From: a virus
Reading direction: 5' to 3' (one strand)
DNA length: 52,418 nt
IMG/VR virus record: IMGVR_UViG_3300031673_000067
Span: 1-52,418 of that record
The translations under genes were made by a program, and so were the position numbers. How positions within the stretch are numbered: position 1 is the first letter of the stretch; every line of letters begins with the position of its first letter. The notes beneath the pieces were generated by a model. That model had not been told where the DNA came from and ran no database searches. It saw only the letters and a list, made by a program, of their open reading frames with translations. Below, piece by piece: positions 1 to 52,418 of the stretch.

Positions 1-151
1 CGTTCCATATCAACAATTTATTGACGCAGGATATTTTGAGGTAAAAGAAAAAGTCATCCCCACCGGAGAGGCTATACCAGTTACTAAAGTCACATCATCT
101 GGTATTGTGGCGATAGAGAATATAATCAGGAGAATTGGAAATGACCTGTAA
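1..151 (+). CDS. KilAC/ANT antirepressor, 3' end only
   Basis: This is the last 49 codons of an antirepressor whose complete copy lies at 50574-51152. The window begins inside the gene, so the start is missing. The reading frame begins at base 2 (V-P-Y-Q-Q-F) and ends at TAA 149-151. Compared with the complete copy there is one coding difference in this part (Thr to Ile, near base 114). The partial state is a product of where the contig starts, not a biological truncation. Confidence 0.85.
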   Translation, partial: VPYQQFIDAGYFEVKEKVIPTGEAIPVTKVTSSGIVAIENIIRRIGNDL

Positions 152-281
152 AGATTGTAAATATCAGTATAGTCATAGTAGCCGGTGTGTGTATTGTATG
201 CATTATTATGCTCGTATATATACAATACCAGACCAGATTAAAAATAAATTAACTGATAGAAAGGTGAGCATATGCAAATAA
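141..281 (+). CDS. Four-cysteine microprotein (46 aa)
   Basis: A 46-residue protein starts at ATG 141, inside the end of the antirepressor gene, and runs to TAA 279-281, overlapping the start of the next gene at 272. Cysteines 3, 6, 16 and 19 form two CxxC pairs, so a zinc knuckle is likely. The second copy at 51142-51282 differs at only a few residues (Tyr8 to His, Met20 to Ile) and keeps all four cysteines, which supports real coding. Function unknown; it may be an accessory factor of the antirepressor or of the recombination genes that follow. Confidence 0.65.
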   Translation: MTCKDCKYQYSHSSRCVYCMHYYARIYTIPDQIKNKLTDRKVSICK

Positions 282-1054
282 TTAATACCGAAATTATAAC
301 TAATGACTATTACAAAGTTCCTGCATTATCAAAAAGTTTTCTTGCAAAATTTGCAATTTCCCCGGCACATGCATTTACTAGAACTAAGTCAAAAGCGCTG
401 GGAGACGGGAAATTATTTCACGAATTCGTATTAGAGCCAGAAATATTTAATGCTAATTATGCTATTACATCATTATCGTTAGCAACAAAAGAAGGAAAAG
501 AATTTAAAGAGAATAATAAAAACAAAGAAATTATAAAAACACACGATATGGAAAAATATATTTCTATGCGAAATAATCTATTAAATTTTGATTTTTTCTT
601 TTGCAATGATTCTATGACATTTGGGGAAATAATTGTGAATTCTATAATAGAACAGGGATTTTTCGCAACTGCCAGGATATATGATATAGAATTTTCGATT
701 AAAATTAAACCGGATTTGTATCTTGAACACGATAATACAATCTTGATATTTGATCTCAAAACAGTAGAAAACGCATATAAAAACCAGCGCTGGGATTTTA
801 TTAATTACAAATATGATTGGCAATCAGAGCTATATAAAACTGTAATGCAGGCTAGATACCCGGATAAACAGATCAGATTTATATTTGTTTTGTGCGAAAA
901 AAATCAACCATTTGGCATTCGTTATGTAGAAGTTTTTAGCCCCCACGCTCTAAATAGAATAGAGGATGTTATTTTATTGCATCATGAGTGGGAATTGTCG
1001 GGAGGTGATAAATCTATTATATACAGCCCGAGTATAGAGGTATTAGAAATATGA
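272..1054 (+). CDS. RecE-like PD-(D/E)XK exonuclease (DUF3799 type)
   Basis: Likely a 5'-3' exonuclease that resects double-stranded ends for phage recombination together with a single-strand annealing or binding protein. The 260 residues follow the RecE C-terminal pattern: an N-terminal Ser/Pro-rich start with KSFLAKFAISPAHAF, a conserved His near residue 50 (G-K-L-F-H), IKIKPDLYL around D148, FDLKT with D161 and K163, and YDWQSELY with Q184. AAGGTGAG lies 5' of the ATG. It overlaps the preceding microprotein. The right end of the window carries a quite different nuclease in the same position, so this is one of two alleles at the locus. Family assignment rests on motifs. Confidence 0.75.
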   Translation: MQIINTEIITNDYYKVPALSKSFLAKFAISPAHAFTRTKSKALGDGKLFHEFVLEPEIFNANYAITSLSLATKEGKEFKENNKNKEIIKTHDMEKYISMRNNLLNFDFFFCNDSMTFGEIIVNSIIEQGFFATARIYDIEFSIKIKPDLYLEHDNTILIFDLKTVENAYKNQRWDFINYKYDWQSELYKTVMQARYPDKQIRFIFVLCEKNQPFGIRYVEVFSPHALNRIEDVILLHHEWELSGGDKSIIYSPSIEVLEI

Positions 1055-1063
1055 GGAGTAAAT

Positions 1064-1372
1064 ATGAATGAATTAGACGTAAAAGAAAAAATTGAAAATG
1101 AATTAAATGAGTATAAAAAGAAAACAATATTTTCTGATGAATTGTTGTGGATTGTCGAATATTTTGACGAATTAAATATCAGATATCTGTTAGACGCTAA
1201 TGATTTAACTTTTCAGTTTAGCTGTTACAATGAACAAATAGAGAATGATGTTAGAGCTATTGCAAAAAGCAATTATCTAACAGGTATTTTCGATGTGGAT
1301 TTTTATATCAAAGATATTTTTGATACTGGCGAGAAAACATTATTTATGAAATTAGAAAGGAAATTAAAATGA
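1064..1372 (+). CDS. Unknown 102-aa protein
   Basis: A small, acidic, mostly alpha/beta-looking protein with no recognised domain. GAGGAG precedes the ATG at 1064, and the stop overlaps the start of the SSB-like gene (1369). From codon 7 onward the sequence is identical to the partial gene at the right end of the window, but there the first six codons are replaced by a 55-residue cysteine-rich module. The gene is thus a mosaic whose N-terminus differs between the two alleles. Its position between nuclease and SSB suggests a role in recombination or DNA handling (inference). Confidence 0.75.
   Translation: MNELDVKEKIENELNEYKKKTIFSDELLWIVEYFDELNIRYLLDANDLTFQFSCYNEQIENDVRAIAKSNYLTGIFDVDFYIKDIFDTGEKTLFMKLERKLK
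1082..1208. repeat. Exact 127-bp repeat (partner 52292-52418)
   Basis: Bases 1082-1208 equal the last 127 bases of the window, with no mismatch, and the reading frame is the same in both. An exact terminal match of 127 bases is a common maximum k-mer length in de Bruijn assemblers, so the end of the contig probably marks the point where one strain path rejoins the other. Confidence 0.95.
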
Positions 1373-1836
1373 GATTTACAATTAAAGAAATTATTAAAAC
1401 TCTCCCTGTTGAAAGTTTTACAGCCCGTGATGGGAAGCCAATGACAAAATTCAAATGGATGGTTAATGGCACAAATGAACAAAATCAGGTAATGCAGAAT
1501 GTCGGTATATACTCATTTTCGAAATGGATTGCAGAAAATCTTAAACCCGGTGTTTACAATGTCGAGCTTGATAATTACCAATTGCAACATAATAATGTAT
1601 CAGTGTATAAAATCACCGATACAAAACCCGAAACTGACAACTATAAACAATATGGTAAAAGTTCGAATAATGTGTCTATTGACAAATTCTGGCATTTAGA
1701 ATCATTAGTCTGGAATCATTTACAAAATAAAGGCATTAGTTCTGAACAGGCATTTATTGATTATGCTGCGAAAGTTTTCGCAACTGCGTGCGTAAATATA
1801 GACTGGAATACAATAGACTCAAATATTGACAAATAA
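1369..1836 (+). CDS. SSB-like OB-fold protein, body only
   Basis: Probable single-stranded DNA-binding protein. Residues about 5-85 are beta-strand rich (LPVESFTARDGKPMTKFKW, then PGVYNVELDNYQ) in the style of an OB fold, followed by a helical segment. The frame stops at TAA 1834-1836, but directly behind it, in the same frame, lie 22 codons ending in the acidic tip DDDIPF, which is the hallmark of bacterial and phage SSB C-termini. The coding unit probably was, or still is, one protein ending at 1905. Position after a RecE-like nuclease fits a recombination module. The fold assignment is by pattern only. Confidence 0.6.
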   Translation: MRFTIKEIIKTLPVESFTARDGKPMTKFKWMVNGTNEQNQVMQNVGIYSFSKWIAENLKPGVYNVELDNYQLQHNNVSVYKITDTKPETDNYKQYGKSSNNVSIDKFWHLESLVWNHLQNKGISSEQAFIDYAAKVFATACVNIDWNTIDSNIDK

Positions 1837-1905
1837 ATAGATCAAATGAAAAATAATGTTAATCAGGTTTTCGGGGATACCCCGGATGACGATATCCCAT
1901 TCTGA
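1837..1905 (+). other. SSB acidic C-terminal tip, in frame after a stop
   Basis: In the frame of the preceding gene, codons 1837-1902 read I-D-Q-M-K-N-N-V and end G-D-T-P-D-D-D-I-P-F, followed by TGA 1903-1905. The only interruption is TAA at 1834; a single C-to-T change in CAA (Gln) would create it. An internal ATG at 1846 could start a 19-residue peptide, but it has no ribosome binding site. Options are a nonsense mutation, stop readthrough, or a variant fixed in only part of the population. Confidence 0.7.
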
Positions 1906-1930
1906 AGATATCCCGTTTTAAGGAAAAACA

Positions 1931-2080
1931 ATGATTATTTTAGCTGAACATAACGGAAACGTATTATACCGCTGCGACTGCGGGTATATTACAAATTATG
2001 AACTATGTGCACAATGTGGCACAAAATTAAAAGAATTATATTTTAAAATGAAGTATAATAATAAAAAGGAGCTACAATGA
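1931..2080 (+). CDS. Zinc-ribbon microprotein (49 aa)
   Basis: Starts at ATG 1931 with AAGGAAAA just upstream and ends at TGA 2078-2080, where it overlaps the next start by four bases (ATGA). Cysteines 15, 17, 26 and 29 (RCDCGY, then CAQCGT) form a compact zinc ribbon. Tight translational coupling on its downstream side supports a real gene. Function unknown. Confidence 0.7.
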   Translation: MIILAEHNGNVLYRCDCGYITNYELCAQCGTKLKELYFKMKYNNKKELQ

Positions 2081-2550
2081 CAAAACAAGAAATTATGCAA
2101 ATGGTTAAAAAACCTAAATCAAAAGTATTAGAATTTTTGTTGACAATTCCTGAGGCAGGAAAAGTGAAATATCTTGAGGAATGTCAACTGGTTTTGACGG
2201 ACATCTTTATTGGTGAAATGAAATATAATTTACATCCAGCAAAGTCAAAAAACATTAAAGAGCGTTTTAAAGTGATTGAGAAAATCTTGATTGCATATGG
2301 ATGTAACCAGGATAAAATTGATTACGGCATCAATGCACTTGCGCAAATCGCAATCTACGGATATGAGAAAAAAGCTATAAAAGATAAACTTATAAACAAA
2401 TACAACCCTGTCAACGATGGCATAAATGTAGGTAATGAGATTGCTAAATTACAAAAAGCCAATGCTGGAAAATCTGATAGTATATTTGAGGTTTCTGAGT
2501 TGGATTCTGTAATTGATCCTCTATCTTATGCAAGAGCATTCTGGAGATGA
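2077..2550 (+). CDS. Unknown 157-aa protein
   Basis: No family recognised. The protein is helical and lysine-rich, without membrane segments or cysteine motifs that stand out. Its start overlaps the zinc-ribbon gene by four bases, and its stop overlaps the kinase-like gene by four bases (ATGA at 2547). This strict coupling to the histidine-kinase-like protein suggests that the two act together (inference). Confidence 0.75.
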   Translation: MTKQEIMQMVKKPKSKVLEFLLTIPEAGKVKYLEECQLVLTDIFIGEMKYNLHPAKSKNIKERFKVIEKILIAYGCNQDKIDYGINALAQIAIYGYEKKAIKDKLINKYNPVNDGINVGNEIAKLQKANAGKSDSIFEVSELDSVIDPLSYARAFWR

Positions 2551-3920
2551 CATATTTAAGAATTGATGATTTGCAAAAAGTCAGAAATCATGTCCATTTT
2601 GCAGCAGCGTCATTATTTACGGTAGGCGGTATCTGGTCTACCGTATTAAATTTTAATGATTATAGACAAAGCAACTTAATCAACACACTAAATGTCAATA
2701 GTGTTAAATATGTTCTATTATGCACAATATTAATGGCATTTACGTTTATTCCTCATAGGATATCTCGATATATACAGGTAGCAACTCTTCTATTAGCATC
2801 AACATTATGTATACTGATCAACAATGAAATAGGGGTTGTAGCAGAGTTCCCGTTTCTGGCATGTGCAATTGTTTTAATGTTAGCGTATGGATTTCTCGGT
2901 GATCAGTCTCTTATTTACGATATTAAAAAACATAAATTATTTTTATTAATAACATGGTTTATTCTGGCTTATGTTATCAAGTTTTATATTTATAAATTTG
3001 ATATTATTCAATTTACAATTAGTTATCTTAATCAATATTTTTATTTTTTTGCGTTTTCTATTATTTTAATATTGTCGTTAAAATTAATCATAAGTATTTC
3101 TAATAACATAATCATCAAATTGCGTGAAACAAACATAAATATATCTAACGAAGCAAAGTTATTATATACAGAAATACTAACCAAAAACAACGAGATTGAT
3201 ATTAAAAACAAAGAGATCAATAAAATAACTAAAGAACTATTAATGAAAAACACTTTGACTGAAATAGGAAAAGCTACTTCTAACACGCTACACAGCATAG
3301 GAAATGTTTTAGCACAGGTTAAACTTTTAGGCGATTATATAGAAACTGACTTATCAAAAACTGAGGATATATTCCTCTATGTTGATGTGTCATTAAAATC
3401 TATAAATGACGCTATTAAACTCGTAAATAACGAAAGAAACTATCTTAAATTTGGCATCTCTAATGATATGATGTTAAATGATGTAAAGGATATTATTGAA
3501 GCTGTTTTATATCTATATCGTATAAAAGACAAATATAATTTCATTACCAGTTATTCTAATAATCTAGTAATCAACATCAACGCATGCGAATTCAAAGAGG
3601 CTTTTATGAACATCTTAAAAAATGCTATAGAGGCATCTGAAGATATAATAAAGCCTAATATCTATATAACTGCAAACAGAATTGATGAATATATATATGT
3701 TGAAATAACAGACCAGGGTACCGGTATTGAGATATGTAGTATTTGCGGCAAAAACAATTGTTTAGAATGTAATAAATTTTCACTTGGTAATACAACAAAA
3801 ATAAATGGTTCAGGAAACGGAAAAAGGCAGGTTATAGATTTTTGCAATAAATATGATTATGGATTTAAAATTAAATCAGAGGTAAATAATTTTACAAAAA
3901 TTACTTTGGAATTGAAATGA
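2547..3920 (+). CDS. Membrane histidine-kinase-like protein with Cys insert
   Basis: A 457-residue protein with about six hydrophobic segments in residues 15-190, a helical linker (about 195-235), a dimerisation-like region with a candidate phospho-acceptor His249 in NTLHSIGNVLAQV, and a GHKL ATPase domain. In the ATPase, the N-box is EAFMNILKNAIEASE (N355, N359), the G1 box is DQGTGI (389-394), and the G2-like part is GSGNGKRQV (421-429). Between G1 and G2 sits CSICGKNNCLEC (C397, C400, C405, C408), a likely zinc knuckle in the ATP lid. No response regulator is seen in the window. It may sense the cell state or act through the ATPase alone; both are inference. A signalling kinase is rare in phage genomes. 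Confidence 0.75.
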   Translation: MTYLRIDDLQKVRNHVHFAAASLFTVGGIWSTVLNFNDYRQSNLINTLNVNSVKYVLLCTILMAFTFIPHRISRYIQVATLLLASTLCILINNEIGVVAEFPFLACAIVLMLAYGFLGDQSLIYDIKKHKLFLLITWFILAYVIKFYIYKFDIIQFTISYLNQYFYFFAFSIILILSLKLIISISNNIIIKLRETNINISNEAKLLYTEILTKNNEIDIKNKEINKITKELLMKNTLTEIGKATSNTLHSIGNVLAQVKLLGDYIETDLSKTEDIFLYVDVSLKSINDAIKLVNNERNYLKFGISNDMMLNDVKDIIEAVLYLYRIKDKYNFITSYSNNLVININACEFKEAFMNILKNAIEASEDIIKPNIYITANRIDEYIYVEITDQGTGIEICSICGKNNCLECNKFSLGNTTKINGSGNGKRQVIDFCNKYDYGFKIKSEVNNFTKITLELK

Positions 3921-4081
3921 AAATATATTATATAAATAAATGTGCTGACTGCAAATATTGTGAAGTTGATTATTATACATGGGTTTTATATTGTGCTAAA
4001 GAAAATAGAATAATTGGAGATTATTTTACTGATAATGTTATACCTGAATGGTGTAAGCTAAAAATTCATTTGAGTAAATAA
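3917..4081 (+). CDS. Cys-rich microprotein (54 aa)
   Basis: The start overlaps the kinase-like gene by four bases (ATGA at 3917). Cysteines 9, 12, 15, 26 and 46 suggest metal binding. It is the last gene of the rightward operon, and its final 16 bases overlap the 3' end of the leftward gene ending at 4066, so the two operons converge without a spacer. Function unknown. Confidence 0.65.
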   Translation: MKIYYINKCADCKYCEVDYYTWVLYCAKENRIIGDYFTDNVIPEWCKLKIHLSK

Positions 4082-4884
4082 TTAAGTTTGTCATCATTTT
4101 TGACCCTAAACGAATATTGCGAGATGATTGCATCATTTAGTTGGTATCCAATAAAATTTAGGCCTTCCCTTTCCTCTTCCTGCGCATCTAACAATAATCT
4201 TAACTCTCTAAATCTTTTTACTTTTATATAATCTTCCCATATTTGCGAAAGAAAAAAATCTAATATTTGTGTACAGTCCTTCTCAATCGATATTAATGCT
4301 TCCGTATTGGATAGAAAATCTTGTTTTAATTTATCTATAATTTTTATATTGATTAAAGACTTAGCTGTTGTATATAACTCATTATAATCTTTGTGACTGG
4401 TAAACCCTAACTCCAGCGGTTCTATATAAGATAAAATCTGTCCTTTTAAAATTATAATTAATCCCTTATCTGTGCCTGTATAACTACATATCATTTTACT
4501 AAGTCGCTCTATGCTCGGATAAATCCCCAGTTTTTCCATTGCGAGGTGAAACGACTGGCGGTCTTTTTCTGAATTAAACACAGCCTTTTCCATCAGGATA
4601 TAATATTTATCCTGTAGTTCTAATTCTTTTTTTTTATTTTCTATTTTTTGTTTTTCTATTTCACGTTTTTCTTTTTCAGCTTGTTTTATTTCTATTTCTT
4701 TTCTATGACTTTTAATTATATTAATTAAACTCTCTAACCCTCGATTAATAAATTTTATGATTATGTAAACAATCAAAAAAAAAGAGCCTAATACAATAAG
4801 CCCTTTTATGCCTCCAATCAGATCAAACAGCTTTACAACTGCATCGGGATTATCCAAGGCTTTTTCTAATATTTTTTCATTCAT
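4066..4884 (-). CDS. Membrane-anchored coiled-coil protein (272 aa)
   Basis: No family recognised. A short N-terminal helix is followed by a transmembrane segment (about residues 28-47, GLIVLGSFFLIVYIIIKF), then a strongly charged coiled coil (about 58-95, rich in KQAEKEKREIEKQ repeats) and a helical domain. The start overlaps the hydrolase gene by eight bases. It is the last leftward gene of the late region. With the similarly built protein at 5589-6311 it brackets an alpha/beta hydrolase, so the three may form one membrane-associated unit. A role in superinfection exclusion or host lysis is possible but not shown. Confidence 0.7.
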   Translation of the reverse strand: MNEKILEKALDNPDAVVKLFDLIGGIKGLIVLGSFFLIVYIIIKFINRGLESLINIIKSHRKEIEIKQAEKEKREIEKQKIENKKKELELQDKYYILMEKAVFNSEKDRQSFHLAMEKLGIYPSIERLSKMICSYTGTDKGLIIILKGQILSYIEPLELGFTSHKDYNELYTTAKSLINIKIIDKLKQDFLSNTEALISIEKDCTQILDFFLSQIWEDYIKVKRFRELRLLLDAQEEEREGLNFIGYQLNDAIISQYSFRVKNDDKLNYLLK

Positions 4885-5587
4885 TATTTTTTTTAATAAT
4901 AGTATATAATATTTTTGCTAATTTTTTATAATTAGAAAAAAACATAGAATGATCTGTTTCAATGTTAATTATGTTTTCAATTTCATTATCATTAATCATT
5001 TGTTGCTGTAAATCATAACTAATAGCATGATCTAACAATGTTGATATATAATATTTTTTTGCAATTTTATATTTTGTACCCAATACCATTTTTTCGGTAA
5101 ATGGTATTAATGGTTCTATTGTCAATAATTGTCTTGCTAAATAATGATACATCGTATCACACTCATTATAAAACGCATCAATTATACATTCTCTATTAAT
5201 ATCAACTGTTTTATTTTCTTCATCAACAATAAGATTTTTTCCAGCGATACTATCAATATCTGTCATCGCATAATCTAATAATGATTTTCCGTTTGCTGGT
5301 GCAAATGCTGACAAATATACTCCTGTGACATCTGGATATTTTTCTAGTAATGTGCTTAAAACAATACCAGACATACTGTGTGCTACTATTATAGTTTTTT
5401 TATCAATTATTTGATCTACAATATTAACATAGTTTTGTAATGTTATATTACCAGGATTTTCTTTAGATATGCCATGTCCGGGGAGTTCTACTGCTATTGT
5501 GTTTATACCACTATAATTTAGCATTTTTTCAATTTGAAACCAGCACCATGCACCATGCCATGCCCCGTGTAATAATATTACTCTCAT
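4877..5587 (-). CDS. Alpha/beta hydrolase
   Basis: A 236-residue hydrolase of the esterase/hydroxynitrile-lyase-like type. VILLHGAWHGAWCW (residues 3-16) is the oxyanion-hole region, VAHSMSG contains the nucleophile Ser near residue 71, and TDHSMFF near the C-terminus supplies the catalytic His. There is no signal peptide, so it is cytoplasmic unless partnered. It lies next to the spanin genes and between two membrane-anchored coiled-coil proteins. The substrate is unknown: a lipid or ester on the envelope, a host metabolite, or a defence signal are all possible. The hydrolase assignment is firm; the role is open. Confidence 0.85.
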   Translation of the reverse strand: MRVILLHGAWHGAWCWFQIEKMLNYSGINTIAVELPGHGISKENPGNITLQNYVNIVDQIIDKKTIIVAHSMSGIVLSTLLEKYPDVTGVYLSAFAPANGKSLLDYAMTDIDSIAGKNLIVDEENKTVDINRECIIDAFYNECDTMYHYLARQLLTIEPLIPFTEKMVLGTKYKIAKKYYISTLLDHAISYDLQQQMINDNEIENIINIETDHSMFFSNYKKLAKILYTIIKKNNE

Positions 5588-5588
5588 A

Positions 5589-6311
5589 TTATTCCCCCTT
5601 TAATATTTTAATATTATTTTGTTTTTCTGCATCTTTTAATATGTCTATGTGTATATCTGTCGAAATTTCTTTACATTCTTCTAATAAAGTTTTTATGTGT
5701 GTGTCGTTTAATTCGTTTATTTTTTCACCACACTTTTTTATAAATTCTGATCGAGATAGCATATCAAAAGAAAAACTAATATCATTTATTTTTGACTGGA
5801 CTTTACTAAAAACATAACTGTTAACAAAATCTTTATATTTTTCCCATTCATTTATATTGTCATATTTATATAAATGATTTTCTTTTAATATTACTCTCAT
5901 TGTATTTATAAATTCAACCATTCCCGTATTAATAAACAGTTTTAATAGTTTATATTTCTCTTCCGTCTCATTTAATTCAAATTCATTTTTTACAATATTC
6001 ATGATCTTATATATAATAATATCTTTATTTCTTTCTACAATAATCATTTGTTTTTCTATAATTTGTTTTCTCAGAAAATGTATATTATCATTAGCTCTAA
6101 TAATATCCTCAGCAATCTGATCTATTTTTAACTGTGATACACAAAATAAATCATCATTTATTTTTTTTATCTTTATTTCGTTATCATTAAGATTTATTTC
6201 ACCAAATTTAGATTTTATTTTCAGATTTGCTTTTTTAAATATTGCTATAATTATAATTATCAAAACAATAACTGAAATTATTAATATACCTAAAATCATG
6301 TATTCATTCAT
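5589..6311 (-). CDS. Membrane-anchored helical protein (240 aa)
   Basis: A single N-terminal transmembrane segment (about residues 5-25, almost all Ile/Val/Leu) is followed by a charged, helical cytoplasmic or periplasmic domain. No family is recognised. The start overlaps the end of the o-spanin gene by eight bases, and the stop is two bases before the hydrolase start region, so it is translationally linked to both. Similar in plan to the protein at 4066-4884. Confidence 0.7.
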   Translation of the reverse strand: MNEYMILGILIISVIVLIIIIIAIFKKANLKIKSKFGEINLNDNEIKIKKINDDLFCVSQLKIDQIAEDIIRANDNIHFLRKQIIEKQMIIVERNKDIIIYKIMNIVKNEFELNETEEKYKLLKLFINTGMVEFINTMRVILKENHLYKYDNINEWEKYKDFVNSYVFSKVQSKINDISFSFDMLSRSEFIKKCGEKINELNDTHIKTLLEECKEISTDIHIDILKDAEKQNNIKILKGE

Positions 6312-6570
6312 TTGTTGTCAACTCAATTACTTTCGCAGCCCATAACTCCCATTCGTTTTGTTTATCATCAATATCTTTTAAAAACTCTGCAAATAACTGT
6401 TTTTGTTCAACTGTCATATTTTCAATAAGTTTATTTATTATAATCTTATCATAAATTACTGGTGCTGGAGTTACCGGATAATCATAACTCGGATAAACAT
6501 ATTCAGTCGTTTTGCAGCCGCTTATTGTTAGCATCAATAATAGAATCAATAACGTTGTTAATTTCTTCAT
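6304..6570 (-). CDS. o-spanin-like lipoprotein (Rz1-like)
   Basis: Outer-membrane spanin candidate. The start at 6570 is chosen over an upstream ATG because AGGAGG lies nine bases before it and the protein then begins with a classic lipoprotein signal: MKKLTTLLIL..., lipobox LTISGC with Cys19. The mature part has a Pro-rich stretch (YPVTPAPVIY) as in Rz1 proteins, then a helix. Its 5' part overlaps the i-spanin gene in another frame, the usual Rz/Rz1 arrangement. The length of 88 residues is within the o-spanin range. Confidence 0.75.
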   Translation of the reverse strand: MKKLTTLLILLLMLTISGCKTTEYVYPSYDYPVTPAPVIYDKIIINKLIENMTVEQKQLFAEFLKDIDDKQNEWELWAAKVIELTTNE

Positions 6571-6805
6571 CTGTTTGTGCCTCCTTAATTTTCTGCTTAA
6601 CATGATAATTGTCTTTTATAATTTCATCTTTAGCATTTTGATAATCTTTTAATATAGTAAGATTTTTTTCTTTCATCTTAACAGTTTCTTTTAAATTATT
6701 TATTTCTTTGTTTTTTCTTTTAATCACTTTTGACATAACAATTATTGTTATTATCAATATTGTTATTGTTAATATAATAGTTCCTATTATTATTGCATAT
6801 ACCAT
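6503..6805 (-). CDS. i-spanin-like protein (Rz-like)
   Basis: Inner-membrane spanin candidate: one N-terminal transmembrane segment (MVYAIIIGTIILTITILII) followed by a periplasmic coiled coil rich in Lys, Glu and Asn. Start 6805 is chosen because GGGAG lies about eight bases upstream; an in-frame ATG at 6859 would add a charged leader before the membrane anchor. It overlaps the lipoprotein gene by 68 bases and the upstream 83-aa gene by 86 bases, each in a different frame. Confidence 0.7.
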   Translation of the reverse strand: MVYAIIIGTIILTITILIITIIVMSKVIKRKNKEINNLKETVKMKEKNLTILKDYQNAKDEIIKDNYHVKQKIKEAQTDEEINNVIDSIIDANNKRLQND

Positions 6806-6971
6806 TGTTTTTCTCCCACTCATTTCTAAATTTAGCAGCAAATAATCGTATCCACTCATATATTGCGATTTCGCCTACGTCATATCCAAGCTGTTCAGAT
6901 TTTAGCCATTTATATTTTAACATTTCTTGAATCTGTGCTTGTAAACATTCATGCTCTAATTGCCAATCCAT
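6720..6971 (-). CDS. Small phage protein with KW-SE-GYD motif (83 aa)
   Basis: Residues 18-50 (KYKWLKSEQLGYDVGE then EWIRLFAAKFRNEWEK) match a pattern common to small phage proteins near lysis and tail genes; its function is unknown. The last 27 residues are an Asn-rich low-complexity tail that arises because the gene runs on over the hydrophobic start of the i-spanin gene in another frame. The functional part may end near residue 55. Confidence 0.6.
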   Translation of the reverse strand: MDWQLEHECLQAQIQEMLKYKWLKSEQLGYDVGEIAIYEWIRLFAAKFRNEWEKNNGICNNNRNYYINNNNIDNNNNCYVKSD

Positions 6972-6973
6972 GA

Positions 6974-7237
6974 TTATTTTTTCTTAGCGAAATTACTTCC
7001 GAGTTTAGCGCCCCAGACAGTTACAAATATTGTTCCCTGGAATGTCAATGTAGCTACAAATGTGTTAGAATCCATACCGTTTTCTGAAAACAATGACAGA
7101 ATACAATAAGCTCCACCCATCATAACCAATATTTCCGATACAATAAACGCAATTGACCCAAGTATTTTTCCGGTAGTCATTTTTTTAGGCTCTTCTTTAG
7201 TTTCTCCTGTTGATATAGGCGTTTCTTGATCACTCAT
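6974..7237 (-). CDS. Holin-like membrane protein (87 aa)
   Basis: Two hydrophobic segments (about residues 25-48 and 62-78), a charged N-terminus and a basic end (KLGSNFAKKK) are typical of small holins. Its place between the putative endolysin genes and the spanins supports this. It overlaps the glycosidase gene by four bases. Homology to a named holin family was not recognised. Confidence 0.6.
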   Translation of the reverse strand: MSDQETPISTGETKEEPKKMTTGKILGSIAFIVSEILVMMGGAYCILSLFSENGMDSNTFVATLTFQGTIFVTVWGAKLGSNFAKKK

Positions 7238-8235
7238 AACATCTCCTTAAATACATCTGTATATTTATAATATTCTTTTAGATACACATCAATTAACCCA
7301 AAATTATTATTTTCTCCATCGGCCGGGTTTGATCTTCCCCCTGCCGGCTGATCAACATATGCAAAATGATGAAAACCAACAATCCAGGGCTTATTTGTCA
7401 TCCTTATAAAATTTCTTAGTTGTTCTGCTCTTTGTTTTTGGTTTTTATACCGGGGATAAATTCTTTTTATCGTGCTAGGAGTATTTTCAGTAATAGCACG
7501 GAAACCAAATTCTGATATAAGTATAGGTTTTCCTGATATCTGATAAAATCTCTTTAGACAATTTAATGTCATTGTGTGACCTAATATTACCGGAAATATA
7601 TACTCTAACCCCATTCTTAATTTATAGAAATTTACGCTTATGACATCGCAATATTTACCTGCAATTTTCAATACATATCTTGGTGTACATGCACTTACAA
7701 ATCTTACTCCTAAATTAAGCGTATTAGAACAATTCTTTAATATACTATTTGTAGTTTCAAAAAAAGCCTCTGTTTGCTCTTTTGTTTGATTGCTGAACTT
7801 TCTCCAATCACGTCCCCACCACATTTCATTACCAATAAAATAGCCCAGGATTTTTTTATCTTTATCTTTTGCCAGTTGTTCCATTATCTGCTGTTCTGCA
7901 TAATCACGCCATTCCTTTTTTGTGTAATCGTTATCAGTACCCCCGTTATTTTTTGATGTATATATAATAGGTGTTGAGTATTTAAAATATCCAAGATTGC
8001 CTTTACACCATGCCCCATAAGTGTTTAATTTAGTTTCATCCATAAAACTATTTATATATTCAATCCAGTCAGAATCACTCTTAAATTTTTTATCATATGT
8101 TTCTTTAAATATATTTCTTTTTGTAATATAGTCAACACTTCCGCCTGGTGAAACACTATTACATCCAATACTTTTGAATGTTTCCCCATCATGATCTTTA
8201 AAATAATAATTATTGTTTATTTTTGTTATTTTCAT
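7234..8235 (-). CDS. TIM-barrel glycoside hydrolase-like protein
   Basis: A 333-residue protein of the GH-A clan type. GYFIGNEMWWG places the acid/base Glu137 after Asn136, and ILISEFGFRA places the nucleophile Glu242, the standard pair of clan GH-A. The region KILGYFIGNEMWW resembles beta-agarase-like enzymes. No signal peptide. It lies between the C39-like peptidase and the holin, so it may help degrade cell wall or a surface polysaccharide at lysis, or be a virion depolymerase. The substrate cannot be read from the sequence. Confidence 0.7.
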   Translation of the reverse strand: MKITKINNNYYFKDHDGETFKSIGCNSVSPGGSVDYITKRNIFKETYDKKFKSDSDWIEYINSFMDETKLNTYGAWCKGNLGYFKYSTPIIYTSKNNGGTDNDYTKKEWRDYAEQQIMEQLAKDKDKKILGYFIGNEMWWGRDWRKFSNQTKEQTEAFFETTNSILKNCSNTLNLGVRFVSACTPRYVLKIAGKYCDVISVNFYKLRMGLEYIFPVILGHTMTLNCLKRFYQISGKPILISEFGFRAITENTPSTIKRIYPRYKNQKQRAEQLRNFIRMTNKPWIVGFHHFAYVDQPAGGRSNPADGENNNFGLIDVYLKEYYKYTDVFKEML

Positions 8236-8831
8236 AATGATTTCTCAAATTCTATTCTATGCATAAAATATAATAAATTACCGTTTTTGTCTTTTAGTCT
8301 TGTGTTCCAATCTGTTCTTATAACTCCAGAATCAGTGTCATGATATTTTATAGGATTATTTCCTGTAATAAGACAATAATGACCAGACATTATTTTTTGT
8401 GGATCATAAGGCACCCTGGCAATATAATAATAATCAGGGTGTTTAATATCTATTTCCCCTGTCCAGTAATAATCTATATTTTTGATTTTAAAAACCATTT
8501 TTGCAATTGCCCAAACAATATTACTTTCCATATATCCCCATGGTTTACAATTTGATATATCCTGTAATGCTTCATATCCCTTGTAATATCGCATCAACTC
8601 ATTTCCTTTTGAAGGTATCCTTAATGTGGTATTATATTTTTCACAATATGCACTACACAATGCTGTTATTAGACATCCATAACGTCCTATAGTATCGTTT
8701 CGCTTACCATTTTTGTGTTTTTCCCATCGTGCAGATATTTCTTTTTCTTTCATGTTAGGAAAATCATCTTCACCGGTCATTGAGTCTTTTATCCATCTTT
8801 CGTCTGTCTGTCTGAATAACAACATATACAC
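8232..8831 (-). CDS. C39-like cysteine peptidase, endolysin candidate
   Basis: Papain-like fold of the peptidase C39 type: FRQTDERW at the N-terminus, GRYGCLITALC with nucleophile Cys53, SGHYCLITG with His151, and YHDTDSG as the third-residue region. Such domains cut peptide or glycyl bonds in phage lysins. No signal peptide, so holin-dependent release is expected. The stop overlaps the glycosidase start by four bases and the holin follows, which supports a lysis role. Confidence 0.65.
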   Translation of the reverse strand: MYMLLFRQTDERWIKDSMTGEDDFPNMKEKEISARWEKHKNGKRNDTIGRYGCLITALCSAYCEKYNTTLRIPSKGNELMRYYKGYEALQDISNCKPWGYMESNIVWAIAKMVFKIKNIDYYWTGEIDIKHPDYYYIARVPYDPQKIMSGHYCLITGNNPIKYHDTDSGVIRTDWNTRLKDKNGNLLYFMHRIEFEKSL

Positions 8832-8840
8832 TCCTAATTT

Positions 8841-10094
8841 TTATATTTCATGTATTGTAAAATTATTTCTTACATCTCCCTTCAGTGTACCTGTTTGACC
8901 ACTTAAAAGAACATTTATGGTAGTATTTTGGATTATAGTACCTGTAGTAGACAAAACATGATCTATAATTTGAGATGATGATAATTCAGTTGTTAGTGAA
9001 CGCAATGCACCTGCAAAACCAAATGAGGTATTACGCACCCCAGCAAAAGGAGTTGTGTATTGAAAAGTGTTTATAGATACAACAGCTTCGATAGTTCTTT
9101 TTGAGGTAAAATAGGGAGAAATATATTCAGAATTATTATCATATATAATAGTATCGTATGGTATAGTTGTTCCACCGGAAGCTACTGCTAAATTTGTAGT
9201 TCTTTGTACATACATCCTTGTTTTTGGAATATTAGGAATGTAAAAATTGCTTGTGACTCCAGTTAGTGTAGCGTTTGTTTTGAATACTCCAAAAACTCTA
9301 TAATTATTAACTCCATCGCTTGTTCTACAATATTTTCTATCAGCATCCCAAATTGAATACATATTTAATTGATTTCCTAATACTCCCGTCCATCCCGTCA
9401 AACTAGCAATTGTCACAGCACTAATAGCCTGGTTGTCCTCCCGTGCTACACACGCATACCATGTGCTTGCAGAAAGTGCAGTCAAATCTATCGTAACATC
9501 CGTATTAAGATTAATTAATTTCCTAAGCCCTGGTGTAGGTTCAATTTCAATTTTAGGTTTTACTATTAATAAATTAGTTCCACTTACATTTAATTCTGTT
9601 TGTATATATCCAATATCAGGCATGCTGTTAATTTGAACAAGCTCCCAGTAGTCGGAAGAGAGATTATATCTAATCGCTATCTGTCCTATCAACCCGATAG
9701 GTGCAGAATTTAAATTCTTTGCTCCCAATAATGTACCTGTGGTTTGACCTATATTGACTGTCACTGCTGTTGATGTCGTTGCAGTTGTTTTGTCAAATAT
9801 AACTATCATTCCGTCCATTTGTGCGTATGCATCAGGACAGATAAGTCCTGTGACACCAGTTTTAGGCGTAAGCACAATTTGATTTACGGTTGATGAATCT
9901 ACAAATGTTTGAGCGCTAGTTCCATTAATAAACATTGCTCTACCTAATTGACCAGGCGTTTTTAATTGACTTAGCACCTGTCCAGTAACCTCAACACTTT
10001 CCTGTATTTCATTTTTATCGTCGTTAAATTCATCTGCTGATAATTCCCCAGAAGCCCCCGCTGTGTTGTCTAATTTATCCCCAATATCTAACAT
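8841..10094 (-). CDS. Tail fibre / tail tip protein
   Basis: A 417-residue beta-rich protein with Ser/Thr/Gly-rich repeats and an N-terminal helical segment. It is the first gene after the gp48-like baseplate gene, where Mu-type phages encode their fibre. No enzymatic motif is seen. It probably binds the host surface; the exact domain family is not recognised. Confidence 0.6.
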   Translation of the reverse strand: MLDIGDKLDNTAGASGELSADEFNDDKNEIQESVEVTGQVLSQLKTPGQLGRAMFINGTSAQTFVDSSTVNQIVLTPKTGVTGLICPDAYAQMDGMIVIFDKTTATTSTAVTVNIGQTTGTLLGAKNLNSAPIGLIGQIAIRYNLSSDYWELVQINSMPDIGYIQTELNVSGTNLLIVKPKIEIEPTPGLRKLINLNTDVTIDLTALSASTWYACVAREDNQAISAVTIASLTGWTGVLGNQLNMYSIWDADRKYCRTSDGVNNYRVFGVFKTNATLTGVTSNFYIPNIPKTRMYVQRTTNLAVASGGTTIPYDTIIYDNNSEYISPYFTSKRTIEAVVSINTFQYTTPFAGVRNTSFGFAGALRSLTTELSSSQIIDHVLSTTGTIIQNTTINVLLSGQTGTLKGDVRNNFTIHEI

Positions 10095-10126
10095 TTATTT
10101 CTCCTTTATATAATTATTTATTTTAC

Positions 10127-10798
10127 CTATATTAATAGTTCATATTCCCAATTCATAAAAGATGGAACAACATCATTTAAAGCAATATCAATTAAATCTT
10201 TTGTTGCCTGTGGTATTTCTGCGTTAAAAAATCTTACTGGAAATTCCAGAGGAAATTGATTGTTTGCTAATACGTCACCTCCCAAATCTATCAAAATATA
10301 TAACAACAATTGTCTTTGAAAATACGGTATTCCAAACTTTATCGGGAATGCTGCTGGAAAACTTGATGTTGTCAATCTATCACTTGCAGGTTCTATTACT
10401 ATATCCTGATCTACCATTTTTTTTACATAGTTTTCAATCGTTGTATCGTCATCATCAGCAGGACGGATATTATATACAGGTATTTTTGATATTTTTCGTT
10501 TGACGGCTTCTCTTCTTTTTTCTATCGTGTCAAGCATAGGATATTTAGTACCAATCTCTGTCGATGTTTCCCACTCTGGCAATAATTCATCGACTCTATC
10601 AATATCTGTATTTTTTGCCAGGGTATATAATTGTCCTGTTATTATTTTAATCCATATTGACAAACTTTTAATAAATTTATAAATTATTCGTTCACTATCA
10701 AATCTATTTGCAGTTAATTTACCATCAGGATAGCATTGAGCTAAATAATTTTGTGATTCTTCATCTGTAAACGACCGAAAACTATTAATATTTTTCAT
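10127..10798 (-). CDS. Mu gp48-like baseplate/tail protein (DUF2313)
   Basis: The 223-residue protein shows the YmfQ/gp48 pattern: an N-terminal helical part, RREAVKRKISK near residue 88, and the phrase PADDDDTTIENYVKKM, then a C-terminal part ending MNWEYELLI. It lies directly after the J-like gene with a four-base overlap, as in Mu (gp47 then gp48). It links baseplate to fibre. Confidence 0.75.
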   Translation of the reverse strand: MKNINSFRSFTDEESQNYLAQCYPDGKLTANRFDSERIIYKFIKSLSIWIKIITGQLYTLAKNTDIDRVDELLPEWETSTEIGTKYPMLDTIEKRREAVKRKISKIPVYNIRPADDDDTTIENYVKKMVDQDIVIEPASDRLTTSSFPAAFPIKFGIPYFQRQLLLYILIDLGGDVLANNQFPLEFPVRFFNAEIPQATKDLIDIALNDVVPSFMNWEYELLI

Positions 10799-12138
10799 AC
10801 AAATGTTACCGTTCCTCTTATATATATTTCGCCACTTGCAGCCACTAAATTACTAGACGGATTGTTTACCGTTACTGCTGTCAATCTTGCTCCTGTTGCA
10901 TCTGTAATAGTTCTTAGAAATGTTTTTATGTCTTCTAATAATATAGTATATGTTGGATTTCCTACCTGTGCATTATCACGGAAAAAATCTATCAATCTAT
11001 TTCTTACAGCATTCTGCATACTTACAGTATTTGGAGTTAAGTCCTGTAATTCAAAATTTTGTTGTACTAATATTGGCGCAAATAAATATAAATTTTCATC
11101 ACTTGTTAACGTTGGCCAGTTTCCATCATCAATTATTTGTTGTTTTGTTTCATCTAATATTGTTTGAGATGGTGTTATCGAAACATCGTTATCTCTCAAT
11201 ACGTATATTACAGTTTGTCCCAGGGCTGGTATATAACCCGGTACCCCTGGAGTTCCTACAGGTGATGTTTGCCCACGTTCGACAAATACTCTAGTATTAC
11301 CAGCAATTTTTTTTGCAGAGAATATTTCTCCAGATATAGCCGCAATTCCTGGTGTAAGATTTTGAGCTTCGCCAACTCTTACCTTAAAATCTTTTGTGCT
11401 TTCTAAATCAGTTCCACCACTTATTCCACCTGTTTGCGCATATGCAGTGTCATCTATATCTACAACATCTATTTGCAAAGTACCACCAGCACCTATATTT
11501 GTGTTTTGTCCGCTTGCTAAACATTCTATGTTTAGTGATGCATATGTGGCTAGATAATCTCCGCTGTCTGTTGTTAGACTACCTGCTGTCAATTCATATT
11601 GAAATGTTACATTGTCTATTACAGTTATTACAAAAGTTCCGTTGTAATCTGTTTGCACAGCATTAGATATTGTTACTGTTATTCCTGTTGATAATGTGTG
11701 TTCTGCGGCTGTTATTGCTGTTACAATACCCCCAGAATAACTTAAATCTATCTCCCCTTCATATTCTTGCACAACTGCATCTTGTAACACAGAATATGTT
11801 AAACCGTTATTTCCTGTTAGGTTTGTGCCTGTAGGGATTATTGTATTTAATACACCCTCAACACTACAAAATCCTATAGCGCTTTGTGGTTCGTTTTGTG
11901 TTATTTTATTGTACTCACCAGTTTTGGCAAGGAAATCGCCATCCTGAGTTTGCCAGAACATTTGATCAACTGCATCCTCTAATCCTTCCTGCAAATTGCT
12001 TGCAGCTACAGCACTGGTAACGGCTGCCATTTTTGCCAGACTTGCTTCTATAGTAGGATCAACTTCCGGTAATTCTTTTGAAAATTTACCCACTATTGAA
12101 TTATAAAAATCTGTAACTGTTTTTAATAATAATGGCAT
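10795..12138 (-). CDS. Baseplate J-like protein (Mu gp47) with inserted domain
   Basis: Baseplate wedge protein, 447 residues. Start 12138 is chosen over 12153 because GGAGG is well spaced and the start overlaps the gp46 stop (TAATG). Typical J-like features: EGLEDAVDQMFWQTQDGDFL near the start, the Gly-rich GGISGGTDLES stretch, and LTPGIAAISGEIFSAKKIAG. An extra beta domain (about residues 130-200: GGIVTAITAAEHTLSTGITV..., ending TFQYEL) interrupts the region before GGTLQIDV and resembles a domain in the protein at 20279-21343. Confidence 0.85.
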   Translation of the reverse strand: MPLLLKTVTDFYNSIVGKFSKELPEVDPTIEASLAKMAAVTSAVAASNLQEGLEDAVDQMFWQTQDGDFLAKTGEYNKITQNEPQSAIGFCSVEGVLNTIIPTGTNLTGNNGLTYSVLQDAVVQEYEGEIDLSYSGGIVTAITAAEHTLSTGITVTISNAVQTDYNGTFVITVIDNVTFQYELTAGSLTTDSGDYLATYASLNIECLASGQNTNIGAGGTLQIDVVDIDDTAYAQTGGISGGTDLESTKDFKVRVGEAQNLTPGIAAISGEIFSAKKIAGNTRVFVERGQTSPVGTPGVPGYIPALGQTVIYVLRDNDVSITPSQTILDETKQQIIDDGNWPTLTSDENLYLFAPILVQQNFELQDLTPNTVSMQNAVRNRLIDFFRDNAQVGNPTYTILLEDIKTFLRTITDATGARLTAVTVNNPSSNLVAASGEIYIRGTVTFV

Positions 12139-12554
12139 TAAATAGCCCTCCACAACGAATTATATTTTAATGTTGTATCATTCGACAACTCGATAGTCCC
12201 TGCAATGTTATCTCCGATTATTTCCGCTGTGATTCTTTTTGCACCATATTTACGAAAATATTTCAAACATAGTTTTGTATACTCAGCTATCTCGTTTTTA
12301 TCTGTTTGTGTATTTCTACTTTGTGCTTTTGTATACAAATAACTACCAGCCTCATATCCGGGTTTCGTTATCAGATCACCCAGCCATCCCCCACGCTCAC
12401 GCGGAGTAGACACTTGAAATCTGCTCGCACGTTTATTAGTAAACATCTGGTAATATATAGCTGTCTCAAAACTATCAACCGTCACAAACTGTTTATTTTC
12501 AATTACCAGATCAAATGTAGTATCTTCTAATTGTTCAACTTTAAAGTCTTGCAT
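12138..12554 (-). CDS. Mu gp46-like baseplate protein
   Basis: A 138-residue member of the phage GP46 family: DSFETAIYYQMFTNKRA, ERGGWLGDL and GSYLYTKAQSRNTQ are the characteristic stretches. Gene order gp45-gp46-gp47 is kept. It forms part of the baseplate wedge. Confidence 0.85.
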   Translation of the reverse strand: MQDFKVEQLEDTTFDLVIENKQFVTVDSFETAIYYQMFTNKRASRFQVSTPRERGGWLGDLITKPGYEAGSYLYTKAQSRNTQTDKNEIAEYTKLCLKYFRKYGAKRITAEIIGDNIAGTIELSNDTTLKYNSLWRAI

Positions 12555-13121
12555 TTATAACTCCGGCACTTCAATTTCTTCTATTTTTGCAGGATCAATA
12601 TCCGCTGTTGAAGCAACTGTGGGGCTTCCGGTGCTTCCCGATACTGCTCCTGCGAGACTATCCACCAAACTAAACCCGGTGCTTGCATTTGTATGAACAT
12701 GGTTATCAAAATCACTTTTTAATTGATCAAAAGCTGTTTTTAGTTCGTTAAACCTTACCATATTATCTCCGCCGAGAGTATCCCCTATTTTAAACTTTAT
12801 TTTATCATCATCTGTATATCTCATTCTTGCTTTTAGTGTTGGTATCCCTATTGCTAATTCTTTATCATTCAAATCATCGTCTCTATTAATTATATCAGTA
12901 GCAATTGTCACTAGCGATTCTTCATTACCATCTGCCTGCATTGTCAAACAATATATATCAGACGTGTCAGGTAATTTATAAAATATCCCATACGGTATTA
13001 TTTTTAATGCTTTTTTATTCTGTCCATATATTTTTACTTTTATTATTTGTTCGTCTACTGTTTCTACTTTTGTAGTACTTTTAATTAGATTTTTAATTTT
13101 TTGCATTATGTTAAAATACAT
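12555..13121 (-). CDS. Mu gp45-like baseplate assembly protein V / spike
   Basis: A 188-residue protein at the position of Mu gp45, the tail spike and cell-puncturing tip. Motifs: QNKKALKIIPYGIFYKLP, then GDNMVRFNELKTAFDQLK and FDNHVHTNASTG, where the HxH motif is typical of the metal-binding C-terminal part of these proteins, followed by a Ser/Gly-rich end. Confidence 0.8.
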   Translation of the reverse strand: MYFNIMQKIKNLIKSTTKVETVDEQIIKVKIYGQNKKALKIIPYGIFYKLPDTSDIYCLTMQADGNEESLVTIATDIINRDDDLNDKELAIGIPTLKARMRYTDDDKIKFKIGDTLGGDNMVRFNELKTAFDQLKSDFDNHVHTNASTGFSLVDSLAGAVSGSTGSPTVASTADIDPAKIEEIEVPEL

Positions 13122-13123
13122 AA

Positions 13124-14173
13124 TTACTCCTGATAGACATCTGCTAACACAACTGTATTAGCGTTATATGTAGACAGATCGGCTTCTAATGTATATGCGT
13201 CAGGCTCTGTCATTGTTAATGTAGTATATTCCCCGGCTTCCGAAAAATTATATCTTACATCTTTTATTACAAATATTCCTTTTACACCTTTTTTTGTATC
13301 TGTTACATTAACAATTTTTCCCTCTTCCCACAGCTCACCATTAGCGCTAAACCCTGCTACTTTTGCAGTATATTGAAAACTTCTTATCCGCCTTATGTTT
13401 GCTTCCTCTATAGCCGCAAATGCGCACTCATCTGCATTCATAGGTTTATCAGATATTTTCTCAAATAATCGTGTATCTCTTACCAGAGAATCAGTTGCCT
13501 CTCCAACCACATTAAAATTAGTTGTTTTCTTTTGTTCTGTTACATTAGCGTTCGAATAAACCTTATAGGTACCAAACCTCTGCGAATAGTCCAGGTTAAT
13601 GCTAGACTCTAATATATTTATTCCCTCGACTAGATGTGTTTTGAGTACACCTCCAGGTCTCCTGATTATAATATTACCGTCTCCGTCTGTGTTTAGAAAG
13701 ACCTGTACTTTTCGTGCATATTCCTGCAAAAACTCAAAACAATTTTTTCCTGTCTCAGCTGCTTTTACTTCATCATTAAATGTAGCTACTATGTTATCTG
13801 TTATTGTTATATTTAATCCTAGTCCAGTAACCGCCTTTGATACTAAGTCTTTATATACCGTAACCCCATCGACATTTTTTAAATCATCTGGACAACTGCT
13901 ATCTATAATATCTGCTGCTAAAGTCCTTAGTTTAAAATTTAAATCATGTGATGTATCACTCTCGCTATCATTAACTTTCTCTGCATACCCTGTAATTAGT
14001 TTTATATCATCAAGATATATAGAAACCTTATCATTTATTTTTATAACGCTATTTAAATCCACTGCCTCGCTTACTATTAATTGCGCCTCTTTTGAAAAAT
14101 CATCAAGACTTCCTGAAATATCAACTTGTTTGTATAGATTGTATCCGGTTCCATTAACCTCAACACGTATCAT
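13124..14173 (-). CDS. Mu P (gp44)-like baseplate hub protein
   Basis: A 349-residue hub protein of the gpD/gp44 type. It starts with MIRVEVNGTGYNLYKQVDIS and contains GKNCFEFLQEYARKVQVFL and NIIIRRPGG (about 160-175), both usual in this family. It lies between N-like and gp45-like genes, as in Mu. It overlaps the upstream gene by four bases. Confidence 0.8.
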   Translation of the reverse strand: MIRVEVNGTGYNLYKQVDISGSLDDFSKEAQLIVSEAVDLNSVIKINDKVSIYLDDIKLITGYAEKVNDSESDTSHDLNFKLRTLAADIIDSSCPDDLKNVDGVTVYKDLVSKAVTGLGLNITITDNIVATFNDEVKAAETGKNCFEFLQEYARKVQVFLNTDGDGNIIIRRPGGVLKTHLVEGINILESSINLDYSQRFGTYKVYSNANVTEQKKTTNFNVVGEATDSLVRDTRLFEKISDKPMNADECAFAAIEEANIRRIRSFQYTAKVAGFSANGELWEEGKIVNVTDTKKGVKGIFVIKDVRYNFSEAGEYTTLTMTEPDAYTLEADLSTYNANTVVLADVYQE

Positions 14174-14994
14174 ATTTGAACTACCTCAATTTCACCCTGC
14201 ATAGCATGTGCTGGTTGTTCGGTGTTTAATCCCTTTAGTATTGCAGAAATATTATTCAAATCTGTCTCGGTTTTAATATTTTCACCATACAGTTGATAAC
14301 TTATAAGCTGTGCTGCATATTTTCTCTCTAGTTTTATTGATATTGTATTGTATGCGTTTTGTTCTTTGTTTGCGAAAACTTTTAAAGTTATATCCCTTAG
14401 TTTATCAAGATCATTTTTTATATCTGGTATTAATATTTTAGTTGTATCATTTTCTATTAGTGTTTCGTATATATCAATTATCTGATTTCTTATTTCTTTT
14501 ACATCATTTACAGTTGTATAATTTCTAGTTGTAGCTGTAGTCAGCATTCCTATTATACCATACAGACGAAAACTATTTATTATTGTTATTCTATTATTAT
14601 TCCTAACTTCCCTTTCCTGTGTAGTCTCATTCCATACTGGAATACCATAATCACATACTACTTTTTCAGAAGTTCCGCTCGGTCGTGGGAATATGTTATT
14701 GTTAATATCATTCATTTCGTTTGTATAATCAAAACCCAAACACGTAATTTTTACAAACATATCATAATTATTTGTCTCTAATCTTATTCTTTCTAAATAT
14801 CCGGTAGGATTTGTCTGTGCAAACAAAATATTTGCAAGCGTGTTTCGATTATATATAGATATATTTATTTTACGTACAAATTCTCTATAGGCTTTTTTAT
14901 TACCAGTTATTGCCAATACGTCAGCCGCTAATTTATTCAAATCATAGATAATAGCGTTTATGTTATTATTTGTAGCTGGTACAATATAATTCAA
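14170..14994 (-). CDS. N-like protein, C-terminal part (274 aa)
   Basis: Probably the C-terminal half of a DNA circularisation/tail protein N, which in Mu is a single gene of about 490 codons. Here two genes overlap by four bases (ATGA at 14991), the first carrying the recognisable N-terminal domain and this one the rest. The sequence is helical, with a middle beta part (DYGIPVWNETTQERE). The assignment rests on position and length more than on motifs. Confidence 0.5.
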   Translation of the reverse strand: MNYIVPATNNNINAIIYDLNKLAADVLAITGNKKAYREFVRKINISIYNRNTLANILFAQTNPTGYLERIRLETNNYDMFVKITCLGFDYTNEMNDINNNIFPRPSGTSEKVVCDYGIPVWNETTQEREVRNNNRITIINSFRLYGIIGMLTTATTRNYTTVNDVKEIRNQIIDIYETLIENDTTKILIPDIKNDLDKLRDITLKVFANKEQNAYNTISIKLERKYAAQLISYQLYGENIKTETDLNNISAILKGLNTEQPAHAMQGEIEVVQI

Positions 14995-15449
14995 AATGAC
15001 TCTCCTATTAATCCTGATGTTGTATTAGCGGAGGCAGACGCATCCTGGCTTGTAGCAACCGAACTAGTCGGCGCTGGTTTTTCTACCGTTTCTGAGAAAA
15101 CAACACTTGTTGTAATCTCGCCTATGCTTTCCTGTGTCATTCTTGCCGAGGCTGGTCTTGCTACTATATTTTCAAACACTCCTAATGTAGGCACAGACAA
15201 TATACCCGGAGTTTGGTCTTCAACCGCTAATTTGAACAGTTCAAAATCGTCTTTATAATTAGCACCCTGAAAAAATATATCAATAGTGAGCTGCAATGGC
15301 GCTACCCCTTGCGCCTCTTCATACCTCACTGAACTGTTAGGATAATTATGTGTAATTCGTTTTTGTCCATAATCATCTAAACTTTCCTGTCTAACAAAAA
15401 ATGGAACTGATTTATAGCTTGCTGGTAATAACCCTGTTGTCCTACTCAT
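14991..15449 (-). CDS. N-like protein, N-terminal DNA-circ domain (152 aa)
   Basis: The sequence SYKSVPFFVRQESLDDYGQK and the following ITHNYPNSSVRYEEAQG fit the DNA_circ_N domain of Mu-type N proteins. The end is Ser/Thr/Ala-rich (SSVATSQDASASANTTS) like a linker, and the start of the next gene overlaps the stop. This looks like a natural split of the family's usual single protein at the linker. Confidence 0.7.
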   Translation of the reverse strand: MSRTTGLLPASYKSVPFFVRQESLDDYGQKRITHNYPNSSVRYEEAQGVAPLQLTIDIFFQGANYKDDFELFKLAVEDQTPGILSVPTLGVFENIVARPASARMTQESIGEITTSVVFSETVEKPAPTSSVATSQDASASANTTSGLIGESF

Positions 15450-15455
15450 ATAATC

Positions 15456-17405
15456 CTACTTCGCATAATTCATATTCATTCCGAGATTCCCCGATTTGTT
15501 AAATGGTTGTATACCTATCCCTTTTTCAGTATATATGTTCAAATCCATGTTAGCATTAAGATTTTGATTTTGGTTATTTACAACTGGTGCTACTGTTGGT
15601 GTTGTAGGCGCTGCCACGTATTTAATATCATACTGTGATCGTCTTAACATTGCGGCTAAATCTCCGACTCTTTTTACTGTCAATCGTTCTGTAGCCCCTG
15701 CCGCCTGGTCTAGCGCTCCTGTTATTTTTTCTGTGTTATATAATGCATTTTTCTGTCTATCTTCTAATGATTTCATTATATCTGTATTTTTTGTTTCTTC
15801 AATATCAGCTTGCATCCTGGCTCTTTCTTTGTCCATCTCAGCCTGTTTTTTTCGCATCGCTTCTTCATCACCAAACAATTTTTCTTTAAAGTTAGCAATT
15901 CCTTGTAGTGCATTTTTAGCCCATTTCCCAACACCTGGTATGTTAGAAGCTACTTTCAATATAGCTTCTAGCGGATTGAGTAACGCTGATACAATAACTT
16001 TACCTATCGCTAAAATTCCCTGACCTATACCGCCTGTTGTGAATGCCAGTTTTACATATTGCCACCGCAATTGTATTTCTCTAATCACGTCTATAATTGG
16101 AAGAAACATTTTGGTAACATTTATAATAACTTCTCTTAAAGTTTCTGGATCAACATTGAAAACATCTGCTATTTTATCAGTTACATCTGTAAAGATGTTT
16201 TTTGCTTTATTCCATAGCTCCATTACTTTATCCCAATTTTTATACAGAATTATAGTTAATCCAATAGCAATACCTATTGCTGTTATAACCATTCCTACTG
16301 GGTTTGCCCTCATAAGAGCATTAAATATCGCCTGTACAATATTAGCAGATTTTTGAGCTTTTACCATTCTCATTATAATATTAACATATTTTATCATTGG
16401 CGCAACTGCTACAGCCGTCATCATTGCAACTCTGTAAATTTTCCATGCAACTACCATCCCTAATATCATGGGAACAAATGGTTTAATTATTTTATACATT
16501 ATCTTAATTGTATTTATTGCTTTACTAATAATATTCATAGCTAAATCAAATGCCTGTACAATTCTCAATCCTATTTCCTCAGCGTTTATCCCGGCTACTA
16601 TTTTGTTAAGTTTTTTGAATATATCTGTAATTTTTGGCAATATAGGTAACATTATCTGTCCTAGTTTTTCCCCAAACCTGGTCTGTAATACTCTTTGCTG
16701 GTTTGCTAACGATTCTTCTAATGTTTTATTAAAATCTCCTTGCGCATCCCTGGAAGCGTTCATGATAAATTGATACCTCAACATTGTTTGTTGCTGTTGT
16801 GACATGTTCTTCCACTGTGTTTTAATACCCTGTGTCAACGCAAATGTCTCCATGTTGGCTACACTCATATTTATGCCGAGCTGTTTTAGGGGTTCTGTCT
16901 CTCCTGAAATTCCCGACCTAAGTTTCATAAACGCTTCTTCATGTGGTAAGTTATAAAATGACGCAAAATCCCCGGCTAATCCGGTTAAATCCTGCGCCAT
17001 ATAGGAGAGGTTATCGCCAGTAATCCCAGTAGATTTTAATAATGCTCCCATAGTTCCTGTAAACTGCTTTGCTTGTAATTCAGATAAACCAAATGAGTCA
17101 AGTGCTGTTTTAGCCCATGCATCCATTACGGGGGTTGCCTCTTTAAATGTGGTTGATACAACGTTTTGTGCTTCTGTCAGATCACTTGCTAAAGAAACAC
17201 CTTTTACAAACGCTGCTGTCAATCCTCCGATAGCTGCTATGGCTCCTACTGTTGTCAATGTTCTAAATCCTGATTGTAATCCTGCTAATTGTTGTTGTGC
17301 TATTCCCACATCTTTTATTAATTGTTTTTGAGCATTTTTCATAACTTTTAATTTTGGAGAATATTGATCAATTAGTTTATATATATACTCTATTGTATTA
17401 GCCAC
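15456..17405 (-). CDS. Tape measure protein
   Basis: A 649-residue tail length-determining protein: N-terminal coiled coil, TMP-like region (DLTEAQNVVSTTFKEA, about residues 80-100, and DLAGDFASF-type sequence near 145), and long hydrophobic helices in residues 290-480. The start is GTG at 17403-17405 with AGGGG upstream; no ATG fits. It directly follows the frameshifting chaperone genes, as in most tailed phages. Confidence 0.9.
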   Translation of the reverse strand: MANTIEYIYKLIDQYSPKLKVMKNAQKQLIKDVGIAQQQLAGLQSGFRTLTTVGAIAAIGGLTAAFVKGVSLASDLTEAQNVVSTTFKEATPVMDAWAKTALDSFGLSELQAKQFTGTMGALLKSTGITGDNLSYMAQDLTGLAGDFASFYNLPHEEAFMKLRSGISGETEPLKQLGINMSVANMETFALTQGIKTQWKNMSQQQQTMLRYQFIMNASRDAQGDFNKTLEESLANQQRVLQTRFGEKLGQIMLPILPKITDIFKKLNKIVAGINAEEIGLRIVQAFDLAMNIISKAINTIKIMYKIIKPFVPMILGMVVAWKIYRVAMMTAVAVAPMIKYVNIIMRMVKAQKSANIVQAIFNALMRANPVGMVITAIGIAIGLTIILYKNWDKVMELWNKAKNIFTDVTDKIADVFNVDPETLREVIINVTKMFLPIIDVIREIQLRWQYVKLAFTTGGIGQGILAIGKVIVSALLNPLEAILKVASNIPGVGKWAKNALQGIANFKEKLFGDEEAMRKKQAEMDKERARMQADIEETKNTDIMKSLEDRQKNALYNTEKITGALDQAAGATERLTVKRVGDLAAMLRRSQYDIKYVAAPTTPTVAPVVNNQNQNLNANMDLNIYTEKGIGIQPFNKSGNLGMNMNYAK

Positions 17406-17413
17406 CTAAACCC

Positions 17414-17545
17414 CTATTTGTTTTTCTCTACATAGTCATTAACTTCATTTATTACAATGTCTCGCTCAAAACTGCTCATGTTAACAAAATCCTTAAATCC
17501 AATTCCGCCGTTTGTAATAATAGATACCCTTACAGCATGCTTTAT
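17414..17545 (-). CDS. Tail chaperone extension in the -1 frame (frameshift product)
   Basis: Forty-three codons without a stop follow in the -1 frame after the end of the upstream chaperone, reading I-K-H-A-V-R-V-S-I-I and ending N-D-Y-V-E-K-N-K before TAG 17414-17416. The short run ACA AAA just before the TAA at 17542-17544 would allow tRNA slippage. The phrase FKDFVNMSSFERDIVI resembles the C-terminal part of G-T type chaperones. A programmed frameshift is the usual solution at this position in tailed phages; the site here is not a classical heptamer. Confidence 0.65.
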   Translation of the reverse strand: MKHAVRVSIITNGGIGFKDFVNMSSFERDIVINEVNDYVEKNK

Positions 17546-18096
17546 TTTGTCATAGCTCCTGTTTGCTTTTCCTGTTGTTTTGTCTCCTCGACAGCATTCT
17601 GTAAGGGATTTACGAAAAAAGCCATGTAGTTAAAGACGATTTTCAGTTTATCATCTCTATGTATTCCTTGCCAGATAGGTATCGTCATTTGTTGGTTTAT
17701 ATCTCCAGCATATACTAAACCTGCATTTATCAAGTCCTCAAATTTTTGTACGTATTCTGACAATGGTACTGCTCTCGACATGCTGGCAAACATTTTTAAG
17801 CCCTTGCCAACTTCATCAACTTCTTTTGTAGACGGACAATCTTTTTTGTGAAAATCTTCTACATCTTTGCTACTGTCATTTGCGATTGTTTTATTTCTCT
17901 GATTTTGATCTTGCATAGCCGGAGCATTAAACATCGATGTCGTAAACATTTGTTCAAAATCCATTGCCACAAACTCAGTATCATAAGTAATGTCTTTGCA
18001 AATAACTGTTTTTACATCAACATAATTACCGTCTTTTGAGACTTTGTAAGGTTTTGTTTCGACAACTAACAATCCCTCTTTTCTACTATTTCTCAT
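17542..18096 (-). CDS. Tail assembly chaperone (Mu gp41-like)
   Basis: A 184-residue protein between the tail tube and tape measure genes, the fixed place of the tail assembly chaperone. Motifs include a C-terminal domain (KLKIVFNYMAFFVNPLQNA) and a Gln/Lys-rich end at which a -1 shift would add the next 43 codons. It has a substantial N-terminal part for this family. It guides tape measure folding and tail polymerisation. Confidence 0.65.
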   Translation of the reverse strand: MRNSRKEGLLVVETKPYKVSKDGNYVDVKTVICKDITYDTEFVAMDFEQMFTTSMFNAPAMQDQNQRNKTIANDSSKDVEDFHKKDCPSTKEVDEVGKGLKMFASMSRAVPLSEYVQKFEDLINAGLVYAGDINQQMTIPIWQGIHRDDKLKIVFNYMAFFVNPLQNAVEETKQQEKQTGAMTK

Positions 18097-18105
18097 ATAT
18101 TCCCC

Positions 18106-18489
18106 TTATACAGCCATCGGATCGCCCTGAAATTCCACGTCAATAACGCCGTCTGCGGTTGGTGGTATATCAGGATCATTTACCATACTGGCAAGTATTA
18201 AATTGAATGGAATCCCTCTAACATCAATCCCTGAGACAGTGTTTGCATTTATATTTGCTTTCCATGTTGTCATTTGCTGGATAAGTGCGTCCACAACATG
18301 TATCTGAAATTTCACCATACCTATTTTGTTTTCAACATTCTCGGTATGAACAGTTGTAACCGCTCCTCCTCCGATACTTGCTGCTCTTACTGTTGTTTCC
18401 CCAAACCCTTTTTTGTATGTAACAGAGTTTGGAACAACACCGATCGGTATGTTATTTATAACTATTACAGGTGTGCTTTTGCCTATCAT
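18106..18489 (-). CDS. Tail tube protein (Mu M-like)
   Basis: A 127-residue protein following the sheath gene in Mu order. Its beta-rich sequence (TPVIVINNIPIGVVPNS, KIGMVKFQIHVVDA and VIDVEFQGDPMAV) fits tail tube proteins of contractile phages, which stack to form the inner tail tube. Confidence 0.8.
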   Translation of the reverse strand: MIGKSTPVIVINNIPIGVVPNSVTYKKGFGETTVRAASIGGGAVTTVHTENVENKIGMVKFQIHVVDALIQQMTTWKANINANTVSGIDVRGIPFNLILASMVNDPDIPPTADGVIDVEFQGDPMAV

Positions 18490-18490
18490 A

Positions 18491-20047
18491 TTAACCTCCT
18501 ACCGTAAAACTTAATTGAAATGTGACAACAAAATCTCTTATTTGAGTAACAATTGGCAGCTTGCCAGAACTCGTAACTTTGCCATTTGCATAATCTAATG
18601 TAAGCGTTAGATTGTCAAGAAAATAATTTGTAGCATCTGTCCCGGCTTGAGTAAGTACAAAATCTTGACCTGACAGGCGAGTATAAATAGCAAGATACTG
18701 TGCTTCAATAGATTTTCTATTTTGGATTAGTCTGCCATCAACTAAACTTCCTTCTGTTAATCTGCTTTGGGAATTATTTGCTTTTAATGTGGCAAAAAAT
18801 ATTTCAAGTGCAAGATAACCAGTTCTTACATAGTTGAGGTATTTAAACGACGGATCAGGATTACCAAGCGTGTCAAACTTATAGGTTGTTACAACCTCTC
18901 CCATAATTGCCGAGGTTTTGCTGCTATTAACACCTACTATTGTGTAACCATCATTTTTTAGATTTACCTGTTCCTGCCCCGTGAATAACAAATTAGGATC
19001 AGCTATATCGGTTAATGCCAGTGGTGTGTTGTAATATGCCAGAGAAGCAAGACCTGCATTACCTACAACATCTCTCGGAGCTGACGTAGTGACATATTGC
19101 GCAATTGGCACTCCGTCTGTCTGTCTCATAGCCTCTATTGCGATAAACTCAGCTGCTCTCCAATCAGGAGGTGTTACTTTAACAGCCTCGCCTGTAATTT
19201 CACGGTTACCCATAAATATTAAATCGTAACTGTTTAAGGGTATGCCGCCGTTTACCTTAGTACTTATATTAGCCTCTGTGTCATCATATCCGATAAATCC
19301 TACTCCGTGTAAAAACTCATTGTTAATCACGTTTCTTGCTTCCAAGAAATCCTCTAGCTCTGAAAAATCATTTTCCCATGGCCAGCTTATCGCATGAAAT
19401 CTGATTGATGTTACATTGTCAAATATGGTTGTGGTTACCGGATCATTAGTGCCTCCGCTAAACTGTCCTGCTGTGACTGTAAGACCTGCAACCTCAGTAA
19501 TACATTTTACGGTAAATTTGTTTGGGATAGTTCCACCGTCTGTGGCTGTCAACGGCAATGTGGCAACTGCTACTGCTCCGGACGTTGCCGGTATTCCTAC
19601 AAGTGCATCATAGGCTGTTTTAATGTTTGCCGCTACTGTTGCCGCTGCATCCGTATTTGTTACACTTACATTAAATGTGTATTCGTCTGCATCAATGGCT
19701 TTAAATGTCAATATCCCATCTTCTGTGGCTGCTCCTGTTACTACTATATCAAGTGTGGCATTTGTAGCAGTGCCAGATTCATCAAGCGCTATAACCCCTA
19801 TAGCACTTCTGCCAAGTATTACCGCCCGTGCTTTTTTTATCCTGCCTGTAAGTTCACTAGCCGATCCAAACAATGTTTCAATTTGTGTATTAGTCAGGCT
19901 CTCAACATCTGCATAATACTGCCCGGATGTCGCTGTGCCGCCTGTTCCTATCTGTCCTACTAATAAAATTCTCCATGGTTCAGCCCCGACCACACCAGCT
20001 GCTGCTAGTAGTTGTGCTGTAACTCGTGGTAATGATGTAACACTCAT
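18491..20047 (-). CDS. Contractile tail sheath protein (Mu L-like)
   Basis: A 518-residue sheath protein. N-terminal part resembles Mu L (AEPWRILLVGQIGTGGTATSG), followed by an inserted beta domain with NTDAAATVAANIKTAYDAL (about 130-150), common in Mu-type sheaths, and a conserved C-terminal domain containing RLTEGSLVDGRLIQNRKSIE and ending VVTFQLSFTVGG. It is the defining gene for a myovirus tail. Confidence 0.9.
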   Translation of the reverse strand: MSVTSLPRVTAQLLAAAGVVGAEPWRILLVGQIGTGGTATSGQYYADVESLTNTQIETLFGSASELTGRIKKARAVILGRSAIGVIALDESGTATNATLDIVVTGAATEDGILTFKAIDADEYTFNVSVTNTDAAATVAANIKTAYDALVGIPATSGAVAVATLPLTATDGGTIPNKFTVKCITEVAGLTVTAGQFSGGTNDPVTTTIFDNVTSIRFHAISWPWENDFSELEDFLEARNVINNEFLHGVGFIGYDDTEANISTKVNGGIPLNSYDLIFMGNREITGEAVKVTPPDWRAAEFIAIEAMRQTDGVPIAQYVTTSAPRDVVGNAGLASLAYYNTPLALTDIADPNLLFTGQEQVNLKNDGYTIVGVNSSKTSAIMGEVVTTYKFDTLGNPDPSFKYLNYVRTGYLALEIFFATLKANNSQSRLTEGSLVDGRLIQNRKSIEAQYLAIYTRLSGQDFVLTQAGTDATNYFLDNLTLTLDYANGKVTSSGKLPIVTQIRDFVVTFQLSFTVGG

Positions 20048-20277
20048 TAGTTATCTCCTTTCTTTTCGTCTTTTTTATGTTCAACTGACTTATTGTCATA
20101 TGACTTGCTGTCAATTGCTTTATTCTCATAACTTGTTTTATCCATCTTTTTTTCAGTTTTTTCTAAAGGTTTAAGGCATCCACCCTCCTGTATTTTTCGT
20201 CTAATATACAGGTCTTTGTCATCAACTATTTGCCCCACCTTTAAACTGCCAGTTTTTTTAATAACTTCATATTTCAT
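20047..20277 (-). CDS. DUF2635-like small protein (Mu gp38-like)
   Basis: A 76-residue protein. Its first half (KVGQIVDDKDLYIRRKIQEG) fits the short DUF2635 protein that precedes the sheath gene in Mu-type phages; its second half is a Lys/Asp/Ser-rich disordered tail. The stop overlaps the sheath start. Confidence 0.6.
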   Translation of the reverse strand: MKYEVIKKTGSLKVGQIVDDKDLYIRRKIQEGGCLKPLEKTEKKMDKTSYENKAIDSKSYDNKSVEHKKDEKKGDN

Positions 20278-20278
20278 T

Positions 20279-21343
20279 TTATCCCTCCAGATTCATATAA
20301 CTTCCATCTTGTAATTCTGCAAAACTTATTTCAACACGTCTCCATGCACGTGATTGACTTCCCCATGTTCTAAACGTATCTGTTTGGTCAACTTCAAACG
20401 GCTGCTCAAAATCATAACCATGCCCATAATAAGCCCGATTATACCTAACACTGCCATGACTAATCATATTAGCCAGGTATTGTGTCGCTTCCTCAGCTGC
20501 AAAAGTTTCTCCTGATAATGCCTTTAGCATAGCTGTGTATATTTCATCATAACATATATTCACAGCATCTTTAGCGCTTATTTGTCCTGTCACCGGTATT
20601 ATAACAACTATAGAAAACCTTCCCAGATTTAATATTCTCTGGTCTGTTTGTGCTGTGTCTGCTCGAATTGCATCATTAAATAGATTTCTGTCTTTACTCG
20701 CCGTTACGTCTTCCATGATCACATATAACCAGAAATTTAAAGGCGCATTTTTTGTGTATATTTCCTCTAACCGTTTTATGTCGTCAACAATACCCATTCT
20801 AAAATTGCTAATTACATTTATTTGTGGCAATGATAATATATCAAACTCCGGTTTCCCTGTAAGCAATATATCATATGTATTTGTTGTCGCTGAATCTATT
20901 ACAAATGTTTCATTTAACCCCATGCTCCAATTTTCTCTCAATACTTCATTGCCATTCAAAATAGGTAGTGTGTCATTAAGTATTTCAAACGTATCGTTGC
21001 TTGGGACTCCTGACAACTCAAAACATACATTAAACGAAGTGTCTGTAAATCCTCTTAACTCTACTGTCGAAAAATCTACTGTTAAATCATGAGGCGCATT
21101 CGTTGTAAATGTTAATATACCGCTATCAAGACTGACAGAGTTTATTCCGTTATCAATCAAAGCTCCTGCGAATAATACAGATTGCCCGGCTTGTTTTCCG
21201 TGATTATTCTGTGTTACTCTTAATATTTGTGGTGTACCAGCTACAATCTCGGCACTTACTGGAGTTTCGTCCGTAAATGAATTTATAAATTGTGGCAACC
21301 ATCTTTTTAGATGTAACAATATATTTTTAGGCGCGTAGGTCAT
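20279..21343 (-). CDS. Tail terminator-like protein (Mu gp37-like) with inserted domains
   Basis: A 354-residue protein at the place of Mu gp37 (DUF1834, the tail terminator of about 190 residues). The N-terminus (about 1-25) and the part from residue 175 on would make the terminator, while residues 30-165 are an extra beta-rich insert. Within it, SGILTFTTNAPHDLTVDFS and NDTFEI resemble the insert in the J-like protein. The C-terminal half contains GTVTGQISAKDAV-like and GYDFEQPFEVDQTDTF. The match to the family rests mainly on position. Confidence 0.55.
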   Translation of the reverse strand: MTYAPKNILLHLKRWLPQFINSFTDETPVSAEIVAGTPQILRVTQNNHGKQAGQSVLFAGALIDNGINSVSLDSGILTFTTNAPHDLTVDFSTVELRGFTDTSFNVCFELSGVPSNDTFEILNDTLPILNGNEVLRENWSMGLNETFVIDSATTNTYDILLTGKPEFDILSLPQINVISNFRMGIVDDIKRLEEIYTKNAPLNFWLYVIMEDVTASKDRNLFNDAIRADTAQTDQRILNLGRFSIVVIIPVTGQISAKDAVNICYDEIYTAMLKALSGETFAAEEATQYLANMISHGSVRYNRAYYGHGYDFEQPFEVDQTDTFRTWGSQSRAWRRVEISFAELQDGSYMNLEG

Positions 21344-21740
21344 TTAACATCCTATATAGTTTATAGCTATTTTCTACGTTTGTTTTTTCAAAATATGATC
21401 TTGGTTTCATTCTTACAGTTCCTTCCTCAAGAAAAAATGCATAATTTAGACCACTATAAATTATCAATTCAATTTGTCTAGTTTTATATTTAAAACTTCC
21501 TGCTAGTCTCCCGCCACGGTTTGCTGGTGGTTCTCCTGGTGCACTTGCTATATGCTCTGCTCCCCTAAATCTATATACCCTGCCTGTTCTTGATCCAGTT
21601 GTGATTGTTTCAAACAACTTTCCCTTGACATCCTTTCCATATTCTGCAAAAGCATTTCGTATATTCAAATCGTGTATTTGTTTTAGTTTTCCAAACTGTA
21701 TTTCATCAATAAATCGTTTGCCTCTTACTACTTTTATCAT
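21327..21740 (-). CDS. HK97 gp10-like head-tail completion protein
   Basis: A 137-residue protein. Start 21740 is chosen over 21782 because it overlaps the upstream stop (ATGA). It shows the typical phrase HIASAPGEPPANRGGRLAGS and then FLEEGTVRMKPRSYFE at the C-terminus, as in HK97 gp10/neck completion proteins. It closes the head-tail or tail end after packaging. Confidence 0.8.
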   Translation of the reverse strand: MIKVVRGKRFIDEIQFGKLKQIHDLNIRNAFAEYGKDVKGKLFETITTGSRTGRVYRFRGAEHIASAPGEPPANRGGRLAGSFKYKTRQIELIIYSGLNYAFFLEEGTVRMKPRSYFEKTNVENSYKLYRMLNDLRA

Positions 21741-22141
21741 CCCTCTGCCGCCACTAAATCTGTAAATCCTGTTTCCATACAATAAAACGCTAAATATTGT
21801 TCATTATATTCAATCATGCTTAATGGTTTATAATATTTATTCCTTGTACTCTCTACCTCTATAAATATAGTATTTTTATCCAGTTCATACACTTCCTGCT
21901 CATATGGAATATATATAATGTGTGTTACATTATCACCAATCACAATTCCATCAAATCGTTGTACTGGATTTCTATCCTCCAAATATCCCATATAATTAGC
22001 TATGTTTGTAAATGTATGACTGATGTCAGTTTCGTCAACTCCAGACCCTTGCTGGACTCGTGATTTTATCATAATATAATCTGTCATAGTACCAGCGCAT
22101 AATATTGTCCTGCTAAATATAGTTTTTGTACATCTAGTCAT
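21737..22141 (-). CDS. Head closure / head-tail joining protein
   Basis: A 134-residue protein between the connector and gp10-like genes. Start 22141 is chosen because GAAGGG lies eight bases upstream. Its beta-rich sequence (NPVQRFDGIVIGDNVTHIIY) and gene order fit a head closure protein; no diagnostic motif was seen. Confidence 0.6.
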   Translation of the reverse strand: MTRCTKTIFSRTILCAGTMTDYIMIKSRVQQGSGVDETDISHTFTNIANYMGYLEDRNPVQRFDGIVIGDNVTHIIYIPYEQEVYELDKNTIFIEVESTRNKYYKPLSMIEYNEQYLAFYCMETGFTDLVAAEG

Positions 22142-22862
22142 AACAACACCCTTCGTCAATTGAGTTGTATTCTGTTCCGATTATAGTGTTTGCTATGCTT
22201 AATTGATCCAGCATCCCTTTAACATCACATGGCACTGGAAATCCGTTCAATTTACATGCGCTTTCGCAATCGCCTCTGTTTGTATAATGATAAGCTACTA
22301 TTTTTTTAATAGCTGTTTTGAATACCGAGGGTATTTTATATGCTGTTTCTAGTTCAGTTGGTTCATACCCTGCGTTAAATGTGATCCTTATCTTATATGC
22401 ATTGCATCGGTCTTCATAAGGCACGCATTCTCGAAACCTTACACTAGCCCATGCTCTTTGTTCTATTTTTTCAGATGTTTTTACATACAATCCATCAATT
22501 GTCATTGATCCCCTGTCAAACTCATTCCATATATCATCAGCTAGATACTCAATTTTAGTCACATCTGTAATATCAATTATGGGTGATCTTTGCAGTTCTA
22601 GCCTAAGATTACCATTTATAAAAGACCCAAAATATCCATTTGGTAGACTATAATAAGCCTCAAATGTTTTTCTTCTTAAACTAATCCAGGTATATCTCTC
22701 GATAATTTCTGTAACTGTTATTATTAAATTTTGGATAAGATCATTTTGCATAATAATAGCAGAAGGGGAAAGATTTAACCATTGCCCACACTCCTGAACT
22801 GAGACAATAAGCTCATTGCTAACGGAGATTATTTTTGTTATGTTTGGACTAATGCTATACAT
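22134..22862 (-). CDS. Head-tail connector adaptor (gp6-like)
   Basis: A 242-residue adaptor. Helical start (ECGQWLNLSPSAIIMQNDLI) with IIERYTWISLRRKTFEAYY, a frequent phrase in gp6/gp15-like connectors, a central beta insert and a C-terminal helical part. The end is unusually Cys-rich (GDCESACKLNG, EGCCYD), which may bind metal. Confidence 0.75.
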   Translation of the reverse strand: MYSISPNITKIISVSNELIVSVQECGQWLNLSPSAIIMQNDLIQNLIITVTEIIERYTWISLRRKTFEAYYSLPNGYFGSFINGNLRLELQRSPIIDITDVTKIEYLADDIWNEFDRGSMTIDGLYVKTSEKIEQRAWASVRFRECVPYEDRCNAYKIRITFNAGYEPTELETAYKIPSVFKTAIKKIVAYHYTNRGDCESACKLNGFPVPCDVKGMLDQLSIANTIIGTEYNSIDEGCCYD

Positions 22863-22882
22863 ATTTCCCCTTCATTTTTTAA

Positions 22883-23098
22883 TTATTCTTTTTTGTCATC
22901 TGGTTTTTTTGAAGTTTCTTTTTTTACTTCCGCTCTCAGGTGCTGTCCTTCCACACAGAATTTACCAGCATCTAAAAAATACTGTGCTTGCTTATCTTCA
23001 ACATTATAAACCGTTTTTTTCTTAACGTCTTCATTAGTTACATCAATAACATCTTTTCCTATTCTGTATTTTCCATTATCTGTAAAATACCCTTTCAT
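22883..23098 (-). CDS. Small head-tail protein (71 aa)
   Basis: Seventy-one residues with a compact start (KYRIGKDVIDVTNEDVKKK) and a Lys-rich end. It occupies the place of small neck proteins between capsid and connector genes. No family recognised. Confidence 0.6.
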   Translation of the reverse strand: MKGYFTDNGKYRIGKDVIDVTNEDVKKKTVYNVEDKQAQYFLDAGKFCVEGQHLRAEVKKETSKKPDDKKE

Positions 23099-23101
23099 TG
23101 A

Positions 23102-23593
23102 TTAACTCCTTTTCGGTGGTGTAGTATTCGCATCTCCTGTCACATCAGGACTGATTACATCAGAGTCTGCTAATACGGATGATTCTTTTACCATCGGTTT
23201 TGTTAATGAGTCTTGCAATAATCCATAGGCACTATCAAGTGCAATACTTACAGTCCCTGTTGTAACAATTTTCAGTCTAACATATCTTTCTTTTGCTACA
23301 CAGCCTGCATGTACGAGAAAACTTGCTGCTCCTGTCAGTGGGAAATCATCTGGATAATATAAATTTTCTTGTGTTTCAATATCTGCCCATGCATCGCTTA
23401 CGTTATTATCGCTTGACTCCTGCCAGGTTATGCTTGCTACCTCACCGGTTGTAATAGTTAATGCAATTATAGCTGTTAGGCTATTATAATATTGTGTATC
23501 AATACTAGCTCCGAAATTATCACCAGGGCCGGTTAAAGCCGCAGCTGCATAAACTAATACAGGTTTGCTATCACTAAATTTTTCTTGATTCAT
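23102..23593 (-). CDS. Structural protein beside the capsid gene (163 aa)
   Basis: A beta-rich, Ser/Thr-rich protein between the capsid and neck genes. ALTITTGEVASITWQESSDN and KERYVRLKIVTTGTVSIA suggest a jelly-roll or Ig-like capsid decoration protein. It may stabilise the shell. No family recognised. Confidence 0.6.
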   Translation of the reverse strand: MNQEKFSDSKPVLVYAAAALTGPGDNFGASIDTQYYNSLTAIIALTITTGEVASITWQESSDNNVSDAWADIETQENLYYPDDFPLTGAASFLVHAGCVAKERYVRLKIVTTGTVSIALDSAYGLLQDSLTKPMVKESSVLADSDVISPDVTGDANTTPPKRS

Positions 23594-23603
23594 ATTTTCC
23601 CCC

Positions 23604-24929
23604 TTATGCCTTTCTTTTCATTCTGATACCGGCTTCTTTAATTTTTGGTTTTCCGACACACCACTTATTAAATGTAAATTCCACAATGCCTTCTAGCTTC
23701 CTGGAATATTCATCCCTAATTATAGTCATTTCTGTCCTATCAACAATTTGATAAAACCTAAACATATCAGCAAGTAAAATAGGATATCCGCCTGATACAT
23801 CGGGGTCGTCAAATTCAATAAAAGCGCTTGAATACCTAATACCATTAATTGTAGCTGCCGGCCCGGCAGCTCCATCTCCAAACGGACCGTTCCAAATAAA
23901 TCTTCCTGCACCGTCTTCTAATAATCTTAAATATGCCAATGTTCTTCTATTAAACATAAAAAGTGCATTATACCCTGATTTTAATTCTCCCATTATTCTA
24001 ATAAGGTCTGAAAATTCTAATGTCGTTGTAAGTGTTTCATACTGAGGCACATTTGGATCGACTGTAAATCCTAGTCCTTCTTCTACACCAGAACCATTAA
24101 AAAATTCTTGAGCTTCTTTTACTGCAAACGCCTCGGAATTATCAATCATTAGCTCATTTGCCAAATTGTAATTATTAAATAACAGTTCATCCGTAGTTAT
24201 CGGGGTAGTGTTTGTTAATCTTACTGGTGTGTAATCATCCATTGCATGTGTTGAGGTTGATTTTCCTCCAGTTCTGGCTTCTCCTGGCCTTGTTGCTACT
24301 GGAATCCCTACTCTTGCTGCTTCTTTGTAGATTTTTGATCCTGTTGTTTTAATTCTTGCATATTGTCTTAGAGGTGAGTACTCAATCATATTTTTATTAA
24401 GTTCGTTTGAATATTCTGGAGCACATAAATATCCTCCCAACTCTCCAATATCTGAACGTAACAAATCAGGGGTTGCTTTTATATTCTGTACAATTTGATT
24501 CATTTTCTCGCCGCCATCTACAAATTGATATTCAAATTTTGCAATGCTATTTATTACATTTTGTGCCTTTACAATATTCTCATCTTTGGCAATAAATTTA
24601 GTCCATTGATTTTTTAACATTGCGTTCATTACATCTTCTGTGTCTTTAATGCTTGGTTGATGTGGTGTCACATTAGCTGTGCTGGCAATAGTTTCAAGAT
24701 GTTGAATTCTATTTTTTAATTCTTCATTCTTTTTTTCTTCCTCTGCCAGTTTAGCTACTATTTCTTCGTTTTTTTCATCAAGGGTTTTCATTTTCACATC
24801 TGATTCATCAACATATCTTTTATATTCTGCTGAATCAACCCCATATTTTTTAGCAAGTTCTCTTGTTTTTGTAACAATCTCATTCATTGATTGTTTGTCG
24901 TCTTCTGTAAATTTAATTTCCTCAGACAT
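23604..24929 (-). CDS. Major capsid protein (HK97 fold) with delta domain
   Basis: A 441-residue capsid protein. Residues 1-120 are a charged coiled coil (ELAKKYGVDSAEYKRYVDES and the following helices) that acts as a built-in scaffold and is usually removed by the protease encoded next to it. The mature part has PLRQYARIKTTGSKIYKEAA, the EAQEFFNGSG region and the C-terminal P-domain phrase IIRDEYSRKLEGIVEFTFNK. It follows the protease gene in the HK97 order. Confidence 0.9.
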   Translation of the reverse strand: MSEEIKFTEDDKQSMNEIVTKTRELAKKYGVDSAEYKRYVDESDVKMKTLDEKNEEIVAKLAEEEKKNEELKNRIQHLETIASTANVTPHQPSIKDTEDVMNAMLKNQWTKFIAKDENIVKAQNVINSIAKFEYQFVDGGEKMNQIVQNIKATPDLLRSDIGELGGYLCAPEYSNELNKNMIEYSPLRQYARIKTTGSKIYKEAARVGIPVATRPGEARTGGKSTSTHAMDDYTPVRLTNTTPITTDELLFNNYNLANELMIDNSEAFAVKEAQEFFNGSGVEEGLGFTVDPNVPQYETLTTTLEFSDLIRIMGELKSGYNALFMFNRRTLAYLRLLEDGAGRFIWNGPFGDGAAGPAATINGIRYSSAFIEFDDPDVSGGYPILLADMFRFYQIVDRTEMTIIRDEYSRKLEGIVEFTFNKWCVGKPKIKEAGIRMKRKA

Positions 24930-24941
24930 TATATTCTCCTT

Positions 24942-26093
24942 TCATTTTATCCCATCTAATATATTATTTAATTCTTTTAATTCATCAGACATATTATTTT
25001 CTTTGACCGCCTCATCATTCTTTCCGTGAACAATCCGATCAATAATATATTTTTCCGCTGAATTACTAAGAATAATATCATTATCTTTTTGAAATAATTT
25101 TTCATAGTCTCTTTTTTCAAATGCTTTTATTGTGTCTATATCAACAAATGTTTTATCATTTTTAAATGGTGGTTCTCTGTCCATTTTTTCATAATATTTG
25201 TTCAATTGTGATTTTATCTTTGATTTATCCGCATCTGGTATATTAACTCCGCCTCTTGCACCGCTTAATGCTGCTGCTATAGCAAATATAGCTTTGGGTA
25301 CTGCTTTTATTTTTCCACCTTCTACATATACGTAAGGCAATTTGTATCCGCCGTAATTATCCTCTTCATCTGGATTAAAATACATAAACCCGTTTTTATA
25401 TGTGTTGCTTGGTTTTTCGCTTGAGTTTGTCTGCGTTTTAATTTGATTTACAGCTTTTCCTTTATCCCATTTTGTATCAACTGACATTAGATCATAGTTT
25501 TTATATGCTGGCACAGCTTTGCTTTCAATATCTTCACATATTCCAAGATTACTAGCAAATTCACATATATACTTATCCGTGCTTTTTCTTTCTGTTGATT
25601 TTATATATTTTCTTACTGAAAAAATACAGGCTTTTTCATTCATTGGAAATGTAACAAAACTTGATTCTTCTATGGTTCCTTTAATCAAATCTCTACATTT
25701 GTCTTGTGTGTTATAATATTCTTCAATAGTACAATATCCAATCGAAGCTCCCTGTATAGACCCAACTTTTACCTGTGGCAATACCCTTCCTGTTACAAAT
25801 GTATCATCAGTTGGTAATTTTGCTTCAAACATTAGCCCTTGCTCTGTGTCAGTATAAAAATTAACTCCCACCGGTTCTGTAGTCCTATGTTGCCATAACG
25901 CCGGTCGTTGGTTACCTCGTTTTTTTAAATCGTCTGTAAAAAATCCTGGTTTTACTCTGTCTTTTCCCAAATCTATATTATTATAAAATGAGGCATAACC
26001 GCTAATATATGCGTATTCATCACCCATATCATCAGTTTTCTTTTCTATAGCTTTTATCTGTAATGGGATTAACATATAATCTTTTTCGTTCAT
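24942..26093 (-). CDS. Prohead serine protease with C-terminal domain
   Basis: A 383-residue protease of the HK97 (U35/S78) type: YAYISGYASFYNNIDLGKDR, catalytic His in ALWQHRTTEPVG and Ser in SIQGASIGY. After about residue 185 comes a Ser/Asn-rich linker and a second domain (LPYVYVEGGKIKAVPKAIFA, then RGGVNIPDADKSKIKSQLNK), known from other phage proteins as a small helical module of unknown role. It matures the capsid. Confidence 0.85.
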   Translation of the reverse strand: MNEKDYMLIPLQIKAIEKKTDDMGDEYAYISGYASFYNNIDLGKDRVKPGFFTDDLKKRGNQRPALWQHRTTEPVGVNFYTDTEQGLMFEAKLPTDDTFVTGRVLPQVKVGSIQGASIGYCTIEEYYNTQDKCRDLIKGTIEESSFVTFPMNEKACIFSVRKYIKSTERKSTDKYICEFASNLGICEDIESKAVPAYKNYDLMSVDTKWDKGKAVNQIKTQTNSSEKPSNTYKNGFMYFNPDEEDNYGGYKLPYVYVEGGKIKAVPKAIFAIAAALSGARGGVNIPDADKSKIKSQLNKYYEKMDREPPFKNDKTFVDIDTIKAFEKRDYEKLFQKDNDIILSNSAEKYIIDRIVHGKNDEAVKENNMSDELKELNNILDGIK

Positions 26094-26148
26094 GTTTAAA
26101 CTCCTTTTTATATTCTAAGCTATTTGTCAACAACCTGTCAATAACTTT

Positions 26149-26985
26149 CTACAAATACACTGAAAGACATCTGCAATTAACTACATTTCCAATACTTGCA
26201 CCAAGACTCATATCTCCGGGATATTTTAATAGTTGTCCTGATACTATAAATGGTTCTGTGATTCCTACCTGTTGCCCGTTTGCAGCCTGGTGGTTAAATG
26301 GGTTTACCCTAACCTTACTATCGCCCATTGTTTCCCATTCTTTTTTTGCTGTTGCTATTAATGCAAACAATACAGCAGCTTCCTCAACACCTATTAGTTG
26401 TCTGACCTTATATGCGGTGTAGCTTGGTTTTTCCTGATATATCTCACTTATCTTTGCAATGTCATTTTCTGCAATTGCCGTTTCTAATTCTTTCAAACTT
26501 GCTAACGCTAAGATGTTTCTTATCCCCTCTGCATTTTCCTGAGTTTCTGTGTTGCTAATAGTTCCAACTCGGCGTTTGCTTTTTCGTATAAATATCTTAC
26601 TTGCTATAAGCAATAATGTTTCCTGGGTGTAATCTGTTATGCCCTCATCTTGTAATGATTGCCTTGCCAACTCAATTGATTGTCCAATTTCTTTCCTTGT
26701 AGTATCATCAATTTCATCCGCCTGTATATCTGCCTTATTCGCAATAAAATCTATAACCTCTTGAGGAATATCCTGTTTGATTTGTTTTCCTGTTAAAGTT
26801 CTTACTATTCTTAAATAATGCTTTTGCAATACAGGTGTGATTGTATCTATATCTTTCCCAGCTCTCACTTTGCGTTTTTGTTCAGCAAAATATTTCTTAA
26901 GATCAACAATCATTGTTTTCTCTAACCCCATCTTAAGATTGAAAACTTTATTTCTTTGCTTTTTTACAAACTCACGTTCAGTCAT
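26149..26985 (-). CDS. Mu F-like minor head protein (SPP1 gp7 family)
   Basis: Head morphogenesis protein. Start 26985 is chosen among three nearby ATGs because GGAAG lies six bases before it. The C-terminal conserved region is clear: KEWETMGDSKVRVNPFNHQA, then ITEPFIVSG, and the end SLGASIGNVVNCRC with paired Cys residues. It lies between portal and protease genes, as usual. Confidence 0.85.
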   Translation of the reverse strand: MTEREFVKKQRNKVFNLKMGLEKTMIVDLKKYFAEQKRKVRAGKDIDTITPVLQKHYLRIVRTLTGKQIKQDIPQEVIDFIANKADIQADEIDDTTRKEIGQSIELARQSLQDEGITDYTQETLLLIASKIFIRKSKRRVGTISNTETQENAEGIRNILALASLKELETAIAENDIAKISEIYQEKPSYTAYKVRQLIGVEEAAVLFALIATAKKEWETMGDSKVRVNPFNHQAANGQQVGITEPFIVSGQLLKYPGDMSLGASIGNVVNCRCLSVYL

Positions 26986-28261
26986 TTTCATCTTCCAAAT
27001 TTGATTCACGTCTTATAATATCGTCAGTGTAATCATCATCCCCGGCAGGTATCCAGTTTGCAGGTTTATATATTTGATTACCTTCATCGCCTATACTTTC
27101 ATATCCAGTCTCACTTCGTATTTCGTCTTCACTAAATGCAAATACATCACGCATTTTTTTAGCTCGTTCGAATAATCTTTCTTTTAGTGCTGGCAGTTCT
27201 TTTTCATTTATTACAAGTTCGTATCTGTCTCCATCTTTGTATCTACCAAGAATAAAATTACCCAACTGTTTATACAAAAATTTTGCTCTTGGTAATACTG
27301 CCAGGTCATAAAATGCCGCAATGGAATTTTGATAATTGTTCATAGTCATAGTTTTCATTGCTACCAATGGCAATGGAATTTGATAAACATTATAAATCTC
27401 TGATCTATTATTCTCAATAAGATTTATAAAATCCATATCTCTCGGGGATATTATAAGATTATCATATTTTATAGGCGCATTAGTTACAATATTCCTGCCG
27501 CTTTGTGCTGCGCCTTCCATGTCTTTTATCGAGTTTTTAAATGCTTCATACCCTTCCTGTCCTAACGGTTCAGTCGGTGAATACAAACCACTCGGTCGAG
27601 AACCTCTTTTTAGCATTGAAGTGTTGCTTATAAGCCCATAGTATTTACTCATTGCCTGATAATAAATCATACTGATAGGACTCTGTCCTCTTATGTTATC
27701 ACGCCGTGATTTGTTTAATATCTGTGTTGTCTCTTTTAATTTGTTTAATGTCTGATATACCCAAATTTTCCGCTTCTGAATTGTTTGTCTGTAAAATGTA
27801 TCCTGGTCATACTCTGCGTTCATTCTTATTTCACCAAGCCACCCATCATTGGCTCTCAGAAGATTTGTATAATTGCTTGGTATTACATATAGTCCAAACG
27901 GCTCATAGTCAACATTCCCTTCAAGTATCGGATAACATTCTCCAGTAACAAGAAAAGATGTCATAAGTTCAAATTGAAACCTGTCAGATGACATTTTAAA
28001 CCCTGGGTTATTTATGAGATTATTTACTGGATGGTCATCTATATAGTCATTGGTTATTTTGTCTTTTAGTACCGGAGTTAATTGCTCAAATGCCCATGAT
28101 ATTCTATTAACCGCATCACCTACCGTGTCGGATACTTCCCATATCCAATATGCTAAAGATGGGTTCAGTGCTGCTGACTCATTAAATATACCTGATATTT
28201 GCGAAGCTACATACTGAGAAATGCCTTTTGTTTCTATTTGTGTTCCGGCTTTTATTTCCAT
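26978..28261 (-). CDS. Portal protein (HK97 type)
   Basis: A 427-residue portal: NPSLAYWIWEVSDTVGDAVN at the start, then GECYPILEGN and IPLPLVAMKTMTMNNYQNS, the phrase common near the crown loop, and an end rich in Asp and Glu (DDDYTDDIIRRESNLEDEND). It forms the dodecameric DNA gate. The start overlaps the small upstream gene. Confidence 0.9.
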   Translation of the reverse strand: MEIKAGTQIETKGISQYVASQISGIFNESAALNPSLAYWIWEVSDTVGDAVNRISWAFEQLTPVLKDKITNDYIDDHPVNNLINNPGFKMSSDRFQFELMTSFLVTGECYPILEGNVDYEPFGLYVIPSNYTNLLRANDGWLGEIRMNAEYDQDTFYRQTIQKRKIWVYQTLNKLKETTQILNKSRRDNIRGQSPISMIYYQAMSKYYGLISNTSMLKRGSRPSGLYSPTEPLGQEGYEAFKNSIKDMEGAAQSGRNIVTNAPIKYDNLIISPRDMDFINLIENNRSEIYNVYQIPLPLVAMKTMTMNNYQNSIAAFYDLAVLPRAKFLYKQLGNFILGRYKDGDRYELVINEKELPALKERLFERAKKMRDVFAFSEDEIRSETGYESIGDEGNQIYKPANWIPAGDDDYTDDIIRRESNLEDEND

Positions 28262-28431
28262 GTTATACCCATGTCTTTATAATTTGTTACGCAAATTTTT
28301 TCATTAGTATTTTTATTAATTTCTTCCTCAAGTTTTTTTATATCTTTAATGCCTTTTATTTTTTTGTATGTCAACTCACAATTGCCACACCCATTATAAT
28401 ACTGATAAAAAACTATATATTTATGTCTCAT
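28252..28431 (-). CDS. Small Cys-containing protein (59 aa)
   Basis: Starts at 28431 with a four-base overlap of the LamG gene's stop and ends at 28252 inside the portal start. It contains CGNC (residues 15-18) and C47. The tight overlaps on both sides support it; function unknown. Confidence 0.6.
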   Translation of the reverse strand: MRHKYIVFYQYYNGCGNCELTYKKIKGIKDIKKLEEEINKNTNEKICVTNYKDMGITWK

Positions 28432-29852
28432 GGGTAAATCCTTGATAAATCGCTAAATTTTATATTGCCGCTTATGTATCCTGTTCTTATTTCCTTTGTG
28501 CCAAAATTCCATATTAGCTCGTCTGGCTCTTCATCTTCTACAAATATCCGTGCTTCAAAATTTCCTGAATTATAACTCACATCTATTTTTATATTATTAA
28601 TTATTGAATTGGTGCCATATAAATATTTTACTGGTCTAATTGTAATAGTTGTATCTGGATTACTGGCTCCGATGTCAAATAAACTACCTGTTATTATTGT
28701 TTCGGTAAATATAGGTTGGTCTGGTTCTATTTCATAATTTATTGTAAAACTATCTTGCTCAGGAGTAGTGCTTCCGTCTTCACTGTGAAAATATGTTTTG
28801 ATATTTATAGAATTAAGTCCGAATAATGCTAATGATGATATATTAGCGTTTATTACACTTGCGCTGTTTGTTTGTGGATACCCAGTACTATCAACCCATG
28901 CTGAACCATTCCAGTATTTTTCTACACCGGTAACTAGTATAGTATATGTTATGCTATCAAGTCCAGTTTCAGTAATAACATCTGTAAATCCCGTAATACT
29001 CGTTGCCTGTATTCCAGATTTTGGCAATGTGTTTGGATTATCAGTTGGGAATGTTGTGTCGGCTCCTGGCAGTTGCTGGGTTCCGGCTCCGTTATTCCAA
29101 CGAAAAGCTATTTCGGCCGCTGTTAATTCTCTAGCATAAACTACTACTTCATCTAGTATAGTAGTATCTAATATACAATTATTATTTCCATCTCTTCCGC
29201 TTATCTGAAAATTATAAGTATTAATTATGCTTCCTGTCAGTGTTCCGGGGACAAATACAGTTTTGTCTATCACATTATCAACATATATATTCATTCCAGT
29301 ATCCTGGCTATTGCCATTATATGTCAAAACAACATGATGGAATATATCATCGTTATATGTCCCCACTGTCTCGATTGCAATTACATCTATCAAATCTCTT
29401 ATTACAAATCTAATTATCCCTGATTGTATATTGACACCATATCCATCAAATGGAGCAACGCTGTTTTGTTTTGAAATAATTGTTTGAACTGTGCCAGAAG
29501 TAAATTTGATCCAAAATTCTAAGCTAAAGGAATCTGTTCTTTCAAAATTAAAATCTATATTGCCTAAATTTATAATACCTGTTGCTGTAATAAGCCCTTG
29601 TAGTCCATTATTAATTTTTGCAGGCACTTTATTGTTAGAATCATAACCGCCTTGTAGTGCTCCGTCTCTACTATTACCGCTACTGTCTCGAAATACAAGA
29701 TCATTTACATTATCATCCATTTCCCAATATGCGTATGCTTCCGGTGTGCCTGTGCTAGCCAGTAGTTTTGCTACCCCCCCAATAAACTGTATTTTATTTG
29801 AATCGAAATTATAATTGTCTTCGTTTGTGTTGTTATAGGTTGTAGATGGCAT
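28428..29852 (-). CDS. LamG-domain structural protein
   Basis: A 474-residue protein with a concanavalin A-like (LamG) domain in about residues 40-250: AYAYWEMDDNVNDLVFRDSS, then FSLEFWIKFTSGTVQTIISK and IFHHVVLTYNGNSQDTGMNI, LDEVVVYARELTAAEI. The rest is beta-rich, likely Ig-like. It is a probable carbohydrate-binding virion protein, coded upstream of the portal and next to a tailspike. Confidence 0.8.
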   Translation of the reverse strand: MPSTTYNNTNEDNYNFDSNKIQFIGGVAKLLASTGTPEAYAYWEMDDNVNDLVFRDSSGNSRDGALQGGYDSNNKVPAKINNGLQGLITATGIINLGNIDFNFERTDSFSLEFWIKFTSGTVQTIISKQNSVAPFDGYGVNIQSGIIRFVIRDLIDVIAIETVGTYNDDIFHHVVLTYNGNSQDTGMNIYVDNVIDKTVFVPGTLTGSIINTYNFQISGRDGNNNCILDTTILDEVVVYARELTAAEIAFRWNNGAGTQQLPGADTTFPTDNPNTLPKSGIQATSITGFTDVITETGLDSITYTILVTGVEKYWNGSAWVDSTGYPQTNSASVINANISSLALFGLNSINIKTYFHSEDGSTTPEQDSFTINYEIEPDQPIFTETIITGSLFDIGASNPDTTITIRPVKYLYGTNSIINNIKIDVSYNSGNFEARIFVEDEEPDELIWNFGTKEIRTGYISGNIKFSDLSRIYP

Positions 29853-29859
29853 TTTCCCT

Positions 29860-31548
29860 CTATAGTTTTATTATTTGCTGATTTCCATAATTTTCAATTG
29901 TATAATCCATTATTAAACTGGTTGGAGTTATTCCGCTGGTAGCCGTTAGGGATAATGTTATTAACCCAGTTCCGTTTGTGACTACAAATACGTCTGTTAT
30001 CCCGGTACCAATCGGTAAATCTATTTCGTTAATATGGGCTATGTTATTTGTAACTGTTCCTGCTTGATTTCTTGCAATTATGTTAACCTCGCCATAATGG
30101 CACTCTACAACATTTGTACCGGTATTAATAGCAATAACACTGTAAGATATTCTTATGCCTATTCCTGTATTATTTGCAACATATGCTGTTAGTATATTAG
30201 TACTTACTCCCTCAGTTAATGCCTTGGAATATTTTTTTACTGGCCGTGTTGAGTTTGATATATTACTAGCATCTGGAGTATATCCATTTTGCATATTATA
30301 ATTTGTTCTGTTTTCAAACATGTTGTTATTAACAAGATACCCTACCGAACCTGTCTCAAATAATATTCCTGAATTACAATCATAAGCTACATTATCAGCA
30401 AAATAACCCCGGCTACTATCATCCAATGTAATCCCTTCGCCACTAGAATTTATTGTTGTATTTCTGGTCACTATAGCACTGACATTGTCATCTACATCGA
30501 TTCCCTCGATGTTTGTATCCGTGAAGTTTTTATCGATAACAGCTGTCTGGACAAAAGGGCTTGTGCCAATTTGATCCAGTTTAATTGCTTCCGCATTACC
30601 CCCACCAATATTAAATATTTTATTGTTTTCTATCAGACAACTTAAAAAGCCTTGTAGGGATATACCTCTTCCAGCATCATTATAATTATCAATATAACAA
30701 TCAGAAATATAAGCATTTTTCATAGCTCGCAATACAATACATGCGCCCTCGGTTCCATCCAGACATCCTCTAAATGTATTACAGTTTACAAAAGCCACAT
30801 TATTTGACAGTTCTGAAAGCTGCGGAGGATTAGCGTAGTTATCGCCATCAATTGACCAGTGATATGACAATACAACGGCGCTTCCCGTTGTAGTGGTTTT
30901 CATTGTTATGTTATGAAAAATAACGTCATTAACAATTGCTTCATGGTCATTAAATGTAATACATGTGCCTGTATAGTTATTGTTACCACCAGTATTTGTA
31001 GCATTTTCAATTATAAAACCTGAGACAATCACATCATCTGCATTATGAGAAACTCTTATACATCTAGCACCGGAAATATTAGGTAACCACCCTATGCCTG
31101 CTCGTATAATAATCTTTTTTGTGGTAGGTATTACAATTGGATCGTAAGTAGCGTTAGTTTGAACTTCTAATACCTGCCCTTCTGTTAGTGCACTAATAGC
31201 CGTCTGTAAATCGGCAACTCCGGTAGTGGTCAATACGACATCAGCCGGGTACGCATAAAGATTGTCAATTTTTGTTTTAACTTTATGTTTCCAGCTGTAT
31301 ACATTATTGATCAGTTCTAAAGAGTTATCGTTTAATATTTTTCCCTGGTTTGCCGATAAAGGTTTGTTTGTATCTGTGCTTATAAGATTGTCAATAATAT
31401 CTGTGATATTACTTTTTGCTAATAATGCATTATTGAGGTCGGTTTGATTTGATAGTGTTCCTGTAATGCTTCCCCATGTTCCGCCTCCACCACCAGTTCC
31501 AGCAAAGGGATTTTTGTTGCCTACTGTATCTATATTACTTCTTAACAT
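29860..31548 (-). CDS. Right-handed beta-helix tailspike
   Basis: A 562-residue protein. An N-terminal Gly-rich start (FAGTGGGGGTW) and helical neck are followed by a parallel beta helix of pectate-lyase type from about residue 110 to 430, with repeated rungs such as IIRAGIGWLPNISGA, NAYISDCYIDNYN and SGEGITLDDSSRGYF. Such proteins bind or cut surface glycans. No catalytic triad can be assigned. Confidence 0.85.
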   Translation of the reverse strand: MLRSNIDTVGNKNPFAGTGGGGGTWGSITGTLSNQTDLNNALLAKSNITDIIDNLISTDTNKPLSANQGKILNDNSLELINNVYSWKHKVKTKIDNLYAYPADVVLTTTGVADLQTAISALTEGQVLEVQTNATYDPIVIPTTKKIIIRAGIGWLPNISGARCIRVSHNADDVIVSGFIIENATNTGGNNNYTGTCITFNDHEAIVNDVIFHNITMKTTTTGSAVVLSYHWSIDGDNYANPPQLSELSNNVAFVNCNTFRGCLDGTEGACIVLRAMKNAYISDCYIDNYNDAGRGISLQGFLSCLIENNKIFNIGGGNAEAIKLDQIGTSPFVQTAVIDKNFTDTNIEGIDVDDNVSAIVTRNTTINSSGEGITLDDSSRGYFADNVAYDCNSGILFETGSVGYLVNNNMFENRTNYNMQNGYTPDASNISNSTRPVKKYSKALTEGVSTNILTAYVANNTGIGIRISYSVIAINTGTNVVECHYGEVNIIARNQAGTVTNNIAHINEIDLPIGTGITDVFVVTNGTGLITLSLTATSGITPTSLIMDYTIENYGNQQIIKL

Positions 31549-31557
31549 CTCTGCTCC

Positions 31558-31830
31558 TTATAGTGCCACTACAACTTCACCGTCATATTGATAACAAAAC
31601 ATATATACGTCAATCCCTGCTGTAGCTGTAATAACTATTTCAGGACTATTTGTCACCACGCTTGTAGAATAATTTTGATCACCGCTAGGAGCTGGGTCTC
31701 CTGTGTCTACATATGTCTGGTAATATCTGCTCGGTTGCCATTGTTTAATACTAATTATTCCCTCGGTTACATTATCCGCAACTTTTGTCCAGGTATTTGC
31801 TGGTACGGGTATTAAAACTGGGTTTGCCAT
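31558..31830 (-). CDS. Small structural protein (90 aa)
   Basis: A beta-rich protein starting MANPVLIPVPANTWTKVADN with TGDPAPSGD in the middle. This pattern is common in small virion proteins next to tailspike genes, possibly a decoration or spike-cap protein. Exact role unknown. Confidence 0.65.
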   Translation of the reverse strand: MANPVLIPVPANTWTKVADNVTEGIISIKQWQPSRYYQTYVDTGDPAPSGDQNYSTSVVTNSPEIVITATAGIDVYMFCYQYDGEVVVAL

Positions 31831-32204
31831 TAGTTCACCTCTATTTCTTTTAATAATTTTTTTAACAACTCTTTTTCTAACTCGTCTTTTTTTTCTTCAA
31901 TTATTTTTTTTACAACTTCTTGTATTGAAGCACTTTCAAAATTATTTACATCATCTAACCAGTCTTTTGTAAATCTTGTATAATCTGTCTCAGCTCCTTT
32001 ATCAGTCACGTTTTTTACAGCACTCATGACTATATAACTCGTAAACATAGATTCATATTGTTTGGTAAGTGAATATTCTTTTATATCTTTGTTAATTAAT
32101 TTATTTTTATCAAGTTGTCTATAAATAAATCTATAAAGATAATTTATTTGCTCTGCTATCATCTTAGATAAATAATTGTCTATTTTTTTATCTATACTAG
32201 CCAT
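31830..32204 (-). CDS. Unknown helical protein (124 aa)
   Basis: No family recognised. The protein is helical with a Lys/Glu-rich end (IEEKKDELEKELLKKLLKEI). It overlaps both neighbours at its ends. It lies between terminase and tailspike genes. Confidence 0.65.
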   Translation of the reverse strand: MASIDKKIDNYLSKMIAEQINYLYRFIYRQLDKNKLINKDIKEYSLTKQYESMFTSYIVMSAVKNVTDKGAETDYTRFTKDWLDDVNNFESASIQEVVKKIIEEKKDELEKELLKKLLKEIEVN

Positions 32205-32631
32205 TTTTTACCTCGTACAATGCATATTCATTGTCGCTAATTCTATTGTACAAATATCCATCTATTTCATAATTATTTGCAAACACTTTATCAGCATAGT
32301 ATTGTTTTTCTTTATTGTCAACACCGTCTTTTGTTACTATGTATAAAAGTTTGTCATTTTGCTGTATAATATCAACCCTTTGTGGTGATTTTAATCTATA
32401 TTTTGTTTTTCCTCTTAACTCAAACTCTTTGATCCCCTGTGTCATATATTTTGTTTTTATATCTGTTAGTTTCCAGATTATTGCATTATTTATTTTATAT
32501 TTTATTATCTGTTCTTTAAAATATTCGTAATTAAAATCATCTGTGTAAATATGTAGATTACCAGTTGTTTTACAATGCTCTATTAACAATCTTCTGTTCC
32601 CTTTATTTTTAACAATCTTTTCTAAACTCAT
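32197..32631 (-). CDS. Unknown protein (144 aa)
   Basis: Start 32631 is chosen because it overlaps the terminase stop by four bases (ATGA); an ATG further upstream at 32685 would lie inside the terminase. No family recognised. The middle is alpha/beta with basic residues. Confidence 0.65.
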   Translation of the reverse strand: MSLEKIVKNKGNRRLLIEHCKTTGNLHIYTDDFNYEYFKEQIIKYKINNAIIWKLTDIKTKYMTQGIKEFELRGKTKYRLKSPQRVDIIQQNDKLLYIVTKDGVDNKEKQYYADKVFANNYEIDGYLYNRISDNEYALYEVKNG

Positions 32632-33983
32632 ACAGCTTCCATCTTTATATTTTGATATTCTATTGCTTTTGTAAATGCCATACATATGCTATCAGCTAAA
32701 TTCGGAGATTTAAACCCTGTTGGTTTTTTTTCTATTATTATTTTTCCTTTGCTAGATTCTTTTTTAACTATCTGGCATAATTCATCTTCTAATTTATCTT
32801 TTAAGCTTGTTCCAAATTCATCTTTTATTTCTGGATTTATAACAATGTAATCATCTACTTTTTCACCATTTAATTTTCTATATGAATTATTTAGTAAATC
32901 TCTTATTCTCCACCAGTCCTGAGCTTTTAAATTTTCAAACATATCCGAGTTTTTTATATTGATTTCATAATACTCATTTGGGCTTATTACAGCCCCACCT
33001 CCATTATATGCAATAATTTCCATTATTTTATATTCTTTTATTTCTGCTCTAACTCCAGCTCCTACCCCCACTCGATCAAATACAAATCTACTGCATGGAA
33101 AAAAACTATTTTCCTTCGCTAGTCTTATTGCTTTATGGGTTGTTTGTTTTGTATCCCCCTGTTGCCACTGGTTTAGATATACTACTGCATTACCATATCT
33201 GTGGCATGTTGCGTTTGCGTCTCCTCCATCGTCCGCCACGTCAAGGCTCACCACTTTCTTTCCTGATATTTTCTCGCTTTTATAAAGTTCGTACGCTGCT
33301 TGAACCCATTGCCTGTTTATAATAGAGTTTTCTATATTGTCATCTGGCAATCCTTCAAATACATGTTTATATCTCTGGGGGTCTCTTTCTTTCATTGCCT
33401 GTGCTTGTATTATTATTGTTTCTGGACAAAATGGATTATCATTATAATTCACTTTTAGTACTATTTTTTTAGGTAGGTTTTGTTTTGCTAAATTCCAGAT
33501 AGGATCATTATTTTTGCTTCTATTAAACGTAAAAAATAACCGGCTGTTTTGTTCTCTTATTGTTGGTAAAAGCTTTTCTATAGATTGCTCTGAAAATGAA
33601 TGAGCTTCCTCTCCCCATACTCTATCAAATCCCTCTAAGCTTTTGATTCCGTCCCCCTTACCTGCTGCCGCCTGTAATCCTTTAAAAGCAAATTCTGATC
33701 CAGTCTCTATACATATTATTTTGTTGTTTGTTATATGATAATAACATTCTAGTTTTTGCTGTTTTATTATATCTACTAGTAGATGGTATACAGAATCCTC
33801 TATAGAGTTCTGCACTTCTCTTACACATAAATATCTATGTTTCTCTCTAATACTTTCAAATATTAAAAACCTTGCAACCTGCTGGCTTTTACCGCCTCCA
33901 CGTCCTCCATGTAAAAATACGAGCCAGTAATCACCAAACATAGCCTCTTTAAATATTTTTATAAAATTCCATTCAATTTTCAT
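32628..33983 (-). CDS. Terminase large subunit
   Basis: A 451-residue packaging motor. Walker A GGRGGGKS (26-33), Walker B RVWGEEAHSF with catalytic Glu125/126, and the C-terminal nuclease core KVVSLDVADDGGDAN with D248. Closest in layout to the PBSX/Terminase_3 group. It cuts and packages genome concatemers. It overlaps the small subunit gene by 11 bases. Confidence 0.93.
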   Translation of the reverse strand: MKIEWNFIKIFKEAMFGDYWLVFLHGGRGGGKSQQVARFLIFESIREKHRYLCVREVQNSIEDSVYHLLVDIIKQQKLECYYHITNNKIICIETGSEFAFKGLQAAAGKGDGIKSLEGFDRVWGEEAHSFSEQSIEKLLPTIREQNSRLFFTFNRSKNNDPIWNLAKQNLPKKIVLKVNYNDNPFCPETIIIQAQAMKERDPQRYKHVFEGLPDDNIENSIINRQWVQAAYELYKSEKISGKKVVSLDVADDGGDANATCHRYGNAVVYLNQWQQGDTKQTTHKAIRLAKENSFFPCSRFVFDRVGVGAGVRAEIKEYKIMEIIAYNGGGAVISPNEYYEINIKNSDMFENLKAQDWWRIRDLLNNSYRKLNGEKVDDYIVINPEIKDEFGTSLKDKLEDELCQIVKKESSKGKIIIEKKPTGFKSPNLADSICMAFTKAIEYQNIKMEAV

Positions 33984-34413
33984 TTTCTGTAAACGTTATT
34001 ATGTGTTCTATTCTTGAATCCAATTTCCCGTCAAGCTGCAAGCTCTTATCATCTCTCCATCCATAATTTTTTAATACAAATATAATCATTGAGCTTGGTG
34101 CCTCTCCTGACAAGCCTGCCTCTTCCGCCCAATTTTCACATCTCAGCCTTGCCCTTTTCATAGTGCAAGAAAACTTTTTGTTTTTTTCATAGTCATATAT
34201 AGACTGCCTATCTACAAACCCTAATGCTAACGCTAAACCTGAAAGAGAGGGTGGGTTAATTTTCCATACTTGATTCCCTTTTTTATCTAATAATACATTT
34301 CCGTCATCATCTTTTACTGGCTCTGGCTTTCTGTCTTCAAAATATGCATCTATAATATCTTGCATTTCTTCTGGTGTATTAAACTTTCTCGGCCTTCCGC
34401 CTGCATGTGCCAT
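33973..34413 (-). CDS. Terminase small subunit
   Basis: A 146-residue DNA-recognition protein: start AHAGGRPRKFNTPEEMQDII, then PPSLSGLALALGFVDRQSIY (helix-turn-helix) and the C-terminal FVLKNYGWRDDKS. This matches the gp3-type small terminase subunit found in many phages. It recognises the packaging site. Confidence 0.85.
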   Translation of the reverse strand: MAHAGGRPRKFNTPEEMQDIIDAYFEDRKPEPVKDDDGNVLLDKKGNQVWKINPPSLSGLALALGFVDRQSIYDYEKNKKFSCTMKRARLRCENWAEEAGLSGEAPSSMIIFVLKNYGWRDDKSLQLDGKLDSRIEHIITFTENEN

Positions 34414-34446
34414 TAAAAAATCCTTAATTCTGCATTTATTTTATCG

Positions 34447-34716
34447 TTAAATATTCGTCTTTGTTTGCATTTCTTTTGGTAATTTATATATTCTTTGTAC
34501 TGTAAGTATCCCATCATTACATTTTACTTTATAATTGTTTTTAAAAAACTTGGTATAATCTATTTTATATATATCCATTTCTCTGTTTAATATATTAGTA
34601 GCTTCTTCAATATTACAATTATATTTATTTGCAAGTTGTTTTCTCAAATTTTTTGTCTTTCTATACATTTTATCTTGTATTTCTTTTACTTGTATATCAC
34701 AATCATTATCAATCAT
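34447..34716 (-). CDS. Unknown protein (89 aa)
   Basis: A small basic protein with a helical first half (KTKNLRKQLANKYN) and a short beta end (DGILTVQRIYKLP). No family recognised. It sits between the small terminase and a putative promoter region. Confidence 0.6.
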   Translation of the reverse strand: MIDNDCDIQVKEIQDKMYRKTKNLRKQLANKYNCNIEEATNILNREMDIYKIDYTKFFKNNYKVKCNDGILTVQRIYKLPKEMQTKTNI

Positions 34717-34747
34717 TTTGTATACCTATAAACAAAAATAGAGACAA

Positions 34748-34885
34748 TTAGTTTGTCTCTTTAATTTCTTTTTTATCTTTGATGTTTGTTGATTTAACAT
34801 GTGTTGCTGGAGGACAGTTTTTAATATTTTCTATTTCGTCAATGTTTTTAAAAACTTCTTTAAGTGTATTCTCTATATTGTACAT
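34748..34885 (-). CDS. Peptide of 45 aa
   Basis: A short reading frame with a strong GGGGGA site before its ATG at 34885 and a promoter-like sequence just upstream (34903-34931). It is a charged helix plus a Lys-rich tail. It could be a leader peptide or small regulator. Function unknown. Confidence 0.55.
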   Translation of the reverse strand: MYNIENTLKEVFKNIDEIENIKNCPPATHVKSTNIKDKKEIKETN

Positions 34886-34902
34886 AGATTATCCCCCTGA
34901 TT

Positions 34903-34931
34903 ATTATATCGTACTTTTATATATTAATCAA
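34903..34931 (-). promoter_or_regulatory. Candidate late promoter
   Basis: On the minus strand, TTGATT (34926-34931) and TATAAT (34903-34908) are 17 bases apart. It would start transcription at the 45-aa peptide and run through the terminase and structural genes. The -35 box has two mismatches to consensus. Confidence 0.45.
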
Positions 34932-34958
34932 GGAGAATTTTTACTTTTTTTTAAATGT

Positions 34959-35036
34959 CTACTTTTGATTAATTACATTATATATAATTGCTGCTAATAA
35001 TATAACGCTTATTACTAATGTTATTATTTGCATCAT
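34959..35036 (-). CDS. Single-transmembrane peptide (25 aa)
   Basis: The frame opens M-M-Q-I-I-T-L-V-I-S-V-I-L-L-A-A-I-I-Y and ends at TAG 34959-34961. The start overlaps the stop of the upstream gene. It is one hydrophobic helix, too short for the usual gene finders. Possibly a small membrane peptide; role unknown. Confidence 0.45.
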   Translation of the reverse strand: MMQIITLVISVILLAAIIYNVINQK

Positions 35037-35386
35037 TTATCACCCTCTTGATATAATTTCTGATACCTTTTAACAAGGTCTAATATTAATAATGGCCTGT
35101 CTTTTATACTTAACGAATAATACATCTTTATTATATCATTATCAATTATTATCTGACCTAATGGGTATTGAAATATAATTGAATAATTTGTGTATTCATT
35201 CTCTATAATTGATAGCATAAAATTTATGCCTGCTGATAGTTTTCCATTTTCGGTTTCGTCTATTTGAATATATAGTGTATTGTTTAACTCTTGTACTGTT
35301 ATATTGTTTTTCTTAAGGATTTCTATTTCATCTGCTTTTATAAAATATATAACTAATAGTAATATAGGTATAATTATCTTTTTCAT
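35033..35386 (-). CDS. Secreted or lipid-free periplasmic protein (117 aa)
   Basis: Start 35386 is chosen over 35398 because GGGAG lies about six bases before it and the protein then begins with a clear signal peptide (MKKIIIPILLLVIYFIKA, cleavage probably near residue 18). The mature part is acidic and helical. No family recognised. A secreted phage protein in an accessory zone may act on the envelope, for example in superinfection exclusion (inference). Confidence 0.65.
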   Translation of the reverse strand: MKKIIIPILLLVIYFIKADEIEILKKNNITVQELNNTLYIQIDETENGKLSAGINFMLSIIENEYTNYSIIFQYPLGQIIIDNDIIKMYYSLSIKDRPLLILDLVKRYQKLYQEGDK

Positions 35387-35428
35387 GCTAACTCCCATTT
35401 TGAATAATATGGATATTATTTGTTATCA

Positions 35429-35680
35429 TCATTCTACTCCCTGCCTGGCTTTTAGTTTTATAATATCTTCTCTTGCTTTTTGTACTTCTCCAGTTAACGC
35501 CCCTTGAGCTCCCTCTATTCTATCAACGGTGTCTTTTATTATACCAATGTCTTTATATATTAGTTTGTTTTCATATGGCATTCTTATGTAAGCCGTATAC
35601 ATAGTTGCCAATGTGCTCAATATTGATATAATACAGGCTACTATAATCGGAATTAATATCTTTTTAATATCGTTTATCAT
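35429..35680 (-). CDS. Small membrane protein with coiled coil (83 aa)
   Basis: An N-terminal transmembrane segment (about residues 8-30, ILIPIIVACIISILSTLATM) is followed by a coiled-coil stretch (DTVDRIEGAQGALTGEVQK). The start overlaps the stop of the sce7725-like gene (ATGA). It may be a holin-like accessory protein; no named family is recognised. Confidence 0.65.
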   Translation of the reverse strand: MINDIKKILIPIIVACIISILSTLATMYTAYIRMPYENKLIYKDIGIIKDTVDRIEGAQGALTGEVQKAREDIIKLKARQGVE

Positions 35681-36138
35681 AAATAGTTTTCCTTTTGTTT
35701 ATCAATAAAAACATGTTTTTTTATATTATCATATTTCTCTAAACTTATTGACAAATCTTTTCCATTTGTAAACCCATTATGAATTATCGTAATAGATAAA
35801 TTATTATATTTCTTGATTATGTTTTCCAAATCAACAATTTTTGATTCAGCATCCATTATATATCCCAATGATAAATTATTATAGTTTTTAAACTCATCAT
35901 TTATTAATTCTTTTAAAATTTTATTTTCCGGTACCGGATTTTTTGATACCTTTGGATTAACTACTAGTGTAAAATTAAGTTTATTTTTTTTCATAGAACT
36001 AACAGCCCTAATTAAAGATTTAAAATCATGTTTAACCGGTTCAATAATTGGATGAATATTTTTTTTTACTATAAATTTAGAGTTATCTCTTAATAAAATT
36101 AATTCAAATTGTTTTCCTCTAAAATATGGATAATACAT
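35677..36138 (-). CDS. sce7725-like (beta family) protein, probably truncated
   Basis: The first part (MYYPYFRGKQFELILLRDNS, then IHPIIEPVKHDF and LNFTLVVNPKVS) fits the N-terminal region of the sce7725/beta family, a group known mostly as the neighbour of sce7726 and without a settled function. Family members are usually near 300 residues, while this one stops at 153. Its stop is formed by the junction with the start of the next gene. AGGAG precedes the ATG. I infer loss of the C-terminal half. Confidence 0.65.
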   Translation of the reverse strand: MYYPYFRGKQFELILLRDNSKFIVKKNIHPIIEPVKHDFKSLIRAVSSMKKNKLNFTLVVNPKVSKNPVPENKILKELINDEFKNYNNLSLGYIMDAESKIVDLENIIKKYNNLSITIIHNGFTNGKDLSISLEKYDNIKKHVFIDKQKENYL

Positions 36139-36162
36139 ACTATATTCTCCTAAATAAAAGGA

Positions 36163-37053
36163 TTATTGAAATAGAATTGAATGAAAATTATGGTTTAATA
36201 AAGGTATCAATTTTTGGAGCTTTTCTCTTTGATTGCTGATACTCATTATATAGGCAGTTAAAGAATTTGGGGACTTATTTAATAATTTTTTTAAATCATT
36301 TAATTCACAACGACTTCTTAATACATCAAAGACTAAATCATGAGCCTGAATTGGGTCTATTTTATTAAATAACTTTTTACATATTTTAAATAATTGAGTA
36401 TTAGGTACATCGGGAATAAAATCATAATATCTTTTTATAACAGCAATATATTCATTTTTTTTTAAAGAATCGAATAACTTATCTTGTATTAAATATTTTT
36501 TATTTGAAACAGGTTCTCGTATTGTACTAATTGTATTCCTATCTGTAAGAACTAATAAGCCAACTTTTTCAGGTAATATACTTTTTACTTTTTCCAGTTG
36601 TGATCGGGATGTGATAATATTAATCAAATCAAAAATTTCCAAATACGCTTTTAATTGTTTATCTAATCTTTTAAATGAATCATATTTTGATTTAATTTCA
36701 TATACTGTTGATGTCCCGTTTATTATAACTACATCTGCTTTACAGTTACCGGCTCTAAACTCAGATAACATCAAAGAAGTATTTATAGAATGTTTCCCAA
36801 GTAAAATTTTATTTGCAATTGCATTTTTATAAACGTATTCATTTCGGTAATTTTTAAAAAGTAAATCATATATCCAATTTAAAACTTGACTAAATGTCAT
36901 TGATTTTTCAATTTCTTTATAAAATCCACTATTAATAAATATTTCTGATAAATATTTTGAATAGCCTATTTCTATTAAATCATTCATTACAATAGGTAAA
37001 AATATTTTGCTTATATGTGGTAAATTAATATTAATAATCATTTTTCTTTTCAT
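36163..37053 (-). CDS. sce7726-like PD-(D/E)XK protein
   Basis: A 296-residue protein matching the sce7726 pattern: RAGNCKADVVIINGTSTVYE with D107 and E119, then IKSKYDSFKRLDKQLKAYLE with K121 and Q133, which together form a PD-(D/E)XK nuclease core. The C-terminal half is helical. The family occurs next to sce7725-like genes in bacteria and phages; a role in defence or DNA processing is suspected from context, not proven. It is preceded by the remnant of a restriction gene. Confidence 0.75.
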   Translation of the reverse strand: MKRKMIININLPHISKIFLPIVMNDLIEIGYSKYLSEIFINSGFYKEIEKSMTFSQVLNWIYDLLFKNYRNEYVYKNAIANKILLGKHSINTSLMLSEFRAGNCKADVVIINGTSTVYEIKSKYDSFKRLDKQLKAYLEIFDLINIITSRSQLEKVKSILPEKVGLLVLTDRNTISTIREPVSNKKYLIQDKLFDSLKKNEYIAVIKRYYDFIPDVPNTQLFKICKKLFNKIDPIQAHDLVFDVLRSRCELNDLKKLLNKSPNSLTAYIMSISNQREKLQKLIPLLNHNFHSILFQ

Positions 37054-37105
37054 TTTCTTATTATATAGTATTAATATATTATTATAAATAACTTTTTATA
37101 AAATA

Positions 37106-37286
37106 TTATTTTTTTAAACAACCCTCCGGATACTGTTCCTCTTTGGAAAGAATAATATTCTCAAGACGATTTATATCACCAAAATATTTTTGAAAAATCT
37201 AAAAAAGCCTCATTAACTTCTTTAGTTAAAGATTGCTTTTGCACTTCCAGATATTTTTTTAAAACTGATTTCTGAAATAATCCCAC
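37106..37286 (-). pseudogene. Remnant of type IIG restriction enzyme N-terminus (frameshifted)
   Basis: From a possible GTG at 37286, the minus strand reads V-G-L-F-Q-K-S-V-L-K-K-Y-L-E and on to DFSKIFW, then TGA at 37176-37178. Shifting by one base near this point, the frame continues Y-F-G-D-I-N-R-L-E-N and ends SKEEQYPEGCLKK. This order of phrases (LFQ-x-S-V-L-x-K-Y-L, later KEEQYxEGF) is the usual start of Eco57I-like type IIG restriction-modification proteins. About 1000 codons are missing. Confidence 0.55.
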
Positions 37287-37288
37287 GT

Positions 37289-37678
37289 TTAACTACATTG
37301 ATTTAAATTAGTTTCTTCTATTATATTTATGATTTTATTCAATTCTCCACATATTCTCCAACCTGGTGGTAACCATGTAAATTTATCTTTATTCATTTTT
37401 ACCCATTTTGCAAAATATAAATGTTGTTTATATTGTGACTTTTCTGCATAATTTCCGGCTCTTGTTATTGCTGTTATATTATTATCTATATTTATTATTC
37501 CAACGTTTGATCCGTCTAGTTTTTCTGTAACTATTATCAAATCTTTCCAATCTCTGATTTTTTTCGTAAGTATTATTTCCTGCCCATATTCTATTTTTTT
37601 ATCTGCTTGTTGACTCATTTTTGATGTTGACAGGTGGGGTATGCTTCCATAATTTTTCATGCCTATTTTTTTATTCAT
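37289..37678 (-). CDS. RNA ligase-like protein, truncated
   Basis: A 129-residue fragment of an RNA/DNA ligase of the nucleotidyltransferase superfamily. Motif I is EKLDGSNVG with Lys53, followed by TRAGNY and WLPPGWRICGE (about 102-112), where the family normally continues with the rest of motif III and motifs IV and V. Here the sequence turns into an unrelated tail (LNKIINIIEETNLNQCS) and stops. The restriction remnant begins directly behind it, so an insertion or deletion probably removed the ligase's C-terminal part. Probably inactive. Confidence 0.7.
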   Translation of the reverse strand: MNKKIGMKNYGSIPHLSTSKMSQQADKKIEYGQEIILTKKIRDWKDLIIVTEKLDGSNVGIINIDNNITAITRAGNYAEKSQYKQHLYFAKWVKMNKDKFTWLPPGWRICGELNKIINIIEETNLNQCS

Positions 37679-37682
37679 AATA

Positions 37683-37985
37683 TTATAACCTCCAAATTTC
37701 TTCTATTATTTCTAAATAATTTTTCTCTGTCATTTTATAGTATTTAAATTTCTTATTATTTTTCATCATTGAGGTATATAATTTTTCTCTGTCTTTCTGT
37801 TTTTCACTTAACACATCTCTATATAATTTTACCTCGATATATATTATCCAGCCCTTGTAATGATGCATGATATGATCTATAAAACCCAACGCTCCGCGCG
37901 GCATTTTATGATGAGAATTAAACGTGATTACATCCCAGCCGTTTATTTTATTTAACTCATTTGTTATATCAGTTTTGGTTGTCAT
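37683..37985 (-). CDS. VRR-NUC-like nuclease
   Basis: A 100-residue nuclease of the Holliday-junction-resolvase-like VRR-NUC group: GALGFIDHIM with D37, IYIEVKLYRD with E51 and K53, and SEKQ with Q63. Length is typical for the stand-alone phage form. It overlaps the next gene by four bases. Probable role in DNA recombination or packaging clean-up. Confidence 0.75.
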   Translation of the reverse strand: MTTKTDITNELNKINGWDVITFNSHHKMPRGALGFIDHIMHHYKGWIIYIEVKLYRDVLSEKQKDREKLYTSMMKNNKKFKYYKMTEKNYLEIIEEIWRL

Positions 37986-38206
37986 AACAATGCATCCTCA
38001 ACGTTATTTAGCTGCCCGGTTCGTTGATATATCATAGCCTGCATACTATTTATTTTAATTTGATGTTTACAGTTGTCATCTTTATCATATCTGAGATAAC
38101 AATAGTCAAATAATTCCTGATCGTTATAGAAATCTTTTTTCCAGCGCTTTTCATTGTCGCATTTTTTTGTTTGTTTGTTATAATATATACAGTTTATTTT
38201 TTCCAT
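37982..38206 (-). CDS. Small Cys-containing protein (74 aa)
   Basis: Start 38206 is chosen because GGAGGTG lies shortly upstream; an ATG nine codons earlier would overlap it. It contains CIYYNKQTKKC, CY and C-x-H pieces that may bind metal. Function unknown. Confidence 0.6.
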   Translation of the reverse strand: MEKINCIYYNKQTKKCDNEKRWKKDFYNDQELFDYCYLRYDKDDNCKHQIKINSMQAMIYQRTGQLNNVEDALL

Positions 38207-38240
38207 TTTTATGTTAACACCTCCGGACTCCAAAATTTAT

Positions 38241-38450
38241 TTAACCAGAACCATAACCAGAACCAGAACCATAACCATCACCATAACCAGAACCAGTACC
38301 ATCACCAGAACCATAACCAGAACCAGAACCATAACCATCACCATAACCAGAACCATAACCAGAACCAGAACCATAACCATCACCATAACCAGAACCAGTA
38401 CCATCACCATAACCAGAACCATAACCAGAACCAGAACCAGAACCAGAATT
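38241..38450. repeat. Hexamer-based tandem repeat (coding)
   Basis: The plus strand consists of alternating accaga, accata, accatc and accagt hexamers, which read as Gly-Ser, Gly-Tyr, Gly-Asp and Gly-Thr on the minus strand. The repeats vary, so it is not a simple satellite. Confidence 0.9.
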
Positions 38451-38489
38451 TCTAATATAGTCTATAATATTTTTAGTTTGTATAATCAT
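38241..38489 (-). CDS. Gly/Ser/Tyr repeat protein (82 aa)
   Basis: After a short start (MIIQTKNIIDYIRN) the whole protein consists of GSGSGYG, GYGDG and GTGSGYG units. Start 38489 has GAGGA upstream. The unit is reminiscent of repeats found beside DUF6948 genes in other phages, and here it follows such a gene, overlapping it by 17 bases. It could be a flexible, multivalent scaffold. DNA repeat unit of about six bases. Confidence 0.65.
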   Translation of the reverse strand: MIIQTKNIIDYIRNSGSGSGSGYGSGYGDGTGSGYGDGYGSGSGYGSGYGDGYGSGSGYGSGDGTGSGYGDGYGSGSGYGSG

Positions 38490-38841
38490 TTTTTTCCTCG
38501 ATGTTTTTGATTGCTTCTGGTGTACATTCAATTATTTCTATCGCTCTGCACCATTTTTTTAACTCAGCCTCGCAAACTTTAGAATCATCATGTAATCCTC
38601 TCATTGCGATTTCGCTTAATGAAATACCTCCGTTTACCGTTTTCCAGTAATACAATCTGCGAGAATTTTTTAATATTACCTCATCCCCTGCTTTAATTTC
38701 AATTTCTCCATAAAATACACCTGCCGAATACGTACGCACAATACATTTTTTACCATGCCAATACGTATCAATCTCTTTCTGTTGTAATTCATTATTCGAA
38801 TTACACAACAATTCTTTAATGTCTTTTAATGTAATTTCCAT
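38473..38841 (-). CDS. DUF6948-like protein (122 aa)
   Basis: Start 38841 is chosen over 39057 because AAGGAG is well placed and the long upstream part is Arg-rich, unlike any domain. The core IVRTYSAGVFYGEI, then VILKNSRRLYYWK, EIAMRGL and IEIIECTPEAIKNI fit the DUF6948 family of phage proteins of unknown function. It is followed by the Gly/Ser/Tyr protein. Confidence 0.75.
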   Translation of the reverse strand: MEITLKDIKELLCNSNNELQQKEIDTYWHGKKCIVRTYSAGVFYGEIEIKAGDEVILKNSRRLYYWKTVNGGISLSEIAMRGLHDDSKVCEAELKKWCRAIEIIECTPEAIKNIEEKNDYTN

Positions 38842-38880
38842 ATAATACTCCTTATTTATTATAAAATATTTTATTTTTTT

Positions 38881-38897
38881 GCCGGTCTTTTCCCGGC
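38881..38897. other. GC-rich hairpin (GCCGG-N7-CCGGC)
   Basis: A five-base-pair stem with loop tcttttc lies between two small genes. It belongs to a small set of similar hairpins (47450-47469, 49318-49337) in an otherwise AT-rich non-coding background. No T-run follows on either strand, so it is not a plain terminator. Confidence 0.5.
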
Positions 38898-38911
38898 TGT
38901 CACCACCCCGA

Positions 38912-39181
38912 TTAAAACCATTTCTCACAATATGGACATTGTTTGTTAAATCCTGTTTCTGGTACCGGTAAACCGCCACAATGCGGGCACGATTTGGGCG
39001 TAGTCGAAGACGTAGCCGTATATTCATTGTTAGAGGATGTATTTTGAAGTGTAGCAATTTTACATCCTAACTCACTTAACGCTTTTTCAGTAAAATACAA
39101 AATAACACCATTAAAATTAGCTTTATACCGCATTCCCTCTTTATACCGTGAGTCTCCTTTTTCAATCTTTTCTAATTCCAT
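38912..39181 (-). CDS. Zinc-ribbon protein (89 aa)
   Basis: The N-terminal half (RYKANFNGVILYFTEKALSE) is a small alpha/beta piece and the C-terminal part contains CPHCGGLPVPETG and CPYCEKWF, a zinc ribbon. A Ser/Thr linker joins them. Function unknown. Confidence 0.75.
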   Translation of the reverse strand: MELEKIEKGDSRYKEGMRYKANFNGVILYFTEKALSELGCKIATLQNTSSNNEYTATSSTTPKSCPHCGGLPVPETGFNKQCPYCEKWF

Positions 39182-39186
39182 ATTAT

Positions 39187-39450
39187 TTACTCCTCATCTA
39201 AATATTTAATTATATCCATAAGCTCTGAATAAATATTTTTACAACTCCATACCATAGCCATTCTGTTTAATATCATGGTATTATCTCTGTGGGCAATGGG
39301 AGTCATTTTTTCATGATAGCTTATATATTCCAGCATGTAACCTATAAGCATTTGTGTTTTTGGCTCTTTGATTTTCTGTCTTTTGCTTAATAAGCAATAA
39401 CCATCAGAATAATATTTGTTGTTCATCCATATCCAGAATTTATCTGTCAT
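39187..39450 (-). CDS. Unknown protein (87 aa)
   Basis: A small helical protein with several Met and Tyr residues. GGAGTAAT precedes the ATG and belongs to the 33-bp repeat, which shows that this gene originally followed the KilA-N gene directly. Function unknown. Confidence 0.65.
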   Translation of the reverse strand: MTDKFWIWMNNKYYSDGYCLLSKRQKIKEPKTQMLIGYMLEYISYHEKMTPIAHRDNTMILNRMAMVWSCKNIYSELMDIIKYLDEE

Positions 39451-39453
39451 TAT

Positions 39454-39486
39454 TTATTACTCCTTAATTTCTTGTTTGGCTTTTAA
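39454..39486. repeat. 33-bp direct repeat, copy A
   Basis: Identical to 40419-40451. On the minus strand it encodes the end of the KilA-N protein (KQEIKE, stop) plus the ribosome binding site of the next gene. Copy A lies directly before the 87-aa gene start. Confidence 0.9.
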
Positions 39487-39528
39487 TCAAAAAAGATTGA
39501 AAGTCTATTCCCTCTTTAAAATCATATC

Positions 39529-39550
39529 TGGTTATAGCTCTTTATAACCA
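39529..39550. other. Eight-base-pair hairpin
   Basis: TGGTTATA and TATAACCA are separated by gctctt. It lies behind the nuclease gene within the inserted segment. No uridine tract follows in the leftward direction, so a terminator function is unsure. Confidence 0.45.
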
Positions 39551-39633
39551 AACATTGAAGGCGGTTTTTTTCTTCTATTATTTATTTAACTCTATTGGTT
39601 TATATCCTATTTTAATTAGTTTTTCGTATAAAT

Positions 39634-40272
39634 TTATATCATCCCTTGTTTTACACAATGCTTTATTATTTTGCCTATGCCTTCATTTTCTTTTTTATAA
39701 TCAACTCTAATAAATTCTACAAAATTCAATTTCTCATCATCATCTATAAACCATCCTTTCCTATGCTGTGATATTTTATAATTTTCTAATATATATTTTT
39801 TTATATATTCTTCTCTTTTATTATCATTTTCTTTTTCAGATTTATGCCCGTATTCATCATATTCAACACATAAACCATAATCAGGTAAAAACATATCAAT
39901 TCTATATTTATCATCTATCCTATATTGTTGTAATATAATTATATCTTTATCCATTGCCTTTAATATATCAGATAACCTTTCCATGAATTCTGTTTCTTTA
40001 TATGTTATGATAACATCTTCATTTAGATTAAATATTTTTAACATCTTAATTTTTTCATTTGTTGATATTTTTCTTGTATTGCATATCAACTTTGCAACTT
40101 CTTTTTCAGTTGTAAAACACAATTCTTGCTTTCCTCCGGTTGTATCGACTTTTATTTTTTTAATCTCTTGCACACTTCTTGAATAAATACTAGTACTTGG
40201 CAATTGCATTACGTCTAAAACATCTTTTAATGCAATATATCTAATGCCGTTTATAATTTCTTCTCTTATCAT
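39634..40272 (-). CDS. Bro/MSV199-like DNA-binding protein fused to endonuclease
   Basis: The N-terminal half (residues 1-90) resembles Bro-N/MSV199-type DNA-binding modules (ALKDVLDVMQLPSTSIYSRS). The C-terminal part has RIDMFLPDYGLCVEYDEYGH with D126, E137, D139, E140 and H143, followed by NDNKREEYIKKY, a DUF559/Vsr-like nuclease pattern. It has its own promoter and is flanked by 33-bp direct repeats, so it is probably a mobile endonuclease. The C-terminus may be frameshifted (see findings). Length 212 aa. Confidence 0.7.
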   Translation of the reverse strand: MIREEIINGIRYIALKDVLDVMQLPSTSIYSRSVQEIKKIKVDTTGGKQELCFTTEKEVAKLICNTRKISTNEKIKMLKIFNLNEDVIITYKETEFMERLSDILKAMDKDIIILQQYRIDDKYRIDMFLPDYGLCVEYDEYGHKSEKENDNKREEYIKKYILENYKISQHRKGWFIDDDEKLNFVEFIRVDYKKENEGIGKIIKHCVKQGMI

Positions 40273-40298
40273 TTCTTATGTCCTTTGTTACTTGATAT

Positions 40299-40325
40299 AT
40301 TATACCCTTTCCGGTTATTTGTCAA
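40299..40325 (-). promoter_or_regulatory. Promoter of the inserted nuclease gene
   Basis: Minus strand TTGACA (40320-40325) and TATAAT (40299-40304) with a 15-base spacer, shortly before the ATG at 40272. Its presence inside the inserted segment means the cassette brings its own transcription start. Confidence 0.55.
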
Positions 40326-40418
40326 TATATTTTTAAAAATATTTTAAATATTTTTTATTCTATGTTAAATAAATACTTTTCTTTTTCATCATTATTAATG
40401 ATACCCTTTTTATCACAA

Positions 40419-40451
40419 TTATTACTCCTTAATTTCTTGTTTGGCTTTTAA
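40419..40451. repeat. 33-bp direct repeat, copy B
   Basis: Identical to 39454-39486. Here it is the true end of the KilA-N gene. The distance between copies is 965 bases. Confidence 0.9.
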
Positions 40452-41042
40452 AATAGATATTTCAATTAAATTCTCTCTATCATGTATTATATCTGAAAAT
40501 AGCGCTATATATTCATGTATTTTATCTCTTAACTTTAATTGTTTTTCTGTAGCTTTTTGCCAATCTGTTACATCGCAAGCTATTTTAATTTTATTTGCTA
40601 TAGTTATAATTTCATCTCTGAATAATGATTTGTTAGTAGCACTTATCCATAATGCGCCTGTCATTTTTTTATAACTATCTCCGCTATTATTACGATATTT
40701 TAACAATTCATCATATAGCCATTTATATACAGTCACTTTTAATTTTGGGTTTATCGCAAGCGCCATATCAATAAAAACATATGGGTGTACCCATGTATGT
40801 TTACCTCTCCCTTTTCCGCTATTTACTGGATTTTCATTTATATTATTCTCTAATTCTTTTAAAAATTCTTTAACTCTTTTTTGTCTTAACCATTCTGACA
40901 TATTAAACAAATCGTATCCATTTTCTACACGCCATCTATTCCCTGCCCTGACTAAATCTGTAGCTGATAAATAATAACTTTTAGATTTTTGTGAAATTTC
41001 ATGTCCTAATAATTCTCTTTTCATAACTACTTCCGTTATCAT
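40422..41042 (-). CDS. KilA-N domain protein
   Basis: A 206-residue protein with a KilA-N DNA-binding domain: SYYLSATDLVRAG near residue 23, NMSEWLRQKRVKEFLKEL, then GKGRGKHTWVHPYVFIDMAL and NPKLKVTVYKWLYDELL. C-terminal part is helical. It is driven by a perfect consensus promoter. KilA-N proteins act as phage regulators or antirepressors. Confidence 0.85.
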   Translation of the reverse strand: MITEVVMKRELLGHEISQKSKSYYLSATDLVRAGNRWRVENGYDLFNMSEWLRQKRVKEFLKELENNINENPVNSGKGRGKHTWVHPYVFIDMALAINPKLKVTVYKWLYDELLKYRNNSGDSYKKMTGALWISATNKSLFRDEIITIANKIKIACDVTDWQKATEKQLKLRDKIHEYIALFSDIIHDRENLIEISILKAKQEIKE

Positions 41043-41071
41043 TATAATTTCCTTATTGTATTGTTTATTTT

Positions 41072-41100
41072 ATTATAATACAACTTTTATTATATGTCAA
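41072..41100 (-). promoter_or_regulatory. Consensus promoter for KilA-N gene
   Basis: Minus strand TTGACA (41095-41100) and TATAAT (41072-41077), 17-base spacer: both boxes match the sigma-70 consensus exactly. AAGGAAA precedes the ATG at 41042. Confidence 0.8.
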
Positions 41101-41133
41101 TGTTTTTTTTAAATATATTACATCTTTTTTTTA

Positions 41134-41820
41134 TTAAATCTTATACCCATTTTTTATTGCCTCATTAATAAATTTCTGTTCTGTCCATATAAGCTCTTTT
41201 GGTACGTTTGCGTGGCTAGTATGGCAGTCCGGGCACAGCATTACAATATTGAAATCTGAATTGATCAAATCTTTGCGGTATTTATCAATAGCCCATTTTG
41301 TTTGAGAAAATTTGTGGTGTTTATGCACTGCTCTTTTTCCACAAATTACGCAATACCTGGGATTCTGCATTCTGAGCTTTGCTTCCTCTATCATTTTTTC
41401 AGTTTCTATCTTTAGATACCCGGCAAGGACATCAAAGGCTTTGGAGTAAAATTCGTCTGCCTCTTCTAATGTCATATCAGAAAATGATATAGATTTTGTC
41501 ATTACATTTACACGCTCTTTTCCGTTTTTATCTTTGTAATGCGTATACCCCTCTAACCACCTACAGTCTATTTTACAGGTTTCTTCTACCTGTTTACTAC
41601 TCAACCCAGTGTTTTCTATGACAAGTGCTACACAAGCCCAAAATAGGTCATGACGCTCTATGTTATGCTTTCCTCCGTATTTTATCTGGCATGCCATTTT
41701 GGTTGCATATGGTACCGATTTTTGCGTCTGAGAGGATTTTTCAGTACATACTATGAATATGTCTTTACCTAGCATTTCCTCGGTGCACTTTATTTTTATT
41801 ATTGTTAGTTCAGCTTTCAT
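41134..41820 (-). CDS. HNH endonuclease-like protein
   Basis: The C-terminal part contains YCVICGKRAVHKHHKF and NIVMLCPDCHTSHAN: two CxxC pairs with the HNH-type His residues. The N-terminal 130 residues are a separate domain, similar in layout to small phage recombination-associated proteins, but not recognised with certainty. The start is joined to the methyltransferase stop without space. It could be a nicking or recombination enzyme of the replication operon. Confidence 0.75.
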   Translation of the reverse strand: MKAELTIIKIKCTEEMLGKDIFIVCTEKSSQTQKSVPYATKMACQIKYGGKHNIERHDLFWACVALVIENTGLSSKQVEETCKIDCRWLEGYTHYKDKNGKERVNVMTKSISFSDMTLEEADEFYSKAFDVLAGYLKIETEKMIEEAKLRMQNPRYCVICGKRAVHKHHKFSQTKWAIDKYRKDLINSDFNIVMLCPDCHTSHANVPKELIWTEQKFINEAIKNGYKI

Positions 41821-42492
41821 TCATAGCCCCCTAAACAATTCATTTTCATCGTCTGGAAGATAAAACTCATTGTCTATTTTTGCTTTTTCTAGTTTAAATC
41901 TTTCCTCTTGTGCTTGCCAGTATTCAACATCAAGCTCACATCCTACAAAATCAAACCCTAATTCATAGCAGGCTATCCGACTACTACCGCTTCCTACGTG
42001 ACTATCAAATATTTTATCCCCGGGTTTTGCGTATTTATTTAATAACCAACTATATAATTTTATAGGTTTTCCTGTTGGGTGAAAATTCTTATACCCCCTT
42101 TCACTATCCTTAAACGCACCACACCATTGATGATTAAATATTCTTAGAGTCCCGTTAAAACTACTCCACGCCAATTCACCGTCACCAAAAAAATTTGTAC
42201 CATTTAATTTATTCCAAATAATAGGCTCTTTTGTATTACCTAAAATATCAAAAAAATAATTTCCACCCCATATAATTTGATTTTTGCTAATCCTGAACAA
42301 TTCGATAAAATAATCTTTGTCTGGTTTAACGTCCCATTTGACACTATTACATCCTTTCCTTTTTTTCATAAATCCGCTTACATTATCATTATAAATCCCA
42401 TAAGGCGGGTCGCAAATGGCCAGATCATATTGATTATCTTTGCATGTTTTCATATATTCCATACAATCGATATTATATACCTCATTAATCAT
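41821..42492 (-). CDS. DNA N4/N6 methyltransferase (beta class)
   Basis: A 223-residue methyltransferase. DPPY (28-31) comes before FDSHVGSGSS (about 162-171), the order of the beta class that methylates adenine N6 or cytosine N4. Between them lie HPTGKPIKLYSWLL and an insert that may recognise the target. No restriction partner is encoded beside it, so it is probably an orphan protecting phage DNA. The start overlaps the upstream stop by eight bases. Confidence 0.85.
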   Translation of the reverse strand: MINEVYNIDCMEYMKTCKDNQYDLAICDPPYGIYNDNVSGFMKKRKGCNSVKWDVKPDKDYFIELFRISKNQIIWGGNYFFDILGNTKEPIIWNKLNGTNFFGDGELAWSSFNGTLRIFNHQWCGAFKDSERGYKNFHPTGKPIKLYSWLLNKYAKPGDKIFDSHVGSGSSRIACYELGFDFVGCELDVEYWQAQEERFKLEKAKIDNEFYLPDDENELFRGL

Positions 42493-42760
42493 TTTCTATT
42501 CCTCTCATGATGTCTGGATCATTTTTAAAATGTTCAAACCCCGGAAGTTCTAATAGTTTTCCCACATCATTTTTTAATTTTTTATATTCATAATCATAAT
42601 TTATTTTTTCTTTTTTTATTTTAAACTTTTTCATTTGTTCAATTACAATTCCTAATCTTTCTAGATCATTATCATTTTCTAACATTTCAATAATTCTTTT
42701 ATCATTTCCGAGATTTTCCTTTACTGATTTAATAGTAAAATTTTTCATTGTCATAGTCAT
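42485..42760 (-). CDS. Unknown protein (91 aa)
   Basis: A charged, helical protein between the helicase and methyltransferase genes, overlapping both by a few bases. No family recognised. The position is often that of a helicase loader or small replication factor, but no motif supports this. Confidence 0.6.
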   Translation of the reverse strand: MTMTMKNFTIKSVKENLGNDKRIIEMLENDNDLERLGIVIEQMKKFKIKKEKINYDYEYKKLKNDVGKLLELPGFEHFKNDPDIMRGIEND

Positions 42761-43974
42761 ATCCTTATTTCAAATCTTGATAACGGTTTATTATAATTCA
42801 TTGTTATAGCTCCGGTTTTCCCGTTTCTGTTTTTTGCAACTATGATTTCTGTCATTGATACATTTTTATTTTTATCATCAACGGAATTCAAAAATATAAC
42901 GGTATCACTGTCTTCCTCTATGCTGCCAGAAGATTTCAGGTGTGAGAAATTGGGTCTTGTTTCTTCCGCACCTCGGTTAAGTTGTGCCAGAGCCACAAAA
43001 GGAACTTTTAATTTTCTTGCCAAGCCCTTAATTGATTTTGTAATATACGCTATTTGTTCAGCTCGATTTTCTGTTACATCCGTTTTGAAAAGCTGGATAT
43101 AATCACCAAAAAATATTTCTGTCTTATAATCTCTATGCAGTTCAATCGCCTTTTCAATAAGCGCATTAATGTGTATATTTGGTGTATCAATGCCTTTTAT
43201 AACTCGATTAGATATCAATTCAGCTTTTATAGCAATCATATCTTTTTGCTGCGCACTTAGAAACTCGTGATTATTGTTACTCACGGTTCCAAGTATTTCT
43301 GAGTCTATCCCTGTTTCACATGCGAGAATTTTATTCGTAATTAGATTCACACTCATTTCGGCGCTAAAATATGCAACCCGTTTATGTTTACTCGTATTAG
43401 ATATCATTTGACACATTATAGATGTTTTTCCGGCTCCCGGTCGTGCTGCTATCGTGATATATTCCCCCTCTTTAAATCCTTTAACAATATTATCTATTCC
43501 AGAGATTCCACTTTCTATTCCCCTCAAAAGGATTCCATTCATTAAATTCTCATGAAGAATTTCTTTAATATCGGTGACAATAATTTCATCAGAGTTTTTT
43601 ATTTTGCTTCTTATAGTTTCGAGCGTCTTTATGTTGTCATCAATTTTTGACAAATCATTTAAATTAATTTTGGATATCTTTTCCTCAACCTCAGCTATTT
43701 TTTTTCTTTCCAAATAACTATTATAGTAATAATCAATTATTTGATCCTGGTCTATTTTTACATGTGTGTATTTTAACAGATATTCTCGTAATTTTTCCCG
43801 ACTGCCCTGCATAACTAGAGGGTTTTTATACTCCCTGGCTTTTTCCAGTACTTTTTGAGTAAGTATTTCGAGATGCTCTTCTTCGTTTAATTTTATTCCC
43901 CATTTTTGACATTTATGCTCGATTGATAATTCGATGTCAATAAATATGTCAATTCCTATTTGTTTATAGTCCAT
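42757..43974 (-). CDS. DnaB-like replicative helicase
   Basis: A 405-residue hexameric helicase. The first 150 residues form a reduced N-terminal domain, then GISGIDNIVKGFKEGEYITI, Walker A ARPGAGKTS (about 177-185), GDYIQLF as Walker B and ALAQLNRGAEETRPNF-SHLKSSGSIEEDSD near the C-terminus. It follows the replisome organiser, the usual order. Confidence 0.9.
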   Translation of the reverse strand: MDYKQIGIDIFIDIELSIEHKCQKWGIKLNEEEHLEILTQKVLEKAREYKNPLVMQGSREKLREYLLKYTHVKIDQDQIIDYYYNSYLERKKIAEVEEKISKINLNDLSKIDDNIKTLETIRSKIKNSDEIIVTDIKEILHENLMNGILLRGIESGISGIDNIVKGFKEGEYITIAARPGAGKTSIMCQMISNTSKHKRVAYFSAEMSVNLITNKILACETGIDSEILGTVSNNNHEFLSAQQKDMIAIKAELISNRVIKGIDTPNIHINALIEKAIELHRDYKTEIFFGDYIQLFKTDVTENRAEQIAYITKSIKGLARKLKVPFVALAQLNRGAEETRPNFSHLKSSGSIEEDSDTVIFLNSVDDKNKNVSMTEIIVAKNRNGKTGAITMNYNKPLSRFEIRI

Positions 43975-43982
43975 AGTTTACC

Positions 43983-44855
43983 TCAATCTGGTTGTGGTTC
44001 ACCAATAAAATACCGGTTTTCATTAGTAAGTTCTTCAGGCGCAACCCTTTTTTTTCTTTTTAACCCCAGCATGATTTTTTCAAATTGGCTATATATAATG
44101 TTAGGGTTGTATTCATTTTTCTTAATAAATTCGTCTGCAAATGCAGCATCGAAAAAAGCGGAACATTGTTCTAATGAAGAGAAGCTTTTAAGAAGCTTGG
44201 ATAAGTTACCTAAATACTTCTTTGTAAAGATTAAGCTATTTATAGTATCCTGATTATATATTGCTAATAGATGATTATTATATATTTCTTTATAAAGAGT
44301 GTAACCGGATTTATCCGGTATATCTTTATTTGTTTTTTTATCTAACTCTAACTCTAACTCTAACTCTAACTCTAACTCTAACTCTAACTCTGGTGGAAAT
44401 TGTCCCGGACATTGTCCTTTAGTTTGTCCACCCTTTTTTTTGCTTTTATTCGTTATTAGTTTTTTTGCATTTTCTTCTATTTTCTTGCGATATTGAGCTT
44501 TTCTTTCCGCTTCTGTTGACCCGTGTCCTATGAAATTTTGTATATCTGATATGAATATTTCACCTGTATTTAGTATGTCTATAATACCCATTTCTTTTGC
44601 TAAATTAACAGCGTGCATAACATTTGCCGGATCATGTCCCAAGACACCTGCTAGTATATCTATCTTATCTGCCATATAAGGAATACGTTCATTTATCATT
44701 AACTGCCCTTCCCATTTAAGAGACTTCAAGTAAAGCTTTAATATAATAAGACTGTATTCATATCCATTTTTCATAGCCTCAATTACTTTTATATGATCCT
44801 GTTCAAAATAATTTTCTTTGAACTTAAGATAATAATATTTTTTATTTTCGCTCAC
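43983..44855 (-). CDS. Replisome organiser / replication initiator
   Basis: The N-terminal 130 residues fit the phage replisome organiser domain: YYYLKFKENYFEQDHIKVIE, YMADKIDILAGVLGHD, then GEIFISDIQNFIGHGSTEAE. It probably binds the origin and loads DnaB. A (Glu-Leu)8 repeat (about residues 155-171) links it to a helical C-terminal domain. GGAG lies eight bases before the ATG at 44855. Preceded by a structured leader. Confidence 0.8.
   Translation of the reverse strand: MSENKKYYYLKFKENYFEQDHIKVIEAMKNGYEYSLIILKLYLKSLKWEGQLMINERIPYMADKIDILAGVLGHDPANVMHAVNLAKEMGIIDILNTGEIFISDIQNFIGHGSTEAERKAQYRKKIEENAKKLITNKSKKKGGQTKGQCPGQFPPELELELELELELELELDKKTNKDIPDKSGYTLYKEIYNNHLLAIYNQDTINSLIFTKKYLGNLSKLLKSFSSLEQCSAFFDAAFADEFIKKNEYNPNIIYSQFEKIMLGLKRKKRVAPEELTNENRYFIGEPQPD
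44341..44391. repeat. (Glu-Leu)n microsatellite in the initiator gene
   Basis: Eight tandem aactct hexamers on the plus strand, read as eight Glu-Leu pairs on the minus strand. As the unit is six bases long, changes in copy number keep the frame and would only change the length of the linker. Confidence 0.9.
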
Positions 44856-45035
44856 ATAATACTCCTTAAAAATAAAAAGAGACCAACTACATATGCCCGG
44901 TTGCCCGGTATCACCGCATATATAATCAGTCTCTAAATGTTTTTTTCAAAACATGGATAAGGTGATAAGTTACCCATATTCTGATTGAAGGTTGGCCGCT
45001 TGGCGCCCGCCCCTCGTTCTAATTGTAAAACTATA
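44856..45035 (-). promoter_or_regulatory. Structured RNA leader / attenuator of the replication operon
   Basis: The leader of about 180 bases on the minus strand begins behind the promoter at 45041-45069. Its downstream part forms a hairpin: AGAGAC (44929-44934) pairs with GTCTCT (44878-44883), extended by 12 further pairs with G-U wobbles and by an inner CCGG-GCAA-CCGG stem with a GNRA tetraloop. TTTTTATT follows, so it looks like an intrinsic terminator directly before the ribosome binding site. GGTGATA in the hairpin (44909-44915) is complementary to TATCACC upstream (44961-44967), which allows an alternative structure. A second small hairpin (ATGTTTT/AAAACAT) lies between. Confidence 0.6.
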
Positions 45036-45040
45036 TAATT

Positions 45041-45069
45041 ACTATACTACATTTTATTTATTATTTCAA
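45041..45069 (-). promoter_or_regulatory. Promoter of the replication operon
   Basis: Minus strand TTGAAA (45064-45069) and TATAGT (45041-45046) with a 17-base spacer. Transcription would start near 45035 and enter the structured leader. It lies behind the C5 methyltransferase gene, in a 290-base region without a supported gene except a possible 22-aa peptide (45073-45141). Confidence 0.65.
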
Positions 45070-45146
45070 GTGTTATTTTAATTTTATTTCTTGCGTCGCT
45101 TTCTCAATTCTATTTTTTCCAGTAGTAGTTTGTGTTGCCATTTATA

Positions 45147-46175
45147 CTAAACCTTACTTAATTGTAATTCAATATTTTTTATATTATCAAATTTTGACTT
45201 AAGGCTATATTTTATCTTTTTAGCAATAATGTATGCTAAATTTACAGGGACAGCGTTTCCAACCATTTTGTATCCAGATGAAAGGTTTTTATAATAGAAA
45301 ATGAAATCATCAGGGAATGTTTGAATCCTTGCGCATTCTCTAATACTTAACCTTCTATACATACTTTCTTTACCCGGTACAAAAATTCTTTTATTTTGCT
45401 CAACAAAAAGCATTTTTGGAGCTTGAGGGTGTATTGGAGCATGCCTTCCACCAGCTTGTATAGTAAATGATACCTCATCCCAATTTCTGACTCTATTACG
45501 CGACATATATATACTGGAAAAGCCACCGGTCATATACTCATTATTAGGAATAATACAATTGTCTCCATTAGTATAATTTCCTTTTTTTGCTGGGATAGCA
45601 GTTTCATTTAAGTCATAAATCATTGATTTTAGAAGAATTAATTTGTTTGATTCTTTAGGAAAATCAAAATTTGTATTTAAATCTCGCCGAAAGCCAACAA
45701 AAAATATTCTTTTTCTGTCCTGTGGAACTCCATAATTTTTTGCATTTAATAGTTTAAAGTGTAGGTTATACCCAGCATTTTTAAAAAGATCCTTGATTGT
45801 AGCAAGTGCAGTTTTGTGTCTTGATAATAACATACCAGATACATTTTCTGCTAAAAAAAATAATGGCTTTTTGTTTTCTAATATTTTTATGAAATTAAAA
45901 AACAATTGCCCTCTATTATCATGAATACCTCTTAAAGCACCGGCTTCACTCCAACTTTGACAAGGAGGACTTCCGATAATTCCATCACAATCAGGTATAT
46001 TACTTAAAGGGACTTCTGTTATTGATTGTTTATTTAAATATGTATCAGGATGGTTTTTTTTATATGTTTCCCATATTTCATTATCATATTCATTTGACCA
46101 TATAATGTTGAACCCGGCTTTTTGAAAACCTAAATCTAGCCCTCCTGCACCTGAGAACAAAGATATTATGTTCAT
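45147..46175 (-). CDS. C5-cytosine DNA methyltransferase
   Basis: A 342-residue enzyme with all main motifs: I FSGAGGLDLGF (7-17), IV GSPPCQSWS with catalytic Cys72, VI ENV (110-112), VIII QDRKRIFF, then a target recognition part with NRVRNWDEVSF and AGGRHAPIHPQAPK, IX RECARIQTFPDDF and X GNAVPVNLAYIIA. No restriction gene lies beside it. It probably protects phage DNA. The specificity cannot be read safely. It adjoins the remnant of another methyltransferase. Confidence 0.9.
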   Translation of the reverse strand: MNIISLFSGAGGLDLGFQKAGFNIIWSNEYDNEIWETYKKNHPDTYLNKQSITEVPLSNIPDCDGIIGSPPCQSWSEAGALRGIHDNRGQLFFNFIKILENKKPLFFLAENVSGMLLSRHKTALATIKDLFKNAGYNLHFKLLNAKNYGVPQDRKRIFFVGFRRDLNTNFDFPKESNKLILLKSMIYDLNETAIPAKKGNYTNGDNCIIPNNEYMTGGFSSIYMSRNRVRNWDEVSFTIQAGGRHAPIHPQAPKMLFVEQNKRIFVPGKESMYRRLSIRECARIQTFPDDFIFYYKNLSSGYKMVGNAVPVNLAYIIAKKIKYSLKSKFDNIKNIELQLSKV

Positions 46176-46362
46176 ATTTTTTCCTGTTTATAATATTTGT
46201 TTATTAAGAAGTAAATAAATCAACTAGAAATATCAAGGTATTTTAATAAATAATTAGATATTTATCAATCTATTTTCTAACTGATTTATATAATTATTTT
46301 GTTGTGATTACTTTACTATGTGCTTAATCTGGTTTTTAATAATGAATGCATTTATCAATTCT
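46176..46362. other. AT-rich intergenic stretch
   Basis: Between the C5 methyltransferase start and the methyltransferase remnant. No supported gene; several stop codons in every frame. It may contain the promoter of the C5 methyltransferase, but no clear -35/-10 pair was identified. Confidence 0.5.
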
Positions 46363-46563
46363 TTAATCACATTTTAACCATTTTCCAAAACAAATAATAT
46401 ATTCATAGCTGTTCGTAACATTCAAACCATTAGCGGGCATAGGATTTGTTTTTAACCAGATAAAATTTTCATATATTTTATTATAGTATTTGCCTATGTA
46501 TTTATGGACATCCTGTTTGTTGTAATAATTTTTTTGTATATTTACAAATTTATCATTATCAAA
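46363..46563 (-). pseudogene. Remnant of an N4/N6 DNA methyltransferase
   Basis: On the minus strand an open stretch of 66 codons without a proper start reads F-D-N-D-K-F-V-N-I-Q, later WLKTNPMPANGLNVTNSYEY and IICFGKWLKC before TAA 46363-46365. The phrase W-K-x-N-P-x-P, then N-x-T-N-x-x-E-Y-x-I is typical of the middle of DpnA/adenine-specific methyltransferases. The parts with the SAM and DPPY motifs are absent. It overlaps the end of the 72-aa gene in another frame. Confidence 0.6.
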
Positions 46564-46760
46564 TTAGAAATTCCATGACCGCAACATGCACTAATTATAT
46601 GTTTTTTATCCTGCATACACCAATCATGTCCATCTCTTGTAGGCATTTGACCACATCGAATACATGGTCTTTCGTCGTCTATTGTTGTTAGATCATCTGC
46701 ATATACCCACTTATTATTCACAAAAATAATTTCATGCCCTCTTTGGTATGATTTAATCAT
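46542..46760 (-). CDS. Zinc-binding small phage protein (72 aa)
   Basis: The phrase PCIRCGQMPTRDGHDWC followed by ACCGHGIS is the signature of a widespread small phage protein with a Cys/His cluster (C33, C36, then C48, C59 and C60). The last ten residues (SNLIMINL) depart from what usually follows and lie over the methyltransferase remnant, so the 3' end may have been altered. Confidence 0.75.
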   Translation of the reverse strand: MIKSYQRGHEIIFVNNKWVYADDLTTIDDERPCIRCGQMPTRDGHDWCMQDKKHIISACCGHGISNLIMINL

Positions 46761-46774
46761 TATTCATCCTTTAT

Positions 46775-46888
46775 TTATTCCTCAATGTTTTTTTCAATAT
46801 ATTTTTGTTCAATTTTTTTACATACAAATCTAATAAGATCAATTATTAATACAATTGTTGCTGTTATAAAAAATGTTTTAATGATCAT
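46775..46888 (-). CDS. Single-transmembrane peptide (37 aa)
   Basis: Starts at 46888 (AAGGATAA upstream). A hydrophobic N-terminal helix (TFFITATIVLIIDLI) is followed by a basic, Lys/Glu-rich tail. Probably a small inner-membrane protein. Function unknown. Confidence 0.55.
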   Translation of the reverse strand: MIIKTFFITATIVLIIDLIRFVCKKIEQKYIEKNIEE

Positions 46889-46915
46889 TATTTTTATCCT
46901 TTATGTTTATAATTA

Positions 46916-47089
46916 TTATAAATAATTTTTATGAATAAAAAACATAGGGTAGCGCCTATAAATTTTACCAAAGCATTCTAAACATAATTTTAAAGAATTA
47001 TCGGTGCCTTTATGATAATATTCTACATAATATTCATATTCTTTATTATTACACATATCACATTTATCTTGTTTATCTATTTTTTGCAT
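46916..47089 (-). CDS. Zinc-finger microprotein (57 aa)
   Basis: Contains CDMC (residues 10-13) and CLEC (36-39), spaced like a zinc finger. AAGGAT lies before its start at 47089. Overlaps the upstream microprotein by 17 bases. Function unknown. Confidence 0.65.
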   Translation of the reverse strand: MQKIDKQDKCDMCNNKEYEYYVEYYHKGTDNSLKLCLECFGKIYRRYPMFFIHKNYL

Positions 47090-47234
47090 TATTTTTATCC
47101 TTTTCTACTAATATATATTTTTGTAAACATTTATGATCAGGACACTCATACACATATTTGTAATAATTCTTAAGCTCTATCACTCCTATGATGATCATTT
47201 CCTTATTACAAAATCTACATATTTGCGCTTCCAT
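47073..47234 (-). CDS. Zinc-finger microprotein (53 aa)
   Basis: CRFC (6-9) and C31/C36 (ECPDHKC) suggest zinc binding. The start overlaps the stop of the 65-aa gene (TAATG). Followed by another microprotein of the same kind. Confidence 0.65.
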   Translation of the reverse strand: MEAQICRFCNKEMIIIGVIELKNYYKYVYECPDHKCLQKYILVEKDKNNAKNR

Positions 47235-47431
47235 TATTCAGGTCTTTCTAAATATTTCCATTCATCAACCAATATTACCTCATGCGCTATTTCGTCTTCT
47301 ATCATATACCAATGCCCGGCATTATACGTACCAAGAGTCCCGCCATCAGCATTATTGATTATGATTTTTACAAGGGCATCAGGTTTTTCTTCAGCTGCTT
47401 TTCTCCATCTCCACCAATTATAATCAGACAT
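47234..47431 (-). CDS. Unknown small protein (65 aa)
   Basis: Starts MSDYNWWRWRKAAEEKPDAL and continues with a small beta part (GTYNAGHWYMI). It resembles small DUF551-type phage proteins in its W/Y pattern but this is weak. Function unknown. Confidence 0.6.
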   Translation of the reverse strand: MSDYNWWRWRKAAEEKPDALVKIIINNADGGTLGTYNAGHWYMIEDEIAHEVILVDEWKYLERPE

Positions 47432-47449
47432 ATTAACTCCTTTATAAGT

Positions 47450-47469
47450 GCCGGGCGCAGGTACCCGGC
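47450..47469. other. GC-rich hairpin (GCCGGG-N8-CCCGGC)
   Basis: A six-base-pair stem with loop cgcaggta in a GC-rich stretch of about 115 bases between genes. The wider stretch also has acccggggaggggctcgctcg-like GC-rich sequence, unusual for this AT-rich genome. A role in RNA stability or processing is possible. Confidence 0.55.
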
Positions 47470-47541
47470 GGTGAAAAAGTTAGAGTTACCCGGGGAGGGG
47501 CTCGCTCGATTATTCCTTTTTTATCCCCTGCTCTGTATATA

Positions 47542-47555
47542 GACCATCAACGATG
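47542..47555. repeat. 14-bp repeat, copy A (gaccatcaacgatg)
   Basis: Identical to 48526-48539. Each copy can fold into a short hairpin (CATC-aac-GATG). Copy A overlaps the stop codon of the DUF1351-like gene. Confidence 0.8.
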
Positions 47556-48491
47556 GCTTATCTCTGTTTTTATTTTTTCAACTGCCTCATTTAACTGATT
47601 AATAAAAATATTAAATATTTTAACCATTTCTTGATCTACAATCTCTGGTTTTTTTATCTCATTAATATTATTAAGATATACAATCAATTTTTCTTTATCA
47701 GGAGCCTGTCTTGCTTTTTGTTCGGCTTCCTCTTTTGCTTTAATTTCTGCAAGCCTTTTTTCTTCCGCCTCCCTCTTTTCCCTTTTTTCTGCTTCTATTT
47801 TTGCTATCATTTCTGCCTCTATTTTTGCTTTGGCTGCCTGTTCTTCTTTGAGTTTCTTATCAGCTTTTTCTTTCTCTTTTTTTGCCATTTCTTCTAGATG
47901 AGCTTTTTCTATCTCAGCTTTTGCTCTCTCATCAGCTAATAATTTTTCTTGTTTTTTTCTTTCAGCCTCAGCAAGTTTTTCTCTCTCTATAGCTTCTCTT
48001 TTTAATCGTTCATTTTCTGCCTTGATTCTTTCCTGTTTTTCAATTTCTGCCTTGATTCTCGCTTGCTCTCGTTCAAATTCCTCTTTTTCTAAGCGCTCTC
48101 TCTCCAGTCTAAGTCGCTCATTTTCTTCGGCAATAAGCCGATTTTTCGTAAAATTTTCTTGATTATCAAGATATTTTTCAATTGGTTCTATAAGCGCTTT
48201 TAGAACATTTGCAATTCCGTCTATCGCTTTTCCCTCTCGCAAAGATTGCTCTTTCAATTCCTTTCTTGTTTTTTCGATTGTAATCCTTTTTTCTCGCAGA
48301 AATAGTCTCCCTACTCGTGCCATTTCCATATCAACCGTTTGATCATCGCTGGTGACAACAATTCCTTTTGCCCGTGTTTCCCATTCACTAGCGATTTTAA
48401 AATAATCCTGAAATTTTTCCAATATGTACTCAGCTTTAGTTTTTTCTAATCCTGAATTGTTAACAATTGTTATTAATTGATTGTTATTCAT
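47547..48491 (-). CDS. Long coiled-coil protein (DUF1351-like)
   Basis: A 314-residue protein. The first 100 residues (ASEWETRAKGIVVTSDDQ, MARVGRLFLREKRITIEKTR) fit DUF1351-type phage proteins, and residues 110-270 form one long charged coiled coil of Glu/Lys/Arg/Ala repeats. Such proteins occur beside recombination or replication genes in phages of Gram-positive and other bacteria. Function unknown. Confidence 0.7.
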   Translation of the reverse strand: MNNNQLITIVNNSGLEKTKAEYILEKFQDYFKIASEWETRAKGIVVTSDDQTVDMEMARVGRLFLREKRITIEKTRKELKEQSLREGKAIDGIANVLKALIEPIEKYLDNQENFTKNRLIAEENERLRLERERLEKEEFEREQARIKAEIEKQERIKAENERLKREAIEREKLAEAERKKQEKLLADERAKAEIEKAHLEEMAKKEKEKADKKLKEEQAAKAKIEAEMIAKIEAEKREKREAEEKRLAEIKAKEEAEQKARQAPDKEKLIVYLNNINEIKKPEIVDQEMVKIFNIFINQLNEAVEKIKTEISHR

Positions 48492-48525
48492 TAAGTTTTC
48501 CTTTATTTATTCATTCATATATTTT

Positions 48526-48539
48526 GACCATCAACGATG
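48526..48539. repeat. 14-bp repeat, copy B
   Basis: Identical to 47542-47555, located about 35 bases before the start of the DUF1351-like gene, so the gene is flanked by the two copies. Distance between copies is 984 bases. Confidence 0.8.
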
Positions 48540-48549
48540 ATCTTAATAA

Positions 48550-48566
48550 CTCTAGTAACACTAGAG
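48550..48566. other. Perfect seven-base-pair hairpin
   Basis: CTCTAGT and ACTAGAG are separated by aac, directly behind the stop of the 54-aa zinc protein gene. No uridine tract follows in the leftward direction. Confidence 0.5.
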
Positions 48567-48567
48567 A

Positions 48568-48732
48568 TTATTCCCCCTCATATTCTACATATCCACGACC
48601 ATGACAAACAGGGCAATTAGTATAATCAGTCATGCCCTCTCCTGTGCCATTACAAGACCAACATTCAATTATTTCATATTCTCCTTCGTCATAATCATCA
48701 AAATAGGTGTTGTCAATTATTTCTTCAACCAT
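48568..48732 (-). CDS. DnaJ-type zinc-finger microprotein (54 aa)
   Basis: CWSCNGTGEG (C24, C27) and CPVCHGRGYVE (C40, C43) are the CxxCxGxG repeats of DnaJ-like zinc fingers. The first 20 residues are acidic. GGAG precedes the ATG at 48732. Function unknown. Confidence 0.7.
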   Translation of the reverse strand: MVEEIIDNTYFDDYDEGEYEIIECWSCNGTGEGMTDYTNCPVCHGRGYVEYEGE

Positions 48733-48735
48733 TTT

Positions 48736-48957
48736 TTACTCCTTAACAAGATATTTATGTCCGTTTTCAATTATGTAATTATTAAAATCATCCTGATTTC
48801 TATCGTGTAATATTCTTATACCTCTATCATTTTTAAAATCTGCACAAATTCTATCAATAAATGATATATATTCATAATTTGGGAATTCAAACGGTTTTTT
48901 GTTGACTAGATTACAATAAATATTGTATCGTGTTTGTATTCCATCATAGATTATCAT
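48736..48957 (-). CDS. Unknown protein (73 aa)
   Basis: Start 48957 is chosen because AAGGA lies seven bases upstream; an ATG 13 codons earlier would lie inside the overlapping gene. No family recognised. Confidence 0.6.
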   Translation of the reverse strand: MIIYDGIQTRYNIYCNLVNKKPFEFPNYEYISFIDRICADFKNDRGIRILHDRNQDDFNNYIIENGHKYLVKE

Positions 48958-49093
48958 TTTGAATTCCTTTAATAACAGGATATATTTTGTAAACATCTAT
49001 TATATTAATATGATGTTTGTTAAGTGCATCTGCTGCGCCTCTGCCATACGATCTAATTATTTTGCCGTTGATCATAATAATGTCATAATACAT
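48944..49093 (-). CDS. Unknown small protein (49 aa)
   Basis: Starts at 49093 behind GGAGATAAT. Sequence begins MYYDIIMINGKIIRSYGRG and ends in a helical part. It overlaps the following gene by 14 bases. No family recognised. Confidence 0.55.
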   Translation of the reverse strand: MYYDIIMINGKIIRSYGRGAADALNKHHINIIDVYKIYPVIKGIQNDNL

Positions 49094-49117
49094 ATTATCT
49101 CCTTGTTTATATTATTG

Positions 49118-49294
49118 TTAATATATTTCTATAACATTCCCGCACCGAGGATTAATTGTTAAAGAATCTCTATCATCATCGTCGACTTTTAATATTTCTA
49201 ATGATGTATCATTAAAATTTTGTAATCTAAATATTTTAGATCCTATCCTAATTTTTATTAGTTCGCCTTCTTTTAATGTAATTTCATTTCTCAT
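49118..49294 (-). CDS. Unknown protein (58 aa)
   Basis: Start 49294 is chosen because AAGGAG is well placed; the upstream ATG at 49363 lies in the hairpin region. It contains beta-strand pieces (EGELIKIRIGSKIFRL) like small SH3-type folds. Function unknown. Confidence 0.6.
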   Translation of the reverse strand: MRNEITLKEGELIKIRIGSKIFRLQNFNDTSLEILKVDDDDRDSLTINPRCGNVIEIY

Positions 49295-49317
49295 AATAAA
49301 TCTCCTTGTTTTATAGT

Positions 49318-49337
49318 GCCGGTATTTCCCGACCGGC
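49318..49337. other. GC-rich hairpin (GCCGGT-N8-ACCGGC)
   Basis: A six-base-pair stem with an eight-base loop, about 25 bases before the start of the 58-aa gene. Built like the hairpin at 47450-47469 (same stem length and loop length, similar stem ends). Confidence 0.55.
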
Positions 49338-49389
49338 AGCGGGCAAACTTGGAGATTATACACCTAACAGATATATAATCTCATTTTGT

Positions 49390-50157
49390 TTACCAGGTAT
49401 GGTTTCGTGTTGTTTCAAATTCTCCGTTTGGCAATACATATACAACAATATTATCAATGTCACATTCCTCATTCGGATCATTGCATTCAACAGAGTATCT
49501 CTCATATATCTGTTTTTCACCAGTTTCTTTTGCTAATTTTTTTAGATTAGTTATTTTTTCTTCTTTATCTATTTCTCTTTTTTGTCTTTCATTTTCTTTT
49601 TCATTTTCTTTTATCTCTAATGCTTTTTTTGCATCTTCTAATAGGTTTTGAACATTTTCTTCATCAACTTCTAATCCTCCATATGATCCCAGGTTAGAAG
49701 GAATGGTTTTTGCGCTGTATTTCTCTGGATTTTTCTTTAATAATTCTGCGGCAATATCATCATATTTTGACAATTCATTACGCATTTTTTCTGAATATAT
49801 AGATATTTCAAATCTTTTTGTATCAGCACAATCACAACCCATCTCGTATGTATATCCTGTTATTTTTGTGTTTTTGTAGTCTTCTTCTGTTTTTTCTTCT
49901 TCACATAATTTCTTCCAGTTTTCATAATCGTTATAATTTGTAATTTTTATAAATGCGGTTTTTGTAGGAATATCAACACCAAATATTTTTTTTATTTCTG
50001 CTTTTTTTAGTTCTAGTGAAGGCTGCAAACCTTTTTCATCTCTCGCATATGTAACATGATATTCTGTTTTTACTCGACCAACACTAAGATATTCTGCTTT
50101 ACATGTAAGTTCTTTTCCTGTTTTACTAAATCCCTCAATCAAAAATTCTTTTGTCAT
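49390..50157 (-). CDS. First gene of the leftward early operon (255 aa)
   Basis: No family recognised. Residues 1-100 are alpha/beta, CDCAD (about 108-112) may bind metal, and residues 165-215 form a charged helix or coiled coil. AAGGAG precedes the ATG at 50157. As the first gene behind the early promoter it may act against host functions or regulate early expression (inference). Confidence 0.65.
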   Translation of the reverse strand: MTKEFLIEGFSKTGKELTCKAEYLSVGRVKTEYHVTYARDEKGLQPSLELKKAEIKKIFGVDIPTKTAFIKITNYNDYENWKKLCEEEKTEEDYKNTKITGYTYEMGCDCADTKRFEISIYSEKMRNELSKYDDIAAELLKKNPEKYSAKTIPSNLGSYGGLEVDEENVQNLLEDAKKALEIKENEKENERQKREIDKEEKITNLKKLAKETGEKQIYERYSVECNDPNEECDIDNIVVYVLPNGEFETTRNHTW

Positions 50158-50180
50158 AATAAATCTCCTTGTTTGTTTTT

Positions 50181-50200
50181 GATAGTTTTTATTTCCTATC
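50181..50200. promoter_or_regulatory. Short inverted repeat near the early promoter
   Basis: GATAG (50181-50185) and CTATC (50196-50200) flank ten bases, within the leader of the leftward operon. It could be an operator half-site pair or a weak RNA hairpin. Not conclusive. Confidence 0.3.
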
Positions 50201-50208
50201 TAATTAAT

Positions 50209-50236
50209 AGTATAGCACATATTTATATTTTGTCAA
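50209..50236 (-). promoter_or_regulatory. Leftward early promoter
   Basis: Minus strand TTGACA (50231-50236) and TATACT (50209-50214) with a 16-base spacer. It faces away from the rightward promoter at 50324-50351, with about 87 AT-rich bases between the two -35 boxes, the probable site of a genetic switch. Confidence 0.75.
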
Positions 50237-50323
50237 GAGTTTTTTTATATATTTTTTAATTATTTTTATATTTTTTACTTATTATAGTACTCAAATATTT
50301 TCTATATTATTTTATAATTTCTC

Positions 50324-50351
50324 TTGACATTTTATATAATTGGTGTATAAT
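50324..50351 (+). promoter_or_regulatory. Rightward early promoter
   Basis: TTGACA (50324-50329) and TATAAT (50346-50351), 16-base spacer, both exact consensus. Transcription would start near 50358, directly before AAGGAG and the ATG at 50371. Confidence 0.8.
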
Positions 50352-50370
50352 TAATATGAAAGGAGTATTT

Positions 50371-50577
50371 ATGAAATACATTACTATGAAAGCAATCGAC
50401 TGGGAAAGATTTTTTCGAGAGACAGAACTAAGTCCAGCTGAGACAGCGGTAAAAATAAATAGGTCTGCTGCTACTATATATGCGTATATAGATAGAAAAT
50501 ATCTTAAACTTTCTACTATTAATAACATGATCAAAAATTTTCCAGAAATAAAAAATTATATTATTGAGGACAAATGA
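50371..50577 (+). CDS. Small HTH-like regulator (68 aa)
   Basis: Start 50371 is chosen over 50356 because AAGGAG lies seven bases before it. DWERFFRETELSPAETAVKI then NRSAATIYAYIDRKY look like a helix-turn-helix. As the first gene behind the rightward promoter it could be a Cro-like regulator of the divergent promoters. Family match not certain. Confidence 0.65.
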   Translation: MKYITMKAIDWERFFRETELSPAETAVKINRSAATIYAYIDRKYLKLSTINNMIKNFPEIKNYIIEDK

Positions 50578-51152
50578 TGAATGATTTAGAAAAAGAAAAA
50601 ACTATGACTATTAAAGAATTAGCAGAAGTTTTAAATCTTGATGTTCGTACTATACAATTAAAAGTTAAAGAGTTATTCCCTGATATAGTAAAAGAGAAAG
50701 TGAAAACTTATTTAAATGAATATCAAGTTACATCGATAAAACTTGCCTGCGAAAAAAAATTCGCAGTTAAAACTGAGCTTGAAAAAGAATTGCTTATACA
50801 TCAAGCTATGATTTATCAACAAGAAAAGATCAATATATTGCAGCTAGAAATTGAGAAAATGAAACCAAAGGCCGTTAGTTATGATATATTTATTTCCTCA
50901 AAAGGTTTACATGATATGGATGAAGTTGCAAAGCTATTCGGCACTGGTAGAAATAGACTATTTAAGCTTTTGAGAGATAATAATTATTTAAAAACCAATA
51001 ACGTTCCATATCAACAATTTATTGACGCAGGATATTTTGAGGTAAAAGAAAAAGTCATCCCCACCGGAGAGGCTATACCAGTTACTAAAGTCACATCATC
51101 TGGTATTGTGGCGACAGAGAATATAATCAGGAGAATTGGAAATGACCTGTAA
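50574..51152 (+). CDS. Antirepressor with KilAC (ANT) domain
   Basis: A 192-residue protein: an N-terminal HTH (MTIKELAEVLNLDVRTIQLK), a helical middle, and a KilAC domain from about residue 110 (SKGLHDMDEVAKLFGTGRNR, then LKTNNVPYQQFIDAGYFEVK). Such proteins inactivate phage repressors. The start overlaps the HTH gene stop. The last 49 codons are repeated at bases 1-151. Confidence 0.85.
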   Translation: MMNDLEKEKTMTIKELAEVLNLDVRTIQLKVKELFPDIVKEKVKTYLNEYQVTSIKLACEKKFAVKTELEKELLIHQAMIYQQEKINILQLEIEKMKPKAVSYDIFISSKGLHDMDEVAKLFGTGRNRLFKLLRDNNYLKTNNVPYQQFIDAGYFEVKEKVIPTGEAIPVTKVTSSGIVATENIIRRIGNDL

Positions 51153-51282
51153 AGATTGTAAACATCAGTATAGTCATAGTAGCCGGTGTGTGTACTGCAT
51201 ACATTATTATGCTCGTATATATACAATACCAGACCAGATTAAAAATAAATTAACTGATAGAAAGGTGAGCGTATGCAAATAA
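51002..51282. repeat. Right copy of terminal overlap (partner 1-281)
   Basis: Same segment as bases 1-281 with six mismatches. Behind it the two copies diverge into different nuclease genes. Confidence 0.95.
51142..51282 (+). CDS. Four-cysteine microprotein, right copy
   Basis: Same gene as 141-281, with two visible substitutions outside the cysteines (His8, Ile20) and another near the end. Overlaps the next start at 51273. Conservation of both CxxC pairs supports function. Confidence 0.65.
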   Translation: MTCKDCKHQYSHSSRCVYCIHYYARIYTIPDQIKNKLTDRKVSVCK

Positions 51283-52124
51283 CTAACAAATATAATTTAC
51301 CTGAGGCTATTGTATCTGCTATTCATGCGTTTCAGTATAACTATACAGCGTCTAAAACAGGGGAGGAAAAATTTACCGTATCTGAATTGCTTAAACCAGC
51401 GTATCAAAGATATTTGCAAAAAAAGCATTTTGCTCAGATCACGGAGGACGCTAGCGAGCGTATATGGGCGTTAATGGGACAGGCTATGCATGCAGTGCTA
51501 AATAATCAAAATGTTGATAATAGCTTGTCTGAGGAGCGTTTACGGGCTGTTATAGACAATGTTATAATTTCCGGGCAAATAGATATGTACAAAGACGGGA
51601 TAATTGATGACTACAAATTCTGTTCTACCTGGAAATATATTTTTCATGATTATGAAGAGTTTGAAAAGCAGCTTAATATCTATGCATATCTATGTAGAAC
51701 AACCGGATTGCCTGTAAATGAAATTAGAGCTATTTTGGTTTTCAATAATTGGTCTTTAGAAGAGGCAGACAGAAAATCTGCCTATCCTCAAGAGCCTATA
51801 AAAGTCATTCCTCTTAATCTCTGGGATAATGAAACTACATTAGAATTTATCCGGGAGAGAATCACAGCACATCAACATCCTCACATTTGTAACGAATCAG
51901 AACGGTGGTCTAAACAAACAAAATATGCTGTCATGAAAAATAAGAACAAATCAGCAAAATCATTATGCAATAGTTTATCAGAAGCGGAAATCTATATCGA
52001 AAATCTAAATGATACTAAAAATAAATACAGAATTGATATAAGACCTGGCGTTGATAAACGATGTAATAAATATTGTAATGTTAAGAATTTTTGTAGCTAT
52101 TATCTTGGAAAAAATAAGGAGTAA
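51273..52124 (+). CDS. Cas4/AddB-like PD-(D/E)XK nuclease
   Basis: A 283-residue nuclease in the place where the left copy has a RecE-like enzyme. ALMGQAMHAV contains His73, SGQIDMYKDG has D104, IDDYKF has D113 and K115, and EKQLNIYAYL has Q133. C206 (HICNESERW), C264, C268 and C274 (RCNKYCNVKNFC) resemble the iron-sulphur cysteines of Cas4/AddB nucleases. It is a frequent phage recombination nuclease type. Only the first codons and the start context are shared with the left allele. Confidence 0.75.
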   Translation: MQITNKYNLPEAIVSAIHAFQYNYTASKTGEEKFTVSELLKPAYQRYLQKKHFAQITEDASERIWALMGQAMHAVLNNQNVDNSLSEERLRAVIDNVIISGQIDMYKDGIIDDYKFCSTWKYIFHDYEEFEKQLNIYAYLCRTTGLPVNEIRAILVFNNWSLEEADRKSAYPQEPIKVIPLNLWDNETTLEFIRERITAHQHPHICNESERWSKQTKYAVMKNKNKSAKSLCNSLSEAEIYIENLNDTKNKYRIDIRPGVDKRCNKYCNVKNFCSYYLGKNKE

Positions 52125-52126
52125 TT

Positions 52127-52418
52127 ATGGAAAAGAAATCATATCAAGAACTTTTTGCATATAAAGTAAATTGCAAATGCGGCACTGAAAATATCATTTT
52201 TTCTGAAAATGAGGACACTCAGCAAAATGACGCTATAACTGTGTATTGTATATGTAAAAAATGTGGCAGGGTGGTAAAATTTTTACTACCGAAAGAAAAA
52301 ATTGAAAATGAATTAAATGAGTATAAAAAGAAAACAATATTTTCTGATGAATTGTTGTGGATTGTCGAATATTTTGACGAATTAAATATCAGATATCTGT
52401 TAGACGCTAATGATTTAA
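52127..52418 (+). CDS. Zinc-module fusion of the 102-aa protein, 5' part
   Basis: Cut by the window end after 97 codons. Residues 1-55 are a Cys-rich module (C16, C18, C41, C43, C46: CKCG, CICKKCG). From residue 56 on the protein is identical to residue 7 onward of the 102-aa protein at 1064-1372, in the same frame. GGAG lies before the ATG at 52127. The gene continues beyond the window, presumably as at 1209-1372. Confidence 0.75.
   Translation, partial: MEKKSYQELFAYKVNCKCGTENIIFSENEDTQQNDAITVYCICKKCGRVVKFLLPKEKIENELNEYKKKTIFSDELLWIVEYFDELNIRYLLDANDL

Follow-up and report, generated by a model that had tools for sequence, protein, structure and literature searches.

A putative spirochaete membrane signaling module, comprising a histidine kinase with a four-cysteine ATP lid and its conserved partner, in a contractile-tailed phage

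Few phages carry sensor kinases, and the clearest precedent that we found is one agr locus. This locus, agrDBC of the Clostridioides difficile phage phiCDHM1, includes an AgrC kinase and no response regulator (PMC3901668). Among bacterial kinases, SrrB of S. aureus harbors a redox-active two-cysteine disulfide in its ATP-binding domain, reported not to be conserved in all staphylococci (PMC8534201, PMC8774646). Here we describe a pair of overlapping genes (2077-2550 and 2547-3920) in a viral contig of 52,418 nucleotides (IMG/VR record IMGVR_UViG_3300031673_000067, positions 1 to 52,418; hereafter the window). On the evidence of their sequences, both products belong to conserved families, the pairing of the two genes is conserved, and the second product retains the ATP-binding residues and the conserved histidine of a kinase. 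The first-pass annotation of this DNA had described the kinase; it missed that the gene upstream is a conserved partner and that the two genes form a spirochaete module whose outputs can be exchanged.

The kinase gene (2547-3920, + strand) is predicted from a HATPase_c match, Foldseek hits and its relatives to encode a membrane histidine kinase of 457 aa with a four-cysteine ATP lid. The ~190 N-terminal residues are hydrophobic, and hydropathy, AF2 helices and a profile of HTH-type membrane domains (discussed below) delimit a predicted six-span membrane domain at residues ~12-184 (2580-3098, + strand). The six spans annotated previously are matched by six N-terminal helices in the AF2 model, at low confidence, but only five of them rise above a plain hydropathy cut-off, leaving a six-span topology likely but not proven. 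No periplasmic, PAS or HAMP domain was found in the protein. The model continues with a long helical pair (residues 197-264 and 269-302), the first helix of which contains His249 (3291-3293, + strand), the predicted phosphoacceptor of the dimerization helix; its H-box, SNTLHSIGNVL, follows an H[NDS][FIL] pattern that is kept, His included, in 10/10 aligned family members. Residues 308-457 (3468-3917, + strand) adopt in the model the GHKL order of strands and helices, with pLDDT of about 74-91 outside the lid, and are identified by model and Foldseek as the catalytic ATP-binding domain. They comprise an N-box (N355/N359), a G1 box (D389-x-G391-x-G393), T416-T417-K418 and the G2 glycines G421/G423/G425.

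Structure prediction had been set beforehand as a test able to refute the kinase assignment, and it yielded a histidine-kinase fold: the top Foldseek matches to the model are cytoplasmic domains of histidine kinases, including ZraS (E 3.6e-13, the best PDB match), HK853, YycG and CckA. In the family searches proposed in the same annotation, Pfam HATPase_c matched the window kinase at E 3.5e-4 and 21.4 bits, under the curated cut-off of 26.4 and below the 36.5-62.6 bits of its relatives, whereas Pfam HisKA did not match it. Because the HATPase_c match falls under the cut-off, we regard the protein as a divergent kinase; the residue after its G2 glycines is a Lys, in place of the Leu or Met usual in kinases. 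The predicted structure and the motifs nevertheless place it among the HisKA/HATPase_c histidine kinases, and the earlier reading of a histidine kinase with His249 and a GHKL ATPase is borne out by motifs, H-box and fold.

The distinguishing feature of this kinase is a cluster of four cysteines, C397-x2-C400-x4-C405-x2-C408 (3735-3770, + strand), that lies between G1 (DQGTG) and TTK...GSGNG, precisely the ATP-lid position between the G1 and G2 boxes to which it had been assigned, and, as judged by lid comparison, replaces the F-box part of the lid. The lid is a low-confidence region of the AF2 model. Viral and genome collections scanned with single proteins yielded no relative; the motif pattern alone did so. 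A degenerate DNA pattern for CxxC-x4-CxxC-x7-TTK-x2-GxGxG produced two matches in 2.9 million viral contigs (L002 and L003), both genuine homologues and both carrying the same second phage kinase, of 403 aa and 24% identity. A looser pattern matched at least 119 stretches in a bacterial genome collection; among the matches listed, five were readable kinases with a G2 box, all of them from spirochaetes (L024, L041, L055, L092, L106), and the remaining stretches were chance or non-coding. Relaxing the pattern to two cysteines added chance matches only. Additional family members were obtained by whole-genome searches. When 50,697 phages were searched by tblastn with the kinase, with its relatives and with the partner, there was no match. 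Our searches of the open literature turned up no description of a kinase with a cysteine lid.

All four cysteines are retained in 11/11 identified members, which comprise the window kinase, that of the second phage and those of several spirochaete chromosomes, so that the conservation on which the first-pass annotation had staked its claim is confirmed. Four to six residues separate the two CxxC pairs, in no case with loss of a cysteine, and across six aligned members the N-box, G1, the cysteines at positions 397, 400, 405 and 408, TTK and the G2 glycines are invariant. The stretch from G1 to TTK spans 22-24 residues in the 11 cysteine-lid members (22 in the window kinase), versus exactly 14 in 18/18 ordinary spirochaete kinases. 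When the lid was excised before phylogenetic inference, the 11 cysteine-lid kinases still fell on one side of one branch in 54% of bootstraps, a split matched in 0/500 label shuffles. Since the grouping persists without the lid, a single origin of these kinases is plausible, if not proven.

The same lid occurs on kinases with other sensor parts and no adjacent partner, namely a CHASE2 protein (L106) and three proteins with membrane domains (L169, L170, L171); judging from these sequences, lid and partner are separate traits. Two of the membrane kinases (L169 and L170) are encoded between genes for a formate-tetrahydrofolate ligase and a CopA-like P-type ATPase, with neither a partner nor a response regulator beside them. 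The neighborhood of the CHASE2 kinase (L106:1898-7600) includes a response regulator of the NarL type and a fusion of a ferredoxin-like protein to a chemoreceptor-like coil. In the MAG contig labeled Brachyspira murdochii (L024), the gene order kinase, FAD-linked oxidase, FGGY kinase is that common to Exilispira-type MAGs, and the label may therefore be wrong.

These distributions bear on the strongest alternative to the interpretation that we develop below, which is that the lid is itself the sensor, with zinc availability, oxidation or cluster loss opening or closing the ATP lid and thereby informing the phage about the cell. Four invariant cysteines in a catalytic loop, the precedent of SrrB (PMC8534201, PMC8774646), the CopA-like metal ATPase gene adjoining two of the chromosomal kinases and the ferredoxin-like protein gene near another would all suit such a role. 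That one and the same lid accompanies different sensor domains, be it CHASE2 or the membrane receptor of the module, suggests instead a constitutive structural site, and an x4 to x6 spacing with every cysteine kept is what would be expected of a metal site. Because the lid is shared among such different sensors, we favor a fixed, structural metal site; the lid has the appearance of a trait fixed within a clade of kinases and not of a phage sensor, and we consider the sensor interpretation unlikely.

Directly upstream of the kinase gene, and overlapping it by the 4 bp ATGA, lies the partner gene (2077-2550, + strand), encoding a protein of 157 aa predicted to be soluble and all-helical (mean pLDDT of the model, 64), with a conserved Arg (RF) and a C-terminal Trp (AFWR). 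Searches for Pfam, NCBIfam, PHROG, PDB or fold matches to this protein were negative, as was tblastn against 72,556 plasmids. The L002 phage encodes a 154-aa protein at the same position, related to the window partner at E 1e-7; two genomes of the Exilispira group have a 180-183-aa gene there, and in a third both partner and kinase genes sit at contig ends. Profile comparison connects the phage and chromosomal pairs at E 8.5e-6. An HMM built from 11 chromosomal partners only, with the phage copies left out, picked both phage partners alone from the 362 ORFs of the two phage loci, at E 3.8e-13 for the window ORF and 1.3e-15 for the other phage copy, against 0.84 for the next best. In an alignment of 13 partner sequences, one Arg and one Trp close to the C-terminus are invariant.

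The partner family is present in 30/392 spirochaete genomes and absent from the 358 genomes sampled in the phyla of a Clostridium (0/149), an Arcicella (0/99) and a Curvibacter (0/110). At 22 of 28 chromosomal partner loci the next gene encodes an intact membrane protein of 3-6 spans ending in a LuxR-like helix-turn-helix; this HTH membrane protein is split over two frames at two more loci and became visible in another search at one further locus. A HisKA_2 kinase constitutes the output end at the L245 locus, and in the phages and the Exilispira group the output is the four-cysteine kinase. A profile of the HTH-type membrane domain that included no cysteine-lid kinase ranked cysteine-lid kinases as the top seven of 2126 sequences, those other than the window kinase at E 9e-20 to 2e-7 (L055, 9e-20; L002, 4.3e-8) and the window protein seventh, above all decoys, at a weak E of 0.0082. 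A separate profile comparison of the membrane domains gave E 1.6e-6, versus 1.6e-3 for a reversed control. The case that these kinases share their membrane domain with the partner-linked HTH proteins is thus strong for the relatives and weak for the window protein. We found no description of this partner/membrane-sensor module in the open literature, and it is apparently undescribed so far. At three of the 28 loci (L192, L195, L247), radical-SAM genes and ABC transporters adjoin the partner and HTH genes, which may hint at peptide clusters; an association of the module with RiPP or peptide clusters was considered and set aside, radical-SAM genes being near just these three loci.

The two phage partners and three chromosomal kinase-linked partners form one clade in the partner tree (support 95/96), and the same five group together in the lid-excised kinase tree (93/85). 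Since the two groupings contain the same five loci, partner and kinase have probably traveled together.

The window encodes a terminase, portal, major head protein, tail sheath and baseplate, and hence a contractile-tailed phage. Its ends overlap (1-285 with 51002-51286 at 97.5% identity, and 1082-1208 with 52292-52418 at 100%), which is evidence for a circularly permuted, nearly complete genome and places the antirepressor gene (50574-51152; phrog_63, E 3.5e-24) upstream of the kinase gene in the same direction. The operon thus reads antirepressor, exonuclease, ORFs 1064, 1369 and 1931, partner, kinase and ORF 3917, followed by convergent lysis and tail genes; once the overlapping ends are considered, it agrees with the earlier placement of the kinase in one operon with antirepressor and recombination genes. 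The kinase gene overlaps both neighbors, as had been noted, by a 4-bp ATGA: the partner gene at 2077-2550, and a cysteine-rich ORF of 54 aa (3917-4081, + strand) that has no significant family match and is probably the last gene of the operon. The start of the partner gene in turn overlaps by a 4-bp ATGA an ORF of 49 aa with a CxC...CxxC motif (1931-2080, + strand). Together with one running from 52127 to the end of the contig, these two make three small cysteine-rich, zinc-ribbon-like ORFs in the operon.

The repeated ends differ in their nucleases: an exonuclease VIII-like gene lies in one copy (272-1054), and an unrelated exonuclease gene (51273-52124; phrog_2139) occupies the other. Within the phage population, a single locus, represented by 1-1208 and 51002-52418, thus has two alternative nuclease genes. 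Elsewhere in the genome, the replisome organiser (43983-44855) includes an alternating Glu-Leu run (LELELELEL), and the length of this simple repeat could be variable. No PADLOC model for anti-phage defence matched the window. The host is most likely a spirochaete, although the matches of the terminase in spirochaetes are only distant. In the L002 phage the pair likewise ends a rightward recombination operon and faces convergent tail genes; this phage has a different recombination module, with a UvsX-type recombinase, and pairwise comparison detected no similarity between the baseplate proteins of the two phages. Early among the convergent genes that follow the module, each phage encodes a coiled-coil membrane protein lacking a family match (4066-4884 and L002:9330-10070), and the two are weakly similar to each other (E 0.001).

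In agreement with the earlier statement that no partner regulator is present, no PF00072 domain was detected in the window at E <= 1, with the control positive in 14/14 genomes, and the cognate response regulator nearby that a complete two-component system would include was not found. We consider it probable that 2077-2550 and 2547-3920 constitute a phage-carried spirochaete two-gene membrane signaling module, in which a receptor kinase with a metal-ordered lid and a dedicated soluble partner deliver their output to a host regulator. Partner and membrane domain together would form the sensing unit, the partner perhaps docking via its invariant C-terminal Trp tail (a guess, as is the partner structure), and the signal would alter the dimerization helices. 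His249 would then be autophosphorylated and the phosphate passed to a response regulator of the host, a target suggested by the fact that the phage carries none. Most likely, one metal ion (zinc, or an iron-sulfur cluster) is bound by the four cysteines and, substituting for the F-box, shapes and orders the ATP lid; such a metal lid could be regulated or constitutive. Overall, the module would read the state of the host, change its gene expression, or both, early in infection or at induction, a timing suggested by the location of the gene in an antirepressor-recombination operon.

Two-component kinases are often bifunctional, and the main role of the protein might instead be to withdraw phosphate, as a phosphatase or a decoy, from a response regulator of the host and so silence a host programme during infection. 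A phage without a response regulator and a sequence divergent at G2 would fit this role; D389, G391, G393, K418 and G421/423/425 are nonetheless intact, which a pure phosphatase need not keep, and we judge it distinctly improbable. Temperate phages commonly contain accessory genes of host origin and the family is otherwise chromosomal, but a passenger acquired from the host and with no role in the phage is very hard to reconcile with a tightly overlapped operon. It is equally hard to reconcile with the second phage, which retains the pair and every cysteine although its recombination module is different and its baseplate proteins show no detectable pairwise similarity.

A broader version of the signaling-module interpretation, which we advance only tentatively, is that the module represents a new spirochaete-specific receptor class with interchangeable outputs, and that at least two different phages captured the form with a kinase output. 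They would use it to detect a signal of spirochaetes, possibly one passed between cells or reflecting membrane state, and to steer their life cycle via a host regulator, the metal-clamped lid being a second control point. The locus connects a phage kinase with a chromosomal signaling family of spirochaetes that is apparently undescribed, and provides both a clade of four-cysteine-lid kinases and a named partner gene. The signal of the module, the regulator that the phage kinase addresses and the control of an ATP lid by metal thereby become testable questions, and the phage may use the module to read or rewire its host.

Among described systems, AgrC of phiCDHM1 is the nearest functional parallel, from a different family. 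Both are phage-encoded GHKL histidine kinases beside dedicated signaling genes and without a phage response regulator; the phiCDHM1 locus, however, makes and senses an AgrD/AgrB peptide, whereas the window has a predicted helical partner of the ~160-190-aa type, which belongs to another family, a lid with four cysteines and a membrane domain of probable spirochaete type, and AgrB and AgrD have no match among the ORFs neighboring its kinase. With ZraS, HK853 and AtoS the window kinase shares the dimerization helix with its His, the GHKL domain, N-box, G1, TTK and G2, but its 22-residue CxxC-x4-CxxC lid stands in place of their 14-residue F-box lid. SrrB is alike in having cysteines within the catalytic domain; there they form a two-cysteine disulfide, in contrast to the four invariant cysteines that make two CxxC pairs in the lid of the window family. 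A related architecture is found in the spirochaetes themselves, where the 3-6-span LuxR-HTH proteins have the same partner family and a membrane domain that the window protein matches weakly, and differ in that their output is DNA binding and that of the window protein a kinase.

Follow-up and report, generated by a model that had tools for sequence, protein, structure and literature searches.

Rad52-like phage recombinases promote exchange between short, diverged sequences and drive lambdoid mosaicism, and in lambda-rev the recET genes of Rac have been incorporated in lambda (PMC3945230). In phages of Firmicutes, recT genes adjoin YqaJ-like, DUF3799 or DUF1351 genes (PMC8093625). The locus described here, found in a 52,418-nucleotide window that comprises a whole virus record of the IMG/VR type, resembles lambda-rev in that non-homologous recombination genes, including an exonuclease, appear swapped at one locus between related phages. 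Unlike lambda-rev, in which an exonuclease/annealing pair was swapped and the isolates are known, the difference here is confined to a nuclease and the 5' portion of the gene that follows, and both versions come from one assembly. The Firmicutes recT modules are similar in offering several nucleases, DUF3799 among them, as alternatives within a phage recombination module, but that pattern is seen between phage groups, whereas the present alternatives are bracketed by near-identical flanks and the scans recognised no recT. That phages exchange recombination genes at a given locus is already textbook knowledge; this is a new, fresh-looking instance, which became visible because of the point at which the assembler stopped.

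The two ends of the window share two flanks (Table 1). BLASTN of the window against itself aligned the two copies of the upstream flank without gaps. As the first-pass annotation had reported, bases 1–281 recur at 51002–51282 with six mismatches, placed by BLASTN and k-mer counting at positions 114, 162, 194, 197, 200, and 270, and bases 1082–1208 recur exactly at 52292–52418 (127 of 127 identical). A seventh upstream mismatch lies at 282, and all seven differences in 1–285 are transitions. The same annotation had described the flank differences as mostly silent, which is incorrect: four of the six in 1–281 change an amino acid and two are silent. Five of these six fall in the gene for a small CxxC peptide (Y/H, M/I, and I/V exchanges plus the two silent differences), with both cysteine pairs kept, and the remaining one is an I/T exchange in the antirepressor. 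Between the flanks, the inserts at 286–1081 (796 bp) and 51287–52291 (1005 bp) showed no DNA or protein similarity above that of shuffled sequences. These two pairs are the only long repeats in the window apart from low-complexity tandem repeats at 38242–38448. The latter consist of about 34 AACCAG hexamer repeats (38243–38448), and a shorter tract of 8.5 TCTAAC units at 44341–44391 encodes an EL repeat within a replisome-organizer-like protein.

Table 1. Features of the two alleles and their flanks in the 52,418-nucleotide window.
Feature	Coordinates	Strand	Basis
Upstream flank, left copy	1–285	+	Antirepressor 3' end (1–151), 46-aa CxxC gene (141–281), first left-nuclease codons
Left allele: RecE-like DUF3799 nuclease, 260 aa	272–1054	+	PF12684 5.6e-14, phrog_412 5.1e-23, 3h4r alignment
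Downstream small gene, left version, 102 aa, MNELDV start	1064–1372	+	ORF; body common to right version from KEKIENEL on
Downstream shared flank, left copy, 127 bp	1082–1208	+	Identical to contig right end
Antirepressor with KilAC domain, complete copy beside right allele	50574–51152	+	PF03374 4.9e-22, phrog_63
Upstream flank, right copy	51002–51286	+	278/285 identical to 1–285
46-aa CxxC...CxxC peptide, right copy	51142–51282	+	Translation
Right allele: PD-(D/E)XK exonuclease, phrog_2139, 283 aa	51273–52124	+	phrog_2139 5.5e-42; six-homologue alignment
Downstream small gene, right version, cut by contig end	52127–52418	+	Zinc-ribbon-like N-terminus, then shared body; 151 aa if continued at 1209
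Downstream 127-bp flank, right copy	52292–52418	+	Ends at last base; read as assembly-graph k-mer junction

The length of the downstream repeat bears on how the contig ended. Exactly one 127-mer occurs twice in the window, starting where the two copies begin to agree and ending at the last base, i.e., the contig stops on the first shared k-mer with an overlap of exactly k for k = 127. JGI metagenomes are assembled with metaSPAdes using k-mer sizes of 33, 55, 77, 99, and 127, of which 127 is the last (PMC7171226, PMC11256825). Because the exact repeat has this last k-mer length, the right contig end is most likely an assembly-graph junction and unlikely to be the end of a molecule, and we infer that this record was produced by metaSPAdes at k = 127. 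At the left end, bases 1–113 match 51002–51114 exactly; since these 113 bp are 14 short of 127, the left end does not fit a plain branch of a k = 127 graph at the first mismatch and calls for an additional variant, a coverage gap or trimming. A reading of both ends as plain k = 127 overlaps was accordingly rejected. None of the other loci compared had a self-repeat at its end, in what was a small control that included some loci cut from longer contigs.

The contig probably stems from short reads of a phage with a circularly mapping genome close to 51 kb in size, joined into a de Bruijn contig (k = 127), and the sample would hold two or more variants of this phage. The assembler path would have led from the left allele through the backbone to the right allele, amounting to one circuit plus one extra allele, and would have stopped at the first right-allele 127-mer already used at 1082–1208. 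The variants would differ at a single early-operon locus, bounded by the antirepressor and CxxC-peptide genes on one side and by a small downstream gene on the other, with both alleles encoding a PD-(D/E)XK nuclease of a different family (RecE/DUF3799 vs. phrog_2139) predicted to resect DNA ends for phage recombination. The best reading of the contig is still the one proposed in the first-pass annotation, a circle of about 51 kb whose two alleles encode different nucleases; the overall interpretation given there is partly supported. The k = 127 overlap shows a graph junction but does not by itself establish two molecules, since any repeated 127-mer within one molecule should also halt a contig with a 127-bp overlap. 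Both copies might thus reside in one DNA molecule, whether as tandem prophages, as a mixed concatemer or in a genome of more than 52 kb with a duplicated locus. We consider such an arrangement very unlikely: phage modules are each present once in the contig and the copies lie one full module set apart, so that a single molecule could only be a dimer; among the scanned proteins no integrase could be recognised; and even a dimer would hold one allele per unit.

Circularity, and separate genomes for the two alleles, are suggested by the gene layout. The contig ends interrupt a rightward operon spanning 50356–3920, which runs without a break for either allele once these ends are overlaid on a circle, in the order HTH gene (50356), antirepressor (50574), CxxC peptide, nuclease, small gene, 155-aa gene, and on to 3920. 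The cut gene of the right allele, if continued at 1209, stays in frame and shares its stop codon with the left gene, giving 151 and 102 aa, respectively, and both allele junctions are in frame. The shared flank can be followed for just 285 bp upstream and for 127 bp or more downstream, hence the two phages may differ elsewhere. In the extreme case, two different mosaic phages would share only this patch, bases 1–1081 being the end of the other phage's path joined at the shared 127-mer to the right-allele backbone. The short extent of the observed flanks (285 bp at 97.5% upstream, 127 bp downstream) would fit this scenario, as would the position of the left allele at the contig end, where its linkage to the sequence from 1209 onward depends on the path that the assembler took at the junction. 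However, the left allele and the backbone form one in-frame, same-strand operon, the left flank repeats the antirepressor end and the CxxC peptide with 97.5% identity, and the left nuclease is not set apart by codon usage or G+C; we judge the mosaic scenario unlikely. As pointers to a foreign allele, codon usage and composition (G+C) were uninformative, with both nucleases resembling the backbone in codon usage.

A chimeric misassembly, in which one nuclease segment would be foreign to phages of this kind, seems hardly credible. The junctions are known from the contig alone, but each insert carries an intact exonuclease gene of phage type, joins in frame at either end and is contiguous over more than 1 kb with flanking genes, which random joins would not give.

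The assignment of the left nuclease as a RecE-like exonuclease, already made in the first-pass annotation, was confirmed by two profiles, DUF3799 (52.9 bits against a cut-off of 26) and the exonuclease VIII family phrog_412 (Table 1), and by a weak match to E. coli RecE. The latter (3h4r, E = 0.036) was the sole match in a PDB sequence search, and in this weak alignment residues H50, D148, D161-x-K163, and Q184 of the left nuclease coincide with the catalytic motifs of RecE. A single-sequence structure model (mean pLDDT 31.5) was unusable for fold comparison, and searches of phage, viral, and genome collections yielded no close relative. From its family, the protein is predicted to resect DNA ends for recombination. 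No annealing protein was recognised among the genes scanned, at a profile level that a diverged one could escape; a NinB/Orf-like protein is encoded at 41134–41820.

The right nuclease matches the phrog_2139 exonuclease profile, and family membership likewise predicts resection of DNA ends for recombination. Its best relatives are found in the Leptospira phages LE3 (37% identity) and LE4 (36%), over the whole protein. These share its catalytic residues and four cysteines, whereas their exonuclease adjoins recT and has neighbours other than those seen here. Across an alignment of six sequences from this family, H73, D104, D113, K115, and Q133 are invariant, as are C206, C264, C268, and C274. 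The right nuclease had been described as Cas4/AddB-like with cysteine ligands, of which the core and the conserved cysteines hold and the ligand layout does not. Cas4 and AddB have one cysteine N-terminal to the core and three C-terminal cysteines. The right nuclease has the same PD-(D/E)XK core and a C-terminal cysteine triad, but it has no cysteine before residue 117 and thus none preceding the core, and its fourth conserved cysteine, C206, also follows the core; the Cas4/AddB layout was rejected on this basis. A structure model of low confidence (mean pLDDT 51.5), usable in its core alone and of moderate confidence there, returned the Cas4 protein SSO0001 (4ic1) as the top fold match, with Exo5, RecE, and RecB-like nucleases also among the best, all at low TM-score.

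Both breakpoints lie inside genes. The 3' end of the CxxC peptide gene overlaps the nuclease start in both copies, and the upstream breakpoint falls within the nuclease genes themselves, the left protein starting MQIIN and the right MQITN. In the six-sequence alignment, T4-N5-K6 of the MQITNK start is invariant in the right nuclease family, while RecE-like similarity of the left protein starts around residue 12. Since the left start resembles that of the right family, the left allele may keep the first codons of a former right-type gene, in which case the right type would be ancestral, a suggestion drawn from five codons. The genes beside the LE3 exonuclease were uninformative as a test of ancestry, with no CxxC peptide there. 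The downstream breakpoint lies in the next gene, where a zinc-ribbon-like N-terminus (right) and a short MNELDV start (left) are both in frame with the same body.

Replacement recombination between related phages or prophages is the most likely origin of the allele pair. One allele would have replaced the other in an exchange between co-infecting phages or with a related prophage, through the shared flanks or through short similarity at the ends of the nuclease segment. The first-pass annotation had called this direct evidence for exchange of the recombination engine, which is too strong: two alleles are seen, with no exchange event and no annealing partner recognised. No related phage with either nuclease between the same flanks, as that annotation had envisaged, was found in viral, genome, phage or plasmid collections. 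The queries were both nucleases, the 155-aa gene, the terminase, the antirepressor, and a flank DNA pattern for viral contigs, the antirepressor and the left nuclease for genome contigs, and DNA for phages and plasmids. Returned instead were distant homologues of the right nuclease with other neighbours (about 33% identity in viral contigs, up to 37% in phages), and the 155-aa gene had one weak match. The single-protein scans require exact short peptide matches, and the search tools may omit very near records, which makes these absences weak evidence.

The locus offers a clean pair of natural alleles whose two junctions both keep the reading frame. If the variants are otherwise the same phage, it would capture replacement of a nuclease at near single-event resolution, with flanks about 98–100% identical around unrelated inserts, and would provide a natural-population test of whether phage exonucleases interchange with one partner set. 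A further-reaching idea is that phages living side by side and otherwise near-identical maintain non-homologous end-resection nucleases stably, as alternative alleles, with in-frame crossovers at the start of the nuclease gene and within the following gene, perhaps under selection from, for example, host nuclease inhibitors or defences; we regard this as speculative and rather improbable. On the practical side, a contig ending in a 127-bp copy of its own interior probably spans roughly a single genome length with one added allele, and neither its size nor its ends should be taken for those of the molecule.

Elsewhere in the genome, the rightward operon ends with a gene unusual for a phage (2547–3920, + strand), encoding a membrane protein of 457 aa whose C-terminus holds a histidine-kinase-like ATPase domain (HATPase_c 3.5e-4, below the Pfam cut-off; phrog_857 and phrog_10912, "kinase"). 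An alpha/beta hydrolase is encoded at 4877–5587 on the minus strand (Abhydrolase_6 4.6e-18). Also on the minus strand, a 129-aa ORF at 37289–37678, perhaps truncated, has an RNA ligase-like domain (PF09414 1.7e-9, covering the first 72 of 171 positions), and neighbouring genes at 35677–37053 match phrog_34524 (8.4e-21) and phrog_984 (8.8e-26), families without assigned function.
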